From a bacterium (GTDB lineage: Bacteria > Hinthialibacterota > Hinthialibacteria > OLB16): a stretch of DNA of 64,000 bases. The notes under the pieces are model-generated. The model saw only the letters and a program-made list of their open reading frames with translations, was not told where the DNA came from and made no database searches. Shown here piece after piece: positions 1-64,000 of the stretch (positions are counted from its first letter, which is position 1; every line of letters begins with the position of its first letter). Location of the stretch: positions 1 through 64,000 of the forward strand of contig JAJVIK010000001.1 in the NCBI GenBank assembly GCA_022072055.1, read 5' to 3'. The position numbers and the translations under genes are program-made.

Positions 1-47
1 ATCGCGGCCTTCTCCTGGGAAGTGTAGCGCTTCCGACTCCTTGCCAT
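1..47 (-). CDS. Transposase OrfA-like N-terminus (partial, runs off the window)
   Basis: The minus strand reads ATG at 47 followed by MARSRKRYTSQEKAA, then leaves the window. A strong ribosome binding site (GGAGGA, plus-strand 55-60) lies 7 bases upstream of the ATG. A short basic N-terminus followed by YTxxxKAA resembles the start of IS3/IS911-type OrfA proteins, whose first helix-turn-helix begins in this way. Only 15 codons are visible, so another DNA-binding protein cannot be excluded, but its position just inside the interruption of a housekeeping gene supports a transposase. Confidence 0.5.
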   Translation of the reverse strand, partial: MARSRKRYTSQEKAA

Positions 48-60
48 AAGGGTTTCCTCC

Positions 61-93
61 GTTCGGATAAGATTCTATGTTGCTTATCCGAAC
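61..93. repeat. Perfect 11-bp inverted repeat in the IS leader
   Basis: GTTCGGATAAG (61-71) and CTTATCCGAAC (83-93) are exact reverse complements around an 11-base spacer. The dyad sits directly upstream of the ribosome binding site of the transposase-like gene, so it would form a hairpin in its leader RNA or act as a protein-binding dyad. Subterminal hairpins that limit translation from outside promoters are known in several insertion sequences. Its role here is inferred. Confidence 0.6.
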
Positions 94-127
94 CACGGAA
101 CTGTCGGATTCCAGGTGAACCGGGACA

Positions 128-641
128 CAAGGATGAGGTCACCGAAGCGGCGAGCGCCCGGCTTTTCGACCTGGCGGACACTCCCTCCAAGATGATCAAG
201 CTGCCGGAGGCAGCCATCGCCAAGGCCATTTACCCCGCCGGGTTCTATCGCACCAAAGCGGCCACCATCCTCCTGGTCAGCCGGGACATCCTGGGCCGGT
301 TCCAAGGAAAGGTTCCCGACGAAATCGACAACCTGCTCACCCTCAAAGGGGTGGGAAGAAAGACCGCGAACCTGGTAGTCACCCTGGGTTTTGGAAAGCC
401 GGGAATCTGTGTGGACACCCATGTTCATCGCATCGTGAACAGATGGGGACTTCTGTCTGCCCCCGATCCAGGAGCGACCGAAGCATCCCTTCGGAAAGTA
501 CTCCCAAGGCGATACTGGATCCCCATCAACGACCTCCTGGTGACCTACGGCAGGACGGTCTGCAAGCCCATCTCCCCCCACTGCACTCAATGCGAGATCC
601 GGGAGTTCTGCGATCAAGCCGGAGTCAGTCGTTTTCGGTAG
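128..641 (+). pseudogene. nth: Endonuclease III, 5'-truncated copy
   Basis: From 129 the frame reads KDEVTEAASARLFDLAD and continues uninterrupted to the stop at 641. It contains the helix-hairpin-helix segment LKGVGRKTANLV, the catalytic-region VDTHVHR with its Asp, and the [4Fe-4S] motif C-x6-C-x2-C-x5-C at the C-terminus. This is the DNA glycosylase/AP-lyase of base excision repair, but about the first 40 residues are missing, replaced by the IS end at 127. An internal ATG at 192 could start a shorter product but would lack helices needed for the fold, so I call it disrupted. Its last 28 bases overlap the 3' end of the opposing HTH gene. Confidence 0.8.
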
Positions 642-1135
642 GCTGACTTCTTCCCGCAGGATTTCGGGTCAACCTTGGGAATCTCCGGTTCCCCATCGGG
701 GAAAAGGGCCTGGTGGTCGAAAAGGAACCGTTCGACCGTCTTTCTGTGCCATTTCCGTGGTTCGTAGAGACCGTCCTCCCACCTCCGAATGGACATTCCG
801 TCCATCCCGAGTCGTTGCCCCAGTACGGTCGCGGGAATCCCCAGGGTTAGACGGCAGAACCAGAGTCGCTCGCCCAAGGACTCGCCTCGGGGGAGGGGGT
901 TGTATCCCAGGAACCGGAGGATCCCTGGGATGCGTGGTTCGATCGGAACGCATCGGCCCTGTTCCCAGGATCCGACCGTCGAAACATTGACTCCCAGAAT
1001 CCTTGAGACTTCTCTTTGGGTCAGCCCCAAGTCCACACGACAGGCTCGGATATGGTCCCCCAGGGTTCTCAGTTCAGAGGGAATCCGCCGATTCCCTGGT
1101 TTCCGTGCGCTCAAGGTCACTCGGCAAAAAGGCAA
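614..1135 (-). CDS. Tandem helix-turn-helix (XRE-like) DNA-binding protein
   Basis: About 173 residues with two similar Xre/Cro-type helix-turn-helix units. The first runs around LGDHIRACRVDLGLTQREV...VSTVGSWEQG and the second around LGERLWFCRLTLGIPATVL...MSIRRWEDG. Each ends in the characteristic W-E-x-G, and they are joined by RFLGYNPLP, a linker seen in small bacterial proteins of this kind. Likely a sequence-specific DNA-binding protein; the target is unknown. The start is uncertain: TTG at 1135 is the first possible codon, no ribosome binding site is visible, and the frame begins exactly where the second nth fragment starts, so the 5' end may have been cut at the junction. The tail is Lys/Arg rich. 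Confidence 0.75.
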   Translation of the reverse strand: MPFCRVTLSARKPGNRRIPSELRTLGDHIRACRVDLGLTQREVSRILGVNVSTVGSWEQGRCVPIEPRIPGILRFLGYNPLPRGESLGERLWFCRLTLGIPATVLGQRLGMDGMSIRRWEDGLYEPRKWHRKTVERFLFDHQALFPDGEPEIPKVDPKSCGKKSAYRKRLTPA

Positions 1136-1341
1136 TACGAAGATGGGGCTTGGTCGCCGCCAAGACCCCGAACCAGACTGAGGCCGCGCTTCGGGAGGTC
1201 CTCCCCAGAAGGTACTGGATTCCGATCAATGACCTGCTCGTGACCTACGGTCGAACGCTCTGTCGCCCCACTTCCCCGCTCTGCTCGGAATGCCGGATCG
1301 CGGACATTTGCGCGCGGGTGGGGGTATCGCGCTCGCGTTGA
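1135..1341 (+). pseudogene. nth: Endonuclease III, second 3'-terminal fragment
   Basis: The frame ending at 1341 reads RRWGLVAAKTPNQTEAALRE and then the complete C-terminal part of endonuclease III, including its own C-x6-C-x2-C-x5-C iron-sulfur motif. Over the last 54 residues it matches the first copy at 38 positions by my count, including an unbroken stretch from VLPRRYW to VTYGRT. The two are related but diverged, so this is not a recent exact duplication. No start codon belongs to it, and homology stops upstream of about 1135 at the HTH gene, so it is a non-functional remnant. Confidence 0.8.
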
Positions 1342-1358
1342 GCGGGTTTCGCTCCGGA

Positions 1359-2576
1359 CTATGGGTCCTTGATTGAAACCGATTCTCCCCGGACGGCGAA
1401 CCAAACAGTCCCCAGCGCGCCGAACGCGCTCGCGACCACAAGGTTGATCTCAGGCGCGAAACTCCACAGGAGCGCGCCGCCGAAGGCCGCCACCGACACC
1501 ACCACGTCGCGGATCAGGTAATACAAGCCGAACATTCCGGCTTTGCAGTCCTCCGGCGCGAGGTCCATGATCAGCGCCTTGCGGGTCGGCTCCCCGAACT
1601 CCTTCAGCCCACGAAGAACAAACGCTCCCACGAGCAGCGGGAAGGAATCGCAGAACAAGAGAGTCACGGGGAAGAGGGTGAAGAAAACGAAGGTCATCAG
1701 CACGAAGGGTTTCTTCTCGCCACGGTCGGAGAAGTGCGCCACGGGGATGTAGATCAGCACGGCGGTGGCCATCTCGATGGCGGTGAGCACTCCGAATTGG
1801 GTGGCGGAGACCGGGTTCTCGATCCGCTCCAGGCACCACACCACCACGAAGGCATAGGGGATCTGCTCGCAGAAACGGACCAGGATGTCCGATACAAGCA
1901 GGTTGCGAAGGCGCCTGTCCATCCGGGCGAAAAGCCGCAAGGGATTCCCCTCGGCGGAGTTCCCGCTGAGTTCGTTGGGTCGGCGATCCCGGATGAGGCG
2001 CTGCTGCGCGACGATGGCCACCAGCGCGAGGAGAATCGCGACGGCGAAGGCGAGGCGGACGCCGGTCTCCGGTCCCCAGGCATCGATGAAGACCCCGCCG
2101 AGGATCGGTCCAAGCGCCATCGGGAACCGTCGCACAAGCGAGTGCATCGAAACCCCCATGGCGCGCTTGCTCTTGGGAAGGGCCTCGGCGACCAGCCCCA
2201 TGGTCGCGGGGAGCGAGATCGCGGTCCAGGAAAGGAACAGGCAAGCCCCCAGGAGCACCGCCCACCAAGCCGGGATCAGAACCACGATCAGGAAGCCGAG
2301 AATCGCCAGGCCATTGAACAGAAGCAGGGCGCGCTTGGTTCCAAGATGGTCCGCCAAGTACCCGCCGGGGAAGGAGTAGAGCGCCGAAAGCAGGTTATCG
2401 AGGCCGTTCAAGGCCCCCACCGACCAGATGCCCCCCCCGAGGGCCAGGAGATAGATCGGGAGGAACCGCTCCGCCATCCGCTCCCCCATCCCCACCAGGA
2501 CCACCATGACGAGCAGCCCGAGGATTCCTCGCTCCAGGGCCAGGAATTCAGCCAATCTTCGCGCTGGGGAGGTCAT
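1359..2576 (-). CDS. Major facilitator superfamily transporter
   Basis: 405 residues, the usual size for a 12-helix MFS carrier, with hydrophobic segments throughout. The loop after helix 2 carries a motif A variant, GGYLADHLGTKR (residues 71-82), and the equivalent loop of the second half reads HFSDRGEKK, so both six-helix halves are present. Substrate cannot be read from sequence; drug or metabolite efflux is typical of this class. Encoded alone, convergent with the nth remnant and divergent from the small secreted protein at 2834. The 257 bases between them hold no further gene I can support. Confidence 0.85.
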   Translation of the reverse strand: MTSPARRLAEFLALERGILGLLVMVVLVGMGERMAERFLPIYLLALGGGIWSVGALNGLDNLLSALYSFPGGYLADHLGTKRALLLFNGLAILGFLIVVLIPAWWAVLLGACLFLSWTAISLPATMGLVAEALPKSKRAMGVSMHSLVRRFPMALGPILGGVFIDAWGPETGVRLAFAVAILLALVAIVAQQRLIRDRRPNELSGNSAEGNPLRLFARMDRRLRNLLVSDILVRFCEQIPYAFVVVWCLERIENPVSATQFGVLTAIEMATAVLIYIPVAHFSDRGEKKPFVLMTFVFFTLFPVTLLFCDSFPLLVGAFVLRGLKEFGEPTRKALIMDLAPEDCKAGMFGLYYLIRDVVVSVAAFGGALLWSFAPEINLVVASAFGALGTVWFAVRGESVSIKDP

Positions 2577-2833
2577 GATTTGGGGAGAATCTCAGAGATG
2601 GGGCGGATTGGGGAGTCGAGAGGGCGAGATGCACCTTTTCGTGCGGTCTGTTCGCCAGCGTCCGTGGAGGGGCGCGAGGGCGCCGCTCCAAAGGAGTTTT
2701 TCCGAGGAATTTGAAGACAATCCGAAACAGGGCCCCTGGCATTCCCCCTGCTTAAGGCAGCGGATAGCCCTCCTTGGGCAGAGGGGTGCGCTTGTCCGGG
2801 GCGGCCCCCAATCAGATCGGAGGATTTGACGGC

Positions 2834-3562
2834 ATGACCCACGACAGGCGAACAAACCTCAAACAAGTGATGCTGTGCGCGGTAGGCATCCTGATGTTGT
2901 CCCTGGGCGGCGCCTCGCTTGCCCAGAGGGAGCCGGGTGGACCACCCGGCGGACCGGGAGGACCTGGAGGACCAGGCGGTCCCTTCGGTCCGGGCATGGA
3001 TCCGGCGAAGCGAGAGGCGGTCTGGAAACTCCAAGTCAAGAGCGTGGCGCAAGACAACCAGCTGGCCGCGGATGTGACTGAAAAACTGGGGGTCGCCTAC
3101 CAGGCATCCAGGGCCCGTCTGGGAGAAGCGGTTGCCGCCGCAATGCGGGGAGAGGGAGAGGACCGCCAAGCGCGCCGCGAGCAGATGCGCAAGTTGACCA
3201 CTGCGGAGCGTGAAGTCTTCACCAAGGAACTCGGATCGATCCTCCAAGCCGGGCAGGTGGAGAAGGTCGCGAAGGTCCTCGGGAGTTTCAGCTTCAGTTG
3301 GGATTTCACCGCAAACACGCTTTCCGAGGTTGTGAAGAACGAGGAAACGCTGCTCAAGGCGGTGGCGATCGCGGGGAACCATATCGCGAAATCCGAGACC
3401 GCGGGCGCCGCTTCCGGCGGGGAATCCCCTGAGGCGCGCCGCGAGCGCCGTCAGAAGATGAGCGAGGAGCTCAACGCGGAGCTGGCCAAGGTTCTCTCCG
3501 AGGAGGAGATGAACAAGTACAAGGAGGCGGCGGGCCGATTTCGAGGACGTGGCCCGAGGTAA
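2834..3562 (+). CDS. Small secreted Gly/Pro-rich protein, Spy/CpxP-like in character
   Basis: 242 residues. The ATG at 2834 is chosen because GGAGG lies 10 bases upstream and it opens a signal peptide (basic start, hydrophobic stretch VMLCAVGILMLSLGGASLAQ). The mature protein starts with a run of about eight GGP/PGG units, followed by an all-helical, strongly charged body with RRE/RRQ-type segments such as RQARREQMRKLT and RRERRQKMSEEL. Short, signal-bearing helical proteins with such segments recall the periplasmic Spy/CpxP/LTXXQ class, but I see no definite LTxxQ pair, so the assignment is only by character. It is monocistronic, followed by a clear terminator. Confidence 0.6.
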   Translation: MTHDRRTNLKQVMLCAVGILMLSLGGASLAQREPGGPPGGPGGPGGPGGPFGPGMDPAKREAVWKLQVKSVAQDNQLAADVTEKLGVAYQASRARLGEAVAAAMRGEGEDRQARREQMRKLTTAEREVFTKELGSILQAGQVEKVAKVLGSFSFSWDFTANTLSEVVKNEETLLKAVAIAGNHIAKSETAGAASGGESPEARRERRQKMSEELNAELAKVLSEEEMNKYKEAAGRFRGRGPR

Positions 3563-3582
3563 GGGGAGAACGAGTTGGGATC

Positions 3583-3609
3583 AGGGCGCGATTCCACGCG
3601 CCCTTTTTC
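3583..3609 (+). terminator. Rho-independent terminator of the secreted-protein gene
   Basis: AGGGCGCG (3583-3590) pairs perfectly with CGCGCCCT (3597-3604) across the loop ATTCCA, followed directly by TTTTTCT. It begins 20 bases after the stop codon at 3562 and faces the convergent lpxD gene. Confidence 0.85.
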
Positions 3610-3639
3610 TCTTTTTGCGGGGCCGCGCGCCGGAGGGAA

Positions 3640-4662
3640 TCAGGCTTCCTCGTCCGAGGATGGCGACTGGAAGGAGCGCTCCAGGGATTCGACCCGTTGA
3701 AAGAGCTTCGGCAGACGACGCAAGTGGGCCTTGAGGCGCAGGTCGAGGTCATGCCGGATCGCGGGAATTCCCGAAACGACCGCGCGATCCTCGACCTCAT
3801 CTGAGACCAGGCTCTTGGCCCCGACCATGACCTCATCGCCGATGCGCCGGTGAGGTTCGATGCTGACCTGCCCGGCCAGGGTCACATTGTTGCCGATCCG
3901 CGCCCCGGCGCCGATCGAGACCTGAGCGACAACGATGCAATCGTCCCCGATGCGCACCTCACCGCCGATCCGCACGAGGTTGTCGATCTTGGTTCCGGGT
4001 CCGATGCGCGTGGGAGTGTTCTTGCCCCCTTGGACAGTGACATTCGCGCCGATCTCGACATCGCGGCCGACCTCGATCGCGTACCCGCGACTCTCCGTTT
4101 CCTCGGTTTCGTCCGCCGGCGGCGAAAGGAACACCGAGCCGCTGTGGATAATCACATCCTGTCCCATCCGGACCCGAGCGCCGATCACCACGTTGGGGTA
4201 AATCCAGGCCCCGGTTCCGATGAAGGAGCCATCCCCGACCTGCGTGCCGGACATGACCGTGGCTTCATCCTCGACACAGACTCCCTCGCCCACGCAACAG
4301 TAGGGGCCGATGGAGGTGGTGGGTGCGATCAGAGCGGACTTCGCCACCACGGCGGTGGGGTGAACGCCGGGGGCGGGACGTTGGCGCATCGGCAGGAAGA
4401 TGCGCATCGCCTCGCCGAAGGTCACATAGGGATCGGAGCTGCGAAGGAGCGGCCTGAAATCGGTGTCCAGCTCCTTCGGAACCACGATCGCCGAGGCGCG
4501 GCAGCGGGGAATCTGGCTGATGTATTTTTCGTTGTGGACAAAGGAGAGTTCCCCCGGCCCGGCGGAGTCAATGGTGTTCACGCCACTGATGAGGACCTCC
4601 GGGTCCCCATCCAGCTTACAGGCAATGCGCTCGGCGAGCTCCCCGAGTTTGAGTGTCGGCAC
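3640..4662 (-). CDS. lpxD: LpxD-like UDP-acylglucosamine N-acyltransferase, catalytic His replaced
   Basis: 340 residues: an N-terminal LpxD domain (ISGVNTIDSAGPGELSF, residues 25-41), then a left-handed beta-helix of hexapeptide repeats (about 100-300) and a C-terminal helical tail. LpxD adds the second 3-hydroxyacyl chain in lipid A synthesis, and its place after bamA and ompH matches many Gram-negative genomes. The oddity is at residues 225-236: where family members read KIDN..QI(G/A)HNV with the catalytic His, this one reads KIDNLVRIGGEV, placing Gly234 at the His position. The upstream DRG segment is also changed (TVQGGKN). It starts with GTG, with AAGGACGGGG upstream, 13 bases after ompH. 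fabZ and lpxA do not follow. Confidence 0.8.
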   Translation of the reverse strand: MPTLKLGELAERIACKLDGDPEVLISGVNTIDSAGPGELSFVHNEKYISQIPRCRASAIVVPKELDTDFRPLLRSSDPYVTFGEAMRIFLPMRQRPAPGVHPTAVVAKSALIAPTTSIGPYCCVGEGVCVEDEATVMSGTQVGDGSFIGTGAWIYPNVVIGARVRMGQDVIIHSGSVFLSPPADETEETESRGYAIEVGRDVEIGANVTVQGGKNTPTRIGPGTKIDNLVRIGGEVRIGDDCIVVAQVSIGAGARIGNNVTLAGQVSIEPHRRIGDEVMVGAKSLVSDEVEDRAVVSGIPAIRHDLDLRLKAHLRRLPKLFQRVESLERSFQSPSSDEEA

Positions 4663-4675
4663 CCGCGCCCCGTCC

Positions 4676-5191
4676 TTATTCCTTATTGAGCGCGGCCAGG
4701 ACCTTGGGCGTGATGTCGAGGCGCGTGTCCCAATAGGCGAGATCCTTCATCTTGAAGACCAGGTGATAGCCGTTGGCCGCGGCCACATCCTTGATCGTGT
4801 TCATGATCGTGTCGATGAGAGGGGTGAGCTTTTCGCGGCTCTTCTTCTCAAGCTCCTGATCCTTGGTCACCTTGAACTCACTGAGGATATTCCACTTACG
4901 GCGCAATTCCTCGAGCTCGGTCTGGCTCTGCTCCTCGGTGGAAAGCCCCTTCTTGATCTCGAACTGTTTGAGGCTCTTGTCGAACTCGCTGCTCATCTCA
5001 TCGAGGTTCGCCTGTTCTTTCTCCTTGATGGTCTTGATTTCCTCAAGAGCATCACGGTACTTCTTGTACTCATCGCGGATTTTGTCGAGGTCCACATACC
5101 CCACGGTGAGGGCTTCGGCCCACACCGGGTTCGTCGGAATCCAGGCCGCGAACACAGCCGCGAGCAACACCTTGGAAAGCGCGTGTTTCAT
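4676..5191 (-). CDS. ompH: OmpH/Skp family periplasmic chaperone
   Basis: 171 residues. The start at 5191 is supported by GGAGGGAG just upstream and by the signal peptide MKHALSKVLLAAVFAAW...VWA. The mature part opens with the family strand VGYVDLDKI, continues as a long charged coiled coil (about residues 40-130) and closes with a conserved-looking AAANGYHLVF strand. Skp trimers hold unfolded outer-membrane proteins in the periplasm before the BAM complex inserts them. It lies between bamA (43-base gap) and lpxD (13-base gap), the classic arrangement. Confidence 0.9.
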   Translation of the reverse strand: MKHALSKVLLAAVFAAWIPTNPVWAEALTVGYVDLDKIRDEYKKYRDALEEIKTIKEKEQANLDEMSSEFDKSLKQFEIKKGLSTEEQSQTELEELRRKWNILSEFKVTKDQELEKKSREKLTPLIDTIMNTIKDVAAANGYHLVFKMKDLAYWDTRLDITPKVLAALNKE

Positions 5192-5234
5192 GGTAACTCC
5201 CTCCTGAGATCTGGCGCCTATCCCCAGGCGCGAA

Positions 5235-7637
5235 TTAGAAGTTCGCGCCGAAATTGAACTGGAACGACTGCTTCTTGTCTTCGTCTTCCTTGGCCACCGG
5301 GAAGCCCAAGTCGAGGCGGACCAGGGCATTGGAGAACAGGTTCAGCCGAAGGCCCGAGCCGACGGCGACGCGCGTTTCCGCGAGGTCGAGATCGCCCGCC
5401 TCCTCGAACACATTGCCGGCGTCCAAGAAGCCCACCGATTGGACGGTGTCGTTCCAGCGATATCGGAGCTCAAGATTGGAATACCACTGGGACTCGCCGC
5501 CCACGCGAATTTCATCGTCCACAAAAATCTCGTTCCCGTCAATATCGTTAACTCTGCGCTGGGCGATCTTGACCGGGGAGATGCCGCCCACCCGGAACCC
5601 GCGGACCGTGTTTGAGCCGCCGAGGAAATAGCGTTCGTGGAGCGGAATCCGCTCGGTGTCGCCGAAAGGAAAGGCCACGGAGTAATGCCCGCGCGCGGCG
5701 AACACCAGTTTCTCGCGCAGTTTCAGGTAACGATCCGCCGTGCCGGTGAGTCCCACGAACTTGTTGTCGCCGCCGATCCCCGCCCCTTCAATCTGGACCG
5801 CGTCACGCACACCCTTGGTCGGAAAGAGGACAAAATCCCGCGTGTCGCGCACCAGGTTGAAAGCCAGGCTGCTTGTGATGGTCGAGTCCTCCGAGTAGAG
5901 TTGATCGACAAGGGTGGCGTTGCGGTCATCCGGATCGTGCAGGATCAGGTCCTCGTCGAGGTCCTCGAGTTCGACTCGCTCCAAGCGGTAAACCACCTCG
6001 GCGTTGAGCTCCTTGGTCAGGCGCTTTCCGAATCCCACGGTCCCGCCGATGCGCTCCTCTCCGAACTCGCGCCCTCCCACGCGCTCGGTGTTGCGGTAAT
6101 AGAGGCTGTATCGATTGGAGTAGTCGGTGTTGTTGAGGTGGGGATTGTAGAACGAGAAGTTGACGCTGCTGCGCTTGCTGCCGACATCGGCTCCGATGGA
6201 GTAGCTCCACCCGCGACCGAGGGCGTTCCGATCTTTGAATTCGAAGTTGAGGCTCGCGCCGAAATCGCTGGAGAAACCGCCTCCCAACTGGATAAAGCCG
6301 GTGTTGGTCTCTTCGAGCTGCAGGAGCAGGTCGGCCTCGGGAGTCCCGGGAATCGGATCGAGCTGAAAACCATGCTTGAGCCGGGGCGGAAAGACATTCT
6401 CCTCGGTTTCAAAGTATTGGAGGTTGACCAGCTTTCGCTCGGTCTCCTCGACTTTGGACCAATCCAGCACCTCGCCTTTCTTGAGCTCGAACTCGCGCTC
6501 GATCACGTAGTCCCTGGTTTCAAGCGGGACCTCGAAGACCGATTGGTCGGCGGCCGCGGCCACCCCTTGGATTCGAATGTTACGCAAACGCATCCGAGGG
6601 CCCTCGGCCACGCGCAGGTGCAGATCCGCGATGCCGGTCTCGCGGTCCGGGATGATCTCGGGCTCGATGTCCACGCGGCGGTAGCCCTGGTTCCAGTAGA
6701 GCGAGCGGACTTCCTGGAGGTCGCCGATGAGCTGGGGACGGTTGAGGACATCGCCGGGCTGGACCGTGATGGGATACACCAAATCCGAGCGGCTGAAGGT
6801 GGTGGCGCCCTCGATCACAATCTTCCCGAGCTTGTATTGCGGCCCCTCCTCGATCTGAAAATTGACATCGAGACGTTTGTCGTCCGCCACCAGCTTTCGG
6901 GAGCCTTCCGCGATCTTGGCCTCGAGGAACCCATGGCGCTGATAGTGGAGCGACAGGGCCTCCTGGTCCTTCTTAAACTGGTCCACGTCGAATTTCTTGC
7001 GGAAGACCTTGAGGAATTTGGGCTTGGTCTTGACCTGCTCGGCCAGTTCCTCGTCGGTGAAGTGAACATTCCCCTCGAACCCCACCGCTTGGAGCTTGAG
7101 TTTCCGGCCCTCCTCAATGGCAAACACGAGCGTGGCGCTGGCGTCGCTCACCTGCCCCTCGCGCCCCTCCACGACCACATTGGAGAAGCCCTTGGTGTTG
7201 TAGAAGGTTTCGAGTTTCTGCTCGAGTTTGTCGATCAAACCCGGTCTTAGGAAGAGGTTCTGCCCTTCCTCGAAACCGAGTTCGGTGTTGAGACGTTTTT
7301 CCTTGTATTTGGTGTTACCGGTGTATTCGATATCGGTCACGACGGGGTGCTCGCGGACAATGAAGACCAGGGTCTTGAGGGTTTCCGAACCGCGTTGTTC
7401 GACCTTGAGGCTGAGGGGGTCGAAGCGCTCCAGTTCGCTGATCCGTCGGAGGTCGTCGCTGATCGAACGCTGGGTGGCGGCGCTGCGCAGGGAGGCCCCC
7501 ACCGGGGTGCGGATGACCTTGAGAACATCGGCGCGGTCCGAGACTCGGACCCCTTCCACCTGAATCTCCCCGATGATCTGGGCGCTCGCGTCTCCAAGGA
7601 GGACAAAGGACAGAATCCACGGCAGCGATTTGATCAT
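5235..7637 (-). CDS. bamA: Outer membrane protein assembly factor BamA
   Basis: 800 residues, the standard length. A signal peptide (to about residue 19, DASAQ) is followed by POTRA repeats (about 20-420; for example IIGEIQVEGVRVSDRADV, VVTDIEYTGNTKYKEKRL, LQAVGFEGNVHFTDEEL). The C-terminal 16-strand barrel contains the GxxxxxRGF-type segment GGSNTVRGFRVG, and the protein ends in FNFGANF with the C-terminal Phe expected of BAM substrates. BamA folds and inserts outer-membrane beta-barrel proteins. The ATG at 7637 lies 32 bases after clpC, so the two are probably cotranscribed. Confidence 0.95.
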   Translation of the reverse strand: MIKSLPWILSFVLLGDASAQIIGEIQVEGVRVSDRADVLKVIRTPVGASLRSAATQRSISDDLRRISELERFDPLSLKVEQRGSETLKTLVFIVREHPVVTDIEYTGNTKYKEKRLNTELGFEEGQNLFLRPGLIDKLEQKLETFYNTKGFSNVVVEGREGQVSDASATLVFAIEEGRKLKLQAVGFEGNVHFTDEELAEQVKTKPKFLKVFRKKFDVDQFKKDQEALSLHYQRHGFLEAKIAEGSRKLVADDKRLDVNFQIEEGPQYKLGKIVIEGATTFSRSDLVYPITVQPGDVLNRPQLIGDLQEVRSLYWNQGYRRVDIEPEIIPDRETGIADLHLRVAEGPRMRLRNIRIQGVAAAADQSVFEVPLETRDYVIEREFELKKGEVLDWSKVEETERKLVNLQYFETEENVFPPRLKHGFQLDPIPGTPEADLLLQLEETNTGFIQLGGGFSSDFGASLNFEFKDRNALGRGWSYSIGADVGSKRSSVNFSFYNPHLNNTDYSNRYSLYYRNTERVGGREFGEERIGGTVGFGKRLTKELNAEVVYRLERVELEDLDEDLILHDPDDRNATLVDQLYSEDSTITSSLAFNLVRDTRDFVLFPTKGVRDAVQIEGAGIGGDNKFVGLTGTADRYLKLREKLVFAARGHYSVAFPFGDTERIPLHERYFLGGSNTVRGFRVGGISPVKIAQRRVNDIDGNEIFVDDEIRVGGESQWYSNLELRYRWNDTVQSVGFLDAGNVFEEAGDLDLAETRVAVGSGLRLNLFSNALVRLDLGFPVAKEDEDKKQSFQFNFGANF

Positions 7638-7669
7638 GAGGCCCCCGTGTCTTTTCCCGGCGGGTCGAA

Positions 7670-10144
<2,475 letters not shown>

Positions 10145-10191
10145 CAGTGCGCAACTCCTACTCGGCGAGTCGTTCCCCTCATGGTGAATAA

Positions 10192-10204
10192 ACGGCTGAG
10201 CCGT
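10192..10204. promoter_or_regulatory. 13-bp palindrome in the clpC leader
   Basis: ACGGCT-G-AGCCGT is a perfect dyad 48 bases upstream of the clpC start, inside the 162-base gap after ispD. It could be an operator or a small RNA hairpin. It matches neither the CIRCE element nor the CtsR heptad repeat. I saw no convincing -35/-10 pair in this gap. Confidence 0.3.
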
Positions 10205-10306
10205 GCGAGGGCTTCGCCCCCGGGTCACTTCAAGAATAGCACATCCACGCGCGTTTGCCTTCCCTCCCAGCTTTCCAAGCAAGAGTCGCGCGGGGTGATA
10301 GGAAGA

Positions 10307-11059
10307 TTATCGCCGAAAACCGGGTCCAGGTTGAGGGGAAGCCCCCGAAAAGCCCGCTTTTCGCAGGAGCGCCTCGGCGATTTCCAGGTCGAACGGGGTA
10401 GTGACCTTAAGGTTGGATTCCGCTCCCATGACCCAGGCGATGGGACACCCCCGTCGCTCCAAGATCATGCAGTCATCGGTCACTTGCGGGTCCGGGGCCC
10501 TCATGAAATCGAGGTAAGCGTCCCAAATCAGGTCGAAACGGAAGGTTTGCGGGGTCTGAATCCGGTAAAGGTTCTGTCTGGGGAGCGTCTCCTTGAGGAA
10601 TCCCTCTTCCCCGTGTTTGAGGGTGTCGGTCAACGGGATGGCCACGGTGGCGGCCCCGGTCTCCCGCGCGCGACGGACGGATTCCAGGATCATCTCCGGC
10701 GTGACAAAGGGGCGCGCGGCATCATGGATGACCACGATTTCCGGGGGCCGGTCGGCAAGCCGAGCCAGACCGGCATGGACCGAGTCAAAGCGCTCTCGGC
10801 CCCCTGGAACCAGCGCGACTCGTTCACCAAGCCCGAGGGACTGAAGGTGAGATTCGATCTCCTCCCTGTCATCCGGGCGATGAACCAGAACCATTTCCCC
10901 CCCGATGATCCCGGAATTTGCCAAGGTCCGGAGGGAATAGGTGAAGAGCGGACACCCCTCCAGAGACAGCAAGACCTTGTTCTTGCCCCCGGAGGCGGCC
11001 TCCAGGCGTTTCCCGGAACCGGCAGCGACTAGGATGGCGGCGACTGTCGGATTCGGCAT
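10307..11059 (-). CDS. ispD: 2-C-methyl-D-erythritol 4-phosphate cytidylyltransferase
   Basis: 250 residues; the ATG at 11059 gives MPNPTVAAILVAAGSGKR, the nucleotide-binding start of the family. Other family segments are IHDAARPFVTPEMI, the substrate-contacting IPLTDTLK, and PQTFRFDLI followed by VTDDCMILE, ending in TTPFDLEIAEALL. IspD makes CDP-methylerythritol in the non-mevalonate isoprenoid pathway. It is divergent from the MmeI-like gene and followed by clpC on the same strand. ispF, its common partner, is not adjacent. Confidence 0.93.
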   Translation of the reverse strand: MPNPTVAAILVAAGSGKRLEAASGGKNKVLLSLEGCPLFTYSLRTLANSGIIGGEMVLVHRPDDREEIESHLQSLGLGERVALVPGGRERFDSVHAGLARLADRPPEIVVIHDAARPFVTPEMILESVRRARETGAATVAIPLTDTLKHGEEGFLKETLPRQNLYRIQTPQTFRFDLIWDAYLDFMRAPDPQVTDDCMILERRGCPIAWVMGAESNLKVTTPFDLEIAEALLRKAGFSGASPQPGPGFRR

Positions 11060-11161
11060 GGTGAAGGGAATGATGCCAGTTGATGGCCGAGGGACAAGCC
11101 CCGGCGGTCGCGTCGAGAGCCGAGCCTCCCATTCCCAGATCCGAGCTGAGGGGTGTTCCAC

Positions 11162-11190
11162 TTGACTTGCCGTTCGACCGCTTTGAAATA
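11162..11190 (+). promoter_or_regulatory. Possible promoter of the MmeI-like gene
   Basis: TTGACT (11162-11167) and GAAATA (11185-11190) are separated by 17 bases. The -10 match is poor. If used, transcription would begin almost at the ATG at 11196, which has no ribosome binding site, so the message would be nearly leaderless. Confidence 0.3.
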
Positions 11191-11195
11191 CCCGC

Positions 11196-13970
11196 ATGTA
11201 TAGGAGCCGCGCCACGATTCCCGAACAACTGATGTCGTTTGCCCGAAAATGGCGGAGGTTCGGCGGGCGCGAACAGATGGAGGCGCAGACCTTCCTCGGC
11301 GAGCTCCTGGACATCTACGACGCCCACTACCCTCCCGGGACGCTCTTTGAACAGCACACGGTTCGGGTCAAGCACGCCCCCAAGAAGAAGAACCAGAACC
11401 TCCTGTTCGCGGTGGATGAGGTGGAATACACCGCCGAGCGGATGGACATGTATATCCCCAAGGTCTGCGTGTGGGAAATGAAAGGCCCGGAGGAGACCGA
11501 CCTGGGACGCCATCACGAGCAAGTGCTCCGGTATTGGGCGCGGATGCGCCCGCGCTACATGGTCCTGTGCAACTTCAAGGAGTTCTGGATCTACGACACG
11601 GATGAGGAGAACGGGCAGAACCGACCCAAGGTCCGGTTCACCATCGACGAGCTCCCCGAATACGCGGACGCGCTGCTGTTCCTTCGAGGGGAAGTGAGCC
11701 ATTTCCCCCAGCGAGCGGAGCGGGTGACTCGCGAAATGGCGAGCCGTCTGGGGCAATTGGTCCGTGAGGCGACCCACGGGAACGGCGGCAAGGGGGTAGA
11801 CCGTGAGCGAATCACCAAGTTCGCCCTGGAGTGCGTGTTCGCCATGTTTGCCGAGGACACGGACCTGTTTCCTCGGGGTCTGTTTTCCCGTTCGCTTGAG
11901 GAGGCCGGACGGGCGGGGTCTCTCGGTCCGGTTTACGACCTGTTCGAGGATTTGGGACGCCCGGACACCGAGGGGAAGGTCAATCGCCTCGCGCCCTATG
12001 TCAACGGTTCGCTCTACGACCGCCGTCAGGCGCGAATCACCCTCTCTCCGGAGCACATCGAGGTGCTCCACTCGGCGGCGCGGGATTTCGATTGGCGCGA
12101 TGTCCGCCCCGAGATCTTCGGCTCGATCTTCGAACAGGCGCTCGACCCGGCGGACCGTCATGAGCTGGGGGCCCACTTCACCCGCGAGGAGGACATCCTC
12201 AAGGTGGTGACCCCCACGGTCCTTGTGCCGTGGCGGAGGAAAATCCGGGCGGCGAAGCTCCCCAAGGACGTGGAAAAGGTGGCGGAGGAGATGCGCCTCT
12301 TCCATGTTCTCGATCCGGCCTGTGGGTGCGGGAACTTCCTGTACGTGGTCTACCGTGAGATGAAGCGGCTGGAGTCGGCGATCAAGGAGCAGTGGCACTG
12401 GGCCCAGCGCCGCGCGGGCGCGAGGAAATGGGCGATTCCGCCCCCGCCCCAGGGGCCTTATTTCACCCTCCGCCAGCTCCACGGCATCGAGATCAATCCC
12501 TTCGCCTCGGAACTCGCGCGCACGGTGCTCTGGATCGGCGAGCATTTGGCCAAGGTGGAGTTCGACCTGGACGAGGAAACCCTGCCTCTCAAGAACCTGG
12601 ATGAGGTGATCGTTTGTGGGGACGCGCTGCTGACCGAGTGGCCGAGACCGGAGGGGGAGCTCGCGATAGTCGGGAACCCGCCCTACCTGGGGGTCCGCAA
12701 GATGCGCGGGGAGCTCGGGGACTCCTATGTGGAGAACCTTTTCCGGCTCTTCCCGGAAAACCGGGCGGCGGATTATGTGACTTACTGGTTCCCGAAGGCG
12801 CTCGCGACCCTGCGACCGGGCGAGCGCGCTGGGTTTGTGACCACCAACTCCATCGCGCAGAACGAAAGTCGCGAGGCCAGCATCGACAAGCTGATCGAGG
12901 CGGGGGGAACGCTGACCGATGTGTGGAAATCCTACCCGTGGCCGGGTGAGGCGGCGGTCCATGTTTCCATTGTCAACTGGGTGATGGAGAAGCATGAGGG
13001 GATCCGGATGTTGGACGGACAGGAGGTGTCCGCGATCACCCCGCGCTTCACGGACGCCATTGATGTCACCCGCGCCCGACCGATCCGGATGAACGAGGGG
13101 TTGTCCTTCATGGGGGTCACGCCGGGGAATAAGGAATTCATCCTCGACGCGGAGCAGAGAGAGGCGATCCTTGCCGCCGACCGGAAATCCAAGAAGGTCA
13201 TCAAGCCCTTCCTGGTCGGAAAGGACCTGAGTCGAGAGGTCGATCAGCAACCGACGCGCTGGGTTATCGATTTTGGCCTGATTGAGTTGGAAGAAGCCGA
13301 AAAGTTCTCAGGAGCGTTACGCTATGTGCGAAAGCACGTCTGGCCCATCCGAAAGTCGAACCGACGCCTGGCTTACGCCAAGAGGTGGTGGCGTTTTGTT
13401 GAGCCACGACCAGGCCTGAGAGCGGCGCTTAAGGGGAAGGAGCGTTACCTCGGCATCCCGGAGGTGTCCCCGCATGTCCAGTTTACGTTTGTCGACGCGG
13501 ACGTGGTTCCCGATCACCAGGTGATCGTGATTGTCCTTCCAACCTCATATCACTTTGGGATTCTACAATCGGCAATCCATGAACAGTGGGCTCTGCACAA
13601 GAGTTCCACGCTCGGGGAGGGGTTGCGCTACACCAGCACCACCATCTTCGAGACCTTCCCCTTTCCGCGCCATCCGGATGGGTCCTATGACCCGCGGATG
13701 ATCCCCGCGAGCAAGCAGGGGCGCGAGGTCGAGAAGCGCGCGCGGGCGCTGTATGAGCGCCGCGCCGAGCTGTGCAGAAAGCTCAACTTGGGGCTGACCA
13801 AGCTCTACAATCAGATGAAGGCTGAGGAGCTCCCAGAGCTCCGGGAGCTTCACGATTCCCTGAATGACGCGGTCAACGCCTGTTACGGCTGGCCGGAAGG
13901 AACTTGGCGGGATGAGAACGAGGTGCTCTCCCGGTTGCTGGCGTTGAACAAGGAGCTGACTAACTGGTGA
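11196..13970 (+). CDS. MmeI-like single-chain restriction endonuclease/methyltransferase (type IIG/IIL)
   Basis: 924 residues in the MmeI order: N-terminal nuclease, helical spacer, gamma-class methyltransferase, target-recognition and C-terminal parts. The nuclease motif D-X9-E-X-K is exact: Asp84, Glu94, Lys96 (WEMK at 93-96). AdoMet motif I is DPACGCGNFL (about 373) and catalytic motif IV is GNPPYLG (about 492), predicting N6-adenine methylation. Such enzymes cut and protect with one polypeptide and one specificity domain. The start at 11196 keeps the family's first helix (IPEQLMSFARKW); no Shine-Dalgarno is visible. A retropepsin-like gene starts 24 bases after the stop. Confidence 0.88.
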   Translation: MYRSRATIPEQLMSFARKWRRFGGREQMEAQTFLGELLDIYDAHYPPGTLFEQHTVRVKHAPKKKNQNLLFAVDEVEYTAERMDMYIPKVCVWEMKGPEETDLGRHHEQVLRYWARMRPRYMVLCNFKEFWIYDTDEENGQNRPKVRFTIDELPEYADALLFLRGEVSHFPQRAERVTREMASRLGQLVREATHGNGGKGVDRERITKFALECVFAMFAEDTDLFPRGLFSRSLEEAGRAGSLGPVYDLFEDLGRPDTEGKVNRLAPYVNGSLYDRRQARITLSPEHIEVLHSAARDFDWRDVRPEIFGSIFEQALDPADRHELGAHFTREEDILKVVTPTVLVPWRRKIRAAKLPKDVEKVAEEMRLFHVLDPACGCGNFLYVVYREMKRLESAIKEQWHWAQRRAGARKWAIPPPPQGPYFTLRQLHGIEINPFASELARTVLWIGEHLAKVEFDLDEETLPLKNLDEVIVCGDALLTEWPRPEGELAIVGNPPYLGVRKMRGELGDSYVENLFRLFPENRAADYVTYWFPKALATLRPGERAGFVTTNSIAQNESREASIDKLIEAGGTLTDVWKSYPWPGEAAVHVSIVNWVMEKHEGIRMLDGQEVSAITPRFTDAIDVTRARPIRMNEGLSFMGVTPGNKEFILDAEQREAILAADRKSKKVIKPFLVGKDLSREVDQQPTRWVIDFGLIELEEAEKFSGALRYVRKHVWPIRKSNRRLAYAKRWWRFVEPRPGLRAALKGKERYLGIPEVSPHVQFTFVDADVVPDHQVIVIVLPTSYHFGILQSAIHEQWALHKSSTLGEGLRYTSTTIFETFPFPRHPDGSYDPRMIPASKQGREVEKRARALYERRAELCRKLNLGLTKLYNQMKAEELPELRELHDSLNDAVNACYGWPEGTWRDENEVLSRLLALNKELTNW

Positions 13971-13993
13971 CGGGAAGCGGAGGAGCGAGCAAG

Positions 13994-14377
13994 ATGGGAC
14001 TCTTTGCGGTGGACCTGGAATTGATCGCGCCGGGACGGAGAGGCTCGCCGATCCGCGTGAGAGACATGATTGTGGACACCGGGTCGGAGGTTTCGTGGGT
14101 TCCGGCGGAAATCCTGAAAACAGCGGGTGTCAAGGTCCGGAAGAAGGGGCAACCCTTCCTCATGGCCAACGGGGAGTCCATCATCCGCGACATCGGCTAC
14201 GCCATTCTGCGCTGCGGCGATTTTGAAACGGTGGACGAGGTGGTCTTCGCGCGCCCGGAGGATTGCCGCCTCCTCGGTGCTCGAACCCTGGAAGGATTCA
14301 ACGCCCGCGTGGACCCGGCGAAAAAACGGCTTGTGGCCGCCGGCCCACACTTGGCCACCGGCAATCGCAAGGGTTGA
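13994..14377 (+). CDS. Retropepsin-like (clan AA) aspartyl protease
   Basis: 127 residues. The ATG at 13994 is preferred over a GTG at 13967 because GGAGGAG lies 8 bases before it. The active-site motif of retroviral-type aspartyl proteases is present as MIVDTGSEVSWVP (about residues 26-38), and the second conserved patch as DCRLLGARTLEGFNARVD. Single-domain proteins of this sort are active as homodimers. Substrates of the bacterial AF_0612-type family are unknown. It lies 23 bases after the MmeI-like gene on the same strand and converges with the next gene (5-base gap), so it forms a two-gene unit with the restriction enzyme. Confidence 0.75.
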   Translation: MGLFAVDLELIAPGRRGSPIRVRDMIVDTGSEVSWVPAEILKTAGVKVRKKGQPFLMANGESIIRDIGYAILRCGDFETVDEVVFARPEDCRLLGARTLEGFNARVDPAKKRLVAAGPHLATGNRKG

Positions 14378-14382
14378 GGGTC

Positions 14383-15417
14383 TCACCCCACCTTGAGCAC
14401 GATCTTCCCGAACTGCTCCCCGGCCTCCATCCGCGCCATCGCCTCCGGACCCTTCTCCAGCGGGAGGACCGAATCCACAACCGGCTTCATGCGCGCGTTG
14501 GCGACCGCCTTGACCATCCGGCGGAAGTCCTCATGCGAGCCCATGGTCGAGCCATGCACCGAGACCTGGTTCCAGTACAGCGCCTGGATGTTGACCTCGG
14601 CGGTCGGCCCGGTGGTGATGCCGCAATGGACGATCCTTCCCCCGCGACGGACCGAGGCGAAATTGATCGCCCAGGTGGCCGCGCCGACCGTGTCGAAGGC
14701 GATGTCCACCCCGCGTCCCCGGGTGAGCTCCTTGACCGCCGCCCCCACATCCGGCGTGGTCTTGTAGTTGATCGCGTGATCCGCGCCGAGGGCCATCGCG
14801 CGTTCGAGCTTTTCATCGGAGGATGAGGTCACAATCACCTCGCCCGCCGCGAGCTTGGCCAACTGAAGCCCCGCGAGCGCCGCGCCGCCCCCGATGCCAT
14901 GGATCAGCACGGTTTCCCCGGGAACCATCCGCGCCTTGGAGAACAGCATCCTCCAGGCTGTGACATAGGCGAGGGGCAACGCCGCCGCTTCCTCATCGGT
15001 GAGGTGCGCGGGTTTGGGATACAGGTTTCCGGCGGGCATGACCACTTTCTCCGCGAAGGTCCCGGAGCGCGAAAGCCCCACGATGCCGAAGCCCGGCTCC
15101 TCGCTCTGCTCCCCACGAAAACAATATTCCCCCTTGCCGCTGCTCAACCCTGGGTTCAAGACCACTTCATCCCCCACCGAAACCTCATCCACACCCGAAC
15201 CGAGCGCAGCGACCTCTCCACAGAGGTCCGAACCGAGCACATGGGGATACTGGAGCTTCATTCCCGGACGGCCCTTGCGGACCCAGATGTCCAGGTGGTT
15301 CAGGGCGGCCGCGCGCACCTCGATCAAGGCCTCGCCCGGACCCGGTGTGGGAGCGGGGATGTCCTCGAAGCGAACACACTCCGGACCGCCATGCTCGCGA
15401 ATGACAACGGCTTTCAT
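14383..15417 (-). CDS. Zinc-binding alcohol dehydrogenase family / quinone oxidoreductase-like enzyme
   Basis: 344 residues from the ATG at 15417, which has GGAGGGAG upstream. MDR-fold: GroES-like N-terminal domain (VLGSDLCGEVAALG, VSVGDEVVLNPG), then a Rossmann NADP-binding domain with GIGGGAALAGLQLAK. Cysteines in the GLSSGKGEYCFRGEQ loop sit where structural zinc binds in zinc-dependent members but the canonical four-Cys set is not complete, so activity may be zinc-independent. It probably reduces a quinone or enone with NAD(P)H. It lies 26 bases downstream of the antiporter pair on the same strand. Confidence 0.82.
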   Translation of the reverse strand: MKAVVIREHGGPECVRFEDIPAPTPGPGEALIEVRAAALNHLDIWVRKGRPGMKLQYPHVLGSDLCGEVAALGSGVDEVSVGDEVVLNPGLSSGKGEYCFRGEQSEEPGFGIVGLSRSGTFAEKVVMPAGNLYPKPAHLTDEEAAALPLAYVTAWRMLFSKARMVPGETVLIHGIGGGAALAGLQLAKLAAGEVIVTSSSDEKLERAMALGADHAINYKTTPDVGAAVKELTRGRGVDIAFDTVGAATWAINFASVRRGGRIVHCGITTGPTAEVNIQALYWNQVSVHGSTMGSHEDFRRMVKAVANARMKPVVDSVLPLEKGPEAMARMEAGEQFGKIVLKVG

Positions 15418-15443
15418 CGGAGCTCCCTCCTTTTCCAATCGGA

Positions 15444-16820
15444 TCAGCGGAAGAACACCAAGGTGACCGCGATAAAGAGCGGAATCAAGATCGAAAGGCT
15501 GTAGGCGAAGAACCCGAAGAAGCTCGGCATCTTCACGCCGGAGTGCTCGGCGATGCTCTTGACCATGAAGTTGGGGGCGTTGCCGATATAGCTGTTCGCT
15601 CCCATGAACACGGCCCCGCAGGAAATCGCCACGAGAAGCGGCGAGGCGATGGCGCCTGTCGCGGTGTCCACATTGAACAGGACCTCATTGGGATGGGGCC
15701 ACTCCAAAGTCCCGGCGGTCTGGAAGAAGACCACATAAGTCGGGGCGTTGTCGAGGAAGGTCGAAAGGAGCCCGGTGGCCCAGAAGAATCCGGCCGGAGA
15801 TTCCAGCCCAAGCTCCCTGCCCCGCAGGTTCAATATCTCAATCGGGACCTGCATGGTGATGAACAGCCCGATAAAGAGCGCGGCGACCTCGTTGATCGGG
15901 AAGAAGTTGAACTCGTTGGCCTTTCGAATCCCGCGTGGGGAAACGAGCAGCGAAACCCCCGCGAGGGCGAGCTGCACGATCTCCCGCAACCCGACCGGGT
16001 CGAGCTTCGGGACTTTCCAACCGAAGGGGAAGATGTATTTGCCGGGAACGAGCAACCCCACCGCCAGGATCACCCCGACAAGAAGTACAAAGTTGCGCTT
16101 GCCCTCGATCCGGATGGGTTTGCGCTCAGTCTCATCCATACGAATGGCCTCAGGGGACTCGCGCCTCCAGGCCAGGGAATCCCAGATATAGTAAATGGCC
16201 AGCAACGCCGCGCAGCAAAACGCCCACTCCCAAACCAGCGAGAAGGTCCAGAGAAACGGCACTCCGCGCAAATACCCCAGGAACAGCGGCGGGTCGCCGA
16301 TCGGGAGCAGGCTCCCGCCGATGTTGGAGACCACGAAGATGAAAAAGACCACGGTGTGGACCTTGAGTTTCCGCTCGCGGTTGATCTCCAGAAGCGGGCG
16401 AATGAGGAGCATCGAGGCCCCGGTGGTGCCGATGAAACTCGCGAGCAGCCCCCCCAGCGCGATGATGAAGGTGTTGGTGGCCGGGTGCGCGGGAATGTCC
16501 CCGGAGATGCGGATTCCCCCGCTGATGGTGTAAAGGCTGAGCAGCACAACAATGAAAGGGACAAAATCCTTGAGGACCGCGTGGTCCAACACCGCAACCA
16601 CCGAGGTCCAGCCTGGCTCCAGGGCGTGCCCCTCATGGGGATAGCCATAACCTCGCAGGAGATAGTAACCCAGGGTGAGCAAGGCCAGGATTCCGGAAAC
16701 GAGGAGCTTGTTCCGATTCTTGTGCCACCAGCGCTCGGTGGACGGAATAATCGGGAAGAGCGCGATCGCGAGGAGCAGCGCGACAAAGGGGGCCGTGGCG
16801 AGGAGCGAAGGGGCGGTCAT
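15444..16820 (-). CDS. NhaD/CitMHS_2-type sodium-proton antiporter, copy 1
   Basis: 458 residues with about 12 hydrophobic segments. Ion-transporter-superfamily signatures include FIGTTGASMLLIRPLLEIN, NIGGSLLPIGDPPLFLGYLRGVPF and GLLSTFLDNAPTYVVFFQTA, the last containing the S/T-x-x-D-N-A-P motif used for ion binding in NhaD relatives. The likely job is export of Na+ (or an organic anion/metal) against protons. The ATG at 16820 follows the upstream paralogue's stop by 4 bases with AAGGG between, suggesting translational coupling. Confidence 0.82.
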   Translation of the reverse strand: MTAPSLLATAPFVALLLAIALFPIIPSTERWWHKNRNKLLVSGILALLTLGYYLLRGYGYPHEGHALEPGWTSVVAVLDHAVLKDFVPFIVVLLSLYTISGGIRISGDIPAHPATNTFIIALGGLLASFIGTTGASMLLIRPLLEINRERKLKVHTVVFFIFVVSNIGGSLLPIGDPPLFLGYLRGVPFLWTFSLVWEWAFCCAALLAIYYIWDSLAWRRESPEAIRMDETERKPIRIEGKRNFVLLVGVILAVGLLVPGKYIFPFGWKVPKLDPVGLREIVQLALAGVSLLVSPRGIRKANEFNFFPINEVAALFIGLFITMQVPIEILNLRGRELGLESPAGFFWATGLLSTFLDNAPTYVVFFQTAGTLEWPHPNEVLFNVDTATGAIASPLLVAISCGAVFMGANSYIGNAPNFMVKSIAEHSGVKMPSFFGFFAYSLSILIPLFIAVTLVFFR

Positions 16821-16824
16821 CCCT

Positions 16825-18402
16825 TCACATCATAAAGATAAAGGTCACCAAGATAAAGATCGGAATCAGGATCCCCACGCTGTAAAGCATGTATCCGAAG
16901 AAGCTCGGCATCTTGACCCCGGCGCTCTCGGCGATGCTCTTGACCATGAAGTTGGGGCCGTTGCCGATATAGGTGTTGGCGCCCATGAACACGGATCCGA
17001 GCGAAACCGCGGTGAGGAGCGGGATCGGGATGCTCCCGGTGGCGGTCTGAACTCCGGACATCATTTCGTTGGGATTCGGCCACGGCAGCGTTCCGGCGGT
17101 CTGGAAGTAGACGACATAAGTGGGGGCGTTGTCGAGGAACGAGGAGAGTATCCCACTGGCCCAGAAGAATTGCGCGGGAGTGGTCAGCCCGAGTTCAGGC
17201 CCTTTGGCGTTCAGGATTTCAATCGGAGCCTGCATAGTGATGAAGATCCCGATGAACAGGCAGGCGACCTCGCCGATGGGGGTGAAGTTGAACTTATTGG
17301 CCTCGCGGATGGCTTTCGACGTGAGCAGCATCGAAAGAGCGGCGAGAACCAGCTGGGACATTTCCCGCAGTCCCAGCGGTGAGAGGTGGGGAACCTCCCA
17401 ACCGAGGAGTTTCTTGCCTGGAACCAGGAGTCCCACCTCGAACACGATGCCCAACAAGAACAGGAAGTTGATCCCGCCCTGGATGCGGATCGGCTCCTTG
17501 AAGGTTTCATCGAGATCAACGGCAACCGGCTTTTCCTTCCTCCAGGCCCAGGTGTCCCAGATGTAATACACCGCCAGGAGGATCGCCAGGCAAAACGCCC
17601 ACTCCACCACCAGGTGGAAGGTCCAGAGGAAGGGGACCCCTCGCAGGTATCCGAGGAACAGCGGGGGATCGCCGATGGGAAGCAGGCTCCCGCCCACATT
17701 GCAGACAATGAAGATGAAGAAGATCACGGTGTGCGAAACCCGCTGGCGCTCCTGGTTGATCTGGAGCAGGGGTCGGATCAGGAGCATCGCCGCGCCGGTG
17801 GTGCCGATGAAGCTCGCGAGTAATCCCCCAAGCGCGAGGATCGCTGTGTTGGTGCGGGGATGCGCGGGAACATCCCCGGTCACCCGAATCCCGCCGCTGA
17901 TCACAAAGAGACTGAAGAGCAAGACAATGAAGGGGATATAGTCCCCGATCACCGCGTGATGAAGCATCCCCATCACGGTGGCCAGCCCCGGGTCGAGGGC
18001 ATGGTCCCCATGCGGGAACCCGAACCTCCGGAAGAAATAGTAGAGAGTGGTGATCGCCGCGAGCGCGAGCGCCACTTGAAGTTTGCTGCTGTTGTGTTCC
18101 CACCAGTGCTCGGTGGCGTGGATTAACGGCAGCAGGGCGATGCAGAGCAGCAGCGCGACAAACGGGAGGATCCAGAAGAGGGAGGGCACCTCATGGTGGA
18201 CATGCGCTTCTTCCCCATGTCCCCCCGTCCCCGAGTGGACCTGCTCGCTTGGCGAAGCGGCCGCCGGGACGGAGGTGGCTGAGGTGACTGTTTCAACCGA
18301 GCTCGAATGAGTTTCCTGTGACCATGCCTTCGCTTGGAGAACCGACATTCCGAGAATAAGCAGCGAGATCTTCCAGAGGATGCCAACTAAGTGGGTCTTC
18401 AT
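16825..18402 (-). CDS. NhaD/CitMHS_2-type antiporter, copy 2 with His-rich extracytoplasmic head
   Basis: 525 residues. The ATG at 18402 has AAGGAAG upstream and opens a signal-like hydrophobic segment. Next comes a Ser/Thr-rich stretch and a histidine-rich patch (HSGTGGHGEEAHVHHE, about residues 57-72) missing from copy 1. The remainder parallels copy 1 closely: SFIGTTGAAMLLIRPLLQIN, NVGGSLLPIGDPPLFLGYL, ILSSFLDNAPTYVVYFQTA. The tandem arrangement and shared motifs show a gene duplication. The His patch suggests metal binding at the membrane surface, which is inference. Confidence 0.82.
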   Translation of the reverse strand: MKTHLVGILWKISLLILGMSVLQAKAWSQETHSSSVETVTSATSVPAAASPSEQVHSGTGGHGEEAHVHHEVPSLFWILPFVALLLCIALLPLIHATEHWWEHNSSKLQVALALAAITTLYYFFRRFGFPHGDHALDPGLATVMGMLHHAVIGDYIPFIVLLFSLFVISGGIRVTGDVPAHPRTNTAILALGGLLASFIGTTGAAMLLIRPLLQINQERQRVSHTVIFFIFIVCNVGGSLLPIGDPPLFLGYLRGVPFLWTFHLVVEWAFCLAILLAVYYIWDTWAWRKEKPVAVDLDETFKEPIRIQGGINFLFLLGIVFEVGLLVPGKKLLGWEVPHLSPLGLREMSQLVLAALSMLLTSKAIREANKFNFTPIGEVACLFIGIFITMQAPIEILNAKGPELGLTTPAQFFWASGILSSFLDNAPTYVVYFQTAGTLPWPNPNEMMSGVQTATGSIPIPLLTAVSLGSVFMGANTYIGNGPNFMVKSIAESAGVKMPSFFGYMLYSVGILIPIFILVTFIFMM

Positions 18403-18484
18403 GCGGTTCTTCCTTGCAGGTTTTCGCGGTTGAGGGGGGGTGGTACGCTGAGCGCCAAGGGGGGACTGCTTCCCGTTCACGTCG

Positions 18485-19192
18485 ATGTTTCCGATCCGCG
18501 ACACCATCCCAAACACCCATCCTCCGGTGGTCACCCGATTCCTCATCTGGGCGAACATAATCATTTTCGTCTTCCAGGCGCTCTTACCTGAGTGGCAAGT
18601 TCAGAACCTGGTCGAGCGGTTCGGAGTGATCCCGATCCGATTCACTCGACCCCACTACGCCGCGATGCGTGGCTATCCCTGGGATGGATACTGGCCGTTT
18701 CTCACCAGTATGTTCCTGCATGGGGGTTTTCTGCATGTTCTGACCAATGTCTGGACGCTATGGATCTTCGGGGACAATGTGGAGGACCGGATGGGATCAG
18801 GTCGCTTCCTTGCTTTTTACCTTCTTTGCGGGGTCTTAGCGATGGTCATGCACACCCTGACCAATCCCTTCTCCCCGATCCCCGCGATTGGGGCCTCGGG
18901 GGCGATTGCCGGAGTGATGGGGGCGTACTTCGTGCTGTTCCCCAACGCCTGGGTGATTACCCTGGTTCCGATCCTGATCTTTCCGCTTTTCATCCCCATC
19001 CCAGCCTTCATCTACCTCCTGGTTTGGTTCCTGATGCAGTTTGTGAGTGGAGCAAGCTCTCTGTTTGGCCCGGGGCAAGGCGGGGGAATCGCGTGGTGGG
19101 CGCATATCGGGGGTTTTGTGGCCGGGCTGTGGGGTTATTCGTTTTTTCTGCGCCCGGAAAAGAAACGAAGCGTCTCCTCATTTCAAACTTGA
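18485..19192 (+). CDS. Rhomboid family intramembrane serine protease
   Basis: 235 residues, six to seven hydrophobic segments. The catalytic dyad is visible: Ser138 in AIGASGAIAG (GxSG) and His207 in WWAHIGGFVAG. The conserved HGGFLHVLTNVWTLW (His79, His84, Asn88) forms the helix-2 part of the active site. It cleaves transmembrane segments of membrane substrates. It begins 82 bases from the divergent antiporter gene and stops 6 bases before the DUF1549/DUF1553 gene, so those two may be cotranscribed. Confidence 0.9.
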   Translation: MFPIRDTIPNTHPPVVTRFLIWANIIIFVFQALLPEWQVQNLVERFGVIPIRFTRPHYAAMRGYPWDGYWPFLTSMFLHGGFLHVLTNVWTLWIFGDNVEDRMGSGRFLAFYLLCGVLAMVMHTLTNPFSPIPAIGASGAIAGVMGAYFVLFPNAWVITLVPILIFPLFIPIPAFIYLLVWFLMQFVSGASSLFGPGQGGGIAWWAHIGGFVAGLWGYSFFLRPEKKRSVSSFQT

Positions 19193-19198
19193 TGGGGA

Positions 19199-21730
19199 AT
19201 GCCGGCGGGTTCTATGATCCCGGCGATGAAACTGAACCGCCCCCGGGTTTCCACCGTCCTTGCCGCGCCTGAGCCAAACCTGGCGTGGATGATCCTAGTC
19301 TGCCTGGCGCTGTTTGCGATTATCCCCCCTGTAAGAGCCGAGGAGGCAAAGTCCACTCCACCCCCGGCGGTGTTGGACCTTGTGGAAGGGCTTGCGCAAG
19401 CTCTCGATCAAGGCAGCGCGCGGGAGGATCTGATTCATCAGCTGAGGAGCGAAGCGGAAGTCGCGCGGGCTGCCCTTGAAGCCGCGCGCGCTCGCGTGGA
19501 GGCGCTGGAAGAAGTGCGGCGCGCTCTCGCGCTCCCCGATCCGGACGGGCCGACTCGGTCCGCCGAGCTGGTGGTCACCGACGAGGACCGTGACTTCTGG
19601 TCCTTCCTTCCCCTTTCCAAGGCGGAGCCGCCCCCGGTGAAGAACCAAGCGTGGTGTCGGACCGAGGTGGACCGATTCATTCTGGCCCGACTGGAGCAGG
19701 CGGGACTCGCCCCCGCGCCGGAGGCGAACAGGCGAACGCTGATCCGAAGGCTCTACTTCGACCTGATCGGTTTGCCGCCCCCCCCTGAGGAGGTCGAGGC
19801 ATTCCTGGCGGATAAGTCGGATGAGGCCTACGACAAGGCGGTGGACCGGCTCCTCGCCGATCCGCATTTCGGAGAGCGCTGGGGCAGGCATTGGCTCGAT
19901 CTCGCGCGTTACGCCGACAGCGACGGGTACGAGTTCGACAAGGAGCGTCCCACCGCCTACCCCTATCGTGACGCCGTGATCCGAGCGATGAACGAGGATC
20001 TCCCCTTCGACACCTTCCTCAAGTGGCAGCTCGCCGGGGATGAGATCGAGCCGGACAATCCGCTCGCTCGGGCGCTTACCGGCTTTTGCGCGAGCGGCCC
20101 CACGATCGACAATCAGGTCCTCGAGAAGAACCGCTACGATGAGCTCGATGACATTCTGGTCACCACTTGCTCCTCGATGCTCGCGCTCACCGTGGGCTGC
20201 GCGCGCTGTCATGACCACAAGTTCGAGCCGATCTCGATGCGGGACTACTACCGCATATTGGCGTTCTTCAATACGACCAAACGAGAGGAGATTCACCTTG
20301 CCACGCGCATCGAGGCCGATGCGGCTCGAAAACGAGAGGGGGAACTGACCAAGCGACAAGTCGAGGCGCGCGCGGCCCTTGACCAGTTTGTCTCCCCGTT
20401 TCGGACCCCGATTTTTGAATCCAAGCTCGCGTCGCTCCCGATCAACGCCACCGAGCAGAACCTCCTCCGCGCCCCCGAGGATCCGGCCAATCCTCCACAA
20501 CGCATGCTGCTCGACCTCTACCGTCAGGCAATCCGGGTCACGGACGATGAGTTGGTCGCCTCGATGACCGAAAGCCGGCAAATTCGCTGGGAGACCTTGA
20601 AGGAGGCGGTCGCCAATCTCGAGAAGGAGCTTGCGGAGCTTCCGACCAAGTGCCTCACGGTCACCGACTCCCAGGCGGAGCCGTTGCCCGCATACTTCCT
20701 CGCGCGCGGCGATCCGGACCAAAAGCAGGGCGAGGTTCAGCCAGGGTTCCTTTCGGTCCTTCGCCGGATCGGCGCCGAGGAGCGCCCGGTCCACATTCCA
20801 GTTCCGGATGGGGCGGTCACAACCCATCGCCGGCGTGCGCTCGCGGAGTGGATCACCGACGTGGAGAGCGGGGCGGGGCATCTGGCCGCGCGCGTGATTG
20901 CGAACCGTCTTTGGCGGCACCACTTTGGAGAAGGGCTTGTCCGAACCCCCAGCGATTTCGGGATGCAGGGAGACCGCCCCTCGCACCCGGAGCTTTTGGA
21001 TTGGCTCGCGGGGGAATTGATCCGAGGGGGTTGGAAGCTCAAACCGATCCATCGCCTCCTGGCGCGCAGCTCAGTTTACCGTCTCGGCACGGAATTCGAC
21101 GAAGGCAAGGCCGCCCAGGACCCGGAGAATCGTCTTCTCTGGCGGCGTCGCCCGGTTCGCCTGGAGGCGGAGCCGATCCGGGACGCCATCCTGGCGGTCA
21201 GCGGGAAGCTGAACGACGAAATGTATGGACCGGGGATTCATCCGAAGGTTCCGCGCGAGGCGATCGCGACCGGCTCCACCTACAAGTGGCCCGTGGATGT
21301 GGTGGATGGACCGGATACCTGGCGTCGGAGCATTTACATTTTCATGCGTCGCTCGGCGGTGTTCCCCATGTTGACCGTGTTTGATGGGACCGACGCCACG
21401 GCGAGTTGCGCGCGAAGAAAGGCCACCACGGTCCCCTTGCAGGCGCTGGAGCTCTTGAACAACGATTTCGCCCGTGAGCAGGCCGGGTATTTCGTGGAGC
21501 GCGCTCGGGCAAGAGTGGATGGCGGGACCGACGCATGGGTCCGGGAGGTCTTTGAAATCGCCCTCTCAAGACCTCCCAGCCAAAGGGAGCTTGAAACCGC
21601 GCGCGGGTTCCTCGATGCCCAGTCCAACCGTCACGAAGCATCGCCGGACAAGACCGCTCCCACCCGCCGGGCGCTCACCGACTTCTGCCAGGCGCTGATG
21701 AATCTGAATGAGTTTGTGTATGTGGACTAA
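19199..21730 (+). CDS. Secreted DUF1549/DUF1553 (PSD1-type) protein
   Basis: 843 residues from ATG 19199; ATGs at 19214 and 19226 are alternatives. Signal segment (WMILVCLALFAIIPPVRA), a short coiled coil (about 70-105), then DUF1549 with VDRFILARLE, LIRRLYFDLIGLPP and FGERWGRHWLDLARYADS, a CxxCH site GCARCHDHKFEP (about 334), and DUF1553 from LAEWITDVESG to the end (VIANRLWRHHFGEGLVRTPSDFG). These proteins abound in Planctomycetes and related groups, usually beside a DUF1501 gene, and are thought to serve in extracellular polysaccharide use. The true reaction is unknown. Its usual partner lies 4.1 kb away here. Confidence 0.9.
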   Translation: MPAGSMIPAMKLNRPRVSTVLAAPEPNLAWMILVCLALFAIIPPVRAEEAKSTPPPAVLDLVEGLAQALDQGSAREDLIHQLRSEAEVARAALEAARARVEALEEVRRALALPDPDGPTRSAELVVTDEDRDFWSFLPLSKAEPPPVKNQAWCRTEVDRFILARLEQAGLAPAPEANRRTLIRRLYFDLIGLPPPPEEVEAFLADKSDEAYDKAVDRLLADPHFGERWGRHWLDLARYADSDGYEFDKERPTAYPYRDAVIRAMNEDLPFDTFLKWQLAGDEIEPDNPLARALTGFCASGPTIDNQVLEKNRYDELDDILVTTCSSMLALTVGCARCHDHKFEPISMRDYYRILAFFNTTKREEIHLATRIEADAARKREGELTKRQVEARAALDQFVSPFRTPIFESKLASLPINATEQNLLRAPEDPANPPQRMLLDLYRQAIRVTDDELVASMTESRQIRWETLKEAVANLEKELAELPTKCLTVTDSQAEPLPAYFLARGDPDQKQGEVQPGFLSVLRRIGAEERPVHIPVPDGAVTTHRRRALAEWITDVESGAGHLAARVIANRLWRHHFGEGLVRTPSDFGMQGDRPSHPELLDWLAGELIRGGWKLKPIHRLLARSSVYRLGTEFDEGKAAQDPENRLLWRRRPVRLEAEPIRDAILAVSGKLNDEMYGPGIHPKVPREAIATGSTYKWPVDVVDGPDTWRRSIYIFMRRSAVFPMLTVFDGTDATASCARRKATTVPLQALELLNNDFAREQAGYFVERARARVDGGTDAWVREVFEIALSRPPSQRELETARGFLDAQSNRHEASPDKTAPTRRALTDFCQALMNLNEFVYVD

Positions 21731-21748
21731 GGCGGAGACGGGCCAGTG

Positions 21749-23299
21749 TCAACGGAGCAAGAGCAAAGATGGCAGGGAGATTGGGACGATCCGCGGATCG
21801 GGAATCACCACATCATCGGTGAGCGTGACCAGGATGCCGAAAGGCGCGTTGTAGACTGTCTTCTCAAGAAACGCCCGTAGACCCAAGGTGTCTCGATGGG
21901 GGTCTATCCGGCGACGGTACTTTATCTCCAAGGGGATCCTTTTCTCACCGATGGTGAGGATGTAATCCACCTCCGGCTCCGCACCGCGCTCGGGGAACCA
22001 CGCAAGGTCGAGATGTGGAATTCCGGAAAGGAAGTACCCCACCACACTCTCGGCGATGTGTCCGGCCAAGTCATGAAGATGGGGAGAGGCCTCCAAAGTG
22101 GCTTGATCGAGAGGAATCTTTTCCTGGAGCCACGCGGCGCGCAAGCCATGATCACAGAGGCAGACTTTGCGGTTCCCCTTTTTCCGCTTGAGTCGAACCT
22201 CAAGAGGCTCGACCAAACGGACAAGCAAGGCTCCATCCAGGAACCGGAGATAGCTGAGGATCCGGTTCCAGCCGATGTTTGAATGGAGGGCCTGCTTAAT
22301 CTCTTGGACAAATACGGCTTGCCCGGGAGCTTGCCCGGCGTAACGGCAAGCGAGGCGGAAGACTTCCTCCAGGAGCAGGGTGTCACGCTTGGCGCCCCTC
22401 GACCCAATCCTCAGATCATGTTGGATGGCCCGCTTGATTACGGTCTCGCTGAGGTGGCCGGCCACTTCAGCCCAGGGAACATCCGTTTGACCCTGGGACA
22501 TCGGATATCCGCCTCTTTCGGAAAAGGATGAGAAGCACCTGTCCCGAATGCTTCGATTCGCCAAACCATCCGCGGCGCCACCCCGCCAGAAATCAGGATC
22601 AAGGAGGGGCTCCAAGCCGTTCTCAGGCAACGCGGGTTGAAGGGTGACTCCCTCGCGTAGACCTGCAATCTCCCGGAGCAGCAGGGTCCCAAGTTCCACT
22701 TGTGTGATTCTCCCCGCCAAGCTGTCACGTCCAGCCTCAATTCGCAGGGCGGAGCTGCCGGTGACCAGAACTTTTGCGGTGTGATGGTCCACCAGCGCCT
22801 TGAGCTGGGGGGCCCAGTCTGACAGGTTCTGGACCTCGTCGAAGAAGAGGTAAGCGGGTTCTCCAGCATGGGCCGCTTCGTTGAAGGTCCTTCCGAGTAT
22901 CCGGTTCTCGAACCACCTTCCGATCGCCAGGATCGGATCGATCAGACCTGAAAGAGATTCAATTTCATCAAACTGAACCTGGAGGATTCGATTCGGATGG
23001 ACACCTTTGTCCCGGATCAGGTGGGCAATGACCTGTTGCTGAAGAGTGGTCTTGCCGACTTGACGTGGACCGCGGAGAACGGTAACAGGAGCAAGGCTAC
23101 TGTGGAGTCTGCGGAGTGTCGTGTGGAAGACCCACCTATGGTAGGGGGGCATGAGAGGTCCTGGCTTGCCCTCCCACCAGGGGTTCGTGCTTCGGAGAAA
23201 CTCCTCCAGCGCGGGGGGGAGTCGCTCCTTGTCAAAGACATCCCTGAAAGGCGTCTCTACGTTGGCTCTCAATACCGTGGACTCCTCGGTTGAAGACAC
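21749..23299 (-). CDS. AAA-fold ATPase with DUF4143 domain
   Basis: 516 residues with a GTG start. Walker A is LRGPRQVGKTT (about residues 75-85), Walker B AYLFFDEVQN, and a sensor-like LVTGSSALRI follows; together these are the AAA_14 domain. The C-terminal DUF4143 region carries a nuclease-like signature (EVDYILTIGEKRIPLEIKYRR), resembling the D..ExK core of PD-(D/E)XK enzymes. Proteins of this pair are widespread and are suspected to act on DNA or as ATP-dependent regulators, without a settled function. It lies 11 bases downstream of the DUF4838 gene and converges with the DUF1549/1553 gene. Confidence 0.82.
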   Translation of the reverse strand: MSSTEESTVLRANVETPFRDVFDKERLPPALEEFLRSTNPWWEGKPGPLMPPYHRWVFHTTLRRLHSSLAPVTVLRGPRQVGKTTLQQQVIAHLIRDKGVHPNRILQVQFDEIESLSGLIDPILAIGRWFENRILGRTFNEAAHAGEPAYLFFDEVQNLSDWAPQLKALVDHHTAKVLVTGSSALRIEAGRDSLAGRITQVELGTLLLREIAGLREGVTLQPALPENGLEPLLDPDFWRGGAADGLANRSIRDRCFSSFSERGGYPMSQGQTDVPWAEVAGHLSETVIKRAIQHDLRIGSRGAKRDTLLLEEVFRLACRYAGQAPGQAVFVQEIKQALHSNIGWNRILSYLRFLDGALLVRLVEPLEVRLKRKKGNRKVCLCDHGLRAAWLQEKIPLDQATLEASPHLHDLAGHIAESVVGYFLSGIPHLDLAWFPERGAEPEVDYILTIGEKRIPLEIKYRRRIDPHRDTLGLRAFLEKTVYNAPFGILVTLTDDVVIPDPRIVPISLPSLLLLR

Positions 23300-23310
23300 T
23301 TTAGAGAAAG

Positions 23311-25668
23311 CTAACGGACCTCAATTCTTCGCGCAAGCGACGGCAGGAACTCCCCAATCTCCCGCTCCAAAATTTCGATCTTCGCGCGAACCATGTCGGC
23401 CATGTGCGAGAAGGTGTGGTCGCCGCCATAGTAGCAGTCCAGGCGCATGTCGGCCTCTGCGATCCCAAGCGCCCCGCGAGCGTTGGCGAGCTCGTCCGAG
23501 AGCGCTTCTTCCCAGCGGGCCAAAAGAACCTTGGCTTCGGCAACCTCGGTTTCGCCGCGCGACGCTTGATCCGCGAGGGACACGAGGCGATCTCGAATCC
23601 GGCAGGACTCATGGAAATTCGCCTGGGTCCGCGCGGTGGCGGCGAACCACAGGATCGGAAGGCGCTCCGATTCGAAGGTCAGGCGGTGACGGTCCTCGAC
23701 GAGCGGAGAGGCCGCCTCAATCTCCCTCGCCGCCTGGGAGAGCAGGTCCGCCATGCCGCGGTACATCCTCGCGAAAACCGGAACATCTCCCCTCGGCGAA
23801 GTCAGGAAGGTGGGACGGAGCTTGACCCCTTCCGAGTCGGTCATCTCGGCCATGAAAAGGTAACGCCCGAAGAACACCTCCGGTACGGTCGCCTTGGGGT
23901 CCGCGCACATCGGGTGAGCCGGACCGAGGTAGTACGGCCCGGTGTAGTAGGGGGGAATCTCCGGCGAGAGAGGGATCGCCTCGGAAACCAGCCGCCAAGC
24001 CTCGCGCAGATGGGGCGCGGCGCTCTTCCCCGCGAGTCGAGCGGCCAGCGCTCCCAGGACCTGCTCCTTGTCTGGAGCCGGATCCCACCAGAAGAACTTG
24101 TTGACTTCCGCCGCGCTCGTTCCGTAGTTCGGGCGGAAGGCCGGGAAGACCCAGGCCCCATCGGCTCCGCAGGAGTCCAGCGCCACGGCGCGGTCCGCCC
24201 AGCGGTCCATGCAGGGAATCTGCGGGAGTCGGGGAGCCTCAAAGCCGAGCTCCGGCTCGCTCTTGAGGAAGATCGGAATGCCGCGCGCTCGGCAGGCTTC
24301 GATCTGCTTCTTCGCGCGCTCACCCGGTCCGATCAAATCGATGCTGTAATCCCAAAGGTGCTTGCGGACTCCATCCCCTTTTTCGACATACTCATCCTTT
24401 TCGATCTCGGTGAAGATGCCGGTTCCGGGACCAAGCTTCTCGATAAACCCAATCTGCTCCTTGTCTTTCGACCAGACATGCTCTGCGGAATAGGGCCAAG
24501 CGACAATCACCGCCTCGGGATTGGCGCGCCGAGCGGCCTCGGCGAAGAGGTTGCAGAGGTTTGAGACCACGGTTTCCGCGCCAAGGGCCTCGCAGCGCGG
24601 GCAGTTGGTGTGTCCCTTCTGGGTCCCGAAGGAACGCATGAAGCAGTGATAGGTCCCCTCGCCGCCGATGATCACCACCGCACCCGCCAGGCCCGGAGCG
24701 GCGCGGAAGATCCCTTCCACGGTCTCGCTCAGGTATTGCTTGACCAAAGGGTGCTCCGTGCAGAGGACATACTCCCCGTCGGCCTTCCAAGTGAGCGCGC
24801 CTCGAAGCTCGGGATGGTTCTTGAAGACCGGATGGTCATTCGGGAATTTCTGCCTCGTGTCGAAGAAGGCGAAGGGGCGCAGCCCATGCTCGGTTGCTTC
24901 TTCAACCGCGTTCCTTGTCGAGTCCAGAGCGCCGGCAACACGGCGATCCGCAAGTTCCGGGATGCAGTCGCTCGTCGAGAGGGAGTACAGGCTTCCCCCA
25001 CCGGCGAACAGGGCGTTATACCCCATGAACACAAGGTCGCGATGCGAGCCCATCGAGGGAACCGCCCCCAGTCGGACCGGAAGCCGAGGTTTGCGGAGCT
25101 CGCTTCCCTGCTCCAGGAAAGGCGCCTCCCGAAAACCGATGCGGTCCACCAGGCGCACGATGCTATCCCGCAAACCGTCTGGGTCCGCTCCCGCGATGCG
25201 GACTGAATCCTTTGCAACTTCGATGGTGAACGAACCAGGAGATCCCTCTTCGCCGCCGCCGGTTTCAGAGAGTTCAATGGTGGATGCGGATGCGACCCCT
25301 CGGAAAACTCCACTTCCCAACGGGAGGGAGAGGTTCATCCTGTCTCTGAAGAACTCGGCCAAGTTGGCCGCCATCCATTTGGATGCGGGGAGCGCCGCAT
25401 CGGGGATCAGGATCCTCCACTCCGAAGTGAGGGCTGTCTCGCTCTCGGTCGGTTGAGCTCCCGGGTCGCGGGTGAAACGAGAGAAATAGTTCTTCGAAAG
25501 AGCCGAAAAGGGAGAGGCGGAATAGGCCTCGGAGGTTTCCTTCCCCAATCGTGCCCCGATTTCGGCCAGGGTTTCCGCGCTCACGGTATCTGAGAATAGC
25601 GCGGTGATTACGGCCAGGAATAGGCTGCGGGAGCATGGCAAATTGGATTTTCTCGGTGGGTTTCGCAT
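23311..25668 (-). CDS. Secreted DUF4838-type glycosidase-like protein
   Basis: 785 residues. N-terminal signal (RSLFLAVITALFSDTVSA). A GH20/GH67-type helper domain (WRILIPDAALPASKWMAANLAEFF) precedes a TIM-barrel-like region with features of DUF4838: NDHPVFKNHPELRGALTWKA, VVIIGGEGTYHCFMRSFG, HTNCPRCEALG and AVIVAWPYSAEHVW. The C-terminal third is helical. The family is linked to alpha-glucuronidase-like folds and glycan degradation in Bacteroidetes, Verrucomicrobia and Planctomycetes; substrate is unknown. There is no clear ribosome binding site at the ATG. It is divergent from the DUF1501 gene. Confidence 0.78.
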   Translation of the reverse strand: MRNPPRKSNLPCSRSLFLAVITALFSDTVSAETLAEIGARLGKETSEAYSASPFSALSKNYFSRFTRDPGAQPTESETALTSEWRILIPDAALPASKWMAANLAEFFRDRMNLSLPLGSGVFRGVASASTIELSETGGGEEGSPGSFTIEVAKDSVRIAGADPDGLRDSIVRLVDRIGFREAPFLEQGSELRKPRLPVRLGAVPSMGSHRDLVFMGYNALFAGGGSLYSLSTSDCIPELADRRVAGALDSTRNAVEEATEHGLRPFAFFDTRQKFPNDHPVFKNHPELRGALTWKADGEYVLCTEHPLVKQYLSETVEGIFRAAPGLAGAVVIIGGEGTYHCFMRSFGTQKGHTNCPRCEALGAETVVSNLCNLFAEAARRANPEAVIVAWPYSAEHVWSKDKEQIGFIEKLGPGTGIFTEIEKDEYVEKGDGVRKHLWDYSIDLIGPGERAKKQIEACRARGIPIFLKSEPELGFEAPRLPQIPCMDRWADRAVALDSCGADGAWVFPAFRPNYGTSAAEVNKFFWWDPAPDKEQVLGALAARLAGKSAAPHLREAWRLVSEAIPLSPEIPPYYTGPYYLGPAHPMCADPKATVPEVFFGRYLFMAEMTDSEGVKLRPTFLTSPRGDVPVFARMYRGMADLLSQAAREIEAASPLVEDRHRLTFESERLPILWFAATARTQANFHESCRIRDRLVSLADQASRGETEVAEAKVLLARWEEALSDELANARGALGIAEADMRLDCYYGGDHTFSHMADMVRAKIEILEREIGEFLPSLARRIEVR

Positions 25669-25815
25669 GGGGTAGGGTTTCGCATGGCGCGGGGCAGGTC
25701 AAGTTGAGGCGAGAAGAGGACGCCGCAGGGAATTCCGGCGGTGAAAATTCCGTTTGCGCCAAGGCCGGAGTTTCCTCTATGATTCAAACCGAGTATTAAA
25801 GCGGACCGCCCCCCC

Positions 25816-27282
25816 ATGCCGACCCGAATTCTCCATCCGAGCGTTGCGCCTCACCCACTCGAAGTCACCGCCAGCCGCCGGGAGTTCCTCAAGCGGGCGG
25901 GCGCGGGGTTTGGGATGCTCGGCCTCGCGGGGCTTCTGGACAGTGAGGGGTGTCTGGCCGAGGCGGTGGAAAGCCGCCTGCTCGACCCGCTCGCGCCGCG
26001 ACCCGGCCACTTCCCCGCCAAGGCCAAATCGGTGATCTGGCTCTTCATGTATGGCGGTCCCAGCGGGTTCGATCTCTTCGATCCCAAACCGGAACTCCAG
26101 AAGAACGACGGCAAGGCGCTGGAGGGGAAAGGGAAGATCGAGACCTTCAATCCCAATCCCGGGCCGCTGATGAAATCCCCCTACGAGTTCAGGCAGCATG
26201 GACAGAGCGGGGCCTGGGTTTCGGAGAAATTCCCGGCGCTCGCAGGGTGCGTGGATGACATCGCGTTCCTCAAGGCGGTCACTTGCGAGAGCAACAACCA
26301 CGCCCCAGCGCTTTTCCAGCTCAACACCGGCATGACACGGGTCGGGTTCCCCTCGGTGGGTTCCTGGACCATGTATGGACTTGGCTCGGAAAACCGTGAC
26401 CTGCCGGGTTTTGTGGTGATGTACGATCCGCGCGGAGGCCCCATCGGCGGGCCCCAGAATTGGGGTTCCGGGTTCCTCCCAAGCAGCTATCAGGCAACCC
26501 CATTTCGTCCCACGGGGACCCCGATCCTGAACCTGAGGCGGCCCGCGGACCTCACCGAGGAGACCCAACGCGCGCAGCTGGACTTGATCGCGGAGCTGAA
26601 CCGGGGGCACTTGGAGGAGCATCCGGGAGAGCCGGACCTGCAGGCTCGAATCGAGAGCTATGAGCTGGCCTATCGGATGCAGGTCGAGGCCCCGGAGCTG
26701 GTGGACCTATCGGGGGAGAGCGACGAGACCAAGCGGCTCTACGGGATGGATCGTGAGGTCTCGAGCTATTTCGGGACTCAGCTCCTTCTGGCGCGGCGGA
26801 TGGTCGAGCGCGGAGTTCGTTTCGTTCAGGTCTACAGCGGCGGAGGGCATCAGCAGGATAGCTGGGACGCCCATTTCGGCCTCAAGGTCAATCATGATCT
26901 GCACTGCGCGGAGACCGATGTCCCGATGGCAGGACTCCTTACAGACTTGAAACGTCGCGGGCTTCTTGAATCAACCCTGGTGGTGTGGGGCGGAGAGTTC
27001 GGAAGGATGCCGATGTCCCAGGGCGGGGTTGGGCGGGACCACAACCAGCTCGGCTTTGTGATGTGGATGGCGGGGGGCGGGACCAAGGGGGGAGCCAGTT
27101 ACGGGGAGACCGATGAAGTCGGGTATCGCGCGGCGGTTGATCCGACCAGCGTGCATGATGTTCACGCCACAATCCTGCATCTTCTCGGAATCGACCACAC
27201 CCGTCTCACCTACCGTCACAACGGACGTCAATTCCGTCTGACCGATGTGGCGGGGAACGTGATCCACAAGGTGATTGCCTGA
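25816..27282 (+). CDS. DUF1501 (sulfatase-like fold) Tat-exported protein
   Basis: 488 residues with a Tat signal: SRREFLKRAGAGFGMLGLAGLL (the RR motif is at about residues 20-21). The DUF1501 core is recognised from SVIWLFMYGGPSGFDLFDPKPEL, HGQSGAWVSEKFPALAGCVDDIAF, WTMYGLGSENRDLPGFVVM and the metal-site-like LVVWGGEFGRMP...VGRDHNQLGF. The family has an alkaline-phosphatase/sulfatase-type fold and is normally encoded directly after a DUF1549/DUF1553 protein, with which it probably works outside the cytoplasm. Here the partner is on the same strand but separated by two inverted genes. Confidence 0.9.
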   Translation: MPTRILHPSVAPHPLEVTASRREFLKRAGAGFGMLGLAGLLDSEGCLAEAVESRLLDPLAPRPGHFPAKAKSVIWLFMYGGPSGFDLFDPKPELQKNDGKALEGKGKIETFNPNPGPLMKSPYEFRQHGQSGAWVSEKFPALAGCVDDIAFLKAVTCESNNHAPALFQLNTGMTRVGFPSVGSWTMYGLGSENRDLPGFVVMYDPRGGPIGGPQNWGSGFLPSSYQATPFRPTGTPILNLRRPADLTEETQRAQLDLIAELNRGHLEEHPGEPDLQARIESYELAYRMQVEAPELVDLSGESDETKRLYGMDREVSSYFGTQLLLARRMVERGVRFVQVYSGGGHQQDSWDAHFGLKVNHDLHCAETDVPMAGLLTDLKRRGLLESTLVVWGGEFGRMPMSQGGVGRDHNQLGFVMWMAGGGTKGGASYGETDEVGYRAAVDPTSVHDVHATILHLLGIDHTRLTYRHNGRQFRLTDVAGNVIHKVIA

Positions 27283-27284
27283 GT

Positions 27285-27668
27285 TCAGGCGGGCCTGTCG
27301 GTTTCAAGCCCGGCGAGAATCATGGGAAGCGGTTGAAGCTCGCGCTTGAGGGGATTCAGGCTCAGGCCGAGCGCCTCAAGAGTGAGGGAGCCAAGGAGTC
27401 TGGAGTCCCCTTCCTCCCCAAAGATGACATCCGCCACTCCCACGCGGTCCATGTATCGGAAAAGCGCCCCACCCTTCTTTCGCAGAATCTTGGACCCATC
27501 CGCAAGACGGAAGGTCTGCTCATCGAAAGGCTTGATTCCCAGACGATCCAGGACTTCCCCCGGAACCACGGAATAAACCGCTCCGGAGTCGATCAGAAAC
27601 TCAACCGACTCTGTCTTCTCCGGTGCGGAGATATTGGCGATCTCGAGCTCCAGATAGGTCAGGCCCAT
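27285..27668 (-). CDS. Retropepsin-like (clan AA, AF_0612-type) aspartyl protease
   Basis: 127 residues. The start at 27668 (MGLTYLELEIANIS) is supported by GGGAGG 9 bases upstream. The active-site motif is EFLIDSGAVYSVVP, with Ser in place of the more usual Thr after Asp, a common variant of this family. The signature DVIFGEEGDSRLLGSLTLEALG follows. It is a different branch from the retropepsin at 13994, which it matches in length and layout but little in sequence. It starts 16 bases after the GNAT gene and probably shares its transcript. Confidence 0.8.
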   Translation of the reverse strand: MGLTYLELEIANISAPEKTESVEFLIDSGAVYSVVPGEVLDRLGIKPFDEQTFRLADGSKILRKKGGALFRYMDRVGVADVIFGEEGDSRLLGSLTLEALGLSLNPLKRELQPLPMILAGLETDRPA

Positions 27669-27684
27669 CGGTCCTTTTCCTCCC

Positions 27685-28302
27685 TTATTCGGACTCCGAC
27701 GTTGTGGGCGCAAAGCGCAGACCGGGAACCAGTCGCTGCAGGTCGATGACTTGCGGAAGTTCCGGCGGCGGCCCCACCGGACCTTCCGGAAACGGGCGAA
27801 AGTCGTAAATCACCGCCACCTCATCGCAGATCGGGAACTTGTGACAATGAATGCAGTCCGACCACACCTTGCGCGGAAGAAGGTTCTTGTCCAGAACCCG
27901 GAAGCCCAGCGAGGTGAAAAAGCGGGTGGCATAGGTCAGCGCGAAAACTCGTCCCACGCGAAGGCGCTCGGCTTCCTCCAGCAGGGCGCGGGTCACCGCC
28001 TTCCCCGCTCCGCGCCCCTGGAACTCCTCATCCACCGCGAGGGAGCGGATTTCCGCCAGATCCTCCCAGAGAACATGAAGCGCGCCCACCGCGATCACTC
28101 GATCTCCATCCACCCCGACCTGGAAATCGCGCACGGATTCATAGAGCTCGCCGAGGGTCTTGGGGAGCATGGCCCCCTTGAGAGCATTGGGGTCGATCAG
28201 TTCCTTGATGCGGGGGACATCCCCCACCTCGGCGGGCCGGATGATCCACTCGGCGCGCTCGGCTTCGGGAAGGGCCACCGTGCTTGAGGGGCTTTCATTC
28301 AT
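27685..28302 (-). CDS. GNAT acetyltransferase, single-domain N-acetylglutamate-synthase type
   Basis: 205 residues from ATG 28302 (AAGGA upstream). The acetyl-CoA loop reads IRSLAVDEEFQGRGAGKAV. The C-terminal segment LTYATRFFTSLGFRVLDKNLLPRKVWSDCIHCHKFPICDEVAVIY is diagnostic for the short ArgA-like N-acetylglutamate synthases that lack the kinase-like domain. The CxxC...C cysteines may bind metal or report redox state. Role: first step of arginine synthesis, glutamate to N-acetylglutamate. No other arg genes lie in the window. Confidence 0.82.
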   Translation of the reverse strand: MNESPSSTVALPEAERAEWIIRPAEVGDVPRIKELIDPNALKGAMLPKTLGELYESVRDFQVGVDGDRVIAVGALHVLWEDLAEIRSLAVDEEFQGRGAGKAVTRALLEEAERLRVGRVFALTYATRFFTSLGFRVLDKNLLPRKVWSDCIHCHKFPICDEVAVIYDFRPFPEGPVGPPPELPQVIDLQRLVPGLRFAPTTSESE

Positions 28303-28380
28303 GTAATCAGTCCTTGTTTCCACTTGAAACCATTGTATTTCATCACAATGGGGTTAGAAGGGGAAGGAAAAAACCCGGCG

Positions 28381-30585
28381 CTATTCACCCACCTCCGCCA
28401 CGCACCGGAACCCGACAGTGGAGCAGCGGTCCAGGCTGGGGGCCATCAGGAGGAACTTGGCGTGGGTGTTCACCGGCAGCGGGCCGCCGGGGGTGTACCA
28501 GATGCTTCCCTCAGCCCGGTAATAGCTCCCCCCTCGGAGGATCGCGAAGGCAGTGTGTCCATCGTCGCGTTCGCTCTCGATCCATTCCCAGACATTTCCG
28601 GAGAGGTGATGGCACCCGAACGGGCCACGTCCTTCCGGCAGCGACCGGACCGGCATGGGGCGGCCCGTGGTGTTGCACTTGGTCGGGTCAAACTCCCCTC
28701 CCCACGGCCACTCCCGTCCATCCGTCCCCTGGGCGGCATACTGCCATTCGATCTCGGTGGGGAGCCGCTTCCCGGCCCATCGGGAATAGGCGCGGGCATC
28801 CTCCAGATCTACATAAACAACCGGGAAATCCTCTTCCCCAGGCGGAATCTGTCCCTCCTTCCAGTGCTTGAGAAAGTTCGTCTCCACCTTGGGGCGGTAA
28901 CCGGACCCATCCAGGAATCGCTTGTATTCGGCGTTGGAAACCTCGGCCTCATCGATGAAGAACGACTGGACCTCAAGGGTTCCGAAATCGCGTTCCAAGA
29001 TTTCATCGTGAGGACTCCCCCATAAGAACTTCTTCCAGTTCTCCTTGGGCGAGCCTGGATCGGGGTAGGTCCCACACTCCCGTCGCATGTGGTGGAGCTT
29101 CATCCGAAAGGACCCGCCGGGCGCGAGAACCATTCCCGGCGGGGGACTGTTGATCTGAGCGGGCTTGGACCTAGGCGCGGGTTTCGGCTCCACCACGGGA
29201 TGGGAGAAGTTGCGCGGGTCAGGTCCCTGAACCTTCTTCGGAGATTCCCGGCGCTTCTCCACAAAGGCAAGGAGCGACTCATCGATCTCCTCAACGGGGA
29301 CCGCGAGGAAAGAGCCCAAGCGGTCGATCGAGGCGGGCAACCGGATCCTTTTTCCTGAATTCTCCTCGCGGATGCGCGCGCCGTTCCATAGGTCGAAGTA
29401 GGCCATCCCAGGCCTGGTCTCCAGTTCAAGTAGTGGGGTCTCCCGGAGCGGCTTTCCCAGATTGAGCAGGGTGATCAGCGTGGAGTTCGCCGACCTCCAG
29501 GCGTTGGCATGAAGCTCGGATTGGAGCGTGGGAATGAACGGTTCCCATTCCTTGCTCCGGAAATGCTCGGGGAAGCGCTTGAGAATCTCCGAGCAGTTCT
29601 TCCAAAGCAGACGGTCCTCGGCGCGCCAAGGATTGTACGACCCGAAGATGTTTTCCCACACCATCATGCCGCTTCCATTGAAGAAGGCGCTTTCAATCTC
29701 CGCCGCGTGACTTTCATCCCAGCGACGAATTTGGTATTGCGGGTGGCGCGGTTCAATCCACTTGTGGAGGAGAATCCCCGGTGGGTAGGGATCGACAAAC
29801 CATTGGGCCCAAGAAGCGCTGCATAGGCCCAACTGCGCTAGGGGTGGAACGATCTCCGGGATCAAGGCCACACCGGGGCGTTGGCGGTCCACCGCTTCAC
29901 GAAGCGCGCCGCCTGTCCCGGAGAGGGTGTCGAGAAAAATGCCGTCCGCCTCGATGGTCGCGACCAAGTCCGCGAGCGACTCCTCATCCGAGAGCGGCTC
30001 ACGCCGGGTTCCGGTATCCCAAGGGTTATAGGCAAGGGCGACCTTGACCCCACGCGAATGCGCCAGCCTGACCTGTTCGCGGACCGCATCGAGTCCGCCC
30101 GGCATGTCGCGGTAGAAGTCGAACTGGTTGCGTTCATCAATCCCAATTCGCGGGTACGCCTGCCAGAGCACAACGATGTCGTAGCCGCCAAACTCCCTCT
30201 CGCCCTCGTCGAGGAATCGATCCAGGCGATACTCACCACTCGCGCGGTCATAAACGGCGCTGTCATAGATGAAGGCGAACCCACAGGCGCGAGTGTCCGC
30301 CACCCAGGCAAGGTCCTCGCGGTCATGGATGTCCAAGCCACTCCGCGCGCGGTCCCGGAATCCCCTGAGTTCCTTAAGCCAGCTTGGTCGGTTCTGACCC
30401 TCGGTGGGGCCCGCGATGTAGTGCGAGTTCATCCGAAGTCCCGAGCCGGTGGGCGCCATTCCAGGCGTGTCCGCCCCCCATGCTCCCGCCACCCATGCAA
30501 GGATGGAAACGATGGAGAACGAGAATCGAGGATTCACGCGGATGGAGGAGCGAAAGGGTGGAGGAACTTGCTGTTGGAGGTGCAT
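28381..30585 (-). CDS. Secreted fusion of a glycosidase-like TIM barrel with an FGE-sulfatase-fold domain
   Basis: 734 residues. Signal peptide (FSIVSILAWVAGAWG), then about 440 residues that look like a glycosidase-type barrel (FAFIYDSAVYDR, VKVALAYNPWD, ADGIFLDTLSG, MMVWENIFGSYNPW). A Pro/Lys linker leads to an FGE/SUMF1-fold domain (about 482-734) with GGSFRM, VSNAEYKRFL, RLPTEIEWQYAAQG, LSGNVWEW and ILRGGSYYR...GFRCV. The two catalytic cysteines of true formylglycine-generating enzymes, which follow GGSY, are absent (GGSYYRAEGSIWY), so sulfatase activation is unlikely. Divergent from the kelch gene with 41 bases between start codons. Confidence 0.75.
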   Translation of the reverse strand: MHLQQQVPPPFRSSIRVNPRFSFSIVSILAWVAGAWGADTPGMAPTGSGLRMNSHYIAGPTEGQNRPSWLKELRGFRDRARSGLDIHDREDLAWVADTRACGFAFIYDSAVYDRASGEYRLDRFLDEGEREFGGYDIVVLWQAYPRIGIDERNQFDFYRDMPGGLDAVREQVRLAHSRGVKVALAYNPWDTGTRREPLSDEESLADLVATIEADGIFLDTLSGTGGALREAVDRQRPGVALIPEIVPPLAQLGLCSASWAQWFVDPYPPGILLHKWIEPRHPQYQIRRWDESHAAEIESAFFNGSGMMVWENIFGSYNPWRAEDRLLWKNCSEILKRFPEHFRSKEWEPFIPTLQSELHANAWRSANSTLITLLNLGKPLRETPLLELETRPGMAYFDLWNGARIREENSGKRIRLPASIDRLGSFLAVPVEEIDESLLAFVEKRRESPKKVQGPDPRNFSHPVVEPKPAPRSKPAQINSPPPGMVLAPGGSFRMKLHHMRRECGTYPDPGSPKENWKKFLWGSPHDEILERDFGTLEVQSFFIDEAEVSNAEYKRFLDGSGYRPKVETNFLKHWKEGQIPPGEEDFPVVYVDLEDARAYSRWAGKRLPTEIEWQYAAQGTDGREWPWGGEFDPTKCNTTGRPMPVRSLPEGRGPFGCHHLSGNVWEWIESERDDGHTAFAILRGGSYYRAEGSIWYTPGGPLPVNTHAKFLLMAPSLDRCSTVGFRCVAEVGE

Positions 30586-30626
30586 GGTTCAATCGTTCGG
30601 GGATTTTGGTACAAACACCCCTTGGA

Positions 30627-32177
30627 ATGAACATCCGCCTCCCCCCCGCGCCCATTTTCTTTGTCCTGGTCTTCATCTCTCCACCCTCTTCGGGGTGCGA
30701 GGATTCCGGGAGATCGGTCTGGATTGAGGAGGCCGGGACTGTCGCACGGGTCCTCCTCAAGACTCCGACTCAAACGCAACAACTTGTGGAGGCGGCCCGC
30801 GGGGAACTCCTGGATGTGACTCACTCCCGTCAAGGGGCGGCGTGGTCGAAATGGAACGGATCGGACTGGGACATCCAGGTCTGGCGGGCCGGCCATGTCC
30901 AGACTCTGGGCCGGCCCGGGAGGGATGATGGCCAACCCGTGATTTGGGAAAAAGGCGTGGCCTGGATTTCGGCTCACCTCATGGATGTTCGGGTCATCTC
31001 CCGGCTTTGGACAGGCGAGTCGGAAACCCTCCCCGGTGTGCTGGCGGAGAATCTCGCGAGTCGCGCTCGGGGCTTGTCGTGGGTGAGTTGGTCGCCACGA
31101 GGACCGAAGGCCTGGCTATTCGACGAGCAAGGCGCCAGACAGGTCCAGCCCGAGGCGCCTCCCTTGGAAGCCTCGCGAGCGGAGGAAGGGATCGAGTCCG
31201 ACTCAAGCGAGTGGACCGCTCTGTGGGCGCCGATTGGGACTCATGGTCCACCCTTGCCGCGCACCACGCACGCCACGGTCCAAGTCGCCACGGAGCGGTT
31301 GGTGGTCTTTGGCGGGGAGGTATGGGATGAATCGTGCACCCAATTCTTGGGATTGGACAATGTCCTGTGGACCCTCGACTTGGTCAACGGGAAATGGGTT
31401 CAAACCGCGCCTGAACCATCGCCAAGCAAACGCTGCCACACACCGCTGGCCATTGACCCTACGCGAAGACTCGCGCTCCTTTGGGGTGGCGCGGGGTTGA
31501 ACACGAATGGAGAGATCGAGCTCCTGGATGACACTTGGTTGCTGGACACGACTGCTTTGCGTTGGACCGAGGTCTCGACATCGGTTCAGCCGAAAGCCGG
31601 AGCGGATGCGGGGCTTGTCCATGATCCCACGGCGGACCGGTTCCTGCTTTTTCGACGGGGAGAGGTCTGGGAGTTTCAGACAGCGGAGAAGCGGTGGGTG
31701 AAACTGGATATCTCCCCCGGACCTCCACCTCGCGAGGCTGTCACGGTGGCCTTGGACCCAACAACCCGCAAGGTTCTGTTTTTTGGGGGCAACGCCGGGT
31801 CGCGCTACTTCGAAGACACCTGGATCTTGGACCTTTCGACGGCGGAGTGGCGCGAGATCAGAAACGGTCCCCATCCCAGCGCGCGCGTGCGAGTGGCTCA
31901 CGCGCTCGACCGGGAGCGGCGGATCGTGGCGCTCTATGGGGGTGTTCTCGGCCCTTACAGCAGTCGAAAGTCGGACCTGTGGGTGTTCGATTTCGAGTCC
32001 GAAAGGTGGTCGCTCGCGATTTGTCAGGGGTCGGTTTCTCCAGGACCACGAGGCGGTTTTCATGGGATGGGTTTCGATCCTTCAAGCGGCGTCTTCACTC
32101 TGTTCGGCGGACGTTCGGATAGCGTGCGGCACCATAATGATGTTTGGCGGCTCAAGTTGGAGCGGAGGAGCCGATGA
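30627..32177 (+). CDS. Kelch-repeat secreted protein
   Basis: 516 residues from ATG 30627. The hydrophobic start FFVLVFISPPSSGC ends at a Cys and could be a lipoprotein signal, although the lipobox is imperfect. The C-terminal 300 residues hold about five kelch blades with the usual double Gly and W: ERLVVFGGEVW, RLALLWGGAGL, KVLFFGGNAGSRYFEDTWILDL, RIVALYGGVLG...SDLWVFDFE and GVFTLFGGRS...NDVWRL. A beta-propeller, probably for binding. Its TGA overlaps the ATG of the sulfatase gene by four bases, so the two are translationally coupled. Confidence 0.82.
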   Translation: MNIRLPPAPIFFVLVFISPPSSGCEDSGRSVWIEEAGTVARVLLKTPTQTQQLVEAARGELLDVTHSRQGAAWSKWNGSDWDIQVWRAGHVQTLGRPGRDDGQPVIWEKGVAWISAHLMDVRVISRLWTGESETLPGVLAENLASRARGLSWVSWSPRGPKAWLFDEQGARQVQPEAPPLEASRAEEGIESDSSEWTALWAPIGTHGPPLPRTTHATVQVATERLVVFGGEVWDESCTQFLGLDNVLWTLDLVNGKWVQTAPEPSPSKRCHTPLAIDPTRRLALLWGGAGLNTNGEIELLDDTWLLDTTALRWTEVSTSVQPKAGADAGLVHDPTADRFLLFRRGEVWEFQTAEKRWVKLDISPGPPPREAVTVALDPTTRKVLFFGGNAGSRYFEDTWILDLSTAEWREIRNGPHPSARVRVAHALDRERRIVALYGGVLGPYSSRKSDLWVFDFESERWSLAICQGSVSPGPRGGFHGMGFDPSSGVFTLFGGRSDSVRHHNDVWRLKLERRSR

Positions 32178-34639
32178 CACGGGGGCGGCCTCATGGCGGC
32201 GCCTTGACCCTTCTCTCCGTCGCGGTGGGGGCGCTGGTGATCCTCTTTCTTGGTAGAGCCGTCGAAACTCACTTCGGTGATCACGGGCGAGTTCGGGTTC
32301 GGACGGGGAGAGCGGAAATCCTCACGGAAACACGGGGCGTCGACCTGACCGCGGCGGAGATGGATCATCGGATGCTACGCGGGTGGAGTCGCCCCATCCC
32401 GAGTCTCGGTCGGGCGCCGCATGAAGGGGGCGAGCTGGTTTTTTACCGGTTTGATCTGACCAAGCCCCTCACGCTGGTTCTTTCAAGAAACCCCGACGTG
32501 TCCTCCGTCACCACGACTCAGCGTATCGGCCTCGAGCTGAATGGAGAGACATTGGAGACTGTCAATATCCAACCGGCAAGCGCACAGATTCATATTGGCC
32601 TCCCGGCTGAACACATGCGACCCATAGAAAACCGGTTGAGCTTCCACTTCATCTCGGATGAAACACGCGAGGTGAGTTCAGGGGGACAGGGTCTCCCGAT
32701 TCTACCACGGTTTACCGGACTGGAGATTCGTGACGGAACACAAGAGGAGCAATCGGCAGACCCCATACGCATCCTCACCTCTCGCAAGGGCGCGCGGATT
32801 CCAGCAGGAAGCTGTTTACACATTCCACTCCGGGTCCCACACCGCGCCCAACTCCACGCGCGTGTTGATTCTGTCACACGAACAATACCCGCCACAGAAC
32901 AGTCACTCGCGCTGTTTGCACGAGCGGTCGGGTCTGAGATTCGGTCAATCCCATTCAGCGTTGATGAGGGCGGAAGGGAGTTCTGGTTTGAAAAGGACTA
33001 TAGCCTTCTCGAAGGATGGCAGCCATCCTTCAGCGCCGATTTGAGTGAATTCGAGGGGAAGCTTGTCGATCTCTACTTGGTCTCCCCCCGCAGCCTTGCA
33101 GTGGTCCTAGGGGACCTCGAAGTCGCCGGTATGGGCAGCTGCCCGGAGGGCGACCTCAACATCCTCCTTGTGGTCATCGACACCCTTCGCGCCGACCACC
33201 TCGGTTGTTCGGGGAATTTAAAAGTCCAAACCCCGGTGATGGACCGCCTCGCGCGCGAGGGGGTCCGTTTCACTCGCGCCTTCACTCACATCCCTATCAC
33301 CGGTCCCTCGCACACGACCTTGTTCACCTCCCGATATGCCTCTGAGGCGGGGGTCCGCAATAATGGCCAGGCGATCCCCTACGAGGAGTCCTGTCTCGCC
33401 GAGGCGATGCAATACGCGGGCCGGAGCACTTTCGGATTCATCAGCATGACAGTCCTCGGAAAGAGTTTTCACTTCGACCAAGGGTTCGAGGTCTACCGCG
33501 ATGAGCTCCCTCCTCCCTGGATGCTCAGCGTGGTCGAAGTCAACGCGCGAGTGGAGGAGGAACTCCTGAATCACCCACGCGAGCCCTTTTTCGCGTTTGT
33601 TCATTACTGCGAACCCCATGAACCGTACTCCTCCCATGGACTCTCGGAGTGTCGGGTCATGGCGCGGAGGGGTGATGAATGGCTTGCCGAGGCGGACATC
33701 GACAGGGAGATCGGTCTCAGCTTCAAGACCGTACTGGCTCCGGGGGTGAACCCGATCCGTTTTTCCTCGCAAAGGGAGTTTCGCCTTCGGGGATGTTCGG
33801 TCGAGCCGAGGCCCAACGGGCTCCGTCAGATTCCGGGCTCAGGCTGGAAGCGCGATGGGCGGGGGATTCTCTCCACTAGGGACGCCGAGCTGGCATTCCA
33901 TGTTCCCGGCGAGGAAACAACCGAGGTCACCATCCACGCGGTCTTTTCTGAAATCCTGTCCGAGACTGAGTCCCGCCGGAACTATGCCCTCGAGGTGGAG
34001 GCGGTGGACACGGCCCTGGGCGAGCTCCTGGAGAGGTTCGAAGCCGCCGGACTGCTGGAGCGGACCCTGGTGATTCTCACCTCCGATCATGGCGAGTCGC
34101 TGGGCGAGCATGGACACATGGGGCATGTGGAGCAGCTCTATGATCCGCTCATGGCCGTGCCCCTGATCCTCCGGTTTCCCGATGGTCGTCATGCCGGGCG
34201 GACAGTGGAGGACCTGGCGGCGCTGTCGGACATCCCGCCGACCGTGTTCGATCTGTTGGATATCGTTCCCCCCAGCAAACCGCGCGGGATCAGCTTGCTC
34301 CCACTTATCGAGGGCAACGGAAAGGGAGAGGGGCGCGCGCTGTTCCTTGAAACCTATCGACCGGAGGCGCGCGAGGACAAGGTCGGGATCCGGACCCCGT
34401 TCCGAAAGCTGATCCGGACCTTAGGCGCTGAAACCGAGGAGGTGTATGACCTTCAGAACGATCCGGGTGAGCAGGTCAACATCCTGGAGAGGGATCCGCT
34501 GACAAATGAGAAGCTCCGCCTCCTTCTCGCGGAACAGCTCGGGGAAGGGGCGGCCGGGCCCGAGGCCCCGACACCGCGTGAGTCTTTTCTGGATGAGGAC
34601 GCAAAGGAGGCGCTCAAGGCGCTGGGCTATTTCAGGTGA
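32174..34639 (+). CDS. Membrane-anchored sulfatase-superfamily protein lacking the FGly cysteine
   Basis: 821 residues. ATG 32174 sits in an ATGA overlap with GGAGGAG upstream. An N-terminal membrane segment (LTLLSVAVGALVILFLG) is followed by about 300 beta-rich residues unlike known sulfatase domains. The alkaline-phosphatase-superfamily core follows: LLVVIDTLRADHLGCSG (about 332), ITGPSHTTLFTSRY (about 374), LTSDHGESLGEHGHMGH (about 637) and the C-terminal LKALGYF. Classical sulfatases read (C/S)-x-P-x-R where this has T-G-P-S-H, so no formylglycine can form. Members with TxPSH may be phosphatases or transferases with a Thr nucleophile. Its 3' end overlaps the convergent gene by 13 bases. 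Confidence 0.82.
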   Translation: MTRGRPHGGALTLLSVAVGALVILFLGRAVETHFGDHGRVRVRTGRAEILTETRGVDLTAAEMDHRMLRGWSRPIPSLGRAPHEGGELVFYRFDLTKPLTLVLSRNPDVSSVTTTQRIGLELNGETLETVNIQPASAQIHIGLPAEHMRPIENRLSFHFISDETREVSSGGQGLPILPRFTGLEIRDGTQEEQSADPIRILTSRKGARIPAGSCLHIPLRVPHRAQLHARVDSVTRTIPATEQSLALFARAVGSEIRSIPFSVDEGGREFWFEKDYSLLEGWQPSFSADLSEFEGKLVDLYLVSPRSLAVVLGDLEVAGMGSCPEGDLNILLVVIDTLRADHLGCSGNLKVQTPVMDRLAREGVRFTRAFTHIPITGPSHTTLFTSRYASEAGVRNNGQAIPYEESCLAEAMQYAGRSTFGFISMTVLGKSFHFDQGFEVYRDELPPPWMLSVVEVNARVEEELLNHPREPFFAFVHYCEPHEPYSSHGLSECRVMARRGDEWLAEADIDREIGLSFKTVLAPGVNPIRFSSQREFRLRGCSVEPRPNGLRQIPGSGWKRDGRGILSTRDAELAFHVPGEETTEVTIHAVFSEILSETESRRNYALEVEAVDTALGELLERFEAAGLLERTLVILTSDHGESLGEHGHMGHVEQLYDPLMAVPLILRFPDGRHAGRTVEDLAALSDIPPTVFDLLDIVPPSKPRGISLLPLIEGNGKGEGRALFLETYRPEAREDKVGIRTPFRKLIRTLGAETEEVYDLQNDPGEQVNILERDPLTNEKLRLLLAEQLGEGAAGPEAPTPRESFLDEDAKEALKALGYFR

Positions 34640-35562
34640 TAGCCTTTCGAGGCGGCGAACTCAGCGGCATTTTCGCGCGTGACAATCACCGACCCGGTGT
34701 CCACATCATCGGCGATCTTCTCCATCTCCTCTCCCGCCTTCCGCAAGCGGTCCAGGACCATCACCGACTGAAACCCCATGTTCTCCGGGTCCTGGCCGAC
34801 CAGACCTTCAATGAGACCCTCCTTGACCAGCTGAACCTCCGCCTCGACCGTGTCGAAACCCACAACCACGGTCTTGAGCCCCTTCTCCTTGCGGACATTG
34901 GCGGCGGAGATGGCCCATGAGGCGGTGCAGAAGATTCCGGCAAGGTCGGGATGCGCCGCGACATAGCCTTCGATCAGCTGTGTGGCCCGATTGAGGTCAT
35001 CATTGCAGTAGACAATGTCCTCAACCTTGATCTCGGAGCCTTTAAGTCCCCGCTCGAACCCGGCGACCCGCTCCTGGTGGTTCAGCGCGCCGGCTCCCCC
35101 GCTCACCACCAAGACCTTGCCGCCTTTTGGAAGGAATTGGCGCATCAGTTTCCCCGCTTCAAACCCGGCCTGCTCATTGAAAGTGCCGACATAGCAGAGA
35201 CGTTTCGAGGTGGGCGAATCGGAGTCGAAGCAGATCGCGGGGATCCCCTTGGCGCGCGCCTTGGCAATCACCTCCACCACGCTCTCAGGTACATTGGGGG
35301 AGATCGCGATCCCGGAAACCCCGCGCTCAAGGACGGCTTCCAGCTTCTGGACCTGCTGCTGGGCATCCGCCACCGGCGGGGCGACAAACTCGGCGCGAAC
35401 CCCAAGGGAGTTGGCGGCGCGGTCCATCCCCTTCTTGACTTCATCCCAAAAGGGGTTGTTCAGGGACTTGGGACTGAGGACATAGAAAACCTCCTTCTCG
35501 GCATGGACCCCGAGCGGAGACACCATCGCCCAGAGGGTGAACACGAGGAGCATCGGTCTCAT
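34627..35562 (-). CDS. Periplasmic sugar-type ABC substrate-binding protein (orphan)
   Basis: 311 residues with a signal peptide (MRPMLLVFTLWAMVSPLGVHA). Type I periplasmic-binding fold of the ribose/LacI class: VLSPKSLNNPFWDEVKKGM, LERGVSGIAISPNVPESV, IPAICFDSDSP, GGKVLVVSGGAGALNHQERVAGFERG and GIFCTASWAI...KTVVVGFDTVEA. It would bind a sugar or similar small molecule for an ABC importer, or feed a sensor. No permease or ATPase gene lies nearby. It is followed on the other strand by an overlapping sulfatase end and is preceded 19 bases upstream by the tRNA gene. Confidence 0.85.
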   Translation of the reverse strand: MRPMLLVFTLWAMVSPLGVHAEKEVFYVLSPKSLNNPFWDEVKKGMDRAANSLGVRAEFVAPPVADAQQQVQKLEAVLERGVSGIAISPNVPESVVEVIAKARAKGIPAICFDSDSPTSKRLCYVGTFNEQAGFEAGKLMRQFLPKGGKVLVVSGGAGALNHQERVAGFERGLKGSEIKVEDIVYCNDDLNRATQLIEGYVAAHPDLAGIFCTASWAISAANVRKEKGLKTVVVGFDTVEAEVQLVKEGLIEGLVGQDPENMGFQSVMVLDRLRKAGEEMEKIADDVDTGSVIVTRENAAEFAASKGYHLK

Positions 35563-35581
35563 CGGTTGGCTTTTCAGGGAG

Positions 35582-35658
35582 TGGTACGGCTGAAGGGATT
35601 TGAACCCCTAACCTTCTGGTCCGTAGCCAGACGCTCTATCCAGTTGAGCTACAGCCGC
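35582..35658 (-). tRNA. tRNA-Arg (anticodon ACG)
   Basis: On the minus strand the cloverleaf is complete: acceptor GCGGCTG/CAGCCGT (with a terminal G-U), D arm around TAGCTCAACTGGATAGA, anticodon stem TCTGG/CCAGA enclosing the loop CTACGGA with anticodon ACG, and T arm AGGGG-TTCAAAT-CCCTT. The discriminator is A and the CCA end is encoded. The A34 is expected to be edited to inosine to read CGU, CGC and CGA. Confidence 0.95.
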
Positions 35659-35757
35659 ACTACTGTTCATACTACTCGGAACACGGTTTGAACTCAAGAG
35701 AGATTCCCTCCCCCGGCCCCTCTGGTCGGTCGTTCCCAAAGGATCGAGCCGGGGTGA

Positions 35758-36621
35758 GTGCGAAGGGGGACCCCATTGCAGCATTCCATCCCAGTCTGGC
35801 CGATCGGGTCCGGTCAGCTTGCTCAAGCCGACTGCCTGGAGTGGATGGCGTCTCTTCCGCCACGAGCGGTCCGCCTGATCCTCATTGATCCCCCGTATTT
35901 CACCGGAAAGAAGAAGACCGGAACCGGGGAGGGAAAGCCGGCCTACCGGGACAACTGGCGCGGGGGGAGATCGGAGTATCTGTCTTGGCTCCTGGAGCGG
36001 ATCGAGCGGATGCGGGAGCTGCTCCTGCCGGATGGGTCGCTGGTCATCCAACTCGATTGGCATGTGGTCCATGCCGCCAAGGTGGCGCTGGATGAGCTTT
36101 TCGGGGAGGACTGTTTTCAGAACGAGATCATCTGGTTCTACCAAACCGGCGGCAGCGGGCGCGTGCGCTTCAGTCGCAAGCACGACACCCTGCTCTGGTA
36201 CACCCGCTCGCCGGAGAGCTGGGTGTTTCACCCGGAGCGCATCCCGGTCCATCGCGCGCCGAAGGCGCTGGAGCGCGCGCGCAACCCCAAGGGGGCGCGG
36301 ATATCCGCCGAAGACGTGTTCAAGCATCCGGGGGATGTTTTGTTTGTCCCGCCGCTCAACCCGATGAGCCGTGAGCGCACCGGATACCCGACTCAAAAGC
36401 CGCTGGAGCTGATGGAGCTGTTCATCGAGGCGCTCACCGAACCGGGGGAAGTCGTGGCGGATTTCTTCTGCGGTTCGGGGACCACGCTGCTGGCGGCGGA
36501 AAAGCACGGGCGGAAGTGGCTGGGATGCGATCTCTCGGAGGAGGCGGTGAGGGTGGCGAGGGAGAGGATCGAGGGCATCCAGGCCGTGGAGGAAACCCCT
36601 CCACTCATCAAGCGACTGTGA
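35758..36621 (+). CDS. Solitary site-specific DNA methyltransferase (beta-class order)
   Basis: 287 residues from a GTG start. Catalytic motif IV DPPYF (about residue 44) comes before AdoMet motif I DFFCGSGTTLLAA (about 242), the beta-class arrangement of N6-adenine or N4-cytosine methyltransferases. The segment TGYPTQKPLELMELFIEA is also typical. There is no restriction endonuclease gene beside it, so it may be a regulatory or orphan enzyme. It lies 99 bases from the tRNA-Arg gene on its 5' side. A downstream in-frame start is possible, since the first 20 residues are not clearly conserved. Confidence 0.85.
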   Translation: MRRGTPLQHSIPVWPIGSGQLAQADCLEWMASLPPRAVRLILIDPPYFTGKKKTGTGEGKPAYRDNWRGGRSEYLSWLLERIERMRELLLPDGSLVIQLDWHVVHAAKVALDELFGEDCFQNEIIWFYQTGGSGRVRFSRKHDTLLWYTRSPESWVFHPERIPVHRAPKALERARNPKGARISAEDVFKHPGDVLFVPPLNPMSRERTGYPTQKPLELMELFIEALTEPGEVVADFFCGSGTTLLAAEKHGRKWLGCDLSEEAVRVARERIEGIQAVEETPPLIKRL

Positions 36622-36686
36622 TCTCCACACGGGCGGTATACCCGAGCGATTCGAGCAGATCCTCGCAATCCTCCTAGGCAATGCAA

Positions 36687-38042
36687 TCACCGCCTCCAAG
36701 CCCGTGTCCCCACCGGGGGATTGAAATAACCCTTGCGAATCTTCGGGAAATGCGAGTGGACCTTCGCGATGGTCCACTTCATGCCCAAAGTCGGGCGCTC
36801 CGGGTCTTCGCCAAGCAGGGCGAGGTAGCGCTCCGGATCAATGTTCAGATTGCGCCATTGGATCATGGAAAGCCGTGTGTCGAAGGCGAATTCGAGCAGG
36901 GCGCGAACCTCGGTCTCATCATCGGTCACACCCGGAAAGACCAGGTAATTGATCGAGGACCACTTGGCCTCCTCGCGCGCCACAAGGAGAGTCTTGCGGA
37001 CATCGGCGAAGGCGTAGTTCACCGGGCGGTAATAAGCGTTGTACCGGCGTTCAAGCGGGCTGTTCAACGAGACCCGGATGCTGTCCAGCCCCGCGCGGAA
37101 GAGCCGCCGGATGACATCGGGATCGGAGCCGTTGGTATTGAGGTTCAGTGTTCCCTTGCCGGTCCGTTCGCGGATCTTGCGGACCGTCTCTTCCAGCAAC
37201 TCCGGATTGGAAAGCGGCTCTCCCTCGCACCCCTGCCCGAAGCTCGCCACCGGGGAAGGGGCTTCCTCAAGATGAGGAGCTACCAGGTCCACGATCTCAT
37301 CCGCGGTGGGCACAAAGTCCATGCGATACTGGGATTCCTGGAAGCCGCTCGATTTGGGCTGAAGGCTGATGCACCCCACACAGCGCGAGTTGCAGGAGGT
37401 GGAGGAGGGGATTGGCATCTCCCAGCGTCCCAGCGCGAAATTGCGCGCCGCCGGACAGTTGTAGGTCAGCACGCAGTGGCGCATGAGGTGTTGGGCGAGA
37501 CGGTTGAAGGGGCGGGTTTCGATCATCTCGAAGGCGCGCCGGTGGACCTCCTCGGGATCGAACTGGGAGCAGTCTTGGCGGATATCGGCATCCACCCGTT
37601 CGGCTGGGACCACAAAACGCCCGCGCCCCCAGGCCACCGCGCAGTAGGCGTAGAGCGGGAGGTCGGGGGCCTCCTCCGAGGTTTCGTAGGCGGCGTGATA
37701 GTGGATCGTGTGCGCGGGGGCGACAAACGCGGAGACCGCAGTGACCGGCGCGCCATGGAAGGTCTCCACCACGATCCGCTCGCCGGTGCGACGGTCATAC
37801 CCGATGGCGGCTCGTCCCGGCATGAGGTAGAGGTCGCTCCCCTCCGGTAGAGTGATCCATTCGTTCTTGTCCGGCGCCACCTCTTTCCAGCCCCAGCGAA
37901 CCGCGGAGGCGAGTTCCGGGATATCGAAGATCTCGCCGTCGGAAGTGGCCACAACCAGGTTGGGCGCGCCCTTGAGGTCCTCGGGTATCTGAACGAACTG
38001 GGGCGTGGGGGCGTTAATCGGCACGGGACTCCACTCTGGCAT
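36687..38042 (-). CDS. Radical SAM protein with a long N-terminal extension
   Basis: 451 residues from ATG 38042; the frame is open further upstream but offers only a TTG. The [4Fe-4S]/SAM motif is CNSRCVGC (C-x3-C-x2-C, about 215-223), followed by SFGQGCEGEPLSNPELL, TLNLNTNGSDPDVIRRLF and GLDSIRVSLNSPLERRYNAYYR, the usual barrel strands with the GGE-like GCEGEP. About 190 residues precede the motif, including several Cys/His (HTIHYHAAYE, MRHCVLTYNC). It could be a peptide- or cofactor-modifying enzyme or an activating enzyme; the substrate is unknown. No candidate substrate gene is adjacent. Confidence 0.8.
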   Translation of the reverse strand: MPEWSPVPINAPTPQFVQIPEDLKGAPNLVVATSDGEIFDIPELASAVRWGWKEVAPDKNEWITLPEGSDLYLMPGRAAIGYDRRTGERIVVETFHGAPVTAVSAFVAPAHTIHYHAAYETSEEAPDLPLYAYCAVAWGRGRFVVPAERVDADIRQDCSQFDPEEVHRRAFEMIETRPFNRLAQHLMRHCVLTYNCPAARNFALGRWEMPIPSSTSCNSRCVGCISLQPKSSGFQESQYRMDFVPTADEIVDLVAPHLEEAPSPVASFGQGCEGEPLSNPELLEETVRKIRERTGKGTLNLNTNGSDPDVIRRLFRAGLDSIRVSLNSPLERRYNAYYRPVNYAFADVRKTLLVAREEAKWSSINYLVFPGVTDDETEVRALLEFAFDTRLSMIQWRNLNIDPERYLALLGEDPERPTLGMKWTIAKVHSHFPKIRKGYFNPPVGTRAWRR

Positions 38043-38126
38043 GAAGCTCGGAACGAAGTTTCCGGGGATTGGGGGAAGTTTGCAAGGGAAGCGCGGGAAC
38101 GCCGTGCGCAAGCAAGCGCCTCCGGT

Positions 38127-39056
38127 TCACTCCGGACTCGGGAAATCCCGCCGCCAATGCTCGGCCAGATCGTTGCCGGAGCCGGGCATCCAGTAAATCT
38201 TCCCGCGGAGGACGCGCTTGGAGTGGGGCGGGATGCCGCCGATATTCACTATGGCGTGCACACAGTCCGCCGGGTGATGGTTGGTGAGATGAGTGCTCCG
38301 CTCCCAGTAGAGTCCGCAAGACCATTTCCCATCAAGGCTGGTTCTGGAAATCAAACCGCTGTCCGCGGTCCCCAGGATGCGCGCGTCATAGGACCCGACA
38401 TGGGTGAGCCAGTCCAGGCGCCCCCGGCTCCTGCGAGTATCCAGGGACTCCCCGTAACCGGTGCGGTATCCGACCGATTCCCGGCACGCCGGCACGGGAC
38501 GGGGCGCGCCATCCACCCAGACCGAAGTGAGGCTGACCTTGCCACTCTCGTCCGTTGCGCGAGACCAAAGATCGAACTCACTGAACGCCGGAGTGCGGGC
38601 GTATTTCTGACGCCATTCCTGGTTGGTCTCTCCTCCGAGACGAAAGCACTGCTGGATGCCATGAAAGTCGGGAAGCCCCACCTCGCTGGTCTCGACCACC
38701 AGGAGCATTTCGATCCCATCGGCCACCGGCGCGAGATGGAAGGTCCAGGTCTGAGGGGTCCAATCCGCCTCGGTCACCCGCTTCCGGTATTCGAGGACTC
38801 CCGGTCGACGGACGAATTGGGCAATCCGCTCCTCCACGCTCGGACCGACACGGCCCGCCTCGGTGGTTTCCCGTGGAATCTCGCCGAATAGGAGCGGGGT
38901 GTGCTCATGGAAGCGGTAGCCGATGCGGTTTCCCGGATGGTCCCGGTGAACAAACGTGGCAAAACCGCCCAGGATTTCCCCCTGAATGGGGCTATCCCCG
39001 GCGATTGCCGTCTCTCCCACGACCAGGGCGGCGAACAAAGGAATCAGGCGGAACAT
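38127..39056 (-). CDS. Secreted protein of unknown function
   Basis: 309 residues with a signal peptide (MFRLIPLFAALVVGETAIA). I do not recognise the family. The mature part is rich in aromatic residues and short beta-type stretches (GYRFHEHTPLLFGEIPRE, WTPQTWTFHLAPVADGIEMLLVV, GLYWERSTHLTNHHPADCVHAIVNIG), suggesting an all-beta domain that ends in a conserved-looking KIYWMPGSGNDLAEHWRRDF. It starts 14 bases after the 2747-residue LamG protein on the same strand, so the two are likely cotranscribed. Confidence 0.65.
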   Translation of the reverse strand: MFRLIPLFAALVVGETAIAGDSPIQGEILGGFATFVHRDHPGNRIGYRFHEHTPLLFGEIPRETTEAGRVGPSVEERIAQFVRRPGVLEYRKRVTEADWTPQTWTFHLAPVADGIEMLLVVETSEVGLPDFHGIQQCFRLGGETNQEWRQKYARTPAFSEFDLWSRATDESGKVSLTSVWVDGAPRPVPACRESVGYRTGYGESLDTRRSRGRLDWLTHVGSYDARILGTADSGLISRTSLDGKWSCGLYWERSTHLTNHHPADCVHAIVNIGGIPPHSKRVLRGKIYWMPGSGNDLAEHWRRDFPSPE

Positions 39057-39070
39057 GAGAGCGGGCGAAC

Positions 39071-42000
39071 TTAATCGCTGGGAAAGAATACCATGTCCTC
39101 CGCCCTAAGCCAGGGATAAAAGTTCGGCGAACCCTCAAACCGGGGAGGCAGCTCGGACTCAATCGGGCGGGTGGTCCCAAAGGTGTAGATCCCGCCGTAT
39201 CGGTCCAGAGTGTAGAACCCTCCCTCACAAAAGCCGAAGGCAAGCTGCTTGAAGATCGAGGCGGTATCCATCCCAAAGGCCGACGGGTCGCCCTCATCCA
39301 CTCCCGGGGTTGCGGGGTCATCAAATCCCGCCACGATGTAGGGCATCCCCACAGTATGCCGGGGTGTGGGGTCGCCGACTGAGGTCCGATTCGTGGCGAA
39401 GAACACGGGGTTGGTTTCGCTGTCGTTCGGAACCGGATGGAGTCCCCCCCAACCATCCAGGAGGAGAACGCCGCGGATGCTGGAATGCCTGGCCGAGGCG
39501 CGCAGAATATCCAAGCCGGGGAAGAACGGCCAGATATAACCGGCGGGATCAAGCAGGCGCAGGGGATGGTTCATGGGAAGGCCGGAAAGCGATCCCGCCT
39601 CGAAGGGCCGTCCATCGGGTTGGAGGAAATGGGGCCCGCCCTGACTGTCCAGGAAGATGTATCCCTCGGCGCGGCTGTCTCGGTCATGGTCGATGACTAT
39701 CAAGCTGACCGCGCGCAGGGAGGCGCCGCCGGGGTTGGGCAGAGTGGGGGCGCGCATCTGGCCAAAGGGGACATCAAATCCGAGGATCCCCATCTGGTCC
39801 GTTCCGGGAACCACGGGGGGTTCATCCTCCTCCTTGGCGGTCCCCGCACGATAGATCCCACCGAAATCAGTCAGAACCCAGAACCCCCGGTCATCCTCGG
39901 TCATCTCGAAGTCCACCGCGCGCCCCTTGGGGAAGGCGCCGGATGGCGGGAACATGAACTCCGGGGCGGGCGCTTCCGATGGACTGCCCACAAAGTGAAC
40001 CACTCCGAAACCATCCAGGACCGCAAGGTCCGGCTCCATGGACTCCGGGGCGGCAACCACGACCGACTCCAGACTCCGCGCGATCGGTTCGCTGAAGAGG
40101 AGGCTCCCCTGAATGACCGGCGGAGTTCCCACGCGATGGCGCCCCCCAAAGGAATCCAGCAGATAGTAGCCATCCTCGCAAAGGTGTTTTCGCGTGGTGA
40201 ACGACCAGACCGGTCCGACTGTTTCGCCACAACAGTTCCCGGCCACCACGCGCCAGAAGTACTGGGTTTCGGGAGAGAGAGTGGGGGCCGCGACGGTCAT
40301 TGCCCCAAGATTCAGGGCGATCTGTTGTTGAGGCGGATTCTCAGTGTCGAGGTAGACATCGAAAAATGAATCGCAGATCACTCTGCTTGGCCACACCGCG
40401 GCCTGAGCGATCACGCGAGCCATCTCAAGGTTGTACTCCCTAAAATCCCAGGCCATCGCCACAAACCCTCCACGCCCGATTTGCCTGGCCACCAGCATCG
40501 GAAATGAGTTGCCGTAGGCGAGAGAGGCGAGCAGCGGAACACCCCCCGCCACTCCGGAAAAAGCGGTGTGATCTCTGAAGACCTCAAATGTGGCCGGGAG
40601 ATTGCCCATGATGGGGTGAGAGGGCGCGAGAACCTGACAGATTGTGGATTGGGTCCTTGACCCGATGGTCTGCTCGATGCTCATCATCCCGGTTTCGTTG
40701 ACAAAGGTCGGCCCTGTATCCTCGTCGCTCGCGAGGATGATGGAGCCGCCACGAGAGGCAAATCGCTCCACGATCTCGGAGACGGAGTGGGCCCAGAAAC
40801 GCATCTCCTCTCGAGTCCAGGGCTGCTCGGGGATGATGAAGGTGTCGCTTTCCTCCAGCGCTTCTTCAAGCGCTCCGGGATCCCCGGTCTGCAGGCGTGT
40901 GAAGGTGAAGTTCCCGGTAATCCGCCCAATGGCATCCTCGATCCGCAAACTGGCGGAGGCCGACGCCCCCTCAATATCGAGCGCCAGGATTCGTCTCGGA
41001 GAAGACCCGCCGAAGGGGTCCCAGTCCCAAGACAGATTAGGATTGAGTGGGGCAAAGTCCTCTCCGTTCCTCGGATTCGGACTTCGCAGGCTCAGGGGCT
41101 TTTCGCAGACCGAGGTCTCGAAGGACCAGACCGGTCCGGCGCCTACGCCACAGGGGTTTTCGCCCTCAACCCGCCAGAAATATGTGGTTCCCTCGGACAG
41201 CAGCGGCGCCTGACACTGCCTTCCTCGCAGGTTTTCGCACAACACGGTGGTGAGAGCATCCTCGGTCCCAAAGAAGACCCTGTAACGGGGCTGCTGGCTG
41301 ATCCCTTTTCCGATGAAGATGGCGTTGGTCAGGAGACGGGACATGTCCGTGTTGGTCCGGGAAAACCTCCAGCCGATAAGGAGCACAAACCCTCGTCCGA
41401 TCTCCCGGTGGATGACATTGGGTTGATTCGTATCGGCCCTGCGGATCAGAACGGTTCCATTGGATGTGCCGGGATAGGCCACATGATCCCCGATGACCTG
41501 GAACGTGGACGGAAGTCCCTCAAGGATCGGATACTCGAGGCCTGAGCGACGGCATGTCCGACCGGAGGGGGATGCACTCTCTCTGCGGTCTTCCACATCC
41601 AGGAGGCCGGTTACCCGAAGGAATTCGGGGGCGATTGAATAGGTGTCGGTGAAGATCAGGACCCCTCCCTGTTCCACGAACCGAATCAAGTTCGCGGCCG
41701 CGGAGCGCCCCCAATCCAGGAAGTCCGCGGGGGGGACATTGCTGGGGTCCGGGATCAGGAATACGTCCGCTCGGCGCAAGGCCCCCTCCAGGTCAAAGGC
41801 GGGGTGGGAGGTCAACAGCGGAGTGATCTCCATCTCCCCTTGAACGTTGATGGAGGCAATCACTTTGTCGTAATTGGATTGATCCGTAAAAACCCTGGCC
41901 GCGAGAATTCGAAGTGGTTCCTCTTCCTGCTGGAACGGAAGGTCATCCCAAGTCAGAAGAGGTTGAAGGGAGTCCACGATCTCATCCCGACCTGGCGATG

Positions 42001-45000
42001 GGTTGAACGGAGAAGGCGCGCGACAGGGCATGGTCGTGAAGGACCAGACCGGACCGATCGCTTCCCCACAGCAGTTTCTGGTCACGACCTGCCAGTAGTA
42101 GGTGGTGTCGGCATCCAGCCGACCGGCAAAGCAGGTTTCATATGAGACATCCGCGCAAATCAGATCCGTCGGGGGATTGACCTTCCCAAAGTAGACATCG
42201 TACTCAAGAGGGCATTCCAGTTGGTCCGTCCAGCGGACCGCGTTCGCCAGAATCTGAGCCTGGTTGTCGTTGTAGGTGGCGAAATCCCAGGCAAGAGCCA
42301 CCACGCCGCCGTGACCAAGAGTCTTGGTCATCACCACCGCCCCGGTTGCCTCTGGGGTGTAAACCAGCACAACCGGATCCCCGGAGTAAGGAGGACGGAA
42401 CAAAGTGTGATTAGCCCCAAGCGTGACTGGGTTGGTCACATGCCCCATCACGGGGTGATTCGAAAGAACAATCTGCGCGATGTGGGTGGCTGATTGCGAG
42501 GCAAGCACGGAGGCGATGGGGAGGAGTTCGCTCCCGTTTCCGAAGCCGGCCGCGCCTTGGTCGTCATCCGCGAAAACCACCACACCCCCAAGCTCCACAA
42601 ATACTCTTAAGGCCGTCTTCATCCGCGCGCCCCAGGCCCCCAAATTCGAGGAGGTCCACCGTTCTTGTTCTGGGATAAGCAGGGCTTGAACGCCCCCAAG
42701 TTCTTCGGCGAGGGTCTCCTCGGTGTCGGCGACCGAGGTTTGGATTTGCGCGCCGGGGAGGATGCTCAGCAGGGCGCTGATCGTGTTCTGATACTCGCTC
42801 CCCGCAGAAGTGTCGGCTCCGCCCGCGAACACCAGAACCCTGATCGGATCCGAACCGGGGGGACTGTGCTGCTCCCATTCGAGAGTCGGTTTCCACGAAA
42901 CCTCCACCTCGCCATGAAAGGGAGAGGGGCCGGAGGGTTCTACCGGAGGGTAACAGGGGCCGACGACCCGAACCGCCACCGCACGATCAACCGTGGCGGC
43001 TGTGGAGAGATTCGCAAACCCCAACGAGGCCCGGTGTGTTCCCCTGGACAGGAGCGCGGCCTCCTCGTTTAGAGTGACTGTCACCGACACGGGTTGCCCA
43101 AAGGCAAGCGTTCCGGAGGCGGGATGGATGTTCAGCCAGGCCTCGCTAACCTCCCCGCTCCAATCGAAAGGAGTCTCGGCGCTGTTCGAGAGCGTGTATC
43201 TCTTGAAGGATGGATCGAAGGGACTCCCCTCCGAGGCTCGGCTAAGGAACGGTTCATCCGGAAGGACCACCAGTGGATCGATCCTCACACCCAGCACGGA
43301 AACATCATCAAAGGCGATCCCATCGGTCGGCGCGGCGCTGTTGTCATATTGATTGAACCGAATGCGAAAGACCGGGGAGAGCGAAAGGTTGTGCGTGCGG
43401 AGGGCTTGGTCGAGGTCAACCGAGAACTGCTGGTAATCGACGCCGATGCCCCTAAGCCCGATCACCTCATGCCAGTGCGTTCCATTGACGCTGATGGCAA
43501 CCCCATCGAAGTCCGCTCCATTACTGAACGGGTTTGGGGGAGGACCATGGGATTCATCCCCAAGGCTCTTGGCCCAGAAACTGAGGACCAGGTTCTTCCA
43601 CCCCTCCAGGTCCATAAAGAGGGTCACTTCGTTTCGGGAGTAGCCTGATGGGTTGTCCATGACCACGTGCTGGGAGCCGGAGTGCGGCGCAAAATTGCTT
43701 TCGACCTCGGCCCGGTGGCTGCCGGTTCCAGTGACTTCCCAATAGGGGTCGAGGACGCCGCTTTCGAAGTCTTCATGGAAAGGAGGTTGAGGCAGACCGG
43801 AGGTCACGAAACGGAAGCAATCGCCGCCGGTCGCGCCAAGGATCACACTGTTCCCCAAACGGTCGGCAACCTCAAAACGGTAGTGATAGGTCTGTTCAGG
43901 CAGCAAGTTGCGAAGAGTGAATTCATACTCCTGCGCGAACTCGCCCACCGAATAGGTCTGATCGAGATTGTCGCAAGAAAGGCCGTAGAGGAGAAAGAGG
44001 GAGGCCGGCTCATCGAAGTTCATGGTGAAGATCACGCCGGTCACATAATCTTCCACATCCATGAGTTCAAGGGTGGGAGGCGCGCAATCGAGACTCGCGG
44101 TGACCGAGACCGTGGCTGTCGCGCCCAGACCGGTGTCGAGCTCGTGGTAAGTGATTCGAAGTTCATCCTCATCGGTGGGTTGAAGAACCCCGTCCAGGGG
44201 AGCAATCGCTCCGGGTTCGGTGCGCATCGCTCCTCGGAAAACGCCTGGAGTCACGCTGTCCTCGGCCAGGGCAAGGGTTTCCATGTCTCCACCAGGCGTG
44301 AGGTTGACCTCGACCCTCGGCGCAAGTCCGGTCATGTCGATATCGCGGAGAAAAACCTTCACCGTGTCGGAGCAAGAGTAAGCTTCGCGGTCAACACGAA
44401 GTCTGCCCTCGGAGGTTGCGGAGGGTTTGAGAAACGGAATCCGGCTCGAAATCCATTGCGGGTCCTGATCGTCGGGACCACCGGACGCACCCAACACGGC
44501 CGCAATCCTGTGGGGAGCCGCACCATGGGTGGCTTGTCCGGCGCCCTCCTCGAAGGGCCAGTAAACCAGTAAGTCCGGATCACTGGGGGACACCGCGAAT
44601 TGGTAGTCCGCAACCTCATCCGGCCCAAACGCCCGCTTCCAGAGCGCGACCTCGTCGATCATCCCAAGGAAGGAGTCATTGCTTATGGTGAAGGGACCAG
44701 TGGGAGTGACCAGCGTGCCAACCGTGGGTTTGGATGCGACCTCCACTCCGTTTACGAATATTCGCATGACGGCGCCCTCCCAGGTGAGATAGAGGTGACT
44801 CCATCTGTCCACCGATGCAACGCCCACCGGGGAGGAGAGGGTGAAGGTGGAGGTCGTGTTGACCCGGAAATCCACCCGTCCGTTGTTCAGAATTGAAACT
44901 CGGAAGGGGGAATTGGCCTCGAATTGAAAGAGGTCCGTGTCGCTCCCGGTCCCGCTTAGAGGATAGACCCACGCTCCGAGGGTGAACGCACTCAGCGGCT

Positions 45001-47314
45001 GGTTGGCAAGCGAGGGAAAGAGCGGCGCCCTCAGGCGATCCGACCCCGCAAAGCTCAAACCATACCCCGACGCGCCGAGAACCGCGCGGACTCCGCGGTC
45101 ATGCGCTTGTCCGGCGCCGATATCCACGAACGAGATGTGTCCCGGAAACTCCGCTTTGTTCATCTCAAGCACTGCGGTTGTGGCGCACACCGAAACCGGG
45201 GCTGACTCTCCCGGCGCGAGAGACCCCGCGTTGGGGGAAAACTCCAGCCAGGATTGCCCGGCGGCGGCCACCCAATCGATTCCCACGGGGGATTGGTTCC
45301 GAACCAGGAACTGCTTGCACTCGGGTGGAAATGAACCATCCGGGGCGACCCTTAGGACCAGATCGTTCGTGGGTTGAACGGAAAGCCGCCCCTTGGGTTC
45401 GGCGTTCACCATGACATCGTCAATGGCCAGGCCCTCACTCGGGAAGACACCGCTCCCGTACTGGTTGAAACGGATCCGGAAGGCCGAGTTGAACTTCAAG
45501 CCGAAGGAAGCGGCGGCGAGATCGAGGTCGATCACATGACGCTCATAGGATTGACCGATGCCGTAGGCGTAAATCTCAAACCACTGAACACCATCCTCGC
45601 TGATCATGACCCCATCGAAGTTGGCTCCATCCCGGATGGGATAGAGAGGCGGTGTCTCCAGATCTCCCCCGATTCTTCGCGCGAGAAAGGAAAGGGCGAC
45701 CTTTTCACATCCCTCCAGATCGAGGATCAGAGTGGCCTCGTTCCGTGCCTTGGACGAAGACACTCCGGAATCATCCAGCAGCATGTGAAAGGAGCCGGAG
45801 GGGGGGCCAAAATCGCCGCTTGCGCGAACCCGGTAATCGTTGGTTCCCGTAACGGTCCATCGCGAGTCCACTCTGCCGGACTCAAAGCCATCGAAGAACG
45901 GCGGCCCCGGGAAACCGGTGGTTTCAAACTCAAAACAAGCGCCCGAGTTGTCCACCAGGGTCTGGTTGCCGACCCGATCCTGAAGAAGGACTTTGAAGAA
46001 GTAGCGTGTATGCGGCTGAAGCTGTGTCAGGAACACGGACGATGCCGTGGAGAAACCCTCCGATGCGGCCATCTCGATCAAATGCGCGCAATCGGTCCCA
46101 TGGACAACCTGTGCGTTCGCCGCCTCGTTAGTCTGAACCACCACGGTGGCGCCGAGCCCGGTGACCTCATTCGGATTCACCTGAAGCGCGGTGGGAGGGA
46201 GACAGTCCAGGGAGACCGTGGCGGTGGGCACCGAGGGGGAGCCGGTTCCATCATCCGAATCCGAGTACCTCACAGCCACCTGATTGGAGTCGGCCGTTTC
46301 CAGGGTCCCGTTGCCCAAAAGCAGCGGACCAGCGGCGGCTTGGATGGTCCCTCGCAGAATCCCCGGCAGCCCAGCGATCCCATCCAACGTGACGGTTTCC
46401 AGGTCCCCAAGCGTCGAGCTGACAGAGACGGGGATGGAGCTCACCCCCTCCAGATCGAGGTCCCTCACCTCGATCTGGAGCACTGAGGTGCAGGCGTACA
46501 CCTCCTGGGAAAAAGACACCTCGCCGGCTGAGGTGAGGAGGGGTTTAAAACCCGGGATGCCGCTCGCGACCCAAACAGGATCGTACGAGTCCGAACCGGC
46601 CTCGCGCCCCAATTGGAGAGAGATGGCGTTGGGAGACAAGTCTTGCGCCACTTGACCGGTCCCCTCGTCGAAGGTCCAGTAAGCGATTAGTCCGGGTTCG
46701 CTCCCAATCAGGTATCGCTTCATGTCGGCGTTGATTTCCTCCGAGGTCCGGGCCACGCTCCAGAGGCGGATCTCGTCGATCAACCCCTCGAAGTCCTCGT
46801 AGTTTCCTTGCTCCGAACCCGAACCGACCACGAAGGGAGTGCTCACCACTCCGATCGGCTCGAATCGTGCGCGACTCCCCACGAGGACTCCATTCTGATA
46901 GAGCCGCATTTGAACTCCATCCCAAGTGGCCGCGAGGTGAGTCCAGACATTGAACTGAATCAGGCCCGGTCCGGTCTCCAGAACTCCCGGATGTAGTTCG
47001 AATTGAAGACGGCGGTCCAGGTTGACACTGATGCCATAAGGATTCCCGCTCAAACCCTTGCTGAGGACCACTTGCCAGGTATCTCCGGTCCCAGCCAGCT
47101 TGACCCAAGCCTCAAGAGTCAGCCCGCCGGTGTTGAGATGGAGCGCTTGCACCGAGGGGGTGGAGAGCAGGGCCGTTCCATCGAAAGACAGGGCGTAGCC
47201 TGAAGGATCGCCCGGCTGGGCGGACACGCCCGCGGTCCGGAGCAGGAGAGCTGCAAGGCAGGTGAGAACGCCTCTGAGGAAGCAGACAAGAGGAACACGG
47301 ATGGCAGTTCGCAT
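39071..47314 (-). CDS. Giant secreted modular LamG / GATase-like / beta-propeller protein
   Basis: 2747 residues from ATG 47314 (AGAGGGGG upstream), with a signal peptide ending near VSAQ. Two copies of one long block come first: LamG (GYALSFDG near 47200, GYGLSFAG near 45060), a Cys-containing Ig-like part, a domain ending DRVGNQ/DRLGNS, a jelly-roll opening FFDGFESG (near 45900) or FHEDFESG (near 43770), and a BACON-like part (WLEFSPNAGSLAPG). Then three copies of a second block: a class-I-glutamine-amidotransferase-like fold (RVLVFAGG, LRILAAR, RRILALD) followed by an Fn3-like tail (YYWQVVTRNCCGE). The C-terminus (39080-40190) repeats LDxxGGxH propeller-like blades. Probably a cell-surface adhesin or glycan binder; no catalytic site is recognised. 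Confidence 0.85.
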   Translation of the reverse strand: MRTAIRVPLVCFLRGVLTCLAALLLRTAGVSAQPGDPSGYALSFDGTALLSTPSVQALHLNTGGLTLEAWVKLAGTGDTWQVVLSKGLSGNPYGISVNLDRRLQFELHPGVLETGPGLIQFNVWTHLAATWDGVQMRLYQNGVLVGSRARFEPIGVVSTPFVVGSGSEQGNYEDFEGLIDEIRLWSVARTSEEINADMKRYLIGSEPGLIAYWTFDEGTGQVAQDLSPNAISLQLGREAGSDSYDPVWVASGIPGFKPLLTSAGEVSFSQEVYACTSVLQIEVRDLDLEGVSSIPVSVSSTLGDLETVTLDGIAGLPGILRGTIQAAAGPLLLGNGTLETADSNQVAVRYSDSDDGTGSPSVPTATVSLDCLPPTALQVNPNEVTGLGATVVVQTNEAANAQVVHGTDCAHLIEMAASEGFSTASSVFLTQLQPHTRYFFKVLLQDRVGNQTLVDNSGACFEFETTGFPGPPFFDGFESGRVDSRWTVTGTNDYRVRASGDFGPPSGSFHMLLDDSGVSSSKARNEATLILDLEGCEKVALSFLARRIGGDLETPPLYPIRDGANFDGVMISEDGVQWFEIYAYGIGQSYERHVIDLDLAAASFGLKFNSAFRIRFNQYGSGVFPSEGLAIDDVMVNAEPKGRLSVQPTNDLVLRVAPDGSFPPECKQFLVRNQSPVGIDWVAAAGQSWLEFSPNAGSLAPGESAPVSVCATTAVLEMNKAEFPGHISFVDIGAGQAHDRGVRAVLGASGYGLSFAGSDRLRAPLFPSLANQPLSAFTLGAWVYPLSGTGSDTDLFQFEANSPFRVSILNNGRVDFRVNTTSTFTLSSPVGVASVDRWSHLYLTWEGAVMRIFVNGVEVASKPTVGTLVTPTGPFTISNDSFLGMIDEVALWKRAFGPDEVADYQFAVSPSDPDLLVYWPFEEGAGQATHGAAPHRIAAVLGASGGPDDQDPQWISSRIPFLKPSATSEGRLRVDREAYSCSDTVKVFLRDIDMTGLAPRVEVNLTPGGDMETLALAEDSVTPGVFRGAMRTEPGAIAPLDGVLQPTDEDELRITYHELDTGLGATATVSVTASLDCAPPTLELMDVEDYVTGVIFTMNFDEPASLFLLYGLSCDNLDQTYSVGEFAQEYEFTLRNLLPEQTYHYRFEVADRLGNSVILGATGGDCFRFVTSGLPQPPFHEDFESGVLDPYWEVTGTGSHRAEVESNFAPHSGSQHVVMDNPSGYSRNEVTLFMDLEGWKNLVLSFWAKSLGDESHGPPPNPFSNGADFDGVAISVNGTHWHEVIGLRGIGVDYQQFSVDLDQALRTHNLSLSPVFRIRFNQYDNSAAPTDGIAFDDVSVLGVRIDPLVVLPDEPFLSRASEGSPFDPSFKRYTLSNSAETPFDWSGEVSEAWLNIHPASGTLAFGQPVSVTVTLNEEAALLSRGTHRASLGFANLSTAATVDRAVAVRVVGPCYPPVEPSGPSPFHGEVEVSWKPTLEWEQHSPPGSDPIRVLVFAGGADTSAGSEYQNTISALLSILPGAQIQTSVADTEETLAEELGGVQALLIPEQERWTSSNLGAWGARMKTALRVFVELGGVVVFADDDQGAAGFGNGSELLPIASVLASQSATHIAQIVLSNHPVMGHVTNPVTLGANHTLFRPPYSGDPVVLVYTPEATGAVVMTKTLGHGGVVALAWDFATYNDNQAQILANAVRWTDQLECPLEYDVYFGKVNPPTDLICADVSYETCFAGRLDADTTYYWQVVTRNCCGEAIGPVWSFTTMPCRAPSPFNPSPGRDEIVDSLQPLLTWDDLPFQQEEEPLRILAARVFTDQSNYDKVIASINVQGEMEITPLLTSHPAFDLEGALRRADVFLIPDPSNVPPADFLDWGRSAAANLIRFVEQGGVLIFTDTYSIAPEFLRVTGLLDVEDRRESASPSGRTCRRSGLEYPILEGLPSTFQVIGDHVAYPGTSNGTVLIRRADTNQPNVIHREIGRGFVLLIGWRFSRTNTDMSRLLTNAIFIGKGISQQPRYRVFFGTEDALTTVLCENLRGRQCQAPLLSEGTTYFWRVEGENPCGVGAGPVWSFETSVCEKPLSLRSPNPRNGEDFAPLNPNLSWDWDPFGGSSPRRILALDIEGASASASLRIEDAIGRITGNFTFTRLQTGDPGALEEALEESDTFIIPEQPWTREEMRFWAHSVSEIVERFASRGGSIILASDEDTGPTFVNETGMMSIEQTIGSRTQSTICQVLAPSHPIMGNLPATFEVFRDHTAFSGVAGGVPLLASLAYGNSFPMLVARQIGRGGFVAMAWDFREYNLEMARVIAQAAVWPSRVICDSFFDVYLDTENPPQQQIALNLGAMTVAAPTLSPETQYFWRVVAGNCCGETVGPVWSFTTRKHLCEDGYYLLDSFGGRHRVGTPPVIQGSLLFSEPIARSLESVVVAAPESMEPDLAVLDGFGVVHFVGSPSEAPAPEFMFPPSGAFPKGRAVDFEMTEDDRGFWVLTDFGGIYRAGTAKEEDEPPVVPGTDQMGILGFDVPFGQMRAPTLPNPGGASLRAVSLIVIDHDRDSRAEGYIFLDSQGGPHFLQPDGRPFEAGSLSGLPMNHPLRLLDPAGYIWPFFPGLDILRASARHSSIRGVLLLDGWGGLHPVPNDSETNPVFFATNRTSVGDPTPRHTVGMPYIVAGFDDPATPGVDEGDPSAFGMDTASIFKQLAFGFCEGGFYTLDRYGGIYTFGTTRPIESELPPRFEGSPNFYPWLRAEDMVFFPSD

Positions 47315-47370
47315 GACCGACCCCCTCTTTTCCGGATGTCTGCACCGCAGGGCGGAACGTACGTGGGTGC

Positions 47371-47388
47371 GTGTCAAGTTCCTGACAC
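47371..47388. promoter_or_regulatory. Inverted repeat in the divergent gap between giant protein and oxidoreductase
   Basis: GTGTCA and TGACAC are exact reverse complements around a 6-base spacer, 57 bases upstream of the giant gene's start. The 290-base gap (47315-47604) must contain promoters for both divergent genes. TATA-like hexamers occur at 47439-47446, but neither strand has a good -35 at the right distance. Confidence 0.3.
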
Positions 47389-47604
47389 CCCCGATACGTC
47401 CGTGGGTCTGGGGATGCCTACTGCAATTTACAAAGGGTAGTATAACACAGCCGTGGAGCAAATCCACTATAAGATTGAATCCGGACGGAAGGTTCCCAGA
47501 CCGGCGCGCGCCGTTCTCCAATGATTGCGCCCCGACCACGGGAGGACTACCATTCCCCCATGCCGCTGTTGTGTCGGAAGTCAACCTCAAATGGAGGCGC
47601 ACCC

Positions 47605-48987
47605 ATGGCAGATTTCGAGATTCCCACCGCAAAACCAGCCACACAAGCAGGTCCCCTCACCGCCAGACGAGGATTCCTGAAATCCTCCCTGGCCATGGGA
47701 GGTGGCTTACTCATCCTTCCCAGCGGATTTCGAGCGGGCGCGCAAGCCCCCAGCAACAAGCTCAACATCGCCTTGATTGGGGCCTATGGCCGAGGCAAGG
47801 CTCACTATGACGCGATCTCCAGCGAAAATGTTGTGGCCTTGTGCGATGTGAACGAGGACCACATCGCCAAGGCCGCCGAACGCTTCCCCAAGGCCACGCG
47901 CCATGTGGACTGGAGGCAGTGCCTGGAGCAGAAGGATCTGGATGCGGTGGTGTGCTGCACCACGGATCACACTCACGCCTTCATCGCCACCTGGGCGATG
48001 AACCGAGGGCTGCATGTGTATTGCGAAAAGCCGTTGGCCAACACGGTGGAGGAGGCGCGCATGGTCCGCGCCACTTACCTCAAAAACAAGGCCAAGCTCG
48101 CCACGCAAGTCGGCACGCAACGTCACGCCTACGAAAACTTCAACCGAGTCCGCGAATTGATTCGGGATGGAGCGGTGGGGACGCTTCAAGAAGTCCATGC
48201 CTGGGGGAACCGTCAAATCCGGCGGCCGGGGTACCCAAAGGCGCAAGGCGAGCCGCCCAAGAATCTCCACTATGACCTGTGGATCGGCCCCTCCCCCATG
48301 CACCCCTACAACCCGGAGTACTTTTCAGGAGAGCCGGGGGCCAACTGTCTGCAATGGAACATGTACTGGGACTTCGGAACCGGGCAGATCGGCGACATGG
48401 GAAGCCACACCATGGACATCGCCTGGAACGCGATTGACGCCGACCTTCCGACCACCGCCGAGGGCAAGGGCGAGGCTTTCAATCCTGAAGTGACCCCCGT
48501 GGAGCTGGAGACTTGTTTCGACCTTCCGGCCAACGGCTGGCGACCCGCGATCAAGGTTCACTGGTGGCAGGGCGGCCCCATGCCTGAATCCCCCCTGCCG
48601 TACGTGGACCTGAACAAGGTCGGTCACGGCGCAATGTTCAAGGGGGACAAGGGGGCGCTTGTCTCCCACTTCGAATCCCGAGTGCTCATTCCTCTCGGCG
48701 CGGAGGGGGACATGACCTACTACAAACCGCGCCCGGAAAGCGAACGGATCCCCCCGCTCGGAGGCTTCCAGCAGGAATGGATCAACGCCTGCAAGACCCA
48801 TCTCAAGACTTCGTGCGATTTCGACTACGCGGGCAAACTCAACGAGATGATGGTCCTGGGCCTGGTGGCGTATCGAGTGGGAACCAAGCTCGAATACGAT
48901 GGGGCGACCGGGAAAGTGACGAACAGTCCCGAGGGGGATGCCCTGCTCCGGCGCGAGTACCGCGCGGGCTGGACACTGAGCGGGTAA
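47605..48987 (+). CDS. Tat-exported Gfo/Idh/MocA family oxidoreductase
   Basis: 460 residues; ATG 47605 is preferred because GGAGG lies 8 bases upstream. A Tat signal TARRGFLKSSLAMGGG is followed by the NAD(P)-binding start KLNIALIGAYGRGKAHYDAI, the family motif HVYCEKPLANTVEEAR, and QVGTQRHAYENFNRV. The C-terminal part (WNMYWDFGTGQIGDMGSHTMDIAWNAI) is the subgroup widespread in Planctomycetes and Verrucomicrobia. It probably oxidises, reduces or isomerises a sugar in the periplasm with a tightly bound cofactor. Convergent with the C25 peptidase gene. Confidence 0.9.
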   Translation: MADFEIPTAKPATQAGPLTARRGFLKSSLAMGGGLLILPSGFRAGAQAPSNKLNIALIGAYGRGKAHYDAISSENVVALCDVNEDHIAKAAERFPKATRHVDWRQCLEQKDLDAVVCCTTDHTHAFIATWAMNRGLHVYCEKPLANTVEEARMVRATYLKNKAKLATQVGTQRHAYENFNRVRELIRDGAVGTLQEVHAWGNRQIRRPGYPKAQGEPPKNLHYDLWIGPSPMHPYNPEYFSGEPGANCLQWNMYWDFGTGQIGDMGSHTMDIAWNAIDADLPTTAEGKGEAFNPEVTPVELETCFDLPANGWRPAIKVHWWQGGPMPESPLPYVDLNKVGHGAMFKGDKGALVSHFESRVLIPLGAEGDMTYYKPRPESERIPPLGGFQQEWINACKTHLKTSCDFDYAGKLNEMMVLGLVAYRVGTKLEYDGATGKVTNSPEGDALLRREYRAGWTLSG

Positions 48988-49014
48988 GGCTGAGGGGGGA
49001 CGTTTTCAAGCCCC

Positions 49015-52000
49015 TCACCGCGAGTCCCAAGAGCGGGCGAAGTCGAAGAGGGTCCGACCCTCCGCTTGATCGCCTTGGATCCCTTGCAGCCACTCGAGGA
49101 GATCGCGCGAGTCAACCTGCCCATCCCCCTCAGGCGGCGGCCAGACATCGAAGTCTTGGGTCGCCGTGGGGGTGACCGACGGGGTGGGAGTCCGCGACGG
49201 GATTTCGGTGGGCGAGAAGGTCGTTGTCGGCTCCGGAGTGTGGGTGAGAGTCGGCGCCAGTGTGTGGGTTGGGGTCGGTGTGATGGTGAAGCTCGGCGAG
49301 GGTGTGGGCGAAGGCTGTCCCACAATGTAAATCCCCTCGACAGTTTGCATCACCGCCTGCTCGGTCCCATTCTTCCGCACAAACACGGGCTCGGAAAGGA
49401 TGAGGCGGGACTCTCCTGCTTGCGCCGCGCTGAAGGTCAGCGTGGCGAGAGTGACCATTCCGCTCACACCCATCCCCTCGCTGGGAAAAGAGGCCCCGAT
49501 CCGGTAGCCGCCGGCATATCCGACCGGCCCCAGCGGGTCCGGGGAGTTCCCTCCACCCTTCAGCGAGAGATTCTGCTCCGGAGGCGCCATCCAGGCGAGA
49601 GCGTCCCCGGTCAGAACTGTCCCGAATTCATACCCTCCCATGGAATCCAAACCCTCGGCCACCACCTCGACAATCAAGGAGCCGCCGGGAGGAATCAGAG
49701 CGCGTTCCGGAACGGGACGGACCTTCACGCCGTGCGACTTGGGAGTGGGGGTGCAGGTGGCGCAAAGAACGGCATCCGGAAACGCAAGCGGCCAACGGTT
49801 CAGAATCTCCCCGGTGTCGGTCGCGTCAATCGCTTCATCCCCGTTCAGATCCTTTCTGATGTCGAAGGTTTCGGTCCCGGCAAGATCCCCCTCGGAGGCC
49901 CGAACGAACCCGATATCGGCCACATCCACGCGCCGGTTCCCATTGAAATCGATCTCCTTGAAGATCGCCGAGACTCCGGATTCGGCCTCCATTCCGACCA
50001 TTCCATGAACGAAGGCATCAAGGGCGGGAAGGTCCGGAGCGCGCCACTCGAACCGGAACCGCCCGCTCACCGAAGCCACCTGTATCCCCGCCAGCTCCGG
50101 GGAGGCATCCGGGGTGGCAATCGATCCCGCCAGCGGCTCAAGCGTCATCAGCGCGCCATCCGGAATGGAATTCCCCAGGATCCGAACAGTCTCGGATTCC
50201 ACCTGGAGCGTGGAGATTCCATCCGCCACCGCCACGGAGGGGGTGGCGGTCATCACGAAGGGGTTTTCGGTGACCACCAGCGGTCGGACCCCAGTGGTCT
50301 TCTCGTGGCATGGAGTGGTCGCTTCGGTGATCAGAGTGTATAGCCCGCTGGGCTCCAGGGCGCTGACCACGAAGCTCGTGGAGTAGTGGGGGGAGTTGGC
50401 GTGGACCTTCAGTTCGGGATGGACGACGGATTGATCCGGACTCACCAATCGGAGGCTGACCGTGCCGGAAATCCCCCCCACAATCCCATCGGGCCGCAGC
50501 AGGTCAGCCACGCCGACAATCTTCTGGCCGCGACGGTACACCGGGGCAAGGGAATCCCAGCCCCAACGCAGCTCCTTCTTGGTCTGGAAGGGAAACACCG
50601 AATGCGGCGTGACCCCGCCCTCATGCTCCACCCAACCGATCAGGTTGTAGTCCCCCTGCACTATCCCCGCGCTGTTCCAGGAGGTCGCATAAGTCAGGGT
50701 CGCGCCCGGAAGAAGCGCCGGGAACTTGTATTCCCACTCGGCGATTATCTGCCCCTCCAGAGCATTTCGGATCTGAAGGGTCATGGTCCCTTGGCTGGGG
50801 ATATCCCCAATGTTTTCGATCTCCATCCGAACCTGCGACTGCTCCCCGATCGAGATGCACCCGGGGGTGGAGGAGTCGAGCGCCAAGGCGTGGACCATGT
50901 GGTCGGCCACGCCTACTCGGAAATGGCTGAAGCCGGCGTCCAGCTCGGCGCCGTCCGAGGACCGACGGACCCGCGCCGAAATCTGATAATGGGTATTCGC
51001 CGCGCCCGTGGGGTCCCAACTGAAGTGGCGGACCAGCGCGCCGTTCGGGGGGATGTTCAGCCCATTCTGAGTCTGGGTGGAAACAATTTCATTCGTCCCG
51101 ATGTTTTCGATCTCAAGGGAGAGGTTGATTTGGACCGAGTCCCCGCCCGTGTTGCTCACTCGCACATCGATTTCCTGGTCCGACCCGAGCGGAACCACCT
51201 GGAAAGTGGGGGTCACCGAATCGATGCTCACCGTGGTCGTGACAAAGTCGATCTCGAAGGAGTAGTTCTGGTAGAAGGTGGCGTCTTGCGTGGTGGCGTT
51301 GTAGAAGAACGGATGGATGGTCAGTAGAACCTCTTGGGCGCCATCCGGGCGCTCGATCCCCGTCCAGTGGAAATCGTCGGTTGGGAAAGTTCCGGGGGAG
51401 GGGCCGTCGTCGGGGCCGATTTCAACTTTCTGATTCCACCAGGAAACCGGGAGGTTCAGGCCGCTCTCGTGGGTAACACCCGACCGGGAGGTCATGCGAA
51501 TGTCGGTGACACGGGTCCCGGGGGCGTGGGTCCAGGTGAGGCGATAGTCGGGGACGAGCGGCTCCTTGACCACATCCAGATGCCCGCCGCGCTCCTCATC
51601 GGGAATGCCGACAAAGTCCACCCCCTCCTCGTCCGTTTCGACCACGTAAAGGGGAATCGTGATATTCAGGTTTTCAATCGGGGGATCGAACACCCCCTTC
51701 GCGGCCTCCGCCTTGGGCGAGTCGGAGGTTGAGCCTCGGAAGGGATCGCCATAGATGTTGTACATCAGGATTTCCCGTTTGATGACCTGGTCCTGCCAAC
51801 AGGTGGTGTACCAATGGATGTCTCCCGCCAGCGAACGCTTGGCGTTCCTGAACGCGCTCCCTATAGAAACCCCACCCTTGTGGTTGGCGGCGATCTTCTT
51901 CCCCATCGAGTTGTTGGCGCTCCTGGGAGAAACCTCGGTCGCGCCGATAAAAACCGCCGCGCTACGGGCGAGGAACTCCTCGGCAAGGTTGTTGTCGGTT

Positions 52001-54726
52001 TGAATCTGGCCGGTCAGACAGGCATTGGAGTAGACGATCGGGTACTTGCTCCCGAAAGACATGCTGGAAACATTCGATCTCCCGAAGGAATCCCAACCTC
52101 CCACATAGCCGTGATCCCGGTAATAGAAGAAATCGACGTTATCGGCGTTGTCCAGATAGACATCCCGGTGCACGGAGGGATCGAAGTTCTTCAAGCGGTA
52201 GTGGAAAGCGTCCCCATACAAGCTGTCGAGGAGGGTGGTGCATTCCTTGGCGTTGCTCGAAAACTCCCCTTCCCCATCGCCGGTTCCGGAAACCGCGACG
52301 GACTTTTCGAAGAAGTTCGGAGTCAGCGCGCGCTCGAACAGGGCGGAATAGGTGTCGGGATGATCTCCCGTGATCCGCCCGACAATCAGCTCGGGCGTGA
52401 ATTTGTCGTCGTTATCCAGGTTCGCGTAAGTGTTGTCGCTCATCCACAGGCGAAACGGATCGGTGAACGCGCAATCGAGGGTCCAATTGAAGGACGGCAT
52501 GACACTGCTCGAACCCACGAGGAGCAGATACCCGGCGTCGCGCCAGCCGGAGTTGATCTTCCCATTGAACCGACCTCGGATATAGGCGCGAATTTCATTG
52601 GGGCTTCCGCTGGCGGTATAGGCGAGGGTCGCCTCCCTCTGGGCGCAGAACAAGGCCATCTCGCGCGGCATGCGTTGCGCCGCCGGGGAGCTCGCGGAAT
52701 TCATCGCGAAGAATTGATGGAGGTTGGCCAGGACCACATAGCGCGTGTTTGATAAGCCGTTCTCAATGGAGGCGTCATCGAAATCGTGGGTGACCATCGG
52801 AAAGTCCTCGGTGTAGAGGTGGCCGAAATCATCCTTGGCGGAGGAAGCGCACGAGAACAGCCGATAGTCCGCGCTTCCCAGGTGGTTGATGTAAGGCAAC
52901 AGATCGATATCCACGAAGGTCGATCCGCTCGGCGAGAGTTTGGGAACGGGGAGACGCGCGCCGATCAGGTTCGCGGCAAGGCCTCCATAGGTCGCCATGA
53001 CCCCATCCGTGAAGGGCTGAAAACCTTCCAAGCCCAGAATCAGCTCCACTTGGTTCGCGTTCCCCGCGCCCATGTTTTGAACCAGAAAACGGATAGTCCG
53101 CGAGGAGCCGCGATCGATCACATTGAAGATCGAGACCTCCAAGTCGGGGGCGTCTTTTCGGACGACGACCACAAAGTCCGAGCCGCCATTGTCGTTGATC
53201 GTGACGCTCCCCGATTGATCCCGAGCCTCGACACGGAACCTCACAACGGTCTCCTCGGTGAGTCCGAGCAAGGAGATCGTCTGATAATGCTCGGTTCCCA
53301 GCGGCCCCTCCGGCGTTTGTTGCCAGGGTCCGGACCCGATCTTGAAGTGGAGCTTGGCGTTGCAGGCCTCATCCGTCAGGAATCTGACTTCAAGAGAAGG
53401 GTCCGAGGTTCTCGGGAAGTAAGGAGTCCAACGGACGCCAACGATCACGGGAGGGTAGGGGGTGGTCCCGGTGGTGTTCCGGGTCAGTGGGATAAAGGTT
53501 CCGCCAACGCCTTCCCCGACCGCCACGGTGATGTCCTTGTCGGCGCGGATCCGCCAAATCCCGGCCCCGGGGTTCATGTTCGCGAGCTGCCCTTGATTGA
53601 GGGACATGGCCGACATGAGCGTTTCGGAGGTCGCACCGCGCACCTCCACCGCGGTGTCATCTTGGAGGCCGGTCACATAAAGGAACCCACCCTCGTGGCT
53701 GCGCGTGATGAAATCGGTCCCTTGGAAGTTCCCGTTTTGATCGAGGACATAGGTCATGTAGTTCGAGTTCATCGCCGGGTCGGCGCCACCCAGCACGGAG
53801 ACCGAGGTCTTGCCTTTGGGGGCGCGGACCTTGAGAACCCGATGGATGCCGCTATCCCCCCCCTCATAGGTGAAGGTTTGACCGCTTTGGAGAGTCCCAG
53901 TGGCCAATACGATGGGCGAATCGCTGTGCAGACTCCGAACCTCGAAGGTCACGTCATCGGCGAAGCTGTGCACATTCAAGTGCTCGCGGTATTCCTGATA
54001 GGTCCGGTAAAACGAATCCGTGAAGGAGTCTTCCGTGTAAGGGGGGACGAAGTAACCTCCCCCATCGCGCGCGAGGACCTGAACCGGGCTTCCCGAATTC
54101 ACCCCCAAGCGCCCCAGCAGGTCCCCCGGCGACCACTGATAAAAAAGGTCCGGGTTTCCCAGATCGAAACTGATCCCGCAGAACTCGATGCAGAGGGTGT
54201 CACAACAAGTCCCTCCCTGAGAGGCCCCTTGGGGAGAGAAGACCAGCATCTTGTTGTCGCATCCGCCCGTGCCGCGAATATAGAACAGGGAGCCAAGGGC
54301 GGAGTTCCCATAGGCCTCGCCGTTTGAGCGATAATGGTAGAAGCCGTTGCAGGTGAAAGCGCTGGAGACCCCCACCAGCACTCCAGCATCCCCGGTCACG
54401 GAAATGTGGTAGAACCCAGCGGGGATATCGGTCAGATAGACCGGAGTGAACTCTTCAAGCGAGCCGGTGGCGACAGGCGGTTCTGGGGCCGCCGGGTTGC
54501 GGATGGTCACCACGCTGGGTCGATCATAGCCCGCCACCATGACCGGTCCGGGGGTGTAGAAGTATCCCTCTTGGGCGCCCATCCCCTTGAGAGTCTCAGG
54601 AACACGCAGATCGAGGACTCCGCCGGGTGGAAGCGGGCTTTCCTTTAGGGCGTTCGCGCAACTCATGAACGCACATTCGGCAAGGGTTACCGCAAAGCAC
54701 AGACGGCCCAACATTCCGATGGCCAT
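49015..54726 (-). CDS. Giant C25 (gingipain-like) cysteine peptidase with dockerin- and cohesin-like parts
   Basis: 1903 residues with a signal peptide and GGAGGG before the ATG. Residues 30-430 form an unassigned beta-rich region. The peptidase C25 domain (about 670-1010) shows the clan CD dyad: His in FFYYRDHGYVGGW (about 871) and Cys in YPIVYSNACLTG (about 902), with the later FIGATEVSPRSANNSMG. Ig/CARDB-like domains follow (1100-1550). Two EF-hand-like dockerin segments are NGNRRVDVADIGFV and NGDEAIDATDTGEIL (about 1592-1645); a cohesin-like domain spans about 1664-1798, then a TPTPT linker and a C-terminal GDGQVDSRDLLEW half-dockerin. Probably a secreted or surface protease. Confidence 0.85.
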   Translation of the reverse strand: MAIGMLGRLCFAVTLAECAFMSCANALKESPLPPGGVLDLRVPETLKGMGAQEGYFYTPGPVMVAGYDRPSVVTIRNPAAPEPPVATGSLEEFTPVYLTDIPAGFYHISVTGDAGVLVGVSSAFTCNGFYHYRSNGEAYGNSALGSLFYIRGTGGCDNKMLVFSPQGASQGGTCCDTLCIEFCGISFDLGNPDLFYQWSPGDLLGRLGVNSGSPVQVLARDGGGYFVPPYTEDSFTDSFYRTYQEYREHLNVHSFADDVTFEVRSLHSDSPIVLATGTLQSGQTFTYEGGDSGIHRVLKVRAPKGKTSVSVLGGADPAMNSNYMTYVLDQNGNFQGTDFITRSHEGGFLYVTGLQDDTAVEVRGATSETLMSAMSLNQGQLANMNPGAGIWRIRADKDITVAVGEGVGGTFIPLTRNTTGTTPYPPVIVGVRWTPYFPRTSDPSLEVRFLTDEACNAKLHFKIGSGPWQQTPEGPLGTEHYQTISLLGLTEETVVRFRVEARDQSGSVTINDNGGSDFVVVVRKDAPDLEVSIFNVIDRGSSRTIRFLVQNMGAGNANQVELILGLEGFQPFTDGVMATYGGLAANLIGARLPVPKLSPSGSTFVDIDLLPYINHLGSADYRLFSCASSAKDDFGHLYTEDFPMVTHDFDDASIENGLSNTRYVVLANLHQFFAMNSASSPAAQRMPREMALFCAQREATLAYTASGSPNEIRAYIRGRFNGKINSGWRDAGYLLLVGSSSVMPSFNWTLDCAFTDPFRLWMSDNTYANLDNDDKFTPELIVGRITGDHPDTYSALFERALTPNFFEKSVAVSGTGDGEGEFSSNAKECTTLLDSLYGDAFHYRLKNFDPSVHRDVYLDNADNVDFFYYRDHGYVGGWDSFGRSNVSSMSFGSKYPIVYSNACLTGQIQTDNNLAEEFLARSAAVFIGATEVSPRSANNSMGKKIAANHKGGVSIGSAFRNAKRSLAGDIHWYTTCWQDQVIKREILMYNIYGDPFRGSTSDSPKAEAAKGVFDPPIENLNITIPLYVVETDEEGVDFVGIPDEERGGHLDVVKEPLVPDYRLTWTHAPGTRVTDIRMTSRSGVTHESGLNLPVSWWNQKVEIGPDDGPSPGTFPTDDFHWTGIERPDGAQEVLLTIHPFFYNATTQDATFYQNYSFEIDFVTTTVSIDSVTPTFQVVPLGSDQEIDVRVSNTGGDSVQINLSLEIENIGTNEIVSTQTQNGLNIPPNGALVRHFSWDPTGAANTHYQISARVRRSSDGAELDAGFSHFRVGVADHMVHALALDSSTPGCISIGEQSQVRMEIENIGDIPSQGTMTLQIRNALEGQIIAEWEYKFPALLPGATLTYATSWNSAGIVQGDYNLIGWVEHEGGVTPHSVFPFQTKKELRWGWDSLAPVYRRGQKIVGVADLLRPDGIVGGISGTVSLRLVSPDQSVVHPELKVHANSPHYSTSFVVSALEPSGLYTLITEATTPCHEKTTGVRPLVVTENPFVMTATPSVAVADGISTLQVESETVRILGNSIPDGALMTLEPLAGSIATPDASPELAGIQVASVSGRFRFEWRAPDLPALDAFVHGMVGMEAESGVSAIFKEIDFNGNRRVDVADIGFVRASEGDLAGTETFDIRKDLNGDEAIDATDTGEILNRWPLAFPDAVLCATCTPTPKSHGVKVRPVPERALIPPGGSLIVEVVAEGLDSMGGYEFGTVLTGDALAWMAPPEQNLSLKGGGNSPDPLGPVGYAGGYRIGASFPSEGMGVSGMVTLATLTFSAAQAGESRLILSEPVFVRKNGTEQAVMQTVEGIYIVGQPSPTPSPSFTITPTPTHTLAPTLTHTPEPTTTFSPTEIPSRTPTPSVTPTATQDFDVWPPPEGDGQVDSRDLLEWLQGIQGDQAEGRTLFDFARSWDSR

Positions 54727-54751
54727 GGAGCCCTCCCGGCGTGGGCCTTCA

Positions 54752-54778
54752 ATTAGCGCATGCCTTGGTGGTTGTCAA
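54752..54778 (-). promoter_or_regulatory. Possible promoter of the C25 peptidase gene
   Basis: On the minus strand a consensus TTGACA (54778-54773) is followed after 15 bases by GCTAAT (54757-54752). The spacing is short and the -10 is partial, but the position, 25 bases before the ATG, is right. Its -35 overlaps the -35-like element of the opposite promoter. Confidence 0.35.
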
Positions 54779-54800
54779 GCGAAAAAAATTCTTGGACATT
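54772..54800 (+). promoter_or_regulatory. Possible promoter of the PQQ-propeller gene
   Basis: TTGTCA (54772-54777), a 17-base spacer with an A7 run, and GACATT (54795-54800) lie 64 bases before the ATG at 54864. The -10 is weak. The hexamer is shared, on the other strand, with the TTGACA of the divergent peptidase gene. Confidence 0.3.
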
Positions 54801-54863
54801 TCCTCGATTGCGCGGCCCGGACCCGCGCGGTCAAACTTCTCCGAAAGGCGACCCGCTCCGCAC

Positions 54864-56180
54864 ATGATCAAGAAGCCGATGAGGTCGATAGGGACGCTGC
54901 TCATCCTCTCGTGGATAGCGGCGTCGGGGGATCCGGGGTTCTGTGTCTGGCCCGATTTCAGGGGCCCGCTTCACAATGGGCATGTGCCGACCCATCCGGA
55001 TGGCTCGCCGCATGGACTTCCACTCCACTGGAACGAAACCGAGAACGTGGTCTGGAAGACCGCGATCCCATACAAGGGCTGGTCCACGCCGGTCATCTGG
55101 GAAAACCGAATTTGGCTCACAACCGCCACCGAGGACGGCCATGAGATGTTTGTGGTCTGTCTGGACCGAGACAACGGCGAGGTCCTGATTGACCGGAAGA
55201 TCTTCGAGAATGAAGCGCCGGAGCCGCTTGGAAACGATGTCAACTGCTATGCCTCCCCTTCCCCGGTCATCGAGGAAGGGAGAGTCTATGTTCACTTCGG
55301 AAGCTACGGCACGGCGTGCCTGGATTCGGAAACCGGCGCCACGATCTGGGAGCGACGCGACTACCCCTGCCGTCACTATCGCGGTCCCGGATCATCCCCT
55401 TTTCTATACAAGGAAAAACTGATCCTGACCTTTGATGGAGCCGATTTGCAGTATCTGGTGGCGCTCGACAAGGCCACCGGAAAGGAGATTTGGAGGGTCA
55501 CGCGGGGAACCGATTGGACCGACCTGGATGAGAACGGCAAACCCAAGCGTGAGGGGGATTTTCGGAAGGCGTTCTGCACCCCCATCATCGCGACCCTGGA
55601 TGGCCGGGAACAGTTGATTGCTCCCGGCTCAATGACCGTGTTCGCCTATGACCCAAGCGACGGTGGCGAAATCTGGCGCGCGCGCGACAACGGCTATTCG
55701 GCCGCGTGCCGTCCGGTGTTGGGGGATGGAATGGGGTTCTTCTCCATCGGGCAGGGTCGGGGGGGGTATCTGGGGATTCGCATGGAGAACCTTAAGGGGG
55801 ATGTCACTGACACCCACATCGCGTGGACATTGGAACAGGCCATGCCCAAGCGCTCTTCGCCGGTGTTCCATGAAGGGCTCCTATACCTGGCCAACGATGG
55901 GGGCATTGCCACCTGTGTGGAGGCGAAGTCCGGCGCGATTGTCTGGAAGGAACGTCTCGGAGGAGCGGTCACGGCCTCTCCGATCCTCGCGGATGGACGA
56001 CTTTATATCTTCGACGAGGACGGTGAAGCCACCATCCTCAAGCCGGGTCGATCCTACGAGGTCCTGGCCAGAAACCGCCTCGAATCCGGGATGATGGCCT
56101 CGCCCGCGGTGGATGGCAAAGCGCTGTTTCTACGGACCAAGACCTATCTCTACCGGATCGAGGAGAGAAGCGGGAAGTAA
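54864..56180 (+). CDS. Secreted PQQ-binding-like beta-propeller protein
   Basis: 438 residues from ATG 54864 (ATG 54879 is an alternative), with a hydrophobic export signal SIGTLLILSWIAAS. The start of the mature protein, WPDFRGPLHNGH, and blade repeats such as VVWKTAIPYKGWSTPVIWENRIWLTTA, DNGEVLIDRKIF, GTACLDSETGATIWERR, VALDKATGKEIWRVTRG and AKSGAIVWKERLGGAVTASPIL are typical of the planctomycete-type PQQ-like/WD40-like family. Many members bind no PQQ and have no known catalysis. Followed after 33 bases by a sialidase gene with a strong ribosome binding site, so the two form a transcription unit. Confidence 0.88.
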   Translation: MIKKPMRSIGTLLILSWIAASGDPGFCVWPDFRGPLHNGHVPTHPDGSPHGLPLHWNETENVVWKTAIPYKGWSTPVIWENRIWLTTATEDGHEMFVVCLDRDNGEVLIDRKIFENEAPEPLGNDVNCYASPSPVIEEGRVYVHFGSYGTACLDSETGATIWERRDYPCRHYRGPGSSPFLYKEKLILTFDGADLQYLVALDKATGKEIWRVTRGTDWTDLDENGKPKREGDFRKAFCTPIIATLDGREQLIAPGSMTVFAYDPSDGGEIWRARDNGYSAACRPVLGDGMGFFSIGQGRGGYLGIRMENLKGDVTDTHIAWTLEQAMPKRSSPVFHEGLLYLANDGGIATCVEAKSGAIVWKERLGGAVTASPILADGRLYIFDEDGEATILKPGRSYEVLARNRLESGMMASPAVDGKALFLRTKTYLYRIEERSGK

Positions 56181-56213
56181 GCAACACGGAAAGATCAAAT
56201 CAAGGAGGACCCC

Positions 56214-57308
56214 ATGCGTCTTTGGCTTTTCCCCATCCTGCTCGCTCCGTTTCTTCAGACATGCCCGCTCATGGCCCAGATCCCGGTCATGAACTGGCGT
56301 CAGAATATCGAGGTCGAGCGTGTCATCGGGCTGGAGTATCCAGACGCCCCCTACAAGCACCCCGCCTCGATCACCGAACTCGACAACGGCGACCTGCTGA
56401 TCGCGTACTATGGCGGCTCGGATGAGTACGCCACCGACACGGCGGTCTATGGCTGCCGCAAGCGCAAAGGCGAAACTCAATGGAGCGCCCCAGTGGTCTT
56501 GGCGGACACACCCGACTGTTCGGAAGGCAACCCGGTGATCTGGCAGGGGCCGGATGGACTTGTCTGGCTGTTCTATGTCAACCGCTACGGCTCCACTTGG
56601 TCCACTTCGCGGGTCAAGGGGAAGATTTCCAAGGATGGCGGGGAGACTTGGTCCGATTCCTTCATCCTCAGCTTCGAGGCTGGGACGATGGTGAAGGGCG
56701 CGCCGATTGTTCTGGAGAATGGGGATTACCTCTTGCCCGCCTACCATGAAACCGGCGAGGACACCGAACGGACCGCAGAAGACACCTGTTCGTATTTCTT
56801 TCGCTACAATCCGACCGCCAAAACCTGGTCCGAAACCGGCCGGATTCGCTCGCCTGAGGGGAACCTGCAGCCGGAGGTGGTTCAGCTTTCGGCGGATCAC
56901 CTGATCTGTTACATCCGGCGCGGGGGCGATTTCCTCCCGACCGACAAGGGGTACACGCTCCGCTCCGAATCGCGCGATGGGGGCCAGACCTGGAGCGAAG
57001 CCAAGCCGACCGAATTCAAAAACCCGAACGCCGCGGTGGCCTTCATCAAACTCCGCAACGGCCACCTGATGCTGATCTACAACGACAACATGAACGAGCG
57101 CACCCCGCTCACCGTGGCGGTCTCCACCGACAACGATAAGACTTATCCTCACAGGCGCAACATCTTGGGAGGGGACAACACCTTTGCTTATCCCTACGCC
57201 ATTCAAACCAAGGACGACAAGATCCACCTGGTCTGCACGACCAACAAGCGCACCACTATCCTCCACGCCGTGTTTGATGAAAGCGCGATTACGGAGTGGA
57301 GCTGGTGA
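56214..57308 (+). CDS. Secreted sialidase-fold (BNR) glycosidase, short form
   Basis: 364 residues; AAGGAGG stands 6 bases before the ATG. Signal peptide MRLWLFPILLAPFLQTCPLMAQ. The six-bladed sialidase fold is recognised from Asp-box repeats SKDGGETWSD, SRDGGQTWSE and STDNDKTY, and from blade starts HPASITELDNGDLLIAYYGG and GNPVIWQGPDGLVWLFYVNRY. Members of this BNR_2 group act as exo-sialidases or on other sugars; the substrate is not readable here. Second gene of the PQQ-propeller unit. Confidence 0.85.
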   Translation: MRLWLFPILLAPFLQTCPLMAQIPVMNWRQNIEVERVIGLEYPDAPYKHPASITELDNGDLLIAYYGGSDEYATDTAVYGCRKRKGETQWSAPVVLADTPDCSEGNPVIWQGPDGLVWLFYVNRYGSTWSTSRVKGKISKDGGETWSDSFILSFEAGTMVKGAPIVLENGDYLLPAYHETGEDTERTAEDTCSYFFRYNPTAKTWSETGRIRSPEGNLQPEVVQLSADHLICYIRRGGDFLPTDKGYTLRSESRDGGQTWSEAKPTEFKNPNAAVAFIKLRNGHLMLIYNDNMNERTPLTVAVSTDNDKTYPHRRNILGGDNTFAYPYAIQTKDDKIHLVCTTNKRTTILHAVFDESAITEWSW

Positions 57309-57350
57309 GGGAAACCGGCGGGGGCGCGGAGCTTGCGACTCGGTTCGGGG

Positions 57351-59417
57351 TCAAGGGTTGAGCAGATCCTCCTCCCGAAACCCCAGCCTCAGGTCCCCTT
57401 GCATGGTCGTGAGCCAAATCTCCCCCGCTTGATGCTCGAAGACATACGTATAAGCCAGCGAGGCGCCGGGAGCATCCACCCGGCGAGCGACCACCACCGG
57501 TTGGGTCCAAGTGTCACCCTCATCTTCTGAAAACGACACCGAGAGTTCCGCGCGGTAGTTGCTCACCCGTTCATCCGACCACTGACGGTCCCCGCCCTCC
57601 ATCACCTCCTCCGGCGCCTCGGTCGCCCCTTCCGGGACCGGACGGTTCCAAACTAACATCAGGCGTCCGCTGGCGAGACGAGTCAGAGTTCCCGGCGCGC
57701 TGCTCGCGGGGATCTCCGAGGGCTGGAGAACGCGCCAGTCCTCGCCCTCATTGTCCGAAAAGGCCGACCAGAAGCGCCCCAGGTTGGTGCGACACAGCAG
57801 CCACAGCCGCCCATCAGGCAGCTCCGCGAGGGTCCCTTCAATCAACCCGTCATGATGCCCGCGCCCGCCGATGTCGAGCAGGTTGGCGCGCTCCCAGGTC
57901 TTGCCCTCATCTCGGGAGTAACGAGGGCGGAGAGCGTGACGGCCCTCCTCGAAGAGAGTCTCCTGAACCGGGGCGATCACTGTTCCCTTGCGTGTCTGGA
58001 TCATGTGGTGGATGTCCCCGGAGTACCCGCCGTAAACCTCTTGCGCGTCGATCCAGGTCTTCCCCTCGTCGAGACTCCGAATGCTCCACACCGGCAGGTG
58101 GGTTCCGGGCGTTGGTAGGCTTTTTTCGGCATCCCACTCCCACTGGTAACTCGCCATGTTCAGGAACATCAGGATCAGGGTTCCATTCTTGGCGCGGATA
58201 AGCGCGCGCTCGGAAGAGACCTTGATGGGATGGTCGGGGGCGGACAGCGGACGGGATTCCCAGGTGATTCCCTCATCGTGACTGACCAGGATTTCAGTTT
58301 CGGCGACACCCAGAATTCCACCATCCGATAGGCGCGCGAAGGGGCCGAGCGGGAGGCTCTTGAGCCACCGAACCGATGGGGCGATCTCGATCCACCCGGC
58401 GCGAGTGGCCGCAAGGCTCCATCCCTCGCGTGGATCAGGTCTGCTGGCGGCCAAGGTCGGGCGCTTCTCCTTCGGGAAATCGACTGCCACGCGCTCAAGC
58501 AGCGCCTTGGGGTCATTCTCCATGGCGTAGATTCCGAGCCGCCAACGCCGCTCCGCGACAGGTGCATCCACCGGGAGCCACCTGGGGTTGTTGTGCAGGC
58601 AGTCATGCCACGCTTGGGACATCGAGTCGGAGGAATCGTTGGCCAGCGCGGCAAGGTATTTGCCATCGCGAGAAACCGCTCCGATCACGGGGGTCAGAAA
58701 GCGGGCGGGACTATACCCGGCCCAAGCATTGGGTGGGGTGATAGGAACGGGACGAGAGGCCGCGATATACGACTGCACCCAGGGAGGAGTGTTATATTCA
58801 TGATCGGGCGCTTGCACGGGGATTTTGATCCGCTCGGTGTCGGCGAGAAAGGTCCGCCCACGGTCGGTGAAGATGAAACAGCGCTTCACGAACTCGGGAT
58901 ACTTGTCGGGCATGCTCGCGAAGCCGGGGGCGTGACGGAGCTGCCAGCACAGATTGAGACCCGTGGGCGCTTCCGGAAGCAAGGCGTCGAGATGGCCTTC
59001 CGCGTCCGATTCCATTCTCGCCTCCACGATAACCGCCTCCGGATAGGGGGTGATCGTGGTCACCACCAGAGTCTGCGGATGGTTCTTGTCGCGGTGGCGC
59101 ATCTCCATGGCTCCGCCGTCGAGCGGGCGGGCATCGAGAAACTCCACCGCAGCCTCATAACACCAGGAGTCGCACTGGAAATCCGGCACGTTCGGGAATC
59201 TTACGGAAATCAGCGGAAAGTACTTGCCCCACATTTTCTCCTTGACCACTCGGATGCCGGGGAGCGAGTCGGGTTGTGGGTTTGTGGCTTCGGCCACCAC
59301 GACCAGGTCGGGCCCCGGCTCTTCCTCGGCGGGAGCCGGACGGATGATCCAAAGCGAGGCGGATGCAATCAACAGGAGACAGAGGGTCTGGATAGGTCTT
59401 GCGCGAAATCGGGTCAT
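57351..59417 (-). CDS. Secreted sialidase-like protein with an N-terminal beta domain
   Basis: 688 residues with a signal peptide (LCLLLIASASLWIIRPAPA). The first 300 residues form an unassigned beta-rich domain. The C-terminal half contains five Asp boxes: SHDEGITWES, SLDEGKTWID, SRDEGKTWER, SDNEGEDWRV and SEDEGDTWTQ, plus GTLAELPDGRLWLLCRTNLGRFW typical of BNR_2 exo-sialidases. It is convergent with the short sialidase (42-base gap) and unlike it in length and in blade sequence, so this is not a simple tandem copy. No other glycan-pathway gene is directly beside it. Confidence 0.83.
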   Translation of the reverse strand: MTRFRARPIQTLCLLLIASASLWIIRPAPAEEEPGPDLVVVAEATNPQPDSLPGIRVVKEKMWGKYFPLISVRFPNVPDFQCDSWCYEAAVEFLDARPLDGGAMEMRHRDKNHPQTLVVTTITPYPEAVIVEARMESDAEGHLDALLPEAPTGLNLCWQLRHAPGFASMPDKYPEFVKRCFIFTDRGRTFLADTERIKIPVQAPDHEYNTPPWVQSYIAASRPVPITPPNAWAGYSPARFLTPVIGAVSRDGKYLAALANDSSDSMSQAWHDCLHNNPRWLPVDAPVAERRWRLGIYAMENDPKALLERVAVDFPKEKRPTLAASRPDPREGWSLAATRAGWIEIAPSVRWLKSLPLGPFARLSDGGILGVAETEILVSHDEGITWESRPLSAPDHPIKVSSERALIRAKNGTLILMFLNMASYQWEWDAEKSLPTPGTHLPVWSIRSLDEGKTWIDAQEVYGGYSGDIHHMIQTRKGTVIAPVQETLFEEGRHALRPRYSRDEGKTWERANLLDIGGRGHHDGLIEGTLAELPDGRLWLLCRTNLGRFWSAFSDNEGEDWRVLQPSEIPASSAPGTLTRLASGRLMLVWNRPVPEGATEAPEEVMEGGDRQWSDERVSNYRAELSVSFSEDEGDTWTQPVVVARRVDAPGASLAYTYVFEHQAGEIWLTTMQGDLRLGFREEDLLNP

Positions 59418-59537
59418 GGTTGGCGAATTCTCCCGTTCTTGAGGCGATGAGCGGGTATCTTAAGATGACCGGCGCGCGCATTGAGCTCCCCATTCGCCAC
59501 ACGCGCCGAAGGGCTTGGTTCGGCGAACAACTGATGT

Positions 59538-60677
59538 TCAAGGCTTCTTTCCCGGCGGCTTGTCGAGCGGCGCGCGGGCATCGTCGTGGCATTCCCCACA
59601 GGTGACAGGCTTTCCGAGTCCCGCCGTGTGGCAATCCGCGCAGCTCACCTCAACATGGGTCTCATCGAGGATCAGACCCGCGAGCGCGTGGTCGAAGGGT
59701 TCGGGAATCCACTCCGCCGGGTGGCAGGACTCGCATTCCGGATCGAGTCCCGCGAATTGCTTGGGAGCAAGGTGACAGCGCGAACACTCCAGTTTGGCAT
59801 GATAGGCTTTTAACGCGAACCCGGTCCGGGTCGCGTGGTTGAAACCCGTGGTCTCCGCCCGTCTGTGGCAGAGTGCGCAGTTGTCGGAGGTGTCGTGACA
59901 GCGCGCGCAGTCTTCATGAGGGTCCTCGCGCACACGGGGTTTGAGGTCTCGCGGCTCGCCGTTGTGGCAGCGACTGCAATTCTCCTTGCGGTGGCAGTCC
60001 ACGCATTTCAGCCCGAAGAGCTGGATGTGCTCCTGGTGATGAAAGCTCACCACCGGGCCGTCACTCATCTCCGTGGCGGAATAGACCCACTTGTCGGGCG
60101 CGGAGATGTTGGGATGCAGTCGGCCCATGATGTCGGACACATCGCTCGCGCCCGGGAGATTGGCCTCATTCGCGGCGGTCCGGCGGACATGACAGACATT
60201 GCAGTCGGTTTCGTGGCTCCACTCGCGGTGGCAGCTCAGGCATTGACGGTGGTAGGCGCCCTTGAGGCTGGGCTGTTTCAAGTTCTCCTGATTGGAGGGT
60301 CCGCCGTGACACTCGCGGCACGCGAGGATTCGGCCGGGCGGGTTGTGGTGATGGCAGACATTGCAGCCATCCGCCATCGATTCCATGTCCATATGAATCT
60401 TGTGGGGAAACACCACCGGAACATAGAGCTCCGAGAGTTGTCCGAGGACGAGCACATCGGGGACAGCGGTCGCGGAGAGTGTGACCGTGGCCGACTCGGG
60501 GGGGCGTTCGCAGGGTCGGAGGCAGGGGTTTTCGTGGGTCGGCTCTTTGCAGGAATGACACAGGGCGCAGCGGGAGAGGTCAACTCCATCAGGGAGCGTG
60601 TCATGCTGACCGACACACCGGATTGACGCGAACAACAGGAGGATGGGGAGTGATCGGATGGGGGCGGCTCTCATCAT
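59538..60677 (-). CDS. Secreted 13-haem cytochrome c
   Basis: 379 residues with an N-terminal signal and 13 CxxCH motifs by my count (CALCH, CNVCH, CRECH, CLSCH, CNVCH, CVDCH, CSRCH, CARCH, CALCH, CSRCH, CESCH, CADCH, CGECH), with extra His residues for second ligands (VVFPHKIHMD, VVSFHHQEH). There is no CxxCK, which argues against a nitrite reductase of the NrfA kind. Together with the two genes upstream it forms a complex of the Hmc/Qrc type that passes electrons between the membrane quinone pool and periplasmic carriers. It starts 9 bases after the NrfD-type gene. Confidence 0.88.
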   Translation of the reverse strand: MMRAAPIRSLPILLLFASIRCVGQHDTLPDGVDLSRCALCHSCKEPTHENPCLRPCERPPESATVTLSATAVPDVLVLGQLSELYVPVVFPHKIHMDMESMADGCNVCHHHNPPGRILACRECHGGPSNQENLKQPSLKGAYHRQCLSCHREWSHETDCNVCHVRRTAANEANLPGASDVSDIMGRLHPNISAPDKWVYSATEMSDGPVVSFHHQEHIQLFGLKCVDCHRKENCSRCHNGEPRDLKPRVREDPHEDCARCHDTSDNCALCHRRAETTGFNHATRTGFALKAYHAKLECSRCHLAPKQFAGLDPECESCHPAEWIPEPFDHALAGLILDETHVEVSCADCHTAGLGKPVTCGECHDDARAPLDKPPGKKP

Positions 60678-60686
60678 GGGGACGCC

Positions 60687-61940
60687 TCATGTGGAACGCG
60701 CGGAGGCCTGAACCGGTGCGGCGCGTAAGGGTCTTGATCTTGGTCCCAGATCGACCACCGGAAAGATCCCCACCGCGATTCGGTGAAGAAAGGCGAAGAA
60801 GGCCAGCAACCCGACCGTGATCAGGACCTCGCCCAAGCTGGGAAAATAGCGGGTTGCCGCGTACGAGGGCTGGTACGCGGTGATGAACACATTCGCGCGG
60901 TTCATCACAATCCCAAAGATGATCAAACCGGAGGCAACCATCAGGCCTTCGGGAGTCCTGCGAACCCTCCGGGAAGCCAGCATGAGAAACGGCGCGACGA
61001 ATCCCAACCCCACTTCCAGGAGGAAGAACCTTGATGATAGGGACCCCTCCAAGAGGCGTCCCTGCACACCTCGGATGAGAACATCCGCGACCCGCGCGAT
61101 CAGGTAAACGCCGAGAAAGATCAGGGTGTAATTGGAGAGCGGGCGGAGAACCTCCATCCGGGGCCGTCGCCCGAGGACCCAGGTGGTCGCCAGGGATTCC
61201 GCGGTGACCACGGCGAACCCCGCCGCGAACACTGAGAGCAGAAACAGCAATGGGAGAACCGGGGTGTACCAGAGCGAATCCAGCTTGTAGCGCGCGATCA
61301 GCATCAGGGACCCCAGCGAGGAATGGTGCATGCACGAAATCACCACTCCCGCCACCAGGAGAACCGAGAGAATCCTTCCAAGGGCGCCCTGGATGAAACG
61401 CAGGGACCGATCCAATGGACCGTTGAAAGCAGCCAGGGCGCCCTGAAGATGGACTCGTCCGATGAAACGTTCGCAGACTATCGGCATGAACTCGACATAC
61501 ATGATGAGCATGTATGTCATGATACAGATGGCGACCTCGAACAGCGCCGAATCCCCCTGCCACATGCTCGGCCACATGGGGTGCCAGATGTTGTAGTAGC
61601 GTCCAAGGTCCACGAAGAGACTGGTTGCGCCATAGGTGTAACCCAAGAGGGCCACCAGCAGCGCCGAGCGCACGACCGGCTCGTAGCGTTCGCGATGGAA
61701 GACGTGGACCAGCGCGGCGGTGGTGAAGCCTCCGGTCGCGAGCGCGACTCCCGCGGCCACGCTGACCGCTTTCCAAATCCCCCACGGGTAACGGTCGGAA
61801 AGGTTGGTCACCGCGCCCAGCCCCCAGATAAACCGCGCCAAAGCCGCCACAAGTCCCAGCGCCATGAGGACGAGAAGGGTGTAAACATAGGGCGTCCAGA
61901 AGGGCGCGCTTACCGGTTCAGGGCGAGAGGGTCTGCTCAT
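60687..61940 (-). CDS. NrfD/PsrC-type integral membrane quinol subunit
   Basis: 417 residues with about ten hydrophobic segments. FTPFW-like start VSAPFWTPYVYTLLVLMALGLV, then YPWGIWKAVSVAAGVALATGGF and AIVCMTY-type helices in VAICIMTYMLIMYVEFMPIV are characteristic of the HybB/NrfD/HmcC group, which oxidises or reduces quinone in the membrane without its own cofactor. It overlaps the ferredoxin gene by 23 bases and is followed by the cytochrome gene, so the three are cotranscribed and probably one complex. Confidence 0.88.
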   Translation of the reverse strand: MSRPSRPEPVSAPFWTPYVYTLLVLMALGLVAALARFIWGLGAVTNLSDRYPWGIWKAVSVAAGVALATGGFTTAALVHVFHRERYEPVVRSALLVALLGYTYGATSLFVDLGRYYNIWHPMWPSMWQGDSALFEVAICIMTYMLIMYVEFMPIVCERFIGRVHLQGALAAFNGPLDRSLRFIQGALGRILSVLLVAGVVISCMHHSSLGSLMLIARYKLDSLWYTPVLPLLFLLSVFAAGFAVVTAESLATTWVLGRRPRMEVLRPLSNYTLIFLGVYLIARVADVLIRGVQGRLLEGSLSSRFFLLEVGLGFVAPFLMLASRRVRRTPEGLMVASGLIIFGIVMNRANVFITAYQPSYAATRYFPSLGEVLITVGLLAFFAFLHRIAVGIFPVVDLGPRSRPLRAAPVQASARST

Positions 61941-62847
61941 CGGCTTGTCCTATCGGGGAAATCGCGGGTTCGGGTTCCACCTCCGGTCCGAGGGAGCGCA
62001 TCGTCGCCCCCAGGAGCCCAAAGAGCATGAGCGGAAGAACTCCATAGCGGAAAATGCTGTGTTGGATGGTCTCGGTGAGAACCGGGACGCCTTCCGAGCC
62101 AAGGTGGATGAACCCGAGTTGCTCGAACTCCTTGGGGGCGAGATACAGCCAAGCGGTTCCGCCGGCCTCCTCCTCCCCGTAGATGCGGTGAACATAGCGA
62201 TCGGGGCGCTCTTCGATCTTCTCGCGCGCCATTTGGAGGAGCTCCGAGCGCTTGCCGTAGGTGAGGCACATTGGCGGGCACATCTCGGCGCAGGCGGGGA
62301 TCTTTCCTTCCGCGGTGCGCTCGGCGCAGAAATCGCACTTGCGGACCCTCGGGGCGAGCGGTTCAAGGAACTCGTAGGCTGGAACCTCGAAGGGGCAGGC
62401 GACCATGCAGTAACGGCAGCCGATGCACTTCCAAGGGTCATAGACCACCGCGCCGGTTTCGGTCTTCTGGAGGGCGCCCACGAGGCAGGCGGAGACACAG
62501 CCGGGGTTGAGACAGTGAAGGCAGTTGGATTTCACATAGGTGGGTTTGTCCGGTTCCTCTTCGTTGGGGAAACGATTGACCACGGTGAGGGCGTTCGCGT
62601 CCATGCGTCGATGGTTCTCGAAGACCGCCTTGTCCTCGAAGGCCTCGACCGGGAGGTCATTGAGGTGGTGGGCCTGGCTGCAGGCAAACTCGCATTTCCG
62701 ACAGCCGATGCAGTTGGTGGTGTCGACCAGCATGCCCATTGGGTCCTCGTGGGAATCGCCCCCCGAGGCCCCGGCGGGGGTCGCTCCGACCGCTGTAAAT
62801 GCAGTGGTTCCAAGGACTTCCAGAAACTGACGGCGGTCGAGATGCAT
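61918..62847 (-). CDS. Tat-exported four-cluster ferredoxin subunit (HybA/HmcB-like)
   Basis: 309 residues. The Tat signal LDRRQFLEVLGTTAFTA is followed by four [4Fe-4S] cysteine sets: NCIGCRKCEFACSQ, NCLHCLNPGCVSACLVGAL, KCIGCRYCMVACPFEVP and KCDFCAERTAEGKIPACAEMCP. A C-terminal hydrophobic segment (FRYGVLPLMLFGLLGATM) anchors it to the membrane. This is the electron-wire subunit of HybA/HmcB/QrcC-type complexes. As first gene of the operon it has a recognisable promoter 60-90 bases upstream. Confidence 0.9.
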   Translation of the reverse strand: MHLDRRQFLEVLGTTAFTAVGATPAGASGGDSHEDPMGMLVDTTNCIGCRKCEFACSQAHHLNDLPVEAFEDKAVFENHRRMDANALTVVNRFPNEEEPDKPTYVKSNCLHCLNPGCVSACLVGALQKTETGAVVYDPWKCIGCRYCMVACPFEVPAYEFLEPLAPRVRKCDFCAERTAEGKIPACAEMCPPMCLTYGKRSELLQMAREKIEERPDRYVHRIYGEEEAGGTAWLYLAPKEFEQLGFIHLGSEGVPVLTETIQHSIFRYGVLPLMLFGLLGATMRSLGPEVEPEPAISPIGQADEQTLSP

Positions 62848-62896
62848 GCCCTTGCCCTGCCCTTTTGGTCGGAGTCACCGAGCCGACTGACCTATT

Positions 62897-62914
62897 CTGG
62901 TACTCTTCTACCAG
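62897..62914. promoter_or_regulatory. Dyad overlapping the operon's start site (candidate operator)
   Basis: CTGGTA (62897-62902) and TACCAG (62909-62914) are exact reverse complements with a 6-base spacer. The dyad overlaps the end of the -10 element and covers the expected start site, the usual place for a repressor-binding site. Confidence 0.4.
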
Positions 62915-62941
62915 TATACGCCACTGGGGTGGGAGAAACAA
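62913..62941 (-). promoter_or_regulatory. Sigma70-type promoter of the ferredoxin-NrfD-cytochrome operon
   Basis: Minus strand: TTGTTT (62941-62936), an exact 17-base spacer, and TATACT (62918-62913). The start site would fall near 62906, about 60 bases before the ATG at 62847. The -10 differs from consensus at one base. Confidence 0.6.
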
Positions 62942-62984
62942 GGGTGTGGGGAACGAGTTGGGCGGTGAGGGAAGGACTTTCGTC

Positions 62985-64000
62985 TCAATAGAACTCCCAA
63001 TCCTCGACCGCGAGGGGTTCTTCCTCGGTGGGTGTGGGGGTCGAAGTGGGTGTCGCCGTGACGGTTTCCGTTGCGGTGGCGGTAACCGTTGAGGTCACGG
63101 TCGGGGTTTCTGTTGGGGTGTTGGTCACCGTGTTTGAAGGCGTTGCTGTGATACTGGGCGAGGGAGTCGCGCTCGGGGTCCGAGTGATCGTCGGGGTGGC
63201 GGTCACCGTCGGGGTCTGGGTGCGGGTGACGGTCGGGATTTGTGTGAGGGTGGGTGTCGGGGTTCGAGTGATGGTGGGGGTGCGGGTAATCGTGGGCGAA
63301 GGGGTTCGAGTGATAGTGGGGGTCCGGGTAATCGTGGGCGAAGGGGTTTGGGTGATGGTTGGGGTGCGAGTGATGGTGGGCGAGGGAGTTTGGGTGATGG
63401 TGGGGGTGTTTATATTTGTTGGCGTGGCTGTCACGGTATTTGTAGGGGTGTGGGTGGAGATGGATGTCTGTGTTTCCGTGGCTGTCGGACTGGGCGTGGT
63501 GGTGGGATCGGAGATCGTCAAAGTCGTTGTGCCCGTGTCTGTAAAGCCGAACTCATCGGCCACACGTAGGAGGATGGTGCGAGTCCCCGTTCCGAAAGCT
63601 GCAAGGACCGACCAAGGGACCGAAGCGTTGCAGCCGGCACAATCATAGGTCCCATCGTTGTTAATATCCCATTGCCAGGACACGATGGAATCACCGCATC
63701 CCTCGTTGGGGTCGTACGATCCCGAACCATCCAATGTCAACGGATCACCCACGCAGATGAAATATGGGCCACCCGCATCCGCGATCGGGGGTACGTTAGT
63801 CATTAGGACCGTCACATTGTCCGTGTCCATGGCCGACTGTGGGGGAACGTGGTTATCTCTCACGGTTAAGGCCGCCAGGTAAGTTGCAGCCGCGCTATAG
63901 GTGTGAGTTGTCCGGCCATCAAATACGCCATCCGGGGCGAGAACACTGGTTTCGGTATATGTCTCGCCGTCGCCAAAGCTCCATTCGTAGCTGACGATTT
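62985..64000 (-). CDS. PKD-domain surface protein with Pro/Thr-rich tail (partial, 5' end outside)
   Basis: The frame is open from the window edge to the stop at 62985. It contains PKD-type segments: SYEWSFGDGETYTE...HTYSAAATYLAALTVRD, then PIADAGGPYFICVGDPLTLDGSGSYDP and WQWDINNDGTYDC. After about residue 165 of the visible part the protein becomes a Thr/Pro-rich tail of about 150 residues built from TITRTPSP-like units, and it ends TEEEPLAVEDWEFY. PKD domains are surface-protein modules; the tail is probably an O-glycosylated stalk or cell-wall spacer. The N-terminal part and any catalytic domain lie beyond the window. Confidence 0.85.
   Translation of the reverse strand, partial: IVSYEWSFGDGETYTETSVLAPDGVFDGRTTHTYSAAATYLAALTVRDNHVPPQSAMDTDNVTVLMTNVPPIADAGGPYFICVGDPLTLDGSGSYDPNEGCGDSIVSWQWDINNDGTYDCAGCNASVPWSVLAAFGTGTRTILLRVADEFGFTDTGTTTLTISDPTTTPSPTATETQTSISTHTPTNTVTATPTNINTPTITQTPSPTITRTPTITQTPSPTITRTPTITRTPSPTITRTPTITRTPTPTLTQIPTVTRTQTPTVTATPTITRTPSATPSPSITATPSNTVTNTPTETPTVTSTVTATATETVTATPTSTPTPTEEEPLAVEDWEFY
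63259..63384. repeat. 42-bp tandem repeat, three copies, inside the Pro/Thr tail
   Basis: Units at 63259-63300, 63301-63342 and 63343-63384 are near-identical 42-mers (start GGGGTTCGAGTGAT..), with a decayed fourth unit following. The repeat keeps frame, encoding 14-residue Thr/Pro units. The first two copies differ at only two positions, which suggests recent slippage. Confidence 0.85.

Follow-up and report, generated by a model that had tools for sequence, protein, structure and literature searches.

The first 1141 bp of the DNA studied here very probably make up the right end of a large integrative island that is inserted in the native nth (endonuclease III) gene of its host, with the island integrase located on a second contig, C6. 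The window that was analysed comprises 64 000 nucleotides at the start of contig C9 (C9:1-64000) in a 32-contig draft genome of 5.86 Mb. Its first features are as follows.

1-127, minus strand: right end of an insertion sequence (IS), IS3-like by inspection, with terminal inverted repeat TGTCCCGGTTCACCTGGAATCCGACA and transposase start MARSRKRYTSQEKAA
129-641, plus strand: nth copy 1, an island-borne, diverged endonuclease III gene, 5'-truncated at about codon 50
614-1135, minus strand: tandem-HTH (XRE/HTH_31) gene, a 173-codon ORF beginning at the attP arm and directed into the island
1122-1141, plus strand: left arm of attP (CGGCAAAAAGGCAATACGAA); the same arm, GGCAAAAAGGCAACGC, is present at comM attR sites
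1142-1146, plus strand: att core GATGG, representing attR, with the likely crossover dinucleotide TG at 1144-1145
1142-1341, plus strand: nth copy 2, the displaced native nth 3' half, 66 codons and a stop
1359-2576, minus strand: MFS transporter gene of the host, outside the island

According to the original prediction, two diverged 3' ends of nth, both in the same orientation, flank a tandem-HTH gene on the opposite strand; this description was confirmed. The frame of copy 1 is open from 129 to 641 on the plus strand and encodes the HhH motif GVGRKTAN, the sequence VDTHVHR, a C-x6-C-x2-C-x5-C cluster and a stop; copy 2 consists of nth sequence from 1142 to its stop at 1341 and has a Cys cluster of its own. 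The two copies share 38 of their last 54 residues, the nth matches lie far above chance (TIGR01083, 2e-46 and 2e-8) and the HTH ORF matches Pfam HTH_31 (4e-13) and HTH_3 (2e-9). They had also been called homologous rather than recent copies, which holds: the 3' halves differ at 34 % of residues, and recent duplication of nth was rejected on this basis.

The boundary of the island was located by comparison with contig C6, where the native nth 5' half (C6:295888-296347) has an intact start and is broken at N-R-W by a serine recombinase gene that ends at the break. The cut falls at the same codon in this 5' half and in copy 2 of the window, and joining the C6 sequence up to the core with window positions 1142-1341 yields a seamless in-frame nth of 219 codons. 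The integration site therein corresponds to codons N-R-W-G, with the core GATGG. When the two non-nth arms are joined in turn, they give an inverted repeat, CGGCAAAxAGGCAAxA..TxTTGCCTxTTTGCCG, centred on the core; a segment score with its centre fixed at the core was equalled by only 1 in 100 000 joins drawn at random from local sequence, and a looser palindrome score by about 1 %. The seamless gene, together with arms that form an attP-like inverted repeat, identifies position 1142 of the window as attR and the C6 junction as attL. The junctions show the features of integration by a large serine recombinase: a short core, attB/attP half sites at both ends and an attP that is an inverted repeat. 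Furthermore, the break point is identical in the single 5'-only nth and the single 3'-only nth of the genome, and no nth-2 5' end besides that on C6 was found in the assembly, even at E=10. C6 and C9 thus appear to carry the two ends of one island. The sharpness of the break at the core, together with the att arms, led us to reject simple decay of two neighbouring nth genes. The original prediction had proposed that such an origin would be visible in relatives as two ordinary neighbouring nth genes, which is not what they contain: two genomes of the same family (G001 and G002) each have one intact nth-2.

We propose that the serine integrase recombined attP with the N-R-W-G site inside native nth. 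The outcome would be nth 5' half, attL and integrase gene on C6, and HTH gene, attR and nth 3' half in the window. The original prediction had likewise placed an element inside nth, and the displaced 3' end, now copy 2, is the part of that proposal that stands. Its further suggestion was of a mini element with a cargo of about 500 bp that supplied a replacement 3' end, in the manner of icd prophages, which are islands that regenerate their target gene. In this reading, the element would span 442-1141 (approximately 700 bp) and would have supplied a new nth 3' end and pushed the old one aside. In its favour, a single gene is flanked by two 3' ends of like orientation, and the second of these ends begins at a sharp point. 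We consider this highly improbable. A core-like GATGG is present in copy 1 at 442-446, but copy 1 crosses this point with its frame unbroken and with no att arm, and it is the host 5' half on C6 that ends in attL, with the complementary arm and the integrase. Copy 1 is thus no hybrid host gene restored in the icd manner. The other end of the element therefore lies on C6 and the island exceeds 41 kb, and homologous HTH genes elsewhere are found at the ends of islands of 30-44 kb.

The start of the window falls within a repeated element, which raises the question of assembly. Contigs C8, C18 and C2 carry identical IS copies of 123-126 bp at their ends, the homology stops at 127, and this multi-copy IS interrupts the assembly at four contig ends. 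Contig C9 starts inside the IS, and copy 1 is therefore taken to have lost its 5' part through truncation by the IS. It could be argued that wrong joins at this IS, collapsed in a draft of 32 contigs, brought the nth pieces together artificially. The probability of such an artefact is negligible in our view, since 1 kb separates the IS from the attR junction at 1142, whose architecture agrees with that of 26 independent comM attR loci in other genomes.

The integrase on C6 (C6:296339-297835) is a large serine recombinase of 498 aa with PF00239 (7e-33) and PF07508 (5e-16) domains. Proceeding from attL, C6 encodes this integrase, a 1061-aa TrwB/HerA-like protein, a type I restriction-modification system (HsdM, HsdS and HsdR) and a HerA-like ATPase, followed by an AAA/NACHT-like NTPase, a second serine recombinase and, by inspection, a pair of small RuvC-like nuclease proteins and an ArdC-like protein. 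The contig ends 40 kb from attL, and the assembled sequence covers only part of the island. The integrase, the 1061-aa TrwB-like protein, the HerA-like ATPase, a 469-aa protein and the RuvC-like genes are shared by C6 and the comM islands of genomes G098 and G122. In these two islands about 11 kb separates the RuvC-like pair from attR, and it is therefore probable that C6 ends near the missing right end. Among the proteins of C6 that were scanned, none was recognised as the product of a phage structural gene; comparison of the integrase with plasmids gave no match, and comparison with viral contigs and phages gave weak matches only. A second integrase gene of the same clade is present in the genome (G000:C3:48679-50256, L247), with 65 % identity and a TrwB-like neighbour, and has lost the usual att arm; this locus is probably a remnant island. 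The same RHS-like repeat (GTCGAGTACGAGTACTGCCTGTCCTGCGATGGGGCGC) occurs beside both integrase loci, near 295700 on C6 and near 50350 on C3.

Relatives of the integrase were found at 80 loci from many phyla in a scan of genome contigs. By identity (51-65 %) and shared arms, the integrase belongs to a clade that inserts in comM. At no fewer than 44 of 82 integrase loci, comM is broken after AAMNP, many with the integrase-side arm GTTGCC, and comM attR sequences carry the arm seen in the window (GGCAAAAAGGCAA). At three loci (L075, L080 and L154), attP is intact and lies beside the integrase gene, with a spacer of 18 bp as in the nth island. One comM island (G129:C1:59268-103206, L240) is reversed, with the HTH gene at the 5' half and the integrase gene at the 3' half. 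At G111:C17 (L222, L227 and L251) and G121:C309 (L230), the comM 3' end occurs twice in succession, each time with an HTH gene of its own, at spacings of 23 and 7.7 kb, respectively; these loci have the appearance of stacked islands.

Such loci give some weight to a reading in which two islands or a tandem array are present, the attL of C6 and the attR of C9 are not partners, and copy 1 is left over from an earlier event at the same locus. The identity of copy 1 to native nth also shifts at the core, from 81 % of bases before it to 61 % after it, and C6 and C9 are separate contigs whose junction is unassembled. However, the extra comM copies begin at the core, but copy 1 reaches well 5' of it, and the genome contains a single 5' half of nth-2 and a single bare 3' half, with complementary arms. 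We therefore regard this reading as improbable, and prefer a single island with its ends on C6 and C9.

The position of the HTH gene provides a further link to the comM islands. In 34 genomes, the positions of HTH homologues relative to comM 3' fragments were examined, and an opposite-strand HTH gene was found upstream of the fragment within 60 bp in 24 of 29 cases and at 61 bp in two more. In the window, the gene at 614-1135 is likewise directly inside attR, on the strand opposite to the target. Because an HTH gene abuts attR at these 26 of 29 comM 3' fragments, the gene in the window is recognised as the attR-end module of an island type that usually occupies comM. The original prediction had advised asking whether HTH homologues lie next to nth or other gene 3' ends; they lie next to comM 3' ends, and none of the 82 integrase loci besides C6 is an nth insertion. 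At six loci (L080, L099, L107, L116, L124 and G070), the HTH gene lies directly downstream of the integrase gene and in the same direction. Several of these adjacent loci (the last being G070:C105) are in CPR or other candidate-phylum bins, and they are possibly circular, tandem or otherwise inserted forms. In the circular form, the integrase gene would read through attP into the HTH gene; as neighbours across attP, the two would be sent to opposite ends by integration. The lone HTH gene in the window is best explained by this separation. Given this arrangement, the HTH gene probably regulates integration and excision or acts as a directionality factor for them.

Positions 1-1141 consist entirely of island DNA, and copy 1 therefore lies within the island, as an extra nth that would have been inherited separately and carried next to the HTH gene. 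Its 5' half groups with native nth in trees of that half, and the divergence of copy 1 is greatest at third-codon positions, from which it follows that copy 1 was under protein-level selection before the IS inserted. The uneven identity between copy 1 and native nth suggests gene conversion. Identity is about 94 % over the first 90 bases (window 129-220 against C6:296035-296126) and 60-85 % elsewhere. No special mutation that must block re-integration was seen in copy 1. Most likely, copy 1 would have served as a spare for the broken nth and would later have been knocked out by the IS; a spare, carried by the island, of the gene that the island breaks is a plausible but unproven role. A search for a full-length nth elsewhere in the genome, as the original prediction had advised, located a canonical gene at C14:103847-104422, so the loss of native nth may be cheap.

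A spare target gene is not unique to the nth island, though it is rare, because full-length comM genes are also present inside two comM islands, G099:C210:13099-14673 (L243) and G122:C23:554797-556335 (L244), of roughly 27. The internal comM of G099 is directly upstream of the integrase gene and 89 % identical to the native 5' half, and that of G122 is in mid-island and 76 % identical. The G122 spare is closer to native comM after the att core than before it, so that its halves diverge unequally, as do those of copy 1. Loss of the att core was rejected as a general feature of spares: near the core, differences are seen in the G099 spare and in copy 1 but not in the G122 spare.

That copy 1 is instead a chance passenger, unrelated to the use of nth as target, we consider somewhat unlikely. 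Islands of this type hold much unrelated cargo, such as the type I restriction-modification system and the NTPase, and the pattern recurs in only the two comM islands. Nevertheless, it would be a notable coincidence for a second nth of one subfamily to lie 0.5 kb from an attR in nth, a single nth of this subfamily is present in relatives, and the two comM islands hold comM at two different internal positions. With copy 1 read as a spare, one could tentatively envisage a cross-phylum family of serine-integrase islands in which some lineages carry a diverged full copy of the target to offset the damage, with recombination between spare and native gene at or near the core; we hold this wider proposal to be possible rather than probable.

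The choice of nth as target is unusual for this clade. Among 386 related genomes, three further integrase genes were present, none of which was seen in nth in the parts of the flanks that were read, and our literature search found no account of nth as an island target. The genome's own comM (C10:155864-157360) is intact and empty, with AATCCGTGTCC at the usual site, so this island is not one inserted in comM. The comM site reads N-P-C-P-C-G, and nth attB has only AA-C--TG in common with the comM attB consensus. Either the integrase has shifted its specificity or it has used a secondary site; a secondary integration site is on record for sr1WO (PMC9203015).

In summary, an oddly split gene is explained as one end of a widespread island family, and provides a concrete case, with reconstructed att sites, of a comM-clade integrase using a different gene. 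The integrase-attP-HTH module that is split by integration makes the HTH gene a clear candidate for a regulator or directionality factor. If a spare is indeed carried, integration into a conserved coding gene would be tolerable by a means unlike the known strategy of repair at the junction.

Among known systems, comM-like (Mg-chelatase-like comM/yifB) genes are a common target of large serine recombinases (Durrant et al., PMC10083194), and the prophage WO variant sr1WO of Wolbachia has a serine recombinase in a comM-like gene and terminal HTH_XRE genes (PMC9203015). The nth island resembles the comM/yifB islands in its integrase clade, attP arms, 18-bp spacer, core genes and the placement of integrase and HTH genes at opposite ends, and differs from them in its target, with its host's own comM intact, and in carrying a second copy of the target gene. 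The nth island differs from sr1WO in that distant sequences (28 % identity) are the only relatives of the integrase above E 1e-40 in phage records, and in the lack of recognised phage structural genes among the scanned C6 proteins. As in tRNA and tmRNA islands (Islander, PMC4383910), a displaced fragment of the target gene marks the far end; unlike target-regenerating islands, the nth island shows no regeneration at the junction and has a separate copy of the gene inside it. The nth island is thus a variant of the known comM/sr1WO kind, with a different target and a second target copy.
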